A stretch of 40,820 nt of DNA, from NCBI GenBank assembly GCA_003142035.1, contig PLOF01000043.1, forward strand, positions 55,591 through 96,410, written 5' to 3'. Position 1 is the stretch's first letter; each line of letters begins with the position of its first letter. The notes under the pieces were generated by a model. That model was not told the DNA's origin. It made no database searches and saw nothing but the letters and a program-made list of their open reading frames with translations. Below are positions 1 to 40,820 of this stretch, in pieces. The stretch is from Candidatus Dormiibacterota bacterium. GTDB lineage: Bacteria; Chloroflexota; Dormibacteria; Aeolococcales; Aeolococcaceae. A program made the translations under genes and the position numbers.

Positions 1-16
1 GAGGCACCGTCACCGG

Positions 17-3000
17 GTGATTGAGTTGCCCGCCGGAGGAGCGCCCACGCTGGCCTCCCGCCTGGACGAGGTGGCCCCCCTGGCCGCGCTCGCCAACGGC
101 TCCCTGCGCATCCTCGGCGGGGTCCCCTCGGCCGCGGTCGGGCTGATCGCCTGGTGGGCCCGCCGGCGTGCCTCCGGGCACGTCCTGGTGATTGCGACCG
201 ACCCGGAGACCGTCTATGCCGACGCCCGTCTCTGGGGTGGCGAGGCGCGGCTGGGCCTCTGGCCGGCCGCGGACACCCCCGGCTTTGACCGCATCCCCCC
301 GTCGGAGGAGGTGATCCGTCGCCGGATCGCCACCCTTGCCCTGCTCCGTGACGGCGAGCCGGCCCTGGTGGTCGCCTCCCCGGCCGGGCTGCTCCGCCCC
401 ACCCTCCCCACCACCGCGCTCGACGGCATCGGCGAGATCGGTCGGGGTACCCGGATCGGCCGCGACGCGATCATCGAGCGCCTCGTCCACCTCGGGTACC
501 GGCGGGTGACCGCGGTCACCGCGCCCGGCGAGATGGCCGTGCGGGGCGGCATCGTCGACGCCTTTGGCCTGGATCGCGGCCGCCCCTGGCGGGCGGAGTG
601 GTTTGGCGACGAGGTCGACGAGGTCCGGGCTTTCGACGTCGACACCCAGACCTCGGTCGCCCGGCTCGAGCGGGTGCGGCTGCTGCCCGCCCGCGAGCTC
701 GATCTGAGCGCCGCGGCGATCCGCCGGGCCCAACAGGCGGCTGCCGCCCTCGACATCGGCGGCTGCCGGCCCGAGGTTCGCGATCAGTGGCAGCAGGACC
801 TGGCCCAGCTCGAGCTGGGTGTCTACGACGACGGCGTCGACCTCTTCGCCCCGTATCTCAACCAGGGAGCCAGCCTCTTTGACCACCTGGGGGCGGGGGC
901 GCTGGTGCTGGTCGCCGGTGGTGTGGAGCGGGCTCGGCGCGCGGCCGTCCGTCATCTCGAGGAGATCGAAGGCCTCCGCGAGCAGGAGGAGGCGCGGGGT
1001 GAGCTGCCCGCCGGTGCCCGGAGTGGCCTGCTCGACGTGGGCGTCCTCGACGCCAACCTGAGCCGCGCCGTCGACCTGGTGCCTGGCGATGTCGAGGGCA
1101 CGGAGGGCGTGGCAGCGGCCGACCTCGGCTGGCGGGGCGCCGAGCCCTACGCCGGCCGCTGGGACGTCTTCTCCGCGGCCCTCGGCCAGGAGCTGGCCGG
1201 CGGCGGCTGCTGCGTGATCGTCTCCCGGCAGGAGGGGAGGGTGCAGGAGCTGACCGGTGACGCCGGGCTGGTGCCGACCATGGTCGACGACCCCGACGCC
1301 GCCACTCTCCCGGCACCGGCGGGGGCGCTGCTGGTCGCCGCCGGCGAGGTGTCCGCGGGGTTCCGGATGCCCGATCTGAGGATCGCCGTCTTCAGCGACC
1401 ACGAGCTCTTCGGTGCCGTGAAGCGGCGCGGCTCCCCGCTCGCCCGGGGGGCGCGGCGTGCCGAGTCGACCTCTGCCCGGGGCGCCCGCAAGGCAGCCGC
1501 GGGGCGGGCGGCGGCACCCGGGTTCGTCCTCGACTTCGCCCCCGGGGATCTCGTCGTCCACCGCGACCACGGCGTCGCCCGCTTCATCGAGATGCGGCGC
1601 GTCTCCGAGGCGGAGACCCCCGGCTCCGGCGGAACGGCCGGAGCCCCATCCGGCGCCGACCGTGGGCCGGCCGCGGCGGATGCAGCCGAGACCCCCGGGA
1701 GCACCACCGAGCAGGAGTACATGCTCCTCGAGTACGCCGACGGCGATCGCCTCTTCGTCCCGGTACAGCACCTCGACCGGATCGACCGCTACGTGGGGGG
1801 ATCCGACGCCCACCCCGCGCTCTCCCGCCTCGGCACCGGCGAGTGGGAGCGGACCAAGCGGCGGGTGCGCGAGCGGACCGAGGCCGTCGCCCGCGAGCTG
1901 CTCAACCTCTACTCGCGCCGTGAGGCCGCGCCCGGCCACGCCTTCTCCGTCGACTCCGACTGGCAGCGCGAGCTGGAGGGCTCGTTCCCCTTCGAGGAGA
2001 CCCCGGACCAGATGCTGGTGCTGGACGACATCAAGCGCGACATGGAGGCGTCCAGACCCATGGACCGGGTGGTCTGCGGTGACGTCGGGTTCGGCAAGAC
2101 CGAGCTCGCCCTGCGGGCGGCGTTCAAGGCGGTTGCCGAGGGGCGCCAGGCGGCCGTCCTGGTGCCCACCACCGTGCTCTGCCAGCAGCACTTCCTGACT
2201 TTCTCGGAGCGCCTCCGGCCTTTTCCGGTCATCGTTCAGCAGCTCTCGCGCTTCTGCACCGAGGAGGAGCAGCGAGCGACCCTGCTCGGGCTCAAGGCGG
2301 GGACCGTGGACATCGTGGTCGGCACCCATCGTCTGCTCCAGCGCGACGTCGAGTTTCGCAACCTGGGCCTGGTCATCATCGACGAGGAGCAGCGCTTCGG
2401 CGTCCTCCAGAAGGAGCGCTTCAAGGAGCTGCGCGTCGCCGTCGACGTGCTCTCGCTCTCGGCGACGCCGATACCGCGCACGCTGCACATGGCGCTCGCC
2501 GGCATCCGCGATCTCTCGGTCATCCAGACGCCTCCCGAGGAGCGCCAGCCCATCAAGACCTATGTCACCGCACGCGAGAATTCGCTCGTCCGCGAGGTGC
2601 TCACCCGTGAGCTGGCCCGGGGCGGCCAGGTCTTCTTCGTCCACAACCGCGTGCAGTCCATCGACCGAGAGGCTCAATGGCTGCGTGAGCTGGTGCCCGA
2701 GGCGCGCGTCGCCGTCGCGCACGGGCAGATGCATGAGGATTTGCTGGCATCGGTGATGCACTCTTTCGTGGAGGGCGAGGTCGACGTGCTCGCCTGCACG
2801 ACCATCATCGAGTCCGGACTGGACATCCCCAATGCCAACACCATCATCATCGACGACGCCCATCGCCTGGGCCTGGCCCAGCTCTACCAGCTGAGAGGGC
2901 GAGTCGGACGCGCCGGGCAGCGCGCCTACGCGTACCTCCTCTATCCGCCGGAGCGCACCCTCAGTGAGCGTGCCGACAAGCGTCTCGACGTCATCGGTGA

Positions 3001-3703
3001 GCTGCAGGACCTCGGAGCGGGATTCAAGCTCGCCATGCGCGACCTGGAGATCCGCGGTGCCGGCAACCTGTTGGGGGAGGAGCAGCACGGCGAGATCGCG
3101 GCGGTCGGCCTGGAGATGTACAACCGGCTCCTGGAGCAGGCTGTCCGTTCGCTGCAGGGCCGGCCGATGGCCGAGCTGCCGGCCCAGGTGACCGTATCGC
3201 TGCCCCAGGCGTCGTTCCTGCCCCCGGGCTACATCGGGGAGGAGCAGCTCCGGCTGCGCTGCTACCAGGACCTGGCCGCCTGCGTCACCGAGCCGGAGCT
3301 GGAGCGGAGGGCGAGGGGTCTCGCCGACCGCTTCGGACCGATGCCGCCGGAGGCGGAGGCGCTCGTCTTCTCGCTGCGGGTGCGGCTGCTCGCCGTCGCC
3401 GCCGGGGCTCAGGGCGTGGAGACCTGGCGCGGCGAGGCGGGCCCGCGGCTCGCCCCCGGCATCGCCGGCGCGCGCGGCGTCTCGGGGCGGATCGGTGCGG
3501 TGATCCAGCTCTCCTCGGGCCATGGGCTCGACCTCGAGGTGGTGGCCCGCCAGTTCCGGGCCTACATCGAGACCTCGCCGACCCGCATCTACTGCCTTCC
3601 GCCGCCCGGACGGTCGCCGGACGCGGACTGGGAGGGCGTGCTCCTGGGGGTGCTCCGGGAGCTGGGCCGGCTGACCCGGGCCCGCCAGCCCGTGCCCGCT
3701 TGA
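17..3703 (+). CDS. mfd: Transcription-repair coupling factor Mfd
   Basis: Mfd is a DNA translocase that removes RNA polymerase stalled at lesions and recruits UvrA. The 1228-residue product has the family's length and order: a UvrB-like N-terminal module, an RNA-polymerase-interacting domain (about 510-600, with [11 protein letters not shown]), a helicase core with Walker A GDVGFGKT (about 688-695), the DEEQRF box (about 789), SATPIPRT, and a C-terminal TRCF domain. A GTG at 17 is taken as start, but the frame stays open to the window's left edge, so the gene may begin further upstream. The RNAP-interacting domain carries an Ala/Gly/Pro/Glu-rich insertion (about residues 530-564) between the RRV strand and [11 protein letters not shown]. 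The family assignment is certain; the exact 5' end is not. Confidence 0.95.
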
Positions 3704-3729
3704 CCATCTCCACCAAATGAGGGAGCGAC

Positions 3730-3828
3730 GTGACCACCGTCCTGCTCCAACTCCTGCCGACGCTGGTGCTGGTCGGGATCGTGGTCTCATTCGTCTGGTG
3801 GATGGTCCGGCGACGGGATCGACGGTGA
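3730..3828 (+). CDS. 32-residue membrane micro-ORF copying FtsH TM2
   Basis: This GTG-started frame lies between mfd and mazG and ends 3 bases before mazG. A GAGGGAG Shine-Dalgarno stands 4 bases before the GTG. The product is one hydrophobic segment ([18 protein letters not shown]) followed by a basic tail, RRRDRR. It aligns without gaps to residues 113-140 of the FtsH encoded at 6560-8455; 19 of 24 core residues are identical, and DNA similarity extends a little upstream of the start. It is either a relic of a duplicated ftsH segment or a translated microprotein that could pack with FtsH in the membrane. The ribosome site, the preserved hydrophobicity and the tight coupling to mazG favour translation, but function is inference. 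Confidence 0.5.
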   Translation: MTTVLLQLLPTLVLVGIVVSFVWWMVRRRDRR

Positions 3829-3831
3829 GGG

Positions 3832-4797
3832 ATGGAGGAGCTCACCCTGGGGCTTCCCCCATCCAGATGGGAGGTTGCGATGCGTGAGGAGGCGGTGCAG
3901 TCGCTGCGCGAGCTCAATGAGGTCATCGAGCGGCTGCGGGCGCCCGGCGGCTGCCCCTGGGATCGAGCGCAGACTCATCGATCCCTCCGTCCGTACCTCC
4001 TGGAGGAGACGTACGAGACCCTGGAGGCGATCGACTCGCAGGGGACGGCCACCCTCCGCGAGGAGCTGGGCGACCTCCTCCTCCAAGTGCTGATGCACTG
4101 TGCCATCGCCGCCGAGCGGCCCGACGGCTTCGACATCGGGGACGTCGCCGAGACCACCCGGGCCAAGATGGTCCACCGCCATCCCCACGTCTTCGGCACC
4201 ACCACCGTCGCCGGCGCGGAGGAGGTGGTCGTCAACTGGGAAAAGCTGAAGCGCATCGAGAAGCGGGAGCGTCTCTCCCTCCTGGAGGGCGTCCCCCACG
4301 CCCTGCCGGCGCTCGCATTTGCCCAGGGGGTGCAGAAGCGGCCCGCCCGGGTCGGTTTCGATGAGACCCCCACCGTCGCCGCCGCCCTGGCCTGGCTGCG
4401 GGATGGGGTCGACGCGCTCGCGGCTCTCGCCACCGAGGCGCCGGCCAGGGCCGACCGTGGGGCGGACTGGTCGCCGGCCCCCACCGACACCGCCAGCGGG
4501 GAGGGCCTCGACGAGCCGGGGGCGGGTGAGCCGGCCACCGCCGGCACCGTGGCCGGCCATTCGCCGTCCCCGCCCCCGGCGAGCCGCGACCTGGAGTCGG
4601 CGATGGGGGAGCTCCTCTTCGCGGCGGTCGCGCTCGCCCGCCAGCTCCGGGTCAATCCCGAGGACGCCCTCCGCGGGCGGGCCGTCAGCTTCGCCGACCG
4701 CTTCCGGGCGCTGGAGACGGCGGCGCGCGCCGACGGCGCTGACCTCCACGATCTGAGCCCAGACGAGTGGCGCCGGCGCTGGGAGGCGACCGCGTAG
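3832..4797 (+). CDS. mazG: Nucleoside triphosphate pyrophosphohydrolase MazG
   Basis: MazG hydrolyses NTPs or dNTPs to NMP and pyrophosphate, cleaning the nucleotide pool and influencing stress signalling. The N-terminal MazG domain is intact: GGCPWDRAQTH, EETYE at 58-62, EELGD at 77-81, KMVHRHPHVFG and NWEKLK. The second domain starts near KRPARVGFDE but lacks a clear EExxE motif. An Ala/Gly/Pro-rich linker (about 200-255) takes its place before ESAMGELLFAAVALARQL. The ATG at 3832 sits 3 bases after the micro-ORF stop, suggesting translational coupling; an internal ATG at 3880 is a possible later start. The family is secure. Which domain is catalytic here is open. Confidence 0.9.
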   Translation: MEELTLGLPPSRWEVAMREEAVQSLRELNEVIERLRAPGGCPWDRAQTHRSLRPYLLEETYETLEAIDSQGTATLREELGDLLLQVLMHCAIAAERPDGFDIGDVAETTRAKMVHRHPHVFGTTTVAGAEEVVVNWEKLKRIEKRERLSLLEGVPHALPALAFAQGVQKRPARVGFDETPTVAAALAWLRDGVDALAALATEAPARADRGADWSPAPTDTASGEGLDEPGAGEPATAGTVAGHSPSPPPASRDLESAMGELLFAAVALARQLRVNPEDALRGRAVSFADRFRALETAARADGADLHDLSPDEWRRRWEATA

Positions 4798-4895
4798 GCG
4801 CGACGAGTATTCGCAGACCCGTTGCGGTTTCGGGGAGGTCGTAGCAGACTACGGGTCCCGCGGCCAATTCCCGCCCACGTCCCCCAAGGCCCGCA

Positions 4896-5369
4896 ATGAA
4901 CGTCCCTGGTCCTCAGCGACCCCGCCCCTTCACGGCGCGACGGATCCTCGCACTCGTCGTCGCGGTCGCCTGCGGCTGGGTCGCCTACGCGCTCTACGGC
5001 GCGGCCGCCACGGACCACGCCGCCCAGGCTCGGGTGACCCAGCTCCAGGAGGCCAACGCCGCCCTCACCGCGCAGATCTCGCAGCGCGCCCAGGAGGTCA
5101 CCGAGGCCCAGAGCTCGCCGTGGCTGGAGGATCAGGCGCGGAGGCTCGGCTACCACCTGCCCGGCGAGAAGATCTACGTCCTCGACCCCGGCGCCAAGTC
5201 CGCGCCCTCCTCGGGTGGCCTCAACGCCGCGCCCCCCACCTTCATCCCCACCCCGGTCCCGACCCCCATCCCGACGCCCACCCCGACGCCGTCGCCCGCG
5301 CCGCCGCTGCCGAGCCTGGTGCCGGCCAGCCCGACCCCGGTCGCCGTGTCGCCGTCCCCGACCCCCTGA
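4896..5369 (+). CDS. FtsB/DivIC-like septum formation initiator protein
   Basis: The 157-residue product has the FtsB/DivIC layout. A short basic cytoplasmic N-terminus is followed by one transmembrane helix (about 15-37), a coiled coil (about 42-72, AARVTQLQEANAALTAQI region) and the family signature WLEDQARRLGYHLPGEKIYVL. The family acts in the divisome with FtsL and FtsQ-type partners. The C-terminal third is an extracytoplasmic Pro-Thr-Ser-rich tail (repeats of PTP), longer than in typical FtsB and perhaps reaching into the wall. The nearby translation genes give no direct functional link. The start ATG has no strong Shine-Dalgarno. A divisome role is inferred from fold and signature. Confidence 0.8.
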   Translation: MNVPGPQRPRPFTARRILALVVAVACGWVAYALYGAAATDHAAQARVTQLQEANAALTAQISQRAQEVTEAQSSPWLEDQARRLGYHLPGEKIYVLDPGAKSAPSSGGLNAAPPTFIPTPVPTPIPTPTPTPSPAPPLPSLVPASPTPVAVSPSPTP

Positions 5370-5527
5370 CGACCGCCGGCCCAGCGGGGCCCCGGACCAG
5401 CGGTCGCGACCAGGCGGTTCCCGCTTCCCGAGGTCGCCGGCAACTTGGGACCCCGCGCAACTCCAGCCTGGCGCGCTCTGCCCGCGCAAGTCCGGCGTGC
5501 AGCGCCCGGCCCGCGCTATGCTGCCGA

Positions 5528-5602
5528 TGCGGCGTGGAGCAGTGGAAGCTCGTCGGGCTCATAACCCGAAGGTCGCTGGTTCGAATCCAGCCGCCGCAAC
5601 CA
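5528..5602 (+). tRNA. Initiator tRNA-fMet (anticodon CAT), CCA encoded
   Basis: A full cloverleaf can be drawn. Acceptor TGCGGCG (5528-5534) pairs with CGCCGCA (5592-5598). The D stem is GAGC/GCTC, the anticodon CAT lies at 5560-5562 in loop CTCATAA, and the T arm is GCTGG-TTCGAAT-CCAGC. A73 and CCA are encoded. Three consecutive G-C pairs in the anticodon stem (GGG/CCC) and the A11-T24 pair are initiator hallmarks. The first pair is T1-A72, not the usual C1xA72 mismatch. That is still weak, which fits formylation. Confidence 0.93.
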
Positions 5603-5667
5603 CTCCTCCCTCCTGCGTCGGTGCCGATGTCGCAGCTGTCGAGCGTCCGGCCCCCGGCGCCCCCTCC

Positions 5668-5740
5668 GGCGGTATAGCTCAGGTGGTAGAGCGCCCGGCT
5701 CATACCCGGTATGTCCCTGGTTCGACCCCAGGTACCGCCA
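5668..5740 (+). tRNA. CAT-anticodon tRNA, probably elongator tRNA-Met
   Basis: Acceptor GGCGGTA (5668-5674) pairs with TACCGCC (5733-5739). The D stem is GCTC/GAGC, the anticodon CAT lies at 5701-5703, and the T arm is CCTGG-TTCGACC-CCAGG with A73. CCA is not encoded, unlike the neighbour. The C11-G24 D-stem pair and lack of the GGG/CCC anticodon stem exclude an initiator. The GGC acceptor start resembles elongator tRNA-Met. A lysidine-modified tRNA-Ile2 also has gene anticodon CAT and cannot be fully excluded, particularly because tilS begins about 32 bases downstream. The anticodon stem has one C-T mismatch at its outer end. Confidence 0.88.
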
Positions 5741-5772
5741 CGTGGGCCCGGCAGCTCCCCCCCGGTGAGCGG

Positions 5773-6549
5773 GTGGCCGCCGTCGGCCGGGTCCGTCGCG
5801 CCGTCGCCTCTGCGGCCGATCGGCGCGGTGTCCTCCGCGCCGGTGAGACGGTGGTGGTCGCCTGCAGCGGCGGGCCGGACTCGACCGCACTGGTCGATGC
5901 CCTGGCGCGGCTGGCCCCGCCCCGCGGCTGGCGCCTCCACGTCGTCCACGTTGACCACGGGTTGCGGCCGGGGTCCGCGGCTGAGGCGGGACCGGTCGCG
6001 GAGCTGGCCGGCCGGCTCGGCCTCGGCTTCGAGGCGGTGAGGGTGGAGGTCGAGAGCGGCCCCTCGCTCCAGGACCAGGCCCGCCGGGCCCGCCACGCCG
6101 GGCTCGCCGCGGTCGCCGACCGCCTCGGTGCCACCGCCATCGCCCTTGGCCACACCGCCGACGACCAGGCGGAGACGGTCCTGATGCGCCTCCTGACCAG
6201 CGCCACCCCCTGGAGCCTGCGCGCGATGGCGGAGCGCGAGGGGAGGCTCGCCCGCCCCCTCCTCCGCGTCTGGCGCCAGGCGACCCTGGACTACTGCGCG
6301 GCCCTCGGTCTGGAGCCCGTTGACGATCCCAGCAACCGCGATCCCCGCTTCCTGCGCAGCCGGGTGCGCCACGACCTCCTGCCCGCCCTGGAGGGCGTCT
6401 TCCCGGGAGCGCGGCGGCGGCTGGTCACCCTGGCGTTACGGCAGCGCGATCTCCTGGAGGGAGGTGGCGTGGCCGGGCCGGCGGCGACCGGGAACAAGCC
6501 TGTCACTCCTCGATCGCGCCTCCCGCGCAGTTCGGAGCCCCTGCTATAG
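5773..6549 (+). CDS. tilS: tRNA(Ile)-lysidine synthase, short form
   Basis: TilS attaches lysine to C34 of tRNA-Ile(CAU), changing its identity from Met to Ile. The PP-loop motif SGGPDS is at residues 32-37, followed by [31 protein letters not shown] and [20 protein letters not shown], all family signatures. GTG at 5773 gives 258 residues. That covers the N-terminal adenylation and adjacent domains, and the protein ends soon after the LRQRDLL region, so the C-terminal tRNA-binding domains of long TilS proteins are absent. The frame stays open upstream through the tRNA, but a start there would overlap it. The tilS-ftsH order is common in bacteria. ftsH follows within 10 bases. Confidence 0.88.
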
Positions 6550-6552
6550 ACT
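6547..6552 (+). promoter_or_regulatory. TAGACT -10 element, leaderless start of ftsH
   Basis: TAGACT ends 7 bases before the ftsH ATG, so transcription should begin at or next to the start codon. No Shine-Dalgarno lies between. The element overlaps the tilS stop codon, giving ftsH its own promoter in addition to any read-through from tilS. No clear -35 hexamer is visible. Confidence 0.5.
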
Positions 6553-6559
6553 GAATCGG

Positions 6560-8455
6560 ATGCGCAATACCCGGCGCCCCTTTTCCTGGATGCTCGGCGT
6601 ACTCCTGGTCGTGGTCATCCTCCTGGTCTTCTACGGCCGCTCCGGCACTCCGTCGACCACCATGTCGAGCGGCCAGCTGCAGCAGGCGATCCAGCTCTGG
6701 CAGACCAACCACACCGCGCCCAAGGCCATCGCCAACAGCGGCAGTGACGAGACCCACATCAGCAGCGACGGGAGTACGGTCACCTGGTATGACAATGCGG
6801 GGAGCCTCTATACCACCACCATCGGCGACAGCGACCAGGTCACCCATGAATTCCAGACCGCCGGCTACACCAACTACACAGACGATGGGAGCAGCTTGTC
6901 CGACGTCCTGATCAGCCTCCTGCCGACGCTGGTGCTCGTCGGGATCATGGTGTTCTTCGTCTGGTGGATGCTCCGGCAGAGCCAGTCGGGGAACAACCAG
7001 GCGATGTCCTTCGGGCGTAGCCGGGCCCGGCTGGTCGCCGGCGACAAGCCGTCGATCACCTTCATGGACGTCGCCGGGGTCGACGAGGCCAAGCAGGAGC
7101 TCGGCGAGATCGTCGAGTTCCTCAAGTACCCGGACAAGTTCACCGCCGTGGGCGCCCGCATCCCCAAGGGCGTCCTCCTGGTCGGCCCTCCGGGGACCGG
7201 CAAGACCCTGCTCTCCAAGGCGGTGGCCGGGGAGGCGGGCGTGCCCTTCTTCAGCATCTCCGGCTCGGAGTTCGTGGAGATGTTCGTCGGGGTGGGCGCC
7301 AGCCGGGTGCGCGACCTCTTCGACCAGGCCAAGAAGAATTCCCCCTGCATCGTCTTCGTGGACGAGATCGACGCCGTCGGTCGCCAGCGCGGCGCCGGCC
7401 TGGGCGGCGGCCATGACGAGCGTGAGCAGACCCTCAACCAGCTGCTCGTCGAGATGGACGGGTTCGAGACCGCGACCCACGTTATCGTCATCGCCGCCAC
7501 CAACCGCCCTGACGTCCTGGACCCCGCCCTGCTCCGTCCGGGACGTTTCGACCGCCACGTGATGCTCGACCGTCCCGACATCCGCGGGCGTCGGGCGATC
7601 CTGGAGGTCCACTCCCGGAACAAGCCGCTGGACCCGGCCGTCGACCTCGAGGTCCTCGCCAAGCAGACGCCTGGGTTCTCGGGGGCCGACCTCGCCAACC
7701 TGATCAACGAGGCGGCCATCCTGGCTGCGCGCCAGAACCGGAAGCTGGTCAGCATGCCGCACCTGGAGGAGGCGATCGCCCGGGTGATCGCCGGCCCGGA
7801 GCGCAAGAGCCGGATGATCAGTGAGAACGAGAAGGCCACCATCGCCTATCACGAGATGGGCCACGCCCTGGTCGGGATGAGCCTGGAGCACACCGATCCG
7901 GTGCACAAGATCTCCATCGTCAGCCGCGGCATGGCCCTGGGCTGGACCCTCTCGCTGCCCATCGAGGACAGGTACCTGGTCAGCAAGGCCGAGCTCCTCG
8001 ACCAGCTCGCCCAGATGCTCGGGGGACGCTGCGCCGAGGACCTCATCCTGGGCGAGGCCAACATCACGACTGGGGCGAGCGACGACATCCGCAAGGCCAC
8101 CGACCTGGCTCGCAAGATGGTCACCGAATGGGGGATGAGCGACAAGCTGGGCCCCCGCACTTTCGGCGAGCGCCAGGAGATGGTCTTCCTGGGCCGCGAC
8201 CTCGGCGAGCAGCGCAACTATTCCGAGGACATCGCCTCCGAGATCGACCAGGAGGTGCACCACCTGGTCGAGACCGCCTTCCTCCGGGCCAAGGAGGTCC
8301 TCCGCCGTCGCGAGCACATCCTCCGCGTGCTGGCCGCGCGCCTGACCGAGGTCGAGACCATGGAGGGGGCCGAGATGAAGCGGATCATCGACGAGATCGA
8401 GGGTACGCAGGAGCCGGCCGGGCCTGAGCTGGGCGAGGTGGCCGCCGGGGTCTGA
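6560..8455 (+). CDS. ftsH: ATP-dependent zinc metalloprotease FtsH
   Basis: FtsH is a hexameric membrane AAA+ protease that extracts and degrades membrane and short-lived cytosolic proteins. The 631-residue protein has TM1 (about 9-28), an extracytoplasmic domain rich in Ser/Thr/Asn, TM2 (about 115-139), Walker A GPPGTGKT at 209-216, Walker [10 protein letters not shown], the second region of homology ([17 protein letters not shown]), the zinc site HEMGH at 431-435, and the third ligand in GASDDI (D509). The ATG at 6560 lacks a Shine-Dalgarno but has TAGACT just upstream, so it may be translated from a leaderless message. The TM2 segment is duplicated in the micro-ORF after mfd. Confidence 0.96.
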
Positions 8456-8487
8456 CCCGGACCGGGCACAGGGGACGGGTGTCCGCC

Positions 8488-8531
8488 AGCCCGCTCCAGG
8501 GACGGGCTGCAACCGATCCGCGACCGGATCG
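8488..8531 (+). terminator. Two hairpins after ftsH
   Basis: AGCCCG (8488-8493) pairs with CGGGCT (8503-8508), and CGATCCG (8514-8520) pairs with CGGATCG (8525-8531) around a CGAC loop. They follow the ftsH stop by about 30-60 bases. No T-run follows, so they may be Rho-type or attenuating structures, not a classical intrinsic terminator. Confidence 0.35.
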
Positions 8532-8570
8532 TTCACCGCCGAGAGATCGCGGACTGGGACACTCGCGTCG

Positions 8571-9212
8571 ATGCCGGACGTCACCTGTCCCAGATGCTGG
8601 CTGTGGCAGCCACTTGGGCGATCGACGAACTGTCGCGCGTGCGGCGCGCCCCTGATCACCCCGATGGGTGCTCGAGTCGATCAGGCTTGGGATCCCGCGG
8701 TCGCCGCCCAGATGGCGCCATCCGGTGGCTACCCGTCGGCCGGTGCCGCCTACCCGCCCCCCAGCGACTGGGTCTCCGGGGGGTACGCCGGACATCCCGC
8801 CGCCGAGGTGAGGAGCGGCACGGACTGGGTGCTCTGGGTGCGCGTCGCCATCGCCGTGCCGTCCGTGCTCGTCGCGGTGCTCCTGATGCTGGCGGGCATC
8901 TTCTTCCCGCACGTCACGTTTGAGCAGGGCACGGCCTCAGGGATGGTGACGCGCACCGTGGATCTGGGCCCCGAGGTGGCCGTCCTGGTCGCCGCCCTGC
9001 TCGCTGTGACCGCGCTCTTCGCCTGGCTGGCCAAGTTCGCCATCTTCCGGGTGGTCCTGCTCGTCCTGACCCTGGTGAGCGTCGTCTCCGCCCTCAGCCA
9101 GCTCGCCGACGCCGTCTCCGCCGAGCGGGCCGTCTACCTCCTCGTGCTCGGCTGGGACATCCTCTACGCTGGGCTTCTCGGCCTCTCGCTGGTCGCCCCC
9201 CGGCCCCGATAG
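8571..9212 (+). CDS. Zinc-ribbon membrane protein of unknown function
   Basis: The 213-residue product is not a family I can name. The N-terminus has two CxxC pairs (CPRC at 5-8 and CRAC about 21-24), a zinc-ribbon arrangement. A Pro/Gly/Tyr-rich linker follows, then about four transmembrane helices (from about residue 85 to the end). Such proteins often pair a cytosolic zinc ribbon with a small membrane domain in DUF-type families of Actinobacteria and Chloroflexi. There is no Shine-Dalgarno. GACACT sits 7 bases before the ATG, a weaker version of the element before ftsH. It lies downstream of ftsH but is separated by hairpins, so it is probably transcribed alone. Confidence 0.75.
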   Translation: MPDVTCPRCWLWQPLGRSTNCRACGAPLITPMGARVDQAWDPAVAAQMAPSGGYPSAGAAYPPPSDWVSGGYAGHPAAEVRSGTDWVLWVRVAIAVPSVLVAVLLMLAGIFFPHVTFEQGTASGMVTRTVDLGPEVAVLVAALLAVTALFAWLAKFAIFRVVLLVLTLVSVVSALSQLADAVSAERAVYLLVLGWDILYAGLLGLSLVAPRPR

Positions 9213-9241
9213 CCGGGTTCTTCAGCCCCTCTTGAGCTGAG

Positions 9242-9275
9242 GCGGGCGGGGCCCGCCCCAGGCCCGCGGTACACT
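9242..9275 (+). promoter_or_regulatory. GC hairpin and TACACT element before the pan-nad operon
   Basis: GCGGGC followed by GCCCGC forms a GC-rich stem just after the zinc-ribbon gene, and could terminate it. TACACT at 9270-9275 is a plausible -10 for the operon that starts about 100 bases later. No good -35 is visible at 17 bases, so this call is tentative. Confidence 0.3.
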
Positions 9276-9380
9276 TGATCACCGGCCCATCCCCTCCGAA
9301 AGGTCGCGTGCCCGGGGACGCCATCCGGCGCCTCGAGGCGCTGGGCGTGGCGCGGAGCCGGACGGGCATACCCAGCCCGC

Positions 9381-10349
9381 TTGGATCCAGAGGTGACCGA
9401 GACGGTGACAGCCCCGCGTGTCGAGATGGCGGCCCCGCGTGCCATTCCGCTTGCCTGGCCGGCCACCATCGCCGTCGTCGGCGCCGGGCGTGCCGGCGGC
9501 GCCCTGGCCGCCGCGCTCGCTGCGGCGGGCCACCCCGTCACCGCCATCGCCGGCCGGGACCCGGGGCGCGCCGGCCTCCTGGCGGCACGGGTCGGTGCCC
9601 GGCCCGCACCCACCCCGCTGGCGGCGATCCTCGCCGCCGACCTGACCTTCCTCACCGTCCCCGACACCGCCGTTGCCGGGGTCGCCGCCTCGGTGGCCGC
9701 CGGAGGTACCGACCTGAGCGGTCACGGGGTGGCCCATTGCAGCGCCAGCCTCGGGCTCGAGGCACTGGCGGCGCTGCGGGTGACCGGGGCGACCATCGGC
9801 TGCCTGCACCCCTTCCAGGCGCTCGCCGGCGTTGAATCGGCTCCCCTCCTCCGGGGGGCGCTGATGGCGATCGAAGCGGATCCCGCCCTCCAGGCACCGC
9901 TCCGCGGCCTCGCCGATGATCTCGGCGGGCGGCCGATAGAGCTGACCCCCGGAACCCGCGCCCTCTACCACGCCGCCGCGGTGCTGGCGGGCAACGCCCC
10001 CCTCGCCCTGCTCTCCGCGGCCACCGAGCTGCTGGTGGCGGCGGGACTGGAGCCGCCCGCCGCCGAGGAGGCGCTGGTCTCCCTCATGGAGGGGGCACTC
10101 GCCAATGCCCGCCGGGTCGGTCCCCGGGCGGCCCTCACCGGCCCGGTGGTGAGGGGCGACACCGCCACCGTCGCCGCCCACCTCGAAGCCCTCAGGGAGC
10201 GCCCCGACACCGCCGCCCTCTACCGCGCACTGACCCAGGCGATCCTGCTTCTGGCCGGAGAGGGGGGCCGAGAGGAGATCTCCGCCTTGCTCGAAGACCG
10301 CACCATCCCCGCCTCCCCGCACTCAACGGAGGACCCGACATGCCAGTGA
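9381..10349 (+). CDS. Rossmann-fold/DUF2520 protein upstream of panB
   Basis: An N-terminal Rossmann domain with a GAGRAGGALAAAL dinucleotide-binding loop is followed by a helical DUF2520 domain (GTRALYHAAAVLAGN, LTGPVVRGDTATVAAHL). The fold resembles ketopantoate reductase and pyrroline-5-carboxylate reductase. In mycobacteria the homologous gene precedes panC-panD, and here it heads panB-panC-panD. No panE is in the window, so an NADPH-dependent ketopantoate reductase role is attractive but unproven. The start is ambiguous: TTG at 9381, GTG at 9393 or ATG at 9426; the Rossmann strand begins after the last of these. Its 3' end overlaps panB by 10 bases, implying co-translation. Confidence 0.82.
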   Translation: MDPEVTETVTAPRVEMAAPRAIPLAWPATIAVVGAGRAGGALAAALAAAGHPVTAIAGRDPGRAGLLAARVGARPAPTPLAAILAADLTFLTVPDTAVAGVAASVAAGGTDLSGHGVAHCSASLGLEALAALRVTGATIGCLHPFQALAGVESAPLLRGALMAIEADPALQAPLRGLADDLGGRPIELTPGTRALYHAAAVLAGNAPLALLSAATELLVAAGLEPPAAEEALVSLMEGALANARRVGPRAALTGPVVRGDTATVAAHLEALRERPDTAALYRALTQAILLLAGEGGREEISALLEDRTIPASPHSTEDPTCQ

Positions 10350-11134
10350 CCATCCGCAGCCTGCTCGAACGCAAGCGCCGCGGCGAGCGCTTCGCCATGC
10401 TCACCGCGTACGACTACACGACGGCGAGGATCCTGGCCGAGGCCGAGATCCCCGTCCTCCTGGTCGGCGACTCCCTCGGCATGGTCATGCTCGGCTATCG
10501 CAACACCCTGCCCGTGACCATGGAGGAGATGCTCCACCACGCCCGGGCGGTCGCTCGTGGCGCCCCCGACCAGCTCCTGGTCGGGGACCTGCCGTTCAAT
10601 TCGTACCACGCCTCCGACGAGCAGGCCATCGCCAACGCGGCCAGCCTTCTGCAGGCGGGGATGCACGCGGTCAAGGTCGAGGGTGGCGGACGGGTCGTCC
10701 AGCTGGTGGCGAAACTGACCGAACGCGGCATCCCGGTGATGGGCCACCTCGGTCTGACCCCCCAGTTCGTCAACCTCTTCGGTGGTTTCCGGGTGCAGGG
10801 GAGGGAGGTGGAGTCGGGCGCCAGGATCGAGAGCGATGCCCGGGAGCTGGAGGCGGCGGGCGCCTTCGCCGTCGTGCTCGAAGGCATGCCCGGGCCGCTG
10901 GCGGCGTCGGTGACCGCCTCTCTCACCATCCCCACCATCGGGATCGGCGCCGGCCCCGGCTGCGATGGGCAGGTCCTGGTCTTCCACGACCTCCTGGGGT
11001 TGAACCGCGACCCCCTGCCCAAGTTCGTCAAGGTCTTCGCCCCGCTCGGTGACGAGGCGGTGGCCGCCACCCGTGCCTATGCGGCGGAGGTGGCAGCGGG
11101 CACCTTCCCTGACGATGCCCACACATACAGCTGA
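10340..11134 (+). CDS. panB: 3-methyl-2-oxobutanoate hydroxymethyltransferase
   Basis: PanB transfers a hydroxymethyl group from methylene-THF to 2-oxoisovalerate, giving ketopantoate, the first committed step to pantothenate and CoA. The 264-residue protein is of full family length, with MLTAYDY, VGDSLGMVMLGY (metal-binding Asp), VTMEEM, DLPF, VKVEGG, GHLGLTPQ and IGIGAGPGCDGQVLV. The ATG overlaps the end of the DUF2520 gene, and its 3' end overlaps panC by 20 bases. Confidence 0.96.
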   Translation: MPVTIRSLLERKRRGERFAMLTAYDYTTARILAEAEIPVLLVGDSLGMVMLGYRNTLPVTMEEMLHHARAVARGAPDQLLVGDLPFNSYHASDEQAIANAASLLQAGMHAVKVEGGGRVVQLVAKLTERGIPVMGHLGLTPQFVNLFGGFRVQGREVESGARIESDARELEAAGAFAVVLEGMPGPLAASVTASLTIPTIGIGAGPGCDGQVLVFHDLLGLNRDPLPKFVKVFAPLGDEAVAATRAYAAEVAAGTFPDDAHTYS

Positions 11135-12026
11135 CCGGCGCTCACCCCTCAGCCGGGTCGATGGCCCGGAGGAGCTGCGCCGCCGGTGCGATCGGATCCG
11201 GGCCGCCGGCCAGAGCCTCGGGCTGGTGCCGACCATGGGGGCGCTGCACGCCGGCCACCGTCGATTGATTCAGAGGTCGAGGGCGGAATGCGACCGCACG
11301 GTGGTGAGCATCTTCGTCAACCCGATCCAGTTCGGTCCGGGCGAGGACTTGAACCTGTATCCCCGTTCCCTGGACGCCGACCTTGCCGTCTGCGCCGAGC
11401 TGGGGGTGGACCTGGCCTACGCTCCGAGTGAGGCCGCCATGTACCCGGAGGGGTTCGCCACTCGGGTCAATCTGCGGGGGGCGCTCGTCGAGACCCTCGA
11501 GGGGGCTCGTCGCCCGGGGCACTTCGAGGGCGTGGCGACGGTGGTGACCAAGCTCCTGGTCACCGCCCGGCCGGATCGCGCCTACTTCGGGCACAAGGAT
11601 GCCCAGCAGTGCGCCGTCGTCCGCCGCCTGGCCGCTGACTTGAACACCGGGGCCGAGATCGTCGTCTGCCCCACCGTCCGTGACGCGGACGGCCTTGCCC
11701 TCTCCAGCCGCAATGCCCGGCTCGATCCCGCGGGGCGGCGCCAGGCCCTCGCCATCCCGGCCGCCCTGGCCGCCGCCGATGCAGCCTTCCGGCTCGGGGA
11801 GCGGGACGCCGAGGCGATCCGCGATGTGGTCCTGCGCCGGCTCGCCGAGAGCCCCGCGTTGGACGTGGACTACGTGGCCGTGGTCGACGCGCTGACCTTC
11901 CTCCCGATCACGAAGATGCACGTTCGGTGCGAAATTCTCATCGCTGCTAGAATGGGCGGGGTCCGGCTGATCGACGTGCTCACGCCGGGAACCGATGAAG
12001 GGCTGGTCGTCGGTGTGGGGGAGTAA
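11115..12026 (+). CDS. panC: Pantothenate synthetase
   Basis: PanC condenses pantoate and beta-alanine using ATP through a pantoyl-adenylate. Visible signatures are [10 protein letters not shown] (HIGH-like nucleotide motif), [33 protein letters not shown] and the KMSKS-like LSSRN. The ATG at 11115 lies inside the end of panB and gives 303 residues, about the usual length. A more upstream in-frame start would only add panB-overlapping residues without homology. The product joins pantoate from upstream and beta-alanine from panD downstream. Confidence 0.95.
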
Positions 12027-12061
12027 CCCCTGTTCGGCCTGGATTCGGAGAGGAGCGAAGG

Positions 12062-12421
12062 ATGCTGCGCACCGTCGTCAAGTCCAAGATCCACCGCGCC
12101 ACCGTCACCGGTGCGGACCTTGACTACGAGGGCTCCTGCAGCATCGACACGGAGCTCATGCGGCTGGCCGACATCCTCCCTGGTGAGCAGGTCCACGTCC
12201 TCAACCTGACCAACGGGGCACGGGCCGTCACCTACGCGATCGAGGGCGGGCCGGGCGAGCTGGGCCTGAACGGCGCCATCGCCCACCTGGGCGCCGTCGG
12301 CGATCTGGTCATCGTGATCACCTACGCCCACTACGAAGACGCCGAACTCGGACAGCACGTCCCCCGCATCGTCCTGGTCGACGCCCACAACCGGGCCCGC
12401 ACCGAGGCGGTGACGCCCTGA
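12062..12421 (+). CDS. panD: Aspartate 1-decarboxylase precursor
   Basis: PanD makes beta-alanine from aspartate using a pyruvoyl group formed by self-cleavage. The cleavage site is Gly24-Ser25 in YEGSCSID, and the motif [20 protein letters not shown] is present. The protein has 119 residues, the normal proenzyme size. A GGAGAGGAG Shine-Dalgarno precedes the ATG. A TAGAAT element within the end of panC (11948-11953) could be an internal promoter, though its -35 is weak. The nadB GTG follows after 2 bases. Confidence 0.96.
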
Positions 12422-12423
12422 CC

Positions 12424-14007
12424 GTGACTGCCAGGCTTCGAGGATCGGCCCCCGACATCGTGGTCGTGGGCGGTGGCGTCGCCGGGCTCGCCGCCGTGCT
12501 CACCGCCGCCCCCCGCGCCCGCGTGCTGGTGGTGAGCAAGGGCAGCACCGACGACGGCTGCACCGCGGCCGCCCAGGGCGGGATTGCCGCCGCGGTCGGG
12601 GCCGACGACTCCCCGGAGCTGCACTTCCAGGACACCATGGCCGCTGGTCGCGGCCTCTGCGACGAGCGAGCGGTGCGCCTGATGGTCGAGGAGGCGCCGG
12701 CCCGGGTCGGCCAGCTGGCCGACTGGGGCGTGGCATTCGACCGCAACGCGGACGGCGTCGACCTCCACCGGGAGGCTGCTCACAGCCGGGCCCGCGTGCT
12801 CCATGCCCGCGGCGACGCCACCGGCGCGGCCATCGAGGCCGCCCTGCTGCAGCGCCTTCACGAGAGCGGCGCCACCGTCCTCCAGGACCAGGTGGTCACC
12901 CAGTTGGTACTTGACGGTGCCGGCTGCGCCGGCGTCGAGCTCTGCGATCCCGCCTCCGGCGAGAGGGCGCGGGTGACTGCCGGCGCCGTGGTCCTGGCGA
13001 CCGGTGGAGCATCCGCCCTCTGGCGTCACACCACCAACCCGGCCGGGGCCACCGGCGACGGCATCGCCCTCGCGTACGAGGCGGGCGCCGATATCGCCGA
13101 CGTCGAGTTCATCCAGTTCCACCCCACCGTCCTCGCGCTGCCGGGCGCCCCCGCCTTCCTCATCAGCGAGGCGGTTCGTGGCGAGGGCGGTCTGGTCGTG
13201 GATGCGAACGGGCGGCGCTTCCTGCAGGACGCCGACCCCCGCGGCGAGCTGGCCCCCCGTGACATCGTCGCCCGGTCGATCTGGGAGGAGATGGCGCGGA
13301 GCGGCAGCGCATCGGTGTTCCTCGACTGCCGCGGCGTCGGCGAGCGCCTTGCCGAGCGCTTCCCGACCATCGTCGCCACCTGCCGGAGCCACGGCGTCGA
13401 CCCTGTCGAGCAGTCCATCCCGATCGCTCCCGCCGCCCACTACACCATCGGCGGCGTGGTCACCGACCTGGACGGCGCGACCACCGTTCCCGGCCTCTAC
13501 GCCTGTGGTGAGGTGGCCAGGACCGGGGTGCACGGCGCCAACCGGCTGGCGAGCAACTCGCTGCTGGAGGGTGTGGTGTTCGGCCGGCGTGCCGCCCTGG
13601 CGGCCGTCGCCGGGCTCGCCGGCCGGCCCGCCGGGTCCGTCACCGAGCTTCCCGCCGTGGCGGTGGAGGCCCGGCTCGCCGACCTGGCGGCCGAGCAGGA
13701 GCTGCGCGAGCTGATGTGGTCGGCCTGCGGCATCAGCCGCACCGGTCCCGCCCTCACCGCTGCCAGGGCGATGATCGCGCAGATGGGGGAGGAGGAAGAG
13801 GGCAGGAACTGGCTCGCGCAGCGGCGCGGCCGGCTCGCCCGCACCGCGGCCCGACTCATCGTCGAGGCCGCGCTTTACCGAGAGGAGAGCCGGGGCGCTC
13901 ACCACCGTGGTGACTTCCCCACGAGCATCGACCGCTGGCGTGTGTCCCACGTCATGCGGGAACAGAGAGGAGTAGAGGTTGTCCACGACCCTGCAGCCCA
14001 TCACTGA
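12424..14007 (+). CDS. nadB: L-aspartate oxidase
   Basis: NadB is an FAD enzyme that oxidises aspartate to iminoaspartate for quinolinate and NAD synthesis. The 527-residue product has the FAD-binding GGGVAGLAAVL, the TAAAQGGIAAAVG loop, LHREAAHSRARVLHARGDATG, EFIQFHPT, ISEAVRGEGG, HYTIGGV and GANRLASNSLLE, placing it in the succinate dehydrogenase/NadB flavoprotein family. GTG at 12424 follows the panD stop by 2 bases. Fumarate reductase subunits share the fold, but the neighbouring nadC and absence of a partner subunit support NadB. nadA is not in the window. Confidence 0.95.
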   Translation: MTARLRGSAPDIVVVGGGVAGLAAVLTAAPRARVLVVSKGSTDDGCTAAAQGGIAAAVGADDSPELHFQDTMAAGRGLCDERAVRLMVEEAPARVGQLADWGVAFDRNADGVDLHREAAHSRARVLHARGDATGAAIEAALLQRLHESGATVLQDQVVTQLVLDGAGCAGVELCDPASGERARVTAGAVVLATGGASALWRHTTNPAGATGDGIALAYEAGADIADVEFIQFHPTVLALPGAPAFLISEAVRGEGGLVVDANGRRFLQDADPRGELAPRDIVARSIWEEMARSGSASVFLDCRGVGERLAERFPTIVATCRSHGVDPVEQSIPIAPAAHYTIGGVVTDLDGATTVPGLYACGEVARTGVHGANRLASNSLLEGVVFGRRAALAAVAGLAGRPAGSVTELPAVAVEARLADLAAEQELRELMWSACGISRTGPALTAARAMIAQMGEEEEGRNWLAQRRGRLARTAARLIVEAALYREESRGAHHRGDFPTSIDRWRVSHVMREQRGVEVVHDPAAHH

Positions 14008-14845
14008 AACGCTCGCACCCGAGCAGCTCGACATCCTCATACGCGCGGCCCTCGAGGAGGATCTGGGGGCCGGCGACGTGACCACCGATGCTCTCATCCC
14101 CCCGGCCATGACCTGTCGCGGCAAGGTCGTCTGCAAGCAGGACGGCGTGATCTGTGGGCTGTCCCTGGCGCGCCGCGCCTTTGAGCTCCTCGACGAGCGG
14201 GTGCAGTTCGACGCCAAGGTCAAGGACGGCGACAAGGTCCAGGAGGACGCGATCGTCATCCGCCTCTACGGTCCGGCCCGGGCCATCCTCAAGGGGGAGC
14301 GGGTCGCCCTCAACTTCCTTCAGCACCTCTCCGGGATCGCCACCATGACCGCCCGCTATGTCAAGGCGGTCGAGGGAACCAAGGCGACCATCCTCGACAC
14401 GCGCAAAACCACCCCGGGGCTGCGCTCGCTGGAGAAGTACGCCACCCGCATCGGCGGCGCCGACAACCATCGCTTCGGTCTCTACGACGCCATCCTCATC
14501 AAGGACACGCACCTCGCCCTGGTGGGTGGGGTCACCCCGGCGCTGCGCGCCATCCGCAAGGCGTACCCCGAGGACGACGTGATCGTCGAGGTCAGCTGCT
14601 TCCAGGAGCTCCAGCAGGCGCTCACCGACAAGGCGCCGCGCATCCTCCTCGACAACTTCTCGCCGGGCCAGGTGCGCGAGGCGATGGCCCTGATCCGGGG
14701 CCGCGCCATCGTCGAGGTGAGTGGCGGCGTCCAGCCGGGCAACGCCCGGGCGTATGCGCTCGGCGGGGTGGACTTCATCTCGGTGGGAGCACTGACCCAC
14801 AGCGCGGTCGCCCTGGACCTCTCGTTGAAGGTGACCCGCTACTGA
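13979..14845 (+). CDS. nadC: Quinolinate phosphoribosyltransferase
   Basis: NadC converts quinolinate and PRPP to nicotinate mononucleotide. The 288 residues match the family: EEDLGAGDVTTDAL, LNFLQHLSGIATMTARYV, DTRKTTPGLRSLEKYATRIGGADNHRFGLYDA (only its start is needed to recognise it), EVSGGVQPGNARAYA and DFISVGALTHS. The TTG start lies 29 bases inside the end of nadB and is preceded by GAGAGGAG, so the two are translationally coupled. It is the last gene of the cofactor operon. Confidence 0.95.
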   Translation: MSTTLQPITETLAPEQLDILIRAALEEDLGAGDVTTDALIPPAMTCRGKVVCKQDGVICGLSLARRAFELLDERVQFDAKVKDGDKVQEDAIVIRLYGPARAILKGERVALNFLQHLSGIATMTARYVKAVEGTKATILDTRKTTPGLRSLEKYATRIGGADNHRFGLYDAILIKDTHLALVGGVTPALRAIRKAYPEDDVIVEVSCFQELQQALTDKAPRILLDNFSPGQVREAMALIRGRAIVEVSGGVQPGNARAYALGGVDFISVGALTHSAVALDLSLKVTRY

Positions 14846-14859
14846 GGGCGACGGAGTGA

Positions 14860-14886
14860 GGAGCGAGAGCCGAGGGCTTTCGCTCC
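14860..14886 (+). terminator. Hairpin ending the pan-nad operon
   Basis: GGAGCGAGAGCC (14860-14871) pairs with GGCTTTCGCTCC (14875-14886) with one G-T wobble and a tight GAG loop, 15 bases after the nadC stop. No poly-T follows, so termination may be Rho-assisted or use an unusual downstream context. Confidence 0.55.
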
Positions 14887-14978
14887 GAGCGTAGGACCTT
14901 TCAGTACGCGGAGCGAGCACTAGGGATCTGCGCGAGCGAGGAGACGTGGGGGTGGTGCTTCGCTGCGGCCCGGCCGTC

Positions 14979-15056
14979 GGCACGCCCTGACTGGCGTGCC
15001 GCGCCCTCTGCTCGGCGGCATTGCAACTGCCGCCTGCGCAGAGCCTTCGCTGCGCA
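14979..15056. repeat. Three adjacent hairpins between convergent genes
   Basis: Three inverted repeats follow each other. GGCACGCC/GGCGTGCC spans 14979-15000 with a 6-base loop, GGCGGCA/TGCCGCC spans 15014-15034 with a 7-base loop, and TGCGCAG/CTGCGCA spans 15035-15056 with an 8-base loop. They sit between nadC and the minus-strand DUF2017 gene. They could form a bidirectional terminator, a REP-like element or part of a structured RNA. Confidence 0.5.
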
Positions 15057-15088
15057 CGCACCCCCGCTTCTCCTGAGGTGGTCCGCCC

Positions 15089-15538
15089 CTACCCCTCCAG
15101 GACGGCGACGAGCTCCTCTTGGATGAGGCCGAGGGCGAGCAGCACGCGGAACTCGGGGGAGCGCCGCATGGCGTCGTCCGCCTGCTGCTCCCAGCCGTCC
15201 TCCTCGACGCCCATGATCCCGCCCGCCGTGATGCGGAGCAGGTTGAGGCCGCGCGCCCAGGCGAGAGCCTGCTCCTCGGTGAGCACGGTCACGTCCTCCC
15301 CCGAGCCGATGCAGTCCCGGATGACGTCGAGATCAGCCTCCCGGCTCCGCTCGATCTCGGGGCGCACCCAGCGGTCGTACTCGGCCTGGAACTCGGGATC
15401 GTCGTAGGCGACGGGGACGGTCGGACGGACCTGGCCGAGGCTCGGGGCCAGCTGCTCGACGATCATCACCAGCGCCGCTCTCTCATCGGAGTCGAGACGG
15501 ATCTGGATCCGCCCGCGCCGCTTGCGGACCTCGGCCAC
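15089..15538 (-). CDS. DUF2017 family protein downstream of clpS
   Basis: The product matches the DUF2017 pattern found next to clpS in Actinobacteria, which includes the mycobacterial oxidative-stress regulator AosR. It is largely helical, with IQIRLDSDERAALVMIVEQL near the start, an acidic middle (DDPEFQAEYDRWVRPEIERSR) and LNLLRITAGGIMGVEEDGW towards the end. GTG at 15538 is chosen because it lies 7 bases after the clpS stop; a TTG at 15577 would overlap clpS and adds residues without homology. Only one cysteine is present, so a two-cysteine redox switch as proposed for AosR is not possible within one chain. Confidence 0.78.
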   Translation of the reverse strand: MAEVRKRRGRIQIRLDSDERAALVMIVEQLAPSLGQVRPTVPVAYDDPEFQAEYDRWVRPEIERSREADLDVIRDCIGSGEDVTVLTEEQALAWARGLNLLRITAGGIMGVEEDGWEQQADDAMRRSPEFRVLLALGLIQEELVAVLEG

Positions 15539-15545
15539 CGGCGCC

Positions 15546-15857
15546 CTACCCGCGACCCATGGTCGCCTGGAGGCCAAAGCCGTGGAGGCGGGACACCGTG
15601 ACCTCGGCCTGCTCCCGGGGCTGGGTGACGACCACCGCCTTGCCCTCGTGGTGCACCTGCAGCATCAGCTTCGTCGCCGTCTCGAAGTCGTAACCGAACA
15701 GCCGCCGGAGCACCAGGACCACGTACGACATGAGGGTGATCGGGTCATTCCAGACCAGCACGTCCCAGCCCGGGTCGCGAACGGTGTGCTCGCTGCCCGC
15801 CGGAACCTCGATGGGCGTCTCGGCAGGGGCAGGAGGCTGCGCTGTCGACGGTGCCAT
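15546..15857 (-). CDS. clpS: ATP-dependent Clp protease adaptor ClpS
   Basis: ClpS delivers N-degron substrates to ClpA or ClpC. The 103-residue protein has a disordered Pro/Ala N-terminal arm and the core [20 protein letters not shown], which includes the Asn-Asp pair that contacts the substrate N-terminus, then [23 protein letters not shown] and the ExAE-type strand. The likely partner ClpC is encoded at 18421-20937. Its ATG has no Shine-Dalgarno, but TAACCT lies 9 bases upstream. The DUF2017 gene follows immediately. Confidence 0.93.
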
Positions 15858-15866
15858 CGGTTTTCA

Positions 15867-15872
15867 AGGTTA
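15867..15872 (-). promoter_or_regulatory. TAACCT -10 element, leaderless start of clpS
   Basis: On the minus strand TAACCT is separated from the clpS ATG by 9 bases, with no ribosome-binding site between. It fits the same TANNCT pattern seen before ftsH, uvrA and others in this window. Confidence 0.42.
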
Positions 15873-15941
15873 GTCCACTCGGAGGCGAACGCGACACCGG
15901 ATGGAGGGCCGGTCCGGGAAGGGAGGCCGAGGGTCGGAACC

Positions 15942-16154
15942 CTAGCTGGCAGATCCCACGTCGGAGAGCTTGAAGATGTCCTTCCACACTGCGAAAGCGG
16001 TCTCAGCCTGGTGGGCGGTGGTCGGCCCCTCGAGGACTGCCTGGAGCGGCAGCTCGCAGTTGTGGCAGATGATCCAGATCGGTCCCGGTTCGCTGATGCG
16101 GCGCTCCAGCCGGTGCTTGTGCCCACACTCTTCGCAGGTGATCGTGACCCTCAT
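15942..16154 (-). CDS. Small CxxC zinc-finger protein
   Basis: A 70-residue protein with two CxxC knuckles, CEEC at 7-10 and CHNC about 30-33, which should bind one zinc. I do not recognise a named family. A GGTGAG Shine-Dalgarno lies just before the ATG. It precedes clpS on the same strand with an 84-base gap holding a clpS promoter-like element, so it may be co-transcribed with or independent of clpS. A nucleic-acid-binding or chaperone-like role is possible but is only inference. Confidence 0.7.
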   Translation of the reverse strand: MRVTITCEECGHKHRLERRISEPGPIWIICHNCELPLQAVLEGPTTAHQAETAFAVWKDIFKLSDVGSAS

Positions 16155-16601
16155 GGCTCACCGAGGTTCGCATGGCGGTGCGACGCCACCCCCGAGGGTC
16201 CTGTATTGCCCCGGTCACGAAGTGCAACGATCTCCTGACAGCAGGCGCCGGCGGGCTGATGGCCCACCGACCGGCATCACGTCACACGCTGCCATCGCCG
16301 CGACGGGTGGTGTGTTTTTACCAGTCGGATAGGCGCGGCGTCACCGGCTCGAGGCCGCGCCGGCATCGCGCGGGTCGGGCACGGCGCCGTCCTGAAGACG
16401 GCGGCAGCACGGTGTGGAGGGGGTCCCAGCGCCCTCCTGCCCCTATCGCGGTACCCTGATAGACTGCCTGTGTCGCACGGTAACGGTGCAAACGCGCCCG
16501 TTCTTCGCCTCCAAGCGACACCATTCCGGGCCCCAGGGCCCACATCCCTCGGCAGCACACTCCCCCGAGGTGCACGGCGAGAGAGACAGAAGAGGAGACA
16601 G
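16155..16601 (+). other. 447-base gene-free leader of rpsA
   Basis: No convincing gene lies here. The stretch contains a stem GGCGCGGC/GCCGCGCC (16332-16361), a stem CGCCGTC/GACGGCG (16385-16403) and TAGACT at 16460-16465. The rpsA message would then have a leader of about 130 bases. Since S1 is often autoregulated through its own leader, this is a candidate regulatory RNA. An in-frame GTG at 16470 could alternatively extend rpsA by 44 residues. Confidence 0.4.
16460..16465 (+). promoter_or_regulatory. TAGACT -10 element upstream of rpsA
   Basis: TAGACT with a preceding TGA gives an extended -10-like context (CTGATAGACTG). The expected transcription start is near 16472. No -35 match is seen. 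Confidence 0.4.
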
Positions 16602-18143
16602 TTGGCCCCCAGCGTTGAAACCCCGGAGCGCGAGCCGCTCACCATGGAGGACCTTCTCCGCGAGGAGGAGGGCAACGTCAAGTCCCTCGCCTACGGCGAC
16701 ATCGTCGAAGGCGTGGTGGTGCGGGTCGATCCCGATGAGGTGCTGGTCGACATCGGGGCCAAGTCGGAGGGCGTGATCTCCAACCGAGAGCTCTCCGGCC
16801 GCAACGAGGCCGCGGTGATCCTGGTATCCGGCGAGCGGGTCAAGGTGTACGTCCTCCAGCCCGAGGACGAGGAGGGGCGCGTCATCCTCTCGCTCCGCAA
16901 GGCCCGCGCCGAGTCGATCTGGCAGGCGGTCGCCGAGAAGGAGTCGGAGGGCGAGATCCTCGACGCCGAGGTCCGCGAGCAGAACAAGGGCGGCCTGATC
17001 GTCAACATCATGGGGCTGCGCGGCTTCCTGCCCTCCAGCCAGGTGGCGCGCCAGTTTTCCGGCAACCTGATGGAGCTGGTGGGGACCAAGATCCCCGTCA
17101 AGATCCTCGAGGTCAACCGCAAGCGCAACCGGCTCATCGTCTCCCAGCGCGCTGCGCAGGACGAGGACAGGGCGCGCCAGCGCGAGGAGCTCTTCGAGAA
17201 GCTCAAGGTCGGCGACATGATCACCGGCAAGGTGAGCGGACTGACCAGCTACGGTGCCTTCGTCAACCTCGGCGGCGCCGATGGTCTGATCCACATCAGC
17301 GAGCTCTCCTGGGACCGCATCAACAACGTGTCGGACATGCTGAGTGTCGGGGACGAGGTCCGGGTCAAGGTCATCAAGCTCGACCCCGAGCTCTCCCGCA
17401 TCAGTCTCTCGTTGCGCCAGCTGAGCGACGACCCGTGGGACACCATCGAGGACCGCTTCCCACCCGGGAAGGTGGTCGACGGCGAGGTCACCAAGACCAA
17501 GAAGTACGGTGCCTTCCTCCAGATCGCCGACGGTGTCGAGGGACTGCTGCACATCAGCGAGCTCTCCTGGGACCACGTCGAGCGTACCGAGGACATTCTC
17601 AAGATCGGCGAGGAGGTCAAGGTGATGGTGCTGAGCGCCGACCGCGCCCGGCGCCGCATCAGCCTCTCGCTCCGCCAGCTCCACGGTGGCGGGCCGGAGG
17701 GGCCGGCCGAGTACGTGCCGCCCACCTACGACCTCGGTGACGACTCGGACCAGGTCGACGATGAGTCGGCGGCGCAGGCCGAGCCCGCAGCCGCGACCGA
17801 GGACGTCGTGGTCGTGACGGAGTCGGCGGCTGAGCTCGACGAGAGCGTCGAGGCAGCGGCCCTGCCGGAGGTCGAGGGCGAGGTGGTCCTTGCCGAGGCA
17901 TCAGGGGAGACCGAGGTCGAGCCGGAGCCTGCGCAGTCCGCCGGGGAGACCGTGGCCGCAGCCGATGCGGTGATGGTCGAGGCCGAGGCGGTCCTGGTCG
18001 AGGCGCTCGCCGAGGCCGAGGAGGCCCTCGAGGGGTCTCCGGACGAAGGGGCGCCCGAGGCGCCCGACGCGGAGGCGTCCGCGCCCGAGCCGGCGGCGTC
18101 AGAGCCGGCGGATACCGCCGTCGAGCCCGAGCCCGAGGCGTAG
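16602..18143 (+). CDS. rpsA: Ribosomal protein S1 (four S1 domains, acidic tail)
   Basis: S1 helps load mRNA on the 30S subunit. Four S1 (OB-fold) repeats are visible: about 27-100, 113-185, 201-270 (KVSGLTSYGAFVNLGGADGL) and 286-357 (TKTKKYGAFLQIADGVEGL), the last two each followed by LLHISELSW or LIHISELSW. Residues from about 363 to 513 are an acidic Ala/Glu/Val/Pro-rich tail without domains. The TTG start at 16602 has AGGAG 4-5 bases before it; a GTG at 16470 would add an Arg/Pro-rich extension with no homology. A strong hairpin follows the stop. Confidence 0.92.
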   Translation: MAPSVETPEREPLTMEDLLREEEGNVKSLAYGDIVEGVVVRVDPDEVLVDIGAKSEGVISNRELSGRNEAAVILVSGERVKVYVLQPEDEEGRVILSLRKARAESIWQAVAEKESEGEILDAEVREQNKGGLIVNIMGLRGFLPSSQVARQFSGNLMELVGTKIPVKILEVNRKRNRLIVSQRAAQDEDRARQREELFEKLKVGDMITGKVSGLTSYGAFVNLGGADGLIHISELSWDRINNVSDMLSVGDEVRVKVIKLDPELSRISLSLRQLSDDPWDTIEDRFPPGKVVDGEVTKTKKYGAFLQIADGVEGLLHISELSWDHVERTEDILKIGEEVKVMVLSADRARRRISLSLRQLHGGGPEGPAEYVPPTYDLGDDSDQVDDESAAQAEPAAATEDVVVVTESAAELDESVEAAALPEVEGEVVLAEASGETEVEPEPAQSAGETVAAADAVMVEAEAVLVEALAEAEEALEGSPDEGAPEAPDAEASAPEPAASEPADTAVEPEPEA

Positions 18144-18169
18144 CGGCCGGCCGGCCGGCCGGCGTTCGC

Positions 18170-18214
18170 GGTGACCCGCCCGGCAGGGTGATCCCAGGTG
18201 CCGGGCGGGTCGCC
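18170..18214 (+). terminator. 16-bp GC hairpin after rpsA
   Basis: GACCCGCCCGGCA (18173-18185) pairs perfectly with TGCCGGGCGGGTC (18199-18211). Three more outer pairs (one a wobble) extend it, and GGG/CCC can pair inside the 13-base loop. It follows the rpsA stop by 27 bases, after a CCGG tandem run at 18144-18162. No T-run follows. It probably ends or attenuates rpsA transcription before clpC. Confidence 0.55.
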
Positions 18215-18420
18215 ACCGCTCGGCGTCTCCCCTGTGGAGAAGCCCGCCGTTCCCATGCCGCTCGCGGAGCCGGGGATGACCACTTCGGCACGCGTCTCCC
18301 CCAAATGCGGTGGAGAGAGTGGCGGACGCCCTCGATGGGCATAATGGAGAGCGTTGGAGCATGTCCCGAGCTGGCCCCTTCCTCCCGGGTGGGGGGGCCG
18401 GGCGGGGCGCGGAGGCTGTC

Positions 18421-20937
18421 TTGTATCCCTTTGAGCGGTTCACTGAGAGAGCGAAGAAGGTCCTCACCCTCGCCCAGGAGGAGGCCGAGCGCTCGCACCA
18501 TTCGTACATAGGAACTGAGCACCTCCTGCTCGGCCTGCTGCGCGAAGGTGAGGGTCTGGCCGCCAAGGTCCTCAACAACCTGGGCGTCGAGATCAACAAG
18601 GTGCGCAGCACCATCGAGTCCGTGCTCGGTCGCAACGAGCGGATCATCATCCAGCAGATCATCCCCACCTCCCGGGTCAAGAAGGTCATCGAGATCTCCT
18701 TCGAGGAGGCCCGGCGGATGGGCAACAACTACGTGGGCACCGAGCACCTCCTGCTCGGGCTGCTCATCGAGGGCGAGGGCATCGCGGCCCACGTGCTCGA
18801 GGATCTCGGGGCCAACCTGGAGAAGGTGCGCGGCGAGATCGAGCGCCTGCTCCACGAGTCGGGACTTGAAGAGGACTCCAAGGAGACCCAGAAGAAGCCG
18901 AGCAAGACCCCGCTGCTCGACCAGTTCTGCCGCGACCTCACCGAGCTGGCCCAGAAGAACCAGCTCGACCCGGTCATCGGCCGGGCCATGGAGATCGAGC
19001 GGGTGGTCCAGATCCTCTCCCGCAGGACAAAGAACAATCCCGCCCTGATCGGCGAGCCCGGCGTCGGCAAGACCGCCATCGCCGAGGGGCTGGCCCAGGC
19101 CATCGTGCTGGGCAACATCCCCGAGTCGCTGATGGGCAAGCGCGTGCTCACCCTGGACATGGGCGGGCTGGTGGCCGGCACCAAGTACCGGGGCGAGTTC
19201 GAGGAGCGGCTCAAGAAGATCCTCGACGAGATCCGCCAGTCCCGGGAGGTCGTCCTCTTCATCGACGAGCTCCACACCTTGGTCGGGGCGGGCGCCGCCG
19301 AGGGCGCGATCGACGCCGCCAACATCCTCAAGCCCGCGCTCGCGCGCGGCGAGATCCAGTGCATCGGCGCGACCACGCTCAACGAGTACCGCAAGTACAT
19401 CGAGAAGGACGCCGCTCTGGAGCGCCGTTTCCAGCCCGTCTACGTCGACGAGCCGACCCTGCAGGAGACCATCGACATCCTGCACGGGATCCGGCCCCTC
19501 TACGAGAAGCACCACCGGGTCAAGATCACCGACTTGGCGCTCAAGGCCGCCGCCGATCTGTCGGTGCGCTACGTCGCCGACCGGTCCCTGCCGGACAAGG
19601 CCATCGACCTCATCGACGAGGCCAGCGCTCGGGTCCGCATGAAGCTGACCACGACCCCGGACGAGCTGCGCGCCATGCAGAAGGAGATCCGGGAGCTCGT
19701 GATCCAGAAGGAAGAGGCCATCGCCGGTCAGGACTACGAGACCGCGGCCAACTTCCGGGACAACGAGAAGAAGCTCAAGGAGAAGTACGTCTCCGAGGAG
19801 ACGGCCTGGCGGGACAAGCTCGGCGCGACGGTGCCCGACGTCACCGAGGAGCACATCGCCGAGATCATCAGCTCGTGGACCGGTGTGCCCGTGTCCCGGC
19901 TGGTGGAGGAGGAGACCACCAAGCTGCTCCAGATGGAGGCGGAGATCCACAAGCGGCTCATCGGCCAGGACGAGGCGGTCAAGGTGATCTCGCAGGCGGT
20001 GCGGCGCGCCCGCGCCGGACTGAAGGACGCCCGCCGGCCGATCGGCTCGTTCATGTTCCTGGGGCCCACCGGAGTGGGCAAGACGGAGCTGGCCCGCTCG
20101 CTGGCGGCCTTCCTCTTCGACAACGAGGACGCCATCATCCGGCTCGACATGAGTGAGTTCATGGAGCGGCACTCGACCGCGCGGCTGGTCGGCTCGCCTC
20201 CCGGTTACGTCGGTTATGACGAGGGCGGTCAGCTCACCGAGGCGGTGCGCCGCCGTCCGTACAGCGTCGTCCTCTTCGACGAGATCGAGAAGGCCCACCC
20301 CGAGGTCTTCAACATGCTGCTCCAGATCCTCGAGGACGGCCGGTTGAGCGATGCCAAGGGGAAGGCGGTCAACTTCGCCAACACCATCGTGATCATGACC
20401 AGCAACCTCGGCGTCGCCAGCCTCAAGAGCAATCTCTCGCTCGGCTTCCAGCCGGCGATGTCGGCCGACCGTGCCATCGACGCGGACCACGCCAAGATGC
20501 GCGACAGCATCCTGGAGGAGCTCAAGCGGGCCTTCCGTCCCGAGTTCCTGAACCGGGTTGACGCGGTGGTCGTCTTCCAGCGGCTCAATCACGCTCAGAT
20601 GCGCCAGATCGTCGATCTGATGGTGGCCCGTGTCGCCGTCCACCTGGCCGCCCAGGAGCTGCAGCTGACCGTCTCCGACGAGGCCAAGGACCGTATCGTC
20701 GAGCAGGGCTTCGACAAGATCTACGGTGCCCGGCCCCTCCGCCGGGTCATCCAGAAGGTGATCGAGGATCCGCTCTCCGAGGAGTTGCTCCGGCTCAAGC
20801 ACAGCCCCGGCGACACCGTCGTTGTCGAGTTGGTCGACGGCGAGATCAAGATGCAGCTGGTCTCCAAGTCCGCCCGGCGCGAGAAGAGCGAGCGGAAGGA
20901 GAAGGCCGAGGCCGCTGCCGCTGCGCCCTCCGAGTAG
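18421..20937 (+). CDS. clpC: ATP-dependent Clp protease ATPase subunit ClpC
   Basis: ClpC is the AAA+ unfoldase that feeds ClpP and takes substrates from adaptors such as ClpS. The 838-residue protein has two Clp-N repeats (each with [12 protein letters not shown]), Walker A1 GEPGVGKT at 211-218, Walker [12 protein letters not shown], a UVR motif (about 419-455) that marks ClpC instead of ClpA or ClpB, Walker A2 GPTGVGKT at 548-555, and a C-terminal D2 domain. The TTG at 18421 gives the usual [15 protein letters not shown] start and has GGAGG upstream; ATG at 18361 would add a Gly-rich stretch foreign to the family. A CATAAT at 18340-18345 may be the -10. No CtsR, CIRCE or HAIR site was seen. 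Confidence 0.95.
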
Positions 20938-20944
20938 GGGAGAG

Positions 20945-23101
20945 GTGACGGGTATCGACAAGCCCCGAGCCGGCACGGGCCCTGCCCGTGACGTCCCTGC
21001 GCTCGTGGCTGAGCTGACGCTCGGCGAGAAGGCCTCGCTCACCGCGGGCATCGACTTCTGGCATACCGCCGCCATTCCGCGCCTGGGCATTGCCTCGGTC
21101 AAGTTCACCGATGGTCCCAACGGCGCGCGGGGCGAGACGGACAGCTTCCAGTCGGTGACGCCCTCGATCTGCATTCCCTCGGCGACAGCCCTCGGTGCCA
21201 CCTGGGATCCCGGGCTGGTGGCGGAGGCCAGCGCCGCAGTCGCGCGCCAGGCTCGCGACAAGGGCGCTCGGGTGCTGCTGGCACCCACCGTCAACCTGCA
21301 CCGCCACCCGCTCTGGGGGCGCAACTTCGAGGCGTTCTCCGAGGATCCGCTGCTCACCGCCAAGCTCGCCGTCGCCTACATCAGGGGTGTGCAGGACCAG
21401 GGCGTCATCGCCACGGTCAAGCACCTGGTCGGCAACGAGACGGAGTTCGAGCGCTACACCAGCTCGTCCGAGATCGATGAGCGCACCCTGCGCGAGCTCT
21501 ACCTGCTTCCCTTTGAGCACGCGGTCAAGGTGGCGGGGGTGCTGGCTCTCATGACCAGCTATAACCGCGTCAACGGCACGCACGTGCCCGACACCCCGCG
21601 CCTCCTGCGCGACATCGTCCGCGGGGAGTGGGGCTTCAAGGGCTTCGTCATGACCGATTGGTTCGGATTGGCGAAGACCGTCGACGCTGCCCATGCCGGG
21701 CTGGATCTGGAGATGCCCGGACCGGAACGCGCCTTCGGCGTGGAACTGGCCGAGGCGATCCGCTCCGGGCTGGTGGAGGAGGCGGAGCTGGACGCCAAGG
21801 TACGGCGCATGCTCACGGTATTTGAGGAAGTCGGGGCCCTCGATGACGAGCCACGGGACGAGCAGCCGGTGGACCGGCCCGAGGATCGCGAGGTGACGCG
21901 CCGGGCCGCGTCCGAGGCGGCTGTGCTGCTCGCCAACCGGGGTGTCCTGCCGCTCGAGGCCGGGGTGCTGCACCGGGTGGCCGTGCTGGGGCGCAACGCC
22001 GAGCATCCGGGCATCATGGGCGGCGGCAGCGCCACCGTCCTGCCCCATTACCTCCTGTCACCGCTGGAGGCCCTGCGCCGGCGTCTGGGCGATGGTGTCG
22101 AGGTCGTGTACGAGGCTGGAGAGGACGAGGCCGGCATCGAGCGGGCGGTGGCCCTGACCCAGGGTGCCGACGCCGTCATCGTCATCGTCGGCACCGACTC
22201 GACGATCGAGACCGAGGGCGTCGACCGCAGCTCGATGGACCTGCCCGGGATGCAGGACGAGCTGGTCCGGCGGATCGTCCACACCACGCGCGACGCCGTG
22301 GTCGTCGTCAACACGGGGTCGCCCGTGACCATGCCGTGGGCCGACGCCGCCGGCGCCGTCCTGCAGACGTGGTTCGCCGGTCAGGAGCTTGCCAACGCCC
22401 TCGTCGATGTGCTCCTCGGCGAAGCCGAGCCGGGTGGCCGGCTTCCCACCACTCTGCCGCTGCTGCTCGAGCATTCGCCCGCCTACGGCAACTTCCCCGG
22501 GGAGAGCAGCCAGGTCCGCTACGGCGAGGGCCTCCTCATCGGCTATCGCTGGTACGAGGCGCGCCGGCTCCCGGTGCGCTTCCCCTTCGGCCACGGGCTC
22601 TCGTACACGACCTTTGAGATCGGCAAACCGAGCCTGTCGAACTCGCGCCTGGCTCCCGGCGAGCGGCTGCGGGTCGACGTCCCGGTGACCAACACGGGGG
22701 CCCGGCGGGGCTCGGAGGTGGTGCAGCTCTACGTTGCGCCGCCCGGTGGTGGCTCGGGCTCACCGGAGCGACACCTCCGAGCCGTGAAGGAGCTCAGGGC
22801 CTTCGCCAAGGTGCACCTGGACCCCGGCGAGTCGGTGACCGTCACCCTCGAGCTGGGCGAGCGCTCCTTCGCTTACTACGACGTCATCGACGAGGCCTGG
22901 CGGGAGCTGGCGAGCCGCCGGCACAATCCTGCCGCCCACATGCACGACGGGCCGCTCCACCACGGGCGGGCCGGCTGGTACGTGGACGGTGGCACCTACC
23001 GCCTGCACGTCGGGCGGTCGTCCGCGGACATCGCCCACATCCTGGACGTCGAGGTCGACGGCGGTCCCGAGCCGCTCGCCGCCTCCCTTCCGCTCGACTG
23101 A
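20945..23101 (+). CDS. Glycoside hydrolase family 3 beta-glucosidase
   Basis: GH3 enzymes release beta-linked sugars from the non-reducing ends of glucosides or oligosaccharides. The 718-residue protein has the (beta/alpha)8 N-domain with DGPNGARGE, KHLVGNE, and the nucleophile D238 in GFVMTDWFG. The GH3 C-domain (VAVLGRNA, GGGSATV, WFAGQELANALVDVLLGEAEPGGRLP) and a fibronectin-III-like C-terminal domain (KELRAFAKVHLDPGESVTVTL) follow. There is no signal peptide, so it is probably intracellular. The GTG lies 7 bases after the clpC stop with GGGGAGAG in front, implying read-through from clpC, an odd pairing. The substrate cannot be told from sequence; xylosidase or glucosidase are both possible. 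Confidence 0.92.
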   Translation: MTGIDKPRAGTGPARDVPALVAELTLGEKASLTAGIDFWHTAAIPRLGIASVKFTDGPNGARGETDSFQSVTPSICIPSATALGATWDPGLVAEASAAVARQARDKGARVLLAPTVNLHRHPLWGRNFEAFSEDPLLTAKLAVAYIRGVQDQGVIATVKHLVGNETEFERYTSSSEIDERTLRELYLLPFEHAVKVAGVLALMTSYNRVNGTHVPDTPRLLRDIVRGEWGFKGFVMTDWFGLAKTVDAAHAGLDLEMPGPERAFGVELAEAIRSGLVEEAELDAKVRRMLTVFEEVGALDDEPRDEQPVDRPEDREVTRRAASEAAVLLANRGVLPLEAGVLHRVAVLGRNAEHPGIMGGGSATVLPHYLLSPLEALRRRLGDGVEVVYEAGEDEAGIERAVALTQGADAVIVIVGTDSTIETEGVDRSSMDLPGMQDELVRRIVHTTRDAVVVVNTGSPVTMPWADAAGAVLQTWFAGQELANALVDVLLGEAEPGGRLPTTLPLLLEHSPAYGNFPGESSQVRYGEGLLIGYRWYEARRLPVRFPFGHGLSYTTFEIGKPSLSNSRLAPGERLRVDVPVTNTGARRGSEVVQLYVAPPGGGSGSPERHLRAVKELRAFAKVHLDPGESVTVTLELGERSFAYYDVIDEAWRELASRRHNPAAHMHDGPLHHGRAGWYVDGGTYRLHVGRSSADIAHILDVEVDGGPEPLAASLPLD

Positions 23102-23142
23102 CGGCGGGGCCCAACGGCAGGTCCTGGCCCACAGGGAATGAC

Positions 23143-23529
23143 GTGGACGAAGAGGCCGATAACGAAGACGTCGATGAGGGCGAGGACCAGGAGGCTCCAG
23201 AGTCACAGGTCCCCGCCGACACCCCCACGCCCCTCGGCGCTTCATCCATCGCCCAGGTGATGCTCCAGCCTGGTCAGCCGCCAACTTGGTGGGACCCGGT
23301 GCACCTGGCATCAACGGCACCCGAGGCAGGTCTCATCGACACGGTGGCGAACGCCGACCCAGCCAGTCTTCGGGCGCCCTCCGATGCCGCCGAACCTCTC
23401 CCAGCTGGCCGCACGTCTGCGGAGGAGGTCGGGCGCGAGGACCAGAATGACGCGGTCACCTGGCCAGATGTAGTGAATGTGTTGGCGGCGATCGGGCGCT
23501 TCGTCATCCGCTTCTTCACCGGGTCGTAG
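23143..23529 (+). CDS. Acidic protein with hydrophobic C-terminal helix, unknown
   Basis: I do not recognise this 128-residue product. The first 25 residues are strongly acidic. The middle is Pro/Ala/Ser-rich and looks disordered, and the last 20 residues (VVNVLAAIGRFVIRFFTGS) can form an amphipathic or membrane-inserting helix. The GTG start has AGGGA 5-6 bases upstream. It follows the GH3 gene by 41 bases and may share its transcript. The composition is compatible with a tail-anchored or membrane-associated protein, but coding status rests on start context and codon pattern only. Confidence 0.5.
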   Translation: MDEEADNEDVDEGEDQEAPESQVPADTPTPLGASSIAQVMLQPGQPPTWWDPVHLASTAPEAGLIDTVANADPASLRAPSDAAEPLPAGRTSAEEVGREDQNDAVTWPDVVNVLAAIGRFVIRFFTGS

Positions 23530-23660
23530 GCCCGGGCCTGGTCCGCGGCAGCCGAAGCCGAGGGTCCGGCTTACCCGGCCATCTGTTGGCAGGCCCTGAC
23601 TCGACCGCGCTCGCCTGAAGGGCAGAGGTCGAGGATAAGCGGCAAGCTCCGGGGGGATGC

Positions 23661-23666
23661 TAGCCT
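23661..23666 (+). promoter_or_regulatory. TAGCCT -10 element, leaderless start
   Basis: TAGCCT ends 9 bases before the ATG at 23676. The only purine-rich bases (GAGG) touch the ATG directly, too close to act as a Shine-Dalgarno, so a leaderless message is likely. Confidence 0.42.
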
Positions 23667-23675
23667 GGGCTGAGG

Positions 23676-24110
23676 ATGCCCGATCTGCTTGTGTGGTGGC
23701 GTCGACTTCCGCGTTCCGGGGCGCGAACCGGTCATGCGTCGCCGGAATCGCAGCCCCTTGCGGTCCTGCGTCTCCTGGCGGCAGAGCTCGGCGACGCCGA
23801 GGGGAAGATTGACGAAGCGTTCGGAAGGACACGGCTGCCCAGGTACCTGCTCCGGACCAGGGCGTGGGACAGGAACAGGGCGCAGCTGCAGTCCACGCCG
23901 GGCATGGAGCGCCTCTGCGCCGATCTCGAGATCGCCTACGCTGAGGTCTTGCGAATTACGCAGATCCGCACCGGCCGCCTTTGGCAGAATTACCTCACGC
24001 TGCCGGGGGATCGGGTAGAGGATGCGCTGGCCCGGATTCGCCACGCCCTCGACGCTCTCGATGTGACCATCGAGATGCTGAGCAGGCGGGACCGCCCCAA
24101 CGTGCTCTGA
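23676..24110 (+). CDS. Helical protein of unknown function
   Basis: The 144-residue product is Arg/Leu-rich and predicted mostly helical from residue 27 onward (PLAVLRLLAAELGDAEGKID, then LCADLEIAYAEVLRITQIRTGRLW and VEDALARIRHALDALDVTIEML). No catalytic motif, cysteine pair or membrane segment is seen. It stands alone, with a TANNCT element upstream and a gene-poor stretch behind. I do not recognise the family. Confidence 0.6.
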   Translation: MPDLLVWWRRLPRSGARTGHASPESQPLAVLRLLAAELGDAEGKIDEAFGRTRLPRYLLRTRAWDRNRAQLQSTPGMERLCADLEIAYAEVLRITQIRTGRLWQNYLTLPGDRVEDALARIRHALDALDVTIEMLSRRDRPNVL

Positions 24111-24405
24111 CCTGGATCGGTGAGTTTGAGGGTGGGAGCCGGTGCCGAGACCGGGGTGGTCGACGGTGGTGAGGTGACCGGATGAGCCTCCCGCACCTAG
24201 GTCACGCGGGGCAGTCGGAACAGCGCGGGTATAGATGCCGCCCCCTGCTCAAGATTCCCCAACCTCGCCAGGCGAGGCTGCTCTCGCTGTCACATGGGGG
24301 ATCCCGGTCGACGGTGGATTCTTCGCTCACCAGCCGACGACCGTGCAGATGGCACAGGCGATGGGAGGCGGTGCGAAGTAGGCCGGTGGGACCGATGTCC
24401 CTACG
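24111..24405. other. Gene-free stretch between convergent genes
   Basis: Frames here lack conserved motifs. The only clear structure is the near-perfect palindrome CCTCGCC-A-GGCGAGG (24263-24277), which could be part of a terminator or a protein-binding site. The preceding gene and the minus-strand HAD gene converge on it. Confidence 0.4.
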
Positions 24406-25089
24406 TCACCCCCGGATTCCCAGCTCATCGAGGTGGAGCCAGAGGCCGGCAGGGTCATGGTAGACGCGGAAGGCGCCCGCCACCTCGAGCTCCTGGCGGC
24501 TGTAGCCACCCGATAGCAGGCCCACGCCCAGTGCTCCGGCGCGGCGGGCGGCGAGGACATCCCAGATGCTGTCCCCCACGACGACGGAGTTGGTGATGGC
24601 TACCCCCAACCGATCGGCGGCGGCGAGGAAGAGGTCAGGATCGGGCTTGGCAAAGGGGACCTCGTCGCGGGTGACGACCGGCACCGACGCCGGCACTCCC
24701 AGCTTGGCGAGATTGGGGCCGGCGGTCGCCTGGGTGCCACTGGTGGCGATCGCCCAGAGGACACCACGCCGAGAGAGGTCGCGGAGCAACTCGACCGCCC
24801 CGGGCAGCGGCCGAACGTGCGGTGCGAGTTCACGGAAGATGCGAGCGTGGCCCGCCTGCAGCGCCGCCACCTGCTCCGCGGAGAACTCCCTGCCCATCTC
24901 TCTGGCGAGAGCGTTTACCAGCAGCCCGTTGCTCATGCCCACACGGCGGTGGATGCGCCAGGTGGAGAGGTCCAGGCCCTCGTTCTCCAGCGCGGTGCGC
25001 CAGGCGATCACATGCTGGTAGACGCTGTCCACCAGAGTGCCGTCCAGATCGAAGAGCAGAGCCGGTTCCTTGCTCGTGTCCAAGACCAC
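24406..25089 (-). CDS. HAD-superfamily phosphatase
   Basis: The product has the haloacid dehalogenase fold with a helical cap. Motif I is DLDGT (Asp14, Asp16), the cap follows (residues about 24-90), motif II is ATSGT, motif III is the Lys in FAKPDPDLFL, and motif IV is VVGDSIWDV. It is close to the phosphoglycolate phosphatase/beta-phosphoglucomutase group; the substrate is probably a small phosphorylated sugar or related compound. GTG at 25089 starts 15 bases after the aldo/keto reductase stop, so the two form an operon. A frameshifted copy of its last third lies at 30455-30648. Confidence 0.88.
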   Translation of the reverse strand: MVLDTSKEPALLFDLDGTLVDSVYQHVIAWRTALENEGLDLSTWRIHRRVGMSNGLLVNALAREMGREFSAEQVAALQAGHARIFRELAPHVRPLPGAVELLRDLSRRGVLWAIATSGTQATAGPNLAKLGVPASVPVVTRDEVPFAKPDPDLFLAAADRLGVAITNSVVVGDSIWDVLAARRAGALGVGLLSGGYSRQELEVAGAFRVYHDPAGLWLHLDELGIRG

Positions 25090-25104
25090 GATCCTAGACG
25101 TTCA

Positions 25105-26097
25105 TCAGTAACGGGTGCCCTCGGGCGCGGGGAGCGCGTCGAGGTCGGCCAGGTCCGCCGCATGCAGCTCGACGGTGACCGCGGCGGCGTTCTCTGTCAG
25201 GTACCTCGGGGTCTTGGTCCCGGGGATGGGTATGACCCGCTCGCCCTGGGCCAGCACCCACGCCAGGGCCACCTGGGCCGGGGTGGCCCCCACCCGCTCG
25301 GCGATGTCACGCACTCGACCGACGATCGCCAGGTTGGCGCGCAGCGCGTCCTGCTGGAAGCGCGGAAGCTGGCGCCGGAAGTCGTCCTGGGGGAGGTCTT
25401 CGAACGACGAGAACCGCCCGGTGAGGAAGCCGCGACCCAGCGGGGAGAAGGCGATCACGGCGATGCCCTGCGCCGCGCAGTACGGCAGCACCTCCGCCAG
25501 CACGTCGCGGGTCCACAGCGACAGCTCGGATTGAACCGAGGTCACGGGGTGCACCGCTTGCGCTCGCCGGATCTCGTCCACCGACACCTCGGAGAGGCCG
25601 ATGTACCGCGCCTTGCCCGCCGCCACGGTCTCCGCCATCGCCCCCCAGGTCTCCTCCAGCGGCACCGCCGGGTCCACGCGGTGCAACTGGTAGAGGTCCA
25701 CATGATCGATGTTCAGCCGGCGCAGGCTGCCGTCGATCGACTTTCGCACGTGCTCGGGGCGGCCGTTCCGCCCCGCACCCGGAGAGGCGGTGCCGGAGAG
25801 GGCAGCCGGAGTGGAACCGCCCATCACCAGGCCAACCTTGGTGGCCAGCACCGCACGCTCGCGCTGGCCGCCCGCGAGCGCCCGGCCGACCAGCTCTTCG
25901 TTGGTGTCCGGCCCGTACGCGTCCGCGGTGTCGATCAGCGTCATGCCGAGGTCGAGCGCCTGGTGGATCACCCCGATCGAGGTGGCGTCGTCACGTGGGG
26001 TCGCCAGGTCATACGAGGCGGTCAGGCCCATGCAGCCGAAGCCGATGACGCCGACCTCGGGACCGCTGCTGCCGAGGGTTGTCGTTCGCATTGCCAT
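25105..26097 (-). CDS. Aldo/keto reductase
   Basis: The (alpha/beta)8 NADPH-dependent reductase fold is shown by GVIGFGCMGL, the catalytic Asp and Tyr in DTADAYG, Lys in LATKVGLV and His in LYQLHRVD, with the cofactor-binding IPGTKTPRYLTENA near the end. The protein is 330 residues from ATG 26097, which has an AGGAGAAAGG Shine-Dalgarno; upstream in-frame starts would add residues lacking homology. It resembles the AKR13/YajO-type group often acting on aldehydes or ketones, including pyridoxal-like substrates. The HAD phosphatase follows in the same operon. Confidence 0.92.
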   Translation of the reverse strand: MAMRTTTLGSSGPEVGVIGFGCMGLTASYDLATPRDDATSIGVIHQALDLGMTLIDTADAYGPDTNEELVGRALAGGQRERAVLATKVGLVMGGSTPAALSGTASPGAGRNGRPEHVRKSIDGSLRRLNIDHVDLYQLHRVDPAVPLEETWGAMAETVAAGKARYIGLSEVSVDEIRRAQAVHPVTSVQSELSLWTRDVLAEVLPYCAAQGIAVIAFSPLGRGFLTGRFSSFEDLPQDDFRRQLPRFQQDALRANLAIVGRVRDIAERVGATPAQVALAWVLAQGERVIPIPGTKTPRYLTENAAAVTVELHAADLADLDALPAPEGTRY

Positions 26098-26165
26098 TCC
26101 TTTCTCCTCGTCCGCGTTCGGAGTGCCCCGCGCCACCTCGTCCAGCCATTCCGGTCGCAGCGGCA

Positions 26166-26171
26166 TAGACT
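26166..26171 (+). promoter_or_regulatory. TAGACT -10 element, leaderless start
   Basis: TAGACT ends 9 bases before the ATG at 26181 with no Shine-Dalgarno between. The same hexamer precedes ftsH. Confidence 0.45.
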
Positions 26172-26180
26172 GCGACCGAC

Positions 26181-26663
26181 ATGATCCCTCCATCGGGGCA
26201 CGGGGGGCGGCACCGCGGCTGGCGCAGCCGGCGCTTCGGCGCGTTGGCCGCCGCCCTAGTCGTTGTCCTCGGCGCGGCGGTGGTGCTGATCGTCCGGCAG
26301 GCGACGGGAGGCTCGCCCTGGACGGGTGTCGTGATCAAGGTTTCGCAGTGCCCGGCCGATGCCGAGGGTTGCCGGGCGTTCGTAGTCCCTGCTGACGACC
26401 AGCAGGTGTCCATCCCCCCGGTGGTGGCCTACGCCGGATGGACGGGGAGCGCCACCACTCTGGATGTCCGGCTTCGCGCGGGCTCCTACGCCGTGACGCT
26501 CGAGGGGTGCAGCGGGGATGAGTCCGGCTACACGTCGGTGGCCGTCACCGCGGGCACCCACCCGACCGTCGATCTCTCCAGCGGCCTCTGGTTTAATCCG
26601 GCGTTCTTGAGCCGGACGTGCCCGGGGTTCCATCCCGTCGCCGGGCAGCCCGCCTTCCCCTAG
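26181..26663 (+). CDS. Anchored exported protein of unknown function
   Basis: A basic N-terminus (RHRGWRSRRFG) leads into one transmembrane helix (about 20-40) without a signal-peptidase site that I can see, so the remaining 120 residues are probably extracytoplasmic. These contain four cysteines (in SQCPADAEGC, LEGCSG and SRTCPGF) that could form two disulfides. A beta-rich region VRLRAGSYAVTLEGCSGD suggests a small Ig-like or carboxypeptidase-regulatory-like domain. It is divergent from the aldo/keto reductase and convergent with the MMPL gene. No family recognised. Confidence 0.68.
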   Translation: MIPPSGHGGRHRGWRSRRFGALAAALVVVLGAAVVLIVRQATGGSPWTGVVIKVSQCPADAEGCRAFVVPADDQQVSIPPVVAYAGWTGSATTLDVRLRAGSYAVTLEGCSGDESGYTSVAVTAGTHPTVDLSSGLWFNPAFLSRTCPGFHPVAGQPAFP

Positions 26664-26727
26664 CACCGTCCTCCAAGGCACCACACCGCCCGGTGCCTGC
26701 CGCGCGTTGCGACCTACTCCCCATCCC

Positions 26728-28890
26728 TCAGAGCGGCGCGCTGTCGCCCTGCACCTCCCCACCCTCCAGGCGGTACAAACCCAGCCGCCGGTGCAGGGCG
26801 GCGAGGGGCGGGGGCGCCCACCAGTTCCAACGGCCGAGGATCGCCATCAGTGAGGGCACGAGCAGCGCGCGCACCACGCTCGAGTCGATGACGACCGCGA
26901 GCGCCGCCCCTAGCCCGATCTCCTTGAGGATCACGGTCTGAGCGAGGACCAGCGCGCCCACGGCGATGCAGAAGAGGATCGCCGCCGAGGTGACCACCCG
27001 TCCGACGCGCTGAAGCCCCAATGCGACCGCCTCACGGGTCGGCAGCCCGCTTCGGTATCCCTCGCGAATGCGGCTGAGCAGGAAGACGCCGTAGTCGGTG
27101 GAGAGGCCAAAGGCGAGCGCCCCCGCGAGTAGCGGCGTCATCAGGTTGATGGCTCCCTGGGGCGGGAACCCGAGCAGTCCGCTCAGCCAGCCCTTCTGGA
27201 AGACGAGGACGAGAAGCCCGAGCGTGGCGGTCATCGTAAGCATGTTCATGATCAGGGCCTTGACGGGGAGCACCACTGACGCGGTCATGACGAAGAGGAT
27301 CACGAGTGTCGTCGCCGCCAGCAGCAGCGCCGCCCACGGCAGGTGCGCGACCACACTCGCTTGGAAGTCGATGAAGCTCGCCGTGTACCCGGTGGCCCTG
27401 ACCGGGAACGGGGCGGGGATGCGCCCGACGGCGTTGGCCGCATCCTGGGAGGCCGTCGACACCGCCGACGCGCCGCCGAGCGTCGCTTCCACCTCCCAGC
27501 GGTCGGGGCCGAGCGCGACCGGTCTCTGCACACCGACCACTCCGGGGACGCGAGCCACCGCCGCCGCATAGGAGTCGATCTCGGCGGCCGCGGCAGGGCC
27601 CGCCGTGACGATGAGCTGCAGCGGTGCCGCGCTCACGGATGGGAAGTCTGACGAGAGGATGTTGTCGAGCCGCACCGCGGCCAGGCCTGCGGGCAGTCCC
27701 TTCGTCGAGAAGCCGGTGAACTGGACGCCGAGCGCCGAGGTGCCGGCCGCGAGCAGCACCAGGGTGACCACCAGCGCGATCGCCGCTGGTCTGCGCATTA
27801 CGGTGCGGGCCAGCCGTGACCACCACCCGGAATCGGCGGCCGCCTGCGCAGCCGCTCCGCGTCGGAGCAGGGAGAGGGCGTCGATGCGCGGGCCGAGCAG
27901 CGCCAGCACCGCCGGGAGCACCCCCACGGCTGCGATGGCGGAGGAGACCGTCACCATCATCCCCGCCAGTCCCATGGAGGAGATCGAGACGATGGGGAAG
28001 AGCAGCAGCGCACCGAGCGCGGCCGTCACCGTCGCCGCGCTGAAGAGCACGGTGCGACCCGCCGTGTTGAGCGTGCGCGCGAGCGCGGCGTGGCCCGCGC
28101 CCGTGGTCCTCATCTCCTCGCGGTAGCGGGAGACGATCAGCAGGCTGAAGTCGATGCTGAGGCCGACCCCCAGTGCATACACGAGATTCAGCGCGTACAC
28201 GGAAACGCTGCCCAAGCTCGTCGCGAGCAGGAGCCCCAGAGTCGTGAGCGCGATGCTCACCATCGCCCCGAAGAGAGGCAGCAGCCCCGCGACCACGCTC
28301 CGGAAGATGACGAGCAGCAGGACCAGCAGGATCGGGATGGCGATCGTTTCCGCGAGCCGCAGGTCCCGCAGGCTCTGCGCGCTCCCCTGGGCGTCGAGGG
28401 CGGTGGACCCGCCGAGGGTCACGTGGCCGGAGAGCAGAGGATCGGCGTCGATGCTCGCCTGCAGCGCGTTCGTGGCGGTGACCTCCTTGACCGCGCGCAG
28501 GCTGGCCACCACGAGGGCGCTCCTACCATCTCGCGAGATCAGCGCGGGCAGCCCCGTCGACCACGCGTCGGTGATCTGCACCACCTCGGGGCGCTGCCGG
28601 AGCAGGCGAACCACCGCGCTGACCCTCGCCGGCGTTCCCGACGCGAGGCTCGCGGGGGCGGGCAGCCCCACCAGCACCGTGTAGCCCTCCTCGACGTCGA
28701 CGCCGGTCGCGGCCTGCACCTCGGCGCGGGCCTGCGAGCTCGCCGTCGAGGGGTCGTCGTACTGGGAGAGGCTGTCGTTCAGCCGTCCTGAGACCACGCC
28801 GGTCAGGCCGAGACCGACCAGGGTGAGCGCCAGGAAGAGGAGGAGGACGTGCCAGGGACGCCTGCTGGCATTTCGGGCCAATCCGGACAT
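26728..28890 (-). CDS. MMPL-family RND transporter
   Basis: The 720-residue protein has the two-fold repeated RND layout. TM1 at about 13-35 leads to an external domain, a block of five helices containing GLSIDFSLLIVSRYREE, a second single helix and external domain (about 365-515), and a second helix block with FGLSTDYGVFLLSRIREGY. These GxxxD(Y/F) motifs carry the proton-relay Asp of MMPL transporters, which move lipids or hydrophobic compounds outward. No TetR or lipid-synthesis gene is adjacent, so the cargo is unknown. ATG 28890 has GGGAGACGGG upstream. Confidence 0.92.
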   Translation of the reverse strand: MSGLARNASRRPWHVLLLFLALTLVGLGLTGVVSGRLNDSLSQYDDPSTASSQARAEVQAATGVDVEEGYTVLVGLPAPASLASGTPARVSAVVRLLRQRPEVVQITDAWSTGLPALISRDGRSALVVASLRAVKEVTATNALQASIDADPLLSGHVTLGGSTALDAQGSAQSLRDLRLAETIAIPILLVLLLVIFRSVVAGLLPLFGAMVSIALTTLGLLLATSLGSVSVYALNLVYALGVGLSIDFSLLIVSRYREEMRTTGAGHAALARTLNTAGRTVLFSAATVTAALGALLLFPIVSISSMGLAGMMVTVSSAIAAVGVLPAVLALLGPRIDALSLLRRGAAAQAAADSGWWSRLARTVMRRPAAIALVVTLVLLAAGTSALGVQFTGFSTKGLPAGLAAVRLDNILSSDFPSVSAAPLQLIVTAGPAAAAEIDSYAAAVARVPGVVGVQRPVALGPDRWEVEATLGGASAVSTASQDAANAVGRIPAPFPVRATGYTASFIDFQASVVAHLPWAALLLAATTLVILFVMTASVVLPVKALIMNMLTMTATLGLLVLVFQKGWLSGLLGFPPQGAINLMTPLLAGALAFGLSTDYGVFLLSRIREGYRSGLPTREAVALGLQRVGRVVTSAAILFCIAVGALVLAQTVILKEIGLGAALAVVIDSSVVRALLVPSLMAILGRWNWWAPPPLAALHRRLGLYRLEGGEVQGDSAPL

Positions 28891-29073
28891 TCCCGTCTCC
28901 CATCTCGCCGCCGGCCACGGGTCGGGCAGTCCCGCCCCGGCCCCAGCGGAGTCTGTTAGCTCTGGCTCGAGCGCCGCATCTTTGGGACGGGGATTGGGAG
29001 TCTACTCAGGGGCTCGATGTCGTGATCGCCGGCCTGCGCGGTCGACGGGGCCCTGCGTCCAGCCTGGCTGGCC

Positions 29074-30303
29074 CTACGCGGCGGACGGCGATGCCAGCCG
29101 ACCTCTCGACACCTCCACGCCGTCCTTCCAGACCGCTTCGACATGCTCGCCGAGAGTGGCGAGCTGCAGGGGGTCCCCCGAGACCAGCACGAGGTCTGCC
29201 CGCTTGCCGGCCTCGATGGAGCCGAGCTCGTCCTGGAGGCCCAGCAGTTCGGCCGCGGTCTGGGTCGCCGCCGCCAGGGCCTCCGGAGCAGCCATGCCCT
29301 GCTCGGCCATGAGCGCCAGCTCGCGGAGGTTGCGACCGTGGGGCGTGATCGGACTGTCGGTGCCCATGGCGATCCGCACGCCGGCCGCGAGCGCCCGCCG
29401 GAACGAGTCACTGTGGGCCTCCTTCACCTCGCGCGCCTTGCGCAGGCTTGGCTCGGGAATCTGTGCCCCGGCTGCCGCGGCATCGATGACGCCCTGAACC
29501 GCCACCAGCGTCGGTACCAGGAAGGTGCCGCGATGGAGCATGAGATCGATCGCCTCGTCATCCAGGTAGATGCCGTGCTCGATCGAGCGAACCCCCGCCC
29601 GCACCGCATTCTTGATGCCGATCGTCGACTGAGCGTGGGCCATCACCCAGCGGCCGGCGGCGGCGGCCTCCGTCACCATCACCTCCAGCTCATCGGGGCG
29701 GAACTGCGGGTGGCGGGGATCGTCACCTGACGAGAGGACCCCACCCGAGCTGGCGACCTTGATCACGTCGGCGCCGTCGCGGATGAGCTCGCGCACCTTG
29801 CGGCGGATCTCCGCGGGTCCGTCCACCACTCCGCTCGGCATCCCCGGGTAGGTGGGGATGAGCGGTGCCTCGGCGCCGCTCGGCAGCCACGGGTCGCCGT
29901 GACCGCCGGTCTGGCTCAGCATCACCACTGAGATCTGAAGCCGCGGCCCGCTGATGAGGCCGTCCTCCAGGGCACGCTTCATCCCCAGATCCGCGCCCCC
30001 GGCGTCGCGAATCGTGGTGATGCCGGCTCGGAGCGTCTCCTGCAGGCTGCGAGCCGTCTCGAAGAAGCGGTATGAGAGCGGGGTCTGGAGCAGCCGCCAG
30101 ACATCGATGTGCCTCGCCGCGATGTGCACGTGGCAGTCGAAGAGCCCGGGCAGCAGGGTCCGGCCGGTCGCATCCACAGACCGGTCTCCGTCGAGGTGGT
30201 GGCCCACGTCAACGATCCGTCCATCCTCGATCGCCACGTCCGCCTCCGCAACCGTGCGCCCTCTGGCGTCGAAGACCTGGCCACCGCTGAACACTGTGCG
30301 CAT
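29074..30303 (-). CDS. Metal-dependent amidohydrolase (imidazolonepropionase/prolidase-like)
   Basis: A 409-residue amidohydrolase-superfamily enzyme. The N-terminal beta-sandwich (VFSGGQVFDARGRTV) leads to HVH (His58, His60), a candidate bridging Lys in ADVIKVASSGG, AHAQS and IEHGIYLDD with further His ligands, and the Asp in MGTDSP; it ends with the ADLVLVSGDPL strand. This matches the group of Xaa-Pro dipeptidases and cyclic-imide or organophosphate hydrolases. The ATG at 30303 has GGAGG before it. No signal peptide. The substrate cannot be deduced. Confidence 0.9.
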   Translation of the reverse strand: MRTVFSGGQVFDARGRTVAEADVAIEDGRIVDVGHHLDGDRSVDATGRTLLPGLFDCHVHIAARHIDVWRLLQTPLSYRFFETARSLQETLRAGITTIRDAGGADLGMKRALEDGLISGPRLQISVVMLSQTGGHGDPWLPSGAEAPLIPTYPGMPSGVVDGPAEIRRKVRELIRDGADVIKVASSGGVLSSGDDPRHPQFRPDELEVMVTEAAAAGRWVMAHAQSTIGIKNAVRAGVRSIEHGIYLDDEAIDLMLHRGTFLVPTLVAVQGVIDAAAAGAQIPEPSLRKAREVKEAHSDSFRRALAAGVRIAMGTDSPITPHGRNLRELALMAEQGMAAPEALAAATQTAAELLGLQDELGSIEAGKRADLVLVSGDPLQLATLGEHVEAVWKDGVEVSRGRLASPSAA

Positions 30304-30454
30304 ATCCGTCCTCCACGAGTTCCGACCGACCCCACCGCTTTCTGACGCCCTTTGGCTGCCGCGACTGCTGCTCGCTGGGGAGTTCCGGTTCGTCAAGCCC
30401 GCCGTGCGGAAGCGCACGCGGACGCCGGGGAAGCGCATTCACTTTAGACGGTCA

Positions 30455-30648
30455 ACCACCACCCACTTCGCCGTCGTGGGGAATCTCACCTGGGATCTGC
30501 TCGGCGCCCGCTCTGCGGGGCGCTGGGAGTTGACCTCTCCTCGGGCGGGGACGGCCGCCAGCCGCGGGAGGTGGCGGCCGCCTTCCGCGTGTACCATGAC
30601 CAAGCCGCGCTCCGGCTCCACCTGGATGAGCTGGGCATTCGGAGGTGA
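30455..30648 (+). pseudogene. Frameshifted relic of the HAD phosphatase C-terminus
   Basis: Translated in two frames, this piece matches the last 60 or so residues of the HAD protein at 24406-25089. The first frame reads AVVGNLTWDLLGARSAG (against VVVGDSIWDVLAARRAG). After a lost base near 30520 the next frame reads ALGVDLSSGG, then EVAAAFRVYHDQAALRLHLDELGIRR and a stop. The motif IV aspartate has become Asn. The 5' two-thirds of the gene are absent. It is a dead partial copy on the opposite strand, immediately before the encapsulated ferritin gene. Confidence 0.75.
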
Positions 30649-30691
30649 AGTCCCGCTCGCGGCGGCACGATCCTGAAAGGAGAGGCACCCG

Positions 30692-31078
30692 ATGGCTAGC
30701 GAAGGACTACACGAGCCGCTTCAACTTCTCGACGAAGCGATCATCGATCAGCACCGGGCCAGGACGTCCTTGTGTGAGGAGCTCGAGGCGATCGACTGGT
30801 ACGACCAGCGGGTGAAGGCGACCTCTGACGCAAGCCTTGCCGCGGTCCTCGCCCACAACCGAGACGAGGAGAAGGAACATGCCGCGATGCTCCTTGAGTG
30901 GCTGCGCCGGCACGATCCTGTCCTCGATGGGCACTTGCGCACCTTCCTGTTCACCTCCGAGCCGATCACCCAGGTCGAGGCCGAGATGACGGGCGCTGCA
31001 CCGGGGCCGGACGTGGCGCCTGGTACCCAGGGGTCGGAATCCCTCGGCATTGGCAGCCTCAAGGGGGCGGAGCAATGA
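30692..31078 (+). CDS. Encapsulated ferritin (EncFtn) cargo protein
   Basis: EncFtn oxidises Fe(II) inside an encapsulin shell. The 128-residue protein has the two-helix ferritin-like half (residues about 10-88) with CEELEAIDWYDQR and HNRDEEKEHAAMLLEWLRR. Glu30, Glu60 and His63 correspond to the ferroxidase-centre residues Glu32, Glu62 and His65 of the Rhodospirillum rubrum protein, with Trp36 and Tyr37 alongside. The C-terminus carries a Gly/Pro-rich linker and the encapsulin-targeting peptide SLGIGSLKG (117-125). A strong AAAGGAGAGG Shine-Dalgarno precedes the ATG. The stop overlaps the shell gene start as ATGA. Confidence 0.93.
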   Translation: MASEGLHEPLQLLDEAIIDQHRARTSLCEELEAIDWYDQRVKATSDASLAAVLAHNRDEEKEHAAMLLEWLRRHDPVLDGHLRTFLFTSEPITQVEAEMTGAAPGPDVAPGTQGSESLGIGSLKGAEQ

Positions 31079-31881
31079 ACCACCTGCACCGGGACCTGGC
31101 GCCCATTTCCGACGCGGCATGGACGGCGATTGATCAGGAGGCCAAGACACGGCTCGCCACCCACCTGGCGGCCCGAAAGCTGGTGGACTTTGCCGGACCG
31201 CACGGTTGGTCGCACTCCGCCACTCCCTTGGGCCGGCTCGTCTCGATCTCCGCACCGTCGGCGGGCGTTACGGCAGCGCAACGGCGCGTCTTGCCTTTGG
31301 TGGAGCTGCGGGCCGAATTCAAGGTCTCGCGCACCGAGGTGGACGACGCCGAGCGCGGAGCCACCGACTTCGATCTTGCCGGATTGGACAAGGCGGCGCG
31401 GCAGATCGCACTCGCGGAGAACGTGACCGTGTTCCACGGGCACCCGGCGGCCGGGATGCAGGGCATCACCGAGAGAACTTCGCACGAGCCGATCGTGCTC
31501 GGCAAGGACACGCCACGGTATCCGAATGGAGTCGCCCGCGCCGTCGACGTGCTTCGCCAGGCCGGGATCGACGGGCCCTACGGGCTGGCCATCGGCCCGG
31601 AGATCTACACGGAGATCGTCGAGACCACCGAGCACGGTGGCTACCTGCTCCTGGACCACCTCCGCCAGATCCTTGGTGGCCCGCTGGTGTGGGCGCCCGG
31701 TGTGCAGGGAGGGATCGTGCTCAGCCTGCGAGGTGGAGATTTCCTGCTCGACTGTGGGCAGGATCTGTCCATCGGTTATGCCGACCATGACGTCGATCTC
31801 GTCCGGCTGTATATCGAGGAGAGCTTCACCTTCAGGGTCCTTGAACCTGACGCCGCCGTGGCGCTCCGGGTGGGCACCTGA
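31075..31881 (+). CDS. Family 1 encapsulin shell protein
   Basis: The 268-residue product is the HK97-fold, linocin-M18-like shell protein that assembles an icosahedral nanocompartment. Recognisable stretches are HLHRDLAPISDAAWTAIDQEA at the N-terminus, ARKLVDFAGPHGW (the P-domain start that helps dock cargo), ELRAEFKVSRTEVDDAERGA, LAIGPEIYTEI and LSIGYADHDVDLVRLYIEESFTFRVLEP. The ATG overlaps the cargo stop, so shell and cargo are co-translated. With EncFtn the operon stores iron away from the cytosol and protects against oxidative stress. Confidence 0.95.
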   Translation: MNHLHRDLAPISDAAWTAIDQEAKTRLATHLAARKLVDFAGPHGWSHSATPLGRLVSISAPSAGVTAAQRRVLPLVELRAEFKVSRTEVDDAERGATDFDLAGLDKAARQIALAENVTVFHGHPAAGMQGITERTSHEPIVLGKDTPRYPNGVARAVDVLRQAGIDGPYGLAIGPEIYTEIVETTEHGGYLLLDHLRQILGGPLVWAPGVQGGIVLSLRGGDFLLDCGQDLSIGYADHDVDLVRLYIEESFTFRVLEPDAAVALRVGT

Positions 31882-31901
31882 CCAGGTAGGGTCCTCTCCG
31901 A

Positions 31902-32783
31902 TCAGATGAAGTAGCGGCCCTGTTCGAGGTCCTCGATGAGGCCGGGGTGGGTGGGCTTCCAGCCCAGGAGCTCCTGGGTGATGGTGCTGGAGGCGGGCAT
32001 GTCGGTGCCGAGCAGGTGCACGAGCATGCCCTCGTACTCCCCGGCGGGTAGAGACTTGGCCGGCAGGTCCAGGTGGCGGCCGATGGCCTCGGCGATCTCG
32101 CGGACGGGCACGCCTTCGTCTCCGACAGCGTTGAGCACCGCACCGGCGGGAGCCTGTTCGACAGCCAGCCGGTAAAGAGTCGCGGCGTCCTTCACGTGGA
32201 CGGCGGGCCAGCGGCTGGCCCCGTCGCCGATGTAGCCGGAGACGCCCTTGGTCCGGGCCATGGCGATGAGCTGGGGGATGAATCCGTGACGTTCCCCCTC
32301 GCCATGCACCGAGCGGGGCAGCATGACCAGGCAGGCGCGAACGTCCCGGTCTGCGGCAGCCAGCGCGGCCTGCATGTTGGTGATACGGGCCGCGATGGGC
32401 CCGGCGGCGACGAGTTCGTCGCGTTCGGTCGCGAGTCGTCCGGGCGTGACGAGCGTTCCGCCAGAGATCACCAGGGGCTTGCCGGAGCCGGCGAGGCTGG
32501 TTGCAAACGTCTCGATGGCCCTGGCGTCGGTCCGCGTCGCAGCCTCGGTCACGCTGGGCACGACGAAAGCCAGGTGGATGACCCCGTCGCTGTCGAGAGC
32601 ACCGGCGCGCAGCACGTCGATGTCGTTCAGGTCGCCGCGCAACACCTCGGCGCCCATGTCGGCGACGGCCTTGGCGGAGGCGTCCGAGCGGGCTAACCCG
32701 AGGACCTTGTGGCCGGCGCTCATGAGTTCGGGGACGACGGCCGAGCCGATCCAGCCGGAGGCACCGGTGACGAAGATGCGCAT
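31902..32783 (-). CDS. SDR-family NAD(P)-dependent epimerase/reductase
   Basis: An extended short-chain dehydrogenase/reductase of 293 residues. The cofactor loop TGASGWIGS is at residues 6-14, with RGDLND and HLAFVVPS strands typical of NAD-dependent epimerase-like proteins and GDGASRWPAVHVKDAA later. The canonical YxxxK is not obvious (the region after ISGGTLVTPGR lacks Tyr), so it belongs to the atypical reductase branch. ATG 32783 has GGGAGAG in front. It is divergent from the TetR gene, whose two operators lie in the shared promoter region, so it is the probable repression target. Confidence 0.88.
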   Translation of the reverse strand: MRIFVTGASGWIGSAVVPELMSAGHKVLGLARSDASAKAVADMGAEVLRGDLNDIDVLRAGALDSDGVIHLAFVVPSVTEAATRTDARAIETFATSLAGSGKPLVISGGTLVTPGRLATERDELVAAGPIAARITNMQAALAAADRDVRACLVMLPRSVHGEGERHGFIPQLIAMARTKGVSGYIGDGASRWPAVHVKDAATLYRLAVEQAPAGAVLNAVGDEGVPVREIAEAIGRHLDLPAKSLPAGEYEGMLVHLLGTDMPASSTITQELLGWKPTHPGLIEDLEQGRYFI

Positions 32784-32846
32784 GGAAACTCTCCCTGGCG
32801 GTGCTGACGTGATGAGGATGCGCGGCGCACACGCCGCGGTCGGAAC

Positions 32847-32871
32847 GTTGATGCGATCGGGTCACATCAAC
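32847..32871. promoter_or_regulatory. Operator O1 for the divergent TetR regulator
   Basis: GTTGATG-N11-CATCAAC is a 25-bp palindrome in the SDR/TetR intergenic region, with inner similarity GATGCGA versus TCACATC. Its centre is 33 bp, about three helical turns, from the O2 centre, so two dimers could bind on one face of the DNA. Confidence 0.55.
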
Positions 32872-32882
32872 GCTAACACAAG

Positions 32883-32901
32883 GATGCGACTGCGTCGCAT
32901 C
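32883..32901. promoter_or_regulatory. Operator O2 overlapping the tetR promoter
   Basis: GATGCGAC-TGC-GTCGCATC is a perfect 19-bp palindrome placed just before the TATGCT -10 of the regulator. It shares the GATGCGA half-site with O1. Binding here would block the regulator's own promoter, the usual TetR autorepression design. Confidence 0.62.
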
Positions 32902-32904
32902 GTC

Positions 32905-32910
32905 TATGCT
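32905..32910 (+). promoter_or_regulatory. TATGCT -10 element, leaderless tetR start
   Basis: TATGCT ends 6 bases before the GTG at 32917. ATG at 32914 and GTG at 32911 are nearer alternatives. No Shine-Dalgarno exists at any of them. Confidence 0.45.
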
Positions 32911-32916
32911 GTGATG

Positions 32917-33591
32917 GTGAGTAGATGGGCCCCGGACGCGCGTGAGCGCCTGGAGACCGCCGCGCTGGACCTGTTCGTGGAGAACGGGTATGAGGAGACG
33001 ACCGTCGCGCAGATCGCGGATCGCGCCGGTTTGAACCGCGCCACGTTCTTCCGGCACTTCGCCGATAAGCGGGAGGTTCTGTTCGGCGGTGAAGACGTGC
33101 TGGCCGGGCTGTTCGGCGACGCCATCCAGGGGGCCTCGCCGGAGGCGACGCCCTCTGAGTGCCTGCACGCCGCGTTAGTGGCCGCCGGGGCCGCGATGAC
33201 CCCGCAGCAGCGGGCCAAGGCCGCCCAGCGCGTGCTGGTGGTCGCGGCGAACACCGAAGTGCAGGAGCGGGGACTGCTCAAGCACGCCAGGATCGCCGGG
33301 TCGATCAGCGGCGCCCTGCGCGCACGGGGTGCGGACGAGCTGACCGCTCGACTGGGGGCGGAAGTGGGGATGCTCGCCTTCAGAATCGCCGTTGAGCGCT
33401 GGATGGAGTCGGACGATGACGAACCGTTCGCGCTCCATGCCGCAGCGGCCTTGAGTGAGCTGCTGACGCGCGCGGCCGAGTTCGACTCCCGATCGGCGAT
33501 TCCGGAGCTCACGCGCGGGAAAGCAGCTGTCGCAGTGCCGGCTCGTACACCTCGGAGAAGCTGGGAAACGGATGAACGACATCCGCCATGA
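32917..33591 (+). CDS. TetR-family transcriptional regulator
   Basis: The 224-residue protein has the TetR N-terminal helix-turn-helix (ARERLETAALDLFVENGYEETTV region, recognition part AGLNRATFFRHF at about 38-49) and a helical ligand-binding C-domain without recognisable ligand motif. GTG at 32917 is chosen because the TATGCT element leaves about the right distance for transcription to begin there; two starts lie 3 and 6 bases upstream. The last 83 bases overlap the end of the minus-strand flavoprotein gene. Target and autoregulation are inferred from the two palindromes upstream. Confidence 0.9.
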   Translation: MSRWAPDARERLETAALDLFVENGYEETTVAQIADRAGLNRATFFRHFADKREVLFGGEDVLAGLFGDAIQGASPEATPSECLHAALVAAGAAMTPQQRAKAAQRVLVVAANTEVQERGLLKHARIAGSISGALRARGADELTARLGAEVGMLAFRIAVERWMESDDDEPFALHAAAALSELLTRAAEFDSRSAIPELTRGKAAVAVPARTPRRSWETDERHPP

Positions 33592-34879
33592 CCTCGAGTG
33601 GGAGCTCCGCACGGATGGCCATCACCGCCTCGCCGATCCACTCGTCGGCGCGAGCGCCAATCGCCGCCGCACCGACGAGAACACCGCGCTTCCGGTCAGC
33701 GATGAGTGTGAGATGCCCGTCCAAAGCCGCGTCCGTCTGCGAACGGGCCGTCGCCGCCAATTGAGCGGTCGCCACGGTCACGTCCATCCCCTTGCGCCTG
33801 GCGGATTCCGCCGTTTCGCCGACGCATGCGATCGGCGGCTCCGTGAAAACGCACCGTGGCAGCGCCCGGTGGTCGGCCACGGTGCGCGTGCCGTTGAGAT
33901 TGGACGCGATCACCCGTCCGTGATACGAGGCGGTGTGCGTGAAGGGTGCGACGCCGGTCACGTCGCCGCCGGCCCAGACATGCTCTTGGCCGCGGACGCG
34001 GCAGGTTTCGTCGATCTCGATTCCGCGCGGGCCGGGCTCGACGCCGATGCACTCCAGCCCAACCTTCGTGCGGGGCTTGCGTCCGGCAGCGATGAGGACG
34101 CGATCCACCACCAGGGTATGTCCATTGGATAGATTCAGCTCGACTCCGTGCGCGGTCCGCGCCGCGGCCTCGACCTGCGTCGATACCCTGACCGCGATGC
34201 CGCGCTGCTGAAAGAGGCGCATCAGCTCGTCGCCGACTGATGGCTCCTCCCGTGGGACCAGCCGGGGGGCCTGTTGCACGACGGTGACGCGTGAGTCGAA
34301 GCTCGCGTAGACGTCAGCGAGCTCACAGCCCACCGGTCCCCCTCCGACGATGGCCAGGCGCGCGACACGCTCGTCGGAGCTCAGCGCCCGGTCGCTGGTC
34401 CATGCGTCGATCGAGCCAAGGCCCGGTATCTCCGGAATGACGGGCGCGGAGCCCGTTGAGATGACCAGGTCTGTCCAGTCGATGCTCTTACCGCCGACCG
34501 TCAGGGTACCTGCGCCCGTGATGCGGCCATTGCCGCGCAGGATGGTGACGCCGTCCTCCTGGAGGCGCTGCGAAGTGCCTCCATCGTCACGGTGCTCCGC
34601 GATCACATCGCGGCGAGCGGTCGCGGCTGCATACGCCTCTGCGACCGTCTTGGCATCGGTGTCGATGCCAAGCCACTGGTCTCCGGTGGCCGCGCGACGC
34701 AGGTGGGCGGCATAGAGCATCGCCTTGCTCGGCATGCAGGAGACGTAGGGGCACTCACCACCGACACGAAGCACCTCCACGATCGCGACCGAGTGTCCAG
34801 CTCTGGCGACGGTTGGAGCCACGACTTCGCCGACCGATCCCCCACCGAGCACCACCACGTCGAAATGCCGAGAGCTCAC
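33509..34879 (-). CDS. FAD-dependent pyridine nucleotide-disulfide oxidoreductase
   Basis: A 456-residue class I flavoprotein disulfide reductase, similar to mercuric reductase and dihydrolipoamide dehydrogenase. FAD-binding VVLGGGSVG, the redox-active pair Cys43 and Cys48 in GGECPYVSCMPSK, NAD(P)-binding AIVGGGPVGCELAD, the second FAD motif VWAGGDVTG, and the C-terminal HPFPSFSE with the His-Glu base are present. No MerA heavy-metal domain, and no mer genes nearby, so the disulfide substrate is unknown. GTG 34879 has GGAGG 8-9 bases upstream; upstream frames have no homology. Confidence 0.9.
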   Translation of the reverse strand: MSSRHFDVVVLGGGSVGEVVAPTVARAGHSVAIVEVLRVGGECPYVSCMPSKAMLYAAHLRRAATGDQWLGIDTDAKTVAEAYAAATARRDVIAEHRDDGGTSQRLQEDGVTILRGNGRITGAGTLTVGGKSIDWTDLVISTGSAPVIPEIPGLGSIDAWTSDRALSSDERVARLAIVGGGPVGCELADVYASFDSRVTVVQQAPRLVPREEPSVGDELMRLFQQRGIAVRVSTQVEAAARTAHGVELNLSNGHTLVVDRVLIAAGRKPRTKVGLECIGVEPGPRGIEIDETCRVRGQEHVWAGGDVTGVAPFTHTASYHGRVIASNLNGTRTVADHRALPRCVFTEPPIACVGETAESARRKGMDVTVATAQLAATARSQTDAALDGHLTLIADRKRGVLVGAAAIGARADEWIGEAVMAIRAELPLEVMADVVHPFPSFSEVYEPALRQLLSRA

Positions 34880-34950
34880 GACATAATCCTCCGAAGCGCA
34901 ATCCTGGTACACGTCCCGACCCGGACGTCGGCGCCAGCGGACGCCCTGCG

Positions 34951-35106
34951 TCAGTAGTGGTGGCGACGGCCGCCGACCGCATGTCCGAGGCTGCCGGGGA
35001 GCACGAGAGCCAATCCGATCACGAGTAGAATCACGCCGATGGTCCACAGGAGCGGAATCCCTGCGAAGAATTCGATGATCATCAGGATGATGCCAAGTGC
35101 AATCAC
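34951..35106 (-). CDS. DUF6131-like 51-residue membrane protein
   Basis: This short gene lies just upstream of the flavoprotein gene on the same strand. The product has two hydrophobic segments (about 1-15 and 19-37) joined by GIPLLWTIGVI and ends in GHAVGGRRHHY. Small actinobacterial proteins of the DUF6131 type share the IPxLWTIGxIL core and the GRRHY-like end, which is why I call it so, from memory of the family. GTG 35106 has GGAG 8 bases upstream; GTG 35115 is an alternative and a TGA lies just before it. The function of the family is unknown. Confidence 0.72.
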   Translation of the reverse strand: MIALGIILMIIEFFAGIPLLWTIGVILLVIGLALVLPGSLGHAVGGRRHHY

Positions 35107-35201
35107 GCCGATCACTCCGCCGGGTCAATCCGTGCATCCCAGTGTTGGGTGCTCACGTCGAGAGCGCCCCGCTCCAGACGCTGCGGTCAGTATGGCCCAG
35201 G

Positions 35202-35220
35202 TCAAGATTCAGCGTCTTGA
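35202..35220. promoter_or_regulatory. Palindrome upstream of the NRAMP-type gene
   Basis: TCAAGA-TTCAGCG-TCTTGA is a 19-bp interrupted palindrome 57 bases before the transporter start. Its size suits a dimeric regulator such as a metalloregulator, but it matches no consensus I can name with certainty. Confidence 0.35.
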
Positions 35221-35277
35221 GATTTCAGGGCCTCGCCTCGGCCCGGGCGGATACGCCGGTTCGGCGGTGAGCTCGGC

Positions 35278-36588
35278 GTGACCAAGGCGTCGACCCGTCC
35301 GGTCTGGCGCCACTACCTGCGGGCGATGGGCCCGGGACTGATCACGGGCGCTTCCGACGACGATCCGTCCGGCATCGCCACCTACTCCCAGGCCGGCGCC
35401 CAGTTCGGCCTCGCCTTCCTGTGGACCGCGCTTCTGACCTGGCCCTTGATGATCGGAGTTCAGGAGATCTGTGACCGCACCGCTCTCGCCACCGGCACCA
35501 GCCTGGGCGGGCTTGCCGTCCAACGCTTTCGTCGGGCTGGTCAAACCATCGTCGGCGTGCTCCTCGTCGCCCTCCTCGTCGCCAACGCACTCAACATCGC
35601 CGCCGACCTGGTCGCCATCGGCAGCGGCATGCAGCTCCTCCACCTCGGGCCGACCTGGCTATGGGCGCTCGTCGCCGGGGTTCTGATCTCGGCACTGATT
35701 GCCTTGGGGACGTTCGCTCGCATTGCGCTGGTCTTCAAAGTGCTGTGCGCCGCGCTTCTCAGCTACCTGGTGGTGGCGGTCCTCGTCACCCATCAATGGG
35801 GCAGCGTCCTGGACCACACCTTCATTCCTCATGTGCAGCTCAACAAGACCTATCTGGCACTGCTGGTCGCCACCCTGGGCACGACCATCTCGCCGTACCT
35901 CTTTTTCTGGCAGAACGCCCACCGACTCGAGGAGATGCGTGAGGGACCGGAGGGGGGCGCGAAGGCCCTCCCGCTCCGGCGATGGGCGGCCGCGCGGGCG
36001 CGCCGCAAGCAATCGACCAGCAGGCTCGACGTCGTGGCCGGCATGACCTTCTCCAACCTGGTCATGTTCGCCATCATCGTGGCCACCGCGGAAACGCTCA
36101 ACGTCCACCACCAGACAGACATTCGGAGCGCTGCGCAGGCGGCCGCGGCACTCAAGCCTCTGGCTGGGCAGTTCGCCAGCGTCCTCTTCGCATTGGGCTT
36201 CATTGGCAGTGGCCTGTTGGCCATCCCGGTGCTCGCGGGCGCCGGCTCGGTGGGCATGGCCGGGCTGCTCAGCCGGGAGTGGGGCTTCTCTCGGTCTGTC
36301 CGCGAGGCCCCCATCTTCTACGGGCTGGTGGCCATCGGAACGCTCGGGGGCACGGCGCTCAGCCTCCTCGCCATCAATCCGATCAAATTGCTCATCGTGG
36401 TTGCCGTCATCAACGGCATGGCGGCCGCACCCTTCCTGGTGGTGGTCATGCTGATCGCTGGGAGCCGCCGCCTCATGGGCGACTACGTGAACGGCAAGCT
36501 CGCCAAGACGGTGGGGTGGGCCACCGCGGCACTCATGGCTGTTGCAGCGATCGCTCTGATCGCCAGTGGGGGCATCAGTTTCGGATGA
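35278..36588 (+). CDS. NRAMP-family divalent metal transporter, atypical motifs
   Basis: The 436-residue protein has about 11 transmembrane helices in the NRAMP/SLC11 order. The TM1 metal motif, normally DPGN, reads DDPSG (residues 28-32). The TM6 motif, normally MPH, reads ISPY (204-207), so the soft-metal Met ligand is replaced by Ser and the His by Tyr. NRAMP-related proteins with altered motifs (the NRMT type) have been described as magnesium transporters, so this may favour Mg2+ over Mn2+ or Fe2+; that is inference. A loop of about 35 residues rich in Arg/Glu separates TM6 and TM7. GTG start at 35278. It lies on the far side of the flavoprotein from the encapsulin operon. Confidence 0.9.
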   Translation: MTKASTRPVWRHYLRAMGPGLITGASDDDPSGIATYSQAGAQFGLAFLWTALLTWPLMIGVQEICDRTALATGTSLGGLAVQRFRRAGQTIVGVLLVALLVANALNIAADLVAIGSGMQLLHLGPTWLWALVAGVLISALIALGTFARIALVFKVLCAALLSYLVVAVLVTHQWGSVLDHTFIPHVQLNKTYLALLVATLGTTISPYLFFWQNAHRLEEMREGPEGGAKALPLRRWAAARARRKQSTSRLDVVAGMTFSNLVMFAIIVATAETLNVHHQTDIRSAAQAAAALKPLAGQFASVLFALGFIGSGLLAIPVLAGAGSVGMAGLLSREWGFSRSVREAPIFYGLVAIGTLGGTALSLLAINPIKLLIVVAVINGMAAAPFLVVVMLIAGSRRLMGDYVNGKLAKTVGWATAALMAVAAIALIASGGISFG

Positions 36589-36611
36589 GGCACTGAGGAG
36601 CGCGATCACAC

Positions 36612-36643
36612 CTATCGTGCACTGGTACGACATTGAACGATAG
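36612..36643 (+). terminator. Stem-loop after the NRAMP-type gene
   Basis: CTATCGT (36612-36618) pairs with ACGATAG (36637-36643) across an 18-base loop, about 24 bases after the stop. There is no T-run, so it is only a possible terminator or operator. Confidence 0.3.
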
Positions 36644-36712
36644 CTGCCTCGGCGGGATCCGGCCCGACGAGTGCACGTCACGCCCCACAAGGCTTCCCCC
36701 TCGATCATCGCC

Positions 36713-36741
36713 TTGAGGCACGAGGTGCGGACGTGTACGAT
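36713..36741 (+). promoter_or_regulatory. Sigma70-like promoter TTGAGG-N17-TACGAT
   Basis: TTGAGG (36713-36718) and TACGAT (36736-36741) are 17 bases apart, the best -35/-10 pair in the window. Transcription would start near 36748, downstream of the GTG at 36733, which makes the ATG at 36793 the likelier start of the gene behind it. Confidence 0.5.
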
Positions 36742-36792
36742 CCGAATAGAGGCCCAGCGCTACCGCTTGGCTACCGACACCTAAAAGACCAC

Positions 36793-37056
36793 ATGCCCAC
36801 TGTGATCGGCCACCACGATGTCAAGGACCAGAAACATTGGCTGGCCTCGTCGAAGCGCGAAGAGGTCTTCGGACCCCTCGGCGTCACCAACATCCGGACG
36901 TTCGTCGACCCGCAGAATCCGACCCGAGCGGCCGTACTGATGGATGTTGCCGACATGGATGTCCTCATGGCCGCGATGCAGAGCGAGGCGATGGTCGGGG
37001 CGATGGCACATGACGGCGTGGTCGGAGACAGCCTGGTGATCCTCGTAGAGGCGTAG
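36793..37056 (+). CDS. Dimeric alpha/beta-barrel-like small protein
   Basis: From ATG 36793 the product has 87 residues beginning MPTVIGHHDVKDQKHWLASS, with a later AAVLMDVADMDVLMAAMQSEAMVGAMAHDGVV. This beta-alpha-beta pattern with HxVKDxxHW resembles dimeric alpha/beta-barrel proteins such as antibiotic-biosynthesis-monooxygenase-like domains. No catalytic residues are certain. GTG 36733 would add 20 residues but lies upstream of the predicted transcription start. It is a single-gene unit followed by a strong hairpin. Confidence 0.65.
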   Translation: MPTVIGHHDVKDQKHWLASSKREEVFGPLGVTNIRTFVDPQNPTRAAVLMDVADMDVLMAAMQSEAMVGAMAHDGVVGDSLVILVEA

Positions 37057-37419
37057 TTTGCCGGGACGCGTCAGCGCCACGGGAAGCCCGCCTGTTCCGG
37101 TGTATATGCCCGCCGGGTGATATACGTTCGCCCGGCGGGCGCCGGTTCGACGGTGGTCGCGAACGCCGAGGGCAGGCTTGACGCAGCGGACTGGACGAGG
37201 CCCATCCTCACCTGAGAGCCCGAGTATGTGACGCGGTGCGCCGAAACCCCAGGGGCGATGGGCTTTCTCGTGCGACCCCTCGACAGACCCGTGCGTCCGC
37301 CAGCGGACAGACGCGCGACAGTCGATGACGGACGATGTCATCGGTGGCACTGTGACCCTGCCAGCTGTGTGCCTCCCGACGAATAGGGCAGTTTGGCTCC
37401 AGCCTTTAGGGAAGTTGCG
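37057..37419. other. 363-base gene-free stretch with competing hairpins
   Basis: No convincing gene is seen. GCCCGCCGGG (37108-37117) pairs with CCCGGCGGGC (37131-37140) in a perfect 10-bp stem with a 13-base loop. GTATAT (37102-37107) and ATATAC (37120-37125) form a second inverted repeat that overlaps the first stem's arms and loop, so the two cannot form together. The position, 52 bases after a stop, suits a terminator; the alternative pairing suggests possible regulation or a protein-binding site. Confidence 0.45.
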
Positions 37420-37695
37420 ATGGGCGCCTGTGACATCGTGATGCTTGCGGTCGGAGCCCCGCGACGCCGCCGTGGCGCGGTCCTGGGGTTGGGCGCCCGG
37501 CTCCAGGATGCCCTGGTCGAATGCCTCAGCACGGACCGCGCCGCGCTCACGGTGCGCGCTGGCCGTGGCGTGGTCACCGTCCGCGGTGAGGTCGGATCAC
37601 TCGAACAGATCAGCCGAGCCAGCCGCGTGATCGACGCGTTCCATGGCGACACTGAGATTGTCAACCTCGTCCGGCTTCGACGCGCGGCCGACTGA
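37420..37695 (+). CDS. BON-domain-like small protein
   Basis: The 91-residue product contains a single BON-like alpha/beta domain from about residue 25: LGARLQDALVECL, STDRAALTVRAGRGVVTVRGEVGSLEQISRASRVIDAF and TEIVNLVRL. BON domains bind phospholipid or mediate stress functions in OsmY-type proteins, but here no signal peptide is present and the N-terminus is short and partly basic (GAPRRRRGA). ATG 37420 has AGGGAAG 5-6 bases upstream; TTG 37393 is a weaker option. It is an isolated gene. Confidence 0.6.
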   Translation: MGACDIVMLAVGAPRRRRGAVLGLGARLQDALVECLSTDRAALTVRAGRGVVTVRGEVGSLEQISRASRVIDAFHGDTEIVNLVRLRRAAD

Positions 37696-37770
37696 ACTCA
37701 GGGCAGATGGCTCGAGTGGCCCTGTAGGACAGGAATCCATCCCCCGAAGGGTGCTCTTGCCGCGGTGACG

Positions 37771-37793
37771 TTGGTGGGCTGTCAGCCCGACAA
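37771..37793. terminator. Stem-loop after the BON-like gene
   Basis: GGGCT-GTC-AGCCC (37776-37788) is flanked by TTG and CAA that can extend the stem past a two-base internal loop. It lies about 76 bases after the stop. No T-run. Confidence 0.3.
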
Positions 37794-37910
37794 TCGTCTC
37801 GCACCCTGAACTCTAAAGCAGCCCTTCACGTGACATTCCCCAACCCTCGCGTAGCGGGGATCACTTACGATTGTTCGACGGGATCGTCGCCTAGCGGGAG
37901 GGAGCGTTCC

Positions 37911-38579
37911 ATGGACAAGGATCTGGTCGACCAAGTCATCGATGTGGCCCAACGGGTCGTCGCCAGCGGAGCAATCTCCGCGAACGGGCACGGAAACGTG
38001 AGTCTTCGGGTTCCCGGATCGGACGAGATGTACTTCACGGGTGGCCCGTCGCTTCGAGGCCACCTGCCATCCGCGGTGGCGCGGTTACGTCTGGATGGGA
38101 CCCTGCTCGAGGGTGACTTGCCACCCATCCAGGGCGCCGTGGTCGCGATGCACACGGCCATGTACCAGGACCACCCTGATGTCGGTTGTGTGCTGCACAC
38201 CCATTCGCCCTATGCCACCGCCTACGCGGTGGCGCGTCGTCCGATAGGCTGCTGGGTCGAGGCCCTGGCGATGTTCGGGCTCGCTGCCGGAGTGCCTGTC
38301 GCCGGCTATGGGCCACGCGGTTCAGCCCAATCTGTGGCCAACATCAGGGCCGCGGTCGTCCCCGGCGTTCCCGCCCTGCTGCTGGCCAACCACGGGGTTC
38401 TCGTGTTCCATCGGACCCCCGAGCTGGCGATCCTGGTGGGAGGCGTTGTCGAGGAGGCCGCCCAAGCCGGTGTCAATGCGGCCGGCATCGGCGGTCCGGT
38501 CGAGATTGCCGAGGAGCTTCGGGCGGCTGCCCTGCAGCGTGCCATGACCTTCGAGAATCGAGGCACGGTGCACGCTTAG
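37911..38579 (+). CDS. Class II aldolase/adducin-family protein
   Basis: A 222-residue zinc-dependent aldolase-fold protein, similar to L-fuculose- or ribulose-phosphate aldolases and epimerases. HGNVSLRVPG forms the phosphate-binding part. HTH at residues 96-98 and His161 in LLANHGVLVF are the zinc ligands, and the metal site follows MHTAMYQDHPDVGCVLHTHSP. The phosphate-binding residues are not fully conserved, so the substrate may not be a sugar phosphate. ATG 37911 has GGGAGGGAG upstream. TACGAT at 37866-37871 could be its -10. Confidence 0.88.
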   Translation: MDKDLVDQVIDVAQRVVASGAISANGHGNVSLRVPGSDEMYFTGGPSLRGHLPSAVARLRLDGTLLEGDLPPIQGAVVAMHTAMYQDHPDVGCVLHTHSPYATAYAVARRPIGCWVEALAMFGLAAGVPVAGYGPRGSAQSVANIRAAVVPGVPALLLANHGVLVFHRTPELAILVGGVVEEAAQAGVNAAGIGGPVEIAEELRAAALQRAMTFENRGTVHA

Positions 38580-38669
38580 AGGAGGCTGACCTCGTCGATG
38601 GGTTTGCCGACCCAGCTTCGAGCTGACCGCGCCGACCCCAGACCCTGGACGGCCCCCCAGGCGAGTAAC

Positions 38670-38683
38670 GTACACATGTTCGT
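38670..38683 (+). promoter_or_regulatory. LexA (Cheo-type) box before uvrA
   Basis: CGTACACATGTTCG matches the Gram-positive LexA consensus CGAACRNRYGTTYG at every position except one (T for A in the left half). It lies 57 bases before the TACGCT -10 of uvrA. uvrA is an SOS gene in many bacteria, which raises confidence. Confidence 0.5.
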
Positions 38684-38739
38684 CTCCGGACGCCAAGGCC
38701 GCTCGCGGACGGGTTGGTGGCCGGACGACCGGTTCTGGG

Positions 38740-38745
38740 TACGCT
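38740..38745 (+). promoter_or_regulatory. TACGCT -10 element, leaderless uvrA start
   Basis: TACGCT ends 9 bases before the GTG of uvrA, with no Shine-Dalgarno between. Confidence 0.42.
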
Positions 38746-38754
38746 AGGTAGCAA

Positions 38755-40820
<2,066 letters not shown>

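Follow-up and report, generated by a model that had tools for sequence, protein, structure and literature searches.

A short partial copy of ftsH in the mfd–mazG spacer of a Candidatus Dormibacterota genome, probably neutral and with an incidental membrane ORF

In a metagenome-assembled genome (MAG) of an uncultured soil bacterium, Candidatus Dormibacterota, the neighboring genes mfd and mazG are followed by ftsH in the same orientation, and the gap between mfd and mazG holds a 32-codon frame resembling TM2 of FtsH. The window, i.e., the whole stretch of DNA that was analyzed, is 40,820 nt long, and all coordinates refer to it. Comparisons within the genus drew on six further species, referred to as G001 to G006, with the host as G000. 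The features at the locus are as follows:

17..3703, + strand: mfd (transcription-repair coupling factor), left neighbor; Pfam UvrB_inter, CarD_TRCF_RID, DEAD, Helicase_C and TRCF
3704..3811, + strand: copied ftsH piece between mfd and mazG; 77–79% DNA identity to ftsH 6860–6977, E = 6e-21; empty site in G004
3720..3725, + strand: Shine-Dalgarno-like AGGGAG, 4 nt before the GTG; its GGGAG part is inherited from ftsH Gly-Ser codons
3730..3828, + strand: 32-codon frame with a GTG start, from translation; one predicted membrane helix, C-terminus RRRDRR; probably incidental
3812..3828, + strand: tail coding RRDRR and the stop; pre-existing spacer DNA, not ftsH, aligning with the insert-free spacer of G004 and G001
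3880..4797, + strand: mazG, right neighbor; Pfam MazG PF03819, 7e-27; start context GGAGGTTGCGATG common to relatives
6870..6977, + strand: matching stretch of the resident ftsH (end of the periplasmic part and TM2), from the alignment with the copy and the repeat scan

The resident ftsH is identified by Pfam Peptidase_M41 (3e-66) and AAA (7e-47). For mazG, the start is probably the ATG at 3880, which has GGAGG just upstream and a context common to relatives; the start of the longest ORF, at 3832, is probably wrong. With mazG starting at 3880, the insert sits in a true intergenic gap (3704–3879). The closest MazG records are those of the fen_839 and palsa_874 MAGs (91–92%). Further along, the ORF at 5215 encodes a PP-loop protein by Pfam that is TilS-like in its context, and two tRNA-Met (CAT) genes, 65 bases apart, lie at 5528–5741 upstream of the tilS-like gene. 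One of the pair may be the tRNA whose CAU anticodon is modified by TilS for Ile.

The likeness between the 32-codon frame and ftsH is DNA homology. The initial annotation had described a frame of this length matching FtsH TM2 at 19 of 24 residues, and translation and residue alignment bear this out (ftsH ORF, window from about 6905). Compared codon by codon, 16 of 78 bases differ. A blastn search of the host's own genome with a 191-nt query (3690–3880) returned a single strong second match, which was ftsH (118 nt, 79% identity, E = 6.2e-21). Independently of blastn, a repeat scan of the window paired 3694–3811 with 6860–6977 at 77%. Together, these matches indicate homology rather than chance resemblance. 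The helix of the 32-residue peptide has a Kyte-Doolittle mean of 2.54 over 19 residues, versus 2.81 for TM2 of the G004 FtsH; a Pfam search with the peptide found no family.

The homology is not confined to the frame. It runs ungapped from about 3703–3704, ~26 nt upstream of the GTG, to about 3809–3811, and it contains a TGA stop of the FtsH frame at 3718, also upstream of the GTG. The copied piece, at ~105 bp, is longer than the ORF within it. Since the homology starts well 5′ of the start codon and crosses a stop in the FtsH frame, the copied unit is ~105 bp of ftsH rather than an ORF. The alignment of G004 to the window is continuous up to 3706 and resumes at 3808, with about a dozen bases in between, i.e., an empty site. 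At the left joint, ftsH and the mfd stop of the empty site have ACCA in common; at the right joint, the shared sequence is CGG. This short shared sequence leaves both breakpoints uncertain to within a few bases. The RRDRR codons and the stop lie in old spacer, as judged from similar DNA at this place in G004 and G001, which lack the ftsH piece.

The locus therefore has what defines a partial gene duplication: homology to a donor gene, bounded ends, and an empty site in relatives (G004 and G001). No further ftsH pieces flank the fragment; homology ends near 3704 and 3811, and the flanks are mfd and spacer common to relatives. This rules out the remnant of a complete second ftsH. The initial annotation had offered a decayed, duplicated ftsH as its alternative, and the fragment is indeed a piece of ftsH, but a short internal insertion of ~105 bp rather than what is left of a whole gene. 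An antisense (base-pairing) role was rejected, as the copy lies in the same sense as ftsH. It is extremely improbable that the insert was created by MAG assembly. In its favor, the data are of the MAG type, and in G002 the mfd–mazG junction and ftsH each contain a run of N. However, the insert and the resident ftsH disagree at 25 of 109 sites, so the insert cannot be misplaced copies of the same reads, and we rejected this reading on that difference; in addition, the sequence on either side runs without interruption into the genome's own mfd and mazG, within a contig of 167 kb.

The copy was found in a single genome. The mfd–mazG spacer is present without the insert in G001 and G004, is only 14 nt long in G005, and holds an unrelated dispersed repeat instead in G003; the junction is unreadable in G002 (a run of N) and in G006 (not assembled). 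The ORF occurs in G000 alone of 61 genomes searched and is missing from the readable junctions of G001, G004 and G005. No free-standing copy of the peptide was found in the 61 genomes, in which every strong match besides the ORF itself was ftsH, and an order-wide search of 50 genomes for such copies added nothing further. The unrelated insertion in G003 indicates that the gap tolerates insertions. The species tree places the genomes as ((G000,G005),G006),((G001,G002),G004), with G003 as the outgroup, and has low support at some nodes (57, 80 and 85; concatenated).

The G003 insertion belongs to a dispersed repeat of ~135 bp, represented in the window at 14940–15074. This repeat is mainly limited to the genus, with few, weak matches outside it; there are 6–7 matches in the host genome, 13 each in G003 and G006, and 10 in G004. 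One copy is the one in the mfd–mazG spacer of G003 and another follows mazG in G004. Folding of the repeat yields a highly stable hairpin (−87 kcal/mol, z −6.1), and Rfam at gathering thresholds returned nothing for it. The window also contains an inverted pair at 24403–24599 and 30456–30651 (197 nt, 77% identity) and a direct repeat at 17250–17422 and 17505–17680 (71%), the latter suggestive of the repeated S1 domains of ribosomal protein S1.

The signals that make the frame look like a gene come from ftsH. The only new change at the start codon is T to G at 3730; in place of the GTG, the genus ftsH genes have TTG, a Leu codon. The initial annotation had assigned the frame a Shine-Dalgarno; a Shine-Dalgarno-like AGGGAG is there, at a short spacing of 4 nt from the GTG, but its GGGAG comes from inherited Gly-Ser codons. 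GGGAGC (Gly-Ser) is present in the ftsH of the window, G001, G004, G005 and G006, with the stretch being N or absent in G002. Because the start codon and GGGAG are inherited from ftsH codons, we did not count these signals as evidence for a gene. A scan for promoter- or terminator-like sites near the ORF gave none.

We next consider selection on the frame, taking as private those bases of the copy that differ from the six extant ftsH genes of the genus. Nine private changes fall in the ORF part, distributed 5:2:2 over codon positions 1:2:3, a count from one sequence with little power; over the same stretch, the variable sites of the genus ftsH genes are distributed 3:1:7. We also simulated neutral change on the G004 ftsH stretch, with the number of substitutions matched and no insertions or deletions. 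Seven amino acid changes were observed in the ORF, versus a neutral mean of 8.4. The probability of no stop arising was 0.81, and that of keeping both start and frame was 0.50, an upper estimate because insertions and deletions were left out. Among simulations that kept the start and frame, 13% were as hydrophobic as observed. The helix has gained no charged residue, as was also true of 43% of the intact simulations. Private changes are denser before the Shine-Dalgarno-like site than after it (6/17 versus 9/89, Fisher p = 0.015), which could reflect weak constraint on the ORF; however, this contrast involves only 17 bases beside a breakpoint of uncertain position, and the dividing point was set with the data already in view; we do not build on it. 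Overall, the changes in the copy fit neutral drift, which the comparison neither rejects nor proves, and the frame has probably not been kept by selection.

These results bear on the proposal, made in the initial annotation, that the frame encodes a membrane peptide packing into FtsH. Such a young, putative microprotein would pack into the FtsH hexamer or compete for its partners, tuning proteolysis; if functional, it might form a single helix, N-out/C-in like FtsH TM2, whose Arg-rich end faces the cytoplasm. It would have in its favor an intact frame with a start and a Shine-Dalgarno-like site, the same direction as mfd and mazG, a helix that has kept its hydrophobicity, a positive C-terminal tail, and the lower density of private changes 3′ of the Shine-Dalgarno-like site. 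However, the ORF is known from one genome and is missing from the same place in three congeners, the 5:2:2 pattern gives no sign of coding constraint, the Shine-Dalgarno-like site and start derive from codons of ftsH, and there is neither a promoter-like site nearby nor a Pfam family. The proposal thus found no support: the ORF is missing at the same site in every congener where it can be read, and substitutions lack the third-position bias expected of a functional peptide, an outcome that had been named beforehand as counting against it. We regard a functional microprotein as improbable, and its more specific form, a newborn microprotein in which a copied FtsH helix, with start and ribosome site taken from the parent gene, modulates FtsH assembly, as slightly more so.

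Very probably, the locus is a neutral, lineage-specific partial duplication of ftsH with an incidental membrane ORF. The evidence for neutral duplication comprises (i) homology extending beyond the start codon and across the FtsH-frame stop; (ii) empty or short spacers in relatives; (iii) the absence of free copies; (iv) the 5:2:2 distribution of changes; (v) the outcome of the neutral simulation; and (vi) the unrelated insertion in the same spacer of G003. Counted against it are a frame that stayed open and hydrophobic, a helix that gained no charge, and the p = 0.015 contrast. The likely course of events is that ~105 bp of ftsH were copied into the mfd–mazG spacer during DNA repair or replication, with a few bases of shared sequence used at the joints and about a dozen spacer bases replaced. 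The piece would have brought along a Leu codon usable as a start (TTG, now GTG), a GGGAG resembling a Shine-Dalgarno, and an open TM2 frame, which would then have continued through spacer DNA that supplies the RRDRR codons and a stop.

The donor may have been the resident ftsH before its latest changes or the ftsH of a near relative. The copy is closer to the G004 ftsH (89/109) than to the resident gene (84/109); it has GGGAGCGAC.TGACCACC, as in G004 and G006, whereas the resident ftsH has GGGAGCAGCTTGTCCGAC, largely common to G005. This pattern suggests that either the copying predates the changes common to the ftsH genes of G000 and G005, or a related species supplied the piece. If the former, G005 has since lost the spacer. 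A single-gene mazG tree and a tree of the 109-nt fragment have too little support to place the copying in time. Acquisition of the piece from the ftsH of another species by recombination would account for the similarity to G004 and G006, but the same pattern is expected if the resident gene acquired its latest changes after the copying, other sites match the resident gene rather than G004, and no donor flank was carried along; we consider this variant of neutral duplication, which bears only on the donor, unlikely.

The partial duplication is real, well-defined and ordinary, and a function for it is unsupported. It is a small, well-resolved example of how an internal piece of a gene, placed in a spacer, can instantly give a membrane ORF with a start codon and a ribosome-site-like sequence. 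Were the peptide made and able to bind FtsH, it would show how a protease can acquire a regulator derived from itself, but nothing points to this here.

Short templated insertions and partial gene duplications occur at repair sites. The copy described here resembles them in comprising ~100 bp from a nearby gene, with little shared sequence at the joints and a small loss at the target, and differs in no evident way except for an open frame kept by chance.

Small peptides that inhibit FtsH include SpoVM of Bacillus subtilis. To our knowledge, CIII of phage lambda is not derived from FtsH, and known FtsH-directed peptides are not copies of it. CIII is an amphipathic, oligomeric competitive inhibitor of FtsH that is conserved in phages (PMC1838920). 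CIII and SpoVM are short helical peptides, and by analogy an FtsH-acting peptide at this locus would work similarly; unlike CIII, the peptide here is a predicted hydrophobic single-pass helix without conservation.

Small ORFs of the intergenic, hydrophobic and lineage-restricted kind are common in bacteria. In Enterobacteriaceae, a survey of lineage-specific intergenic small ORFs found their products to be mainly hydrophobic and potentially transmembrane, with most of the potentially translated ones showing no sign of selection (PMC11188072). The frame between mfd and mazG is alike in being intergenic, within the range of 15–70 codons, hydrophobic and limited to few genomes. It differs in that its origin is visible: it was copied from a gene of known identity rather than arising from anonymous DNA.
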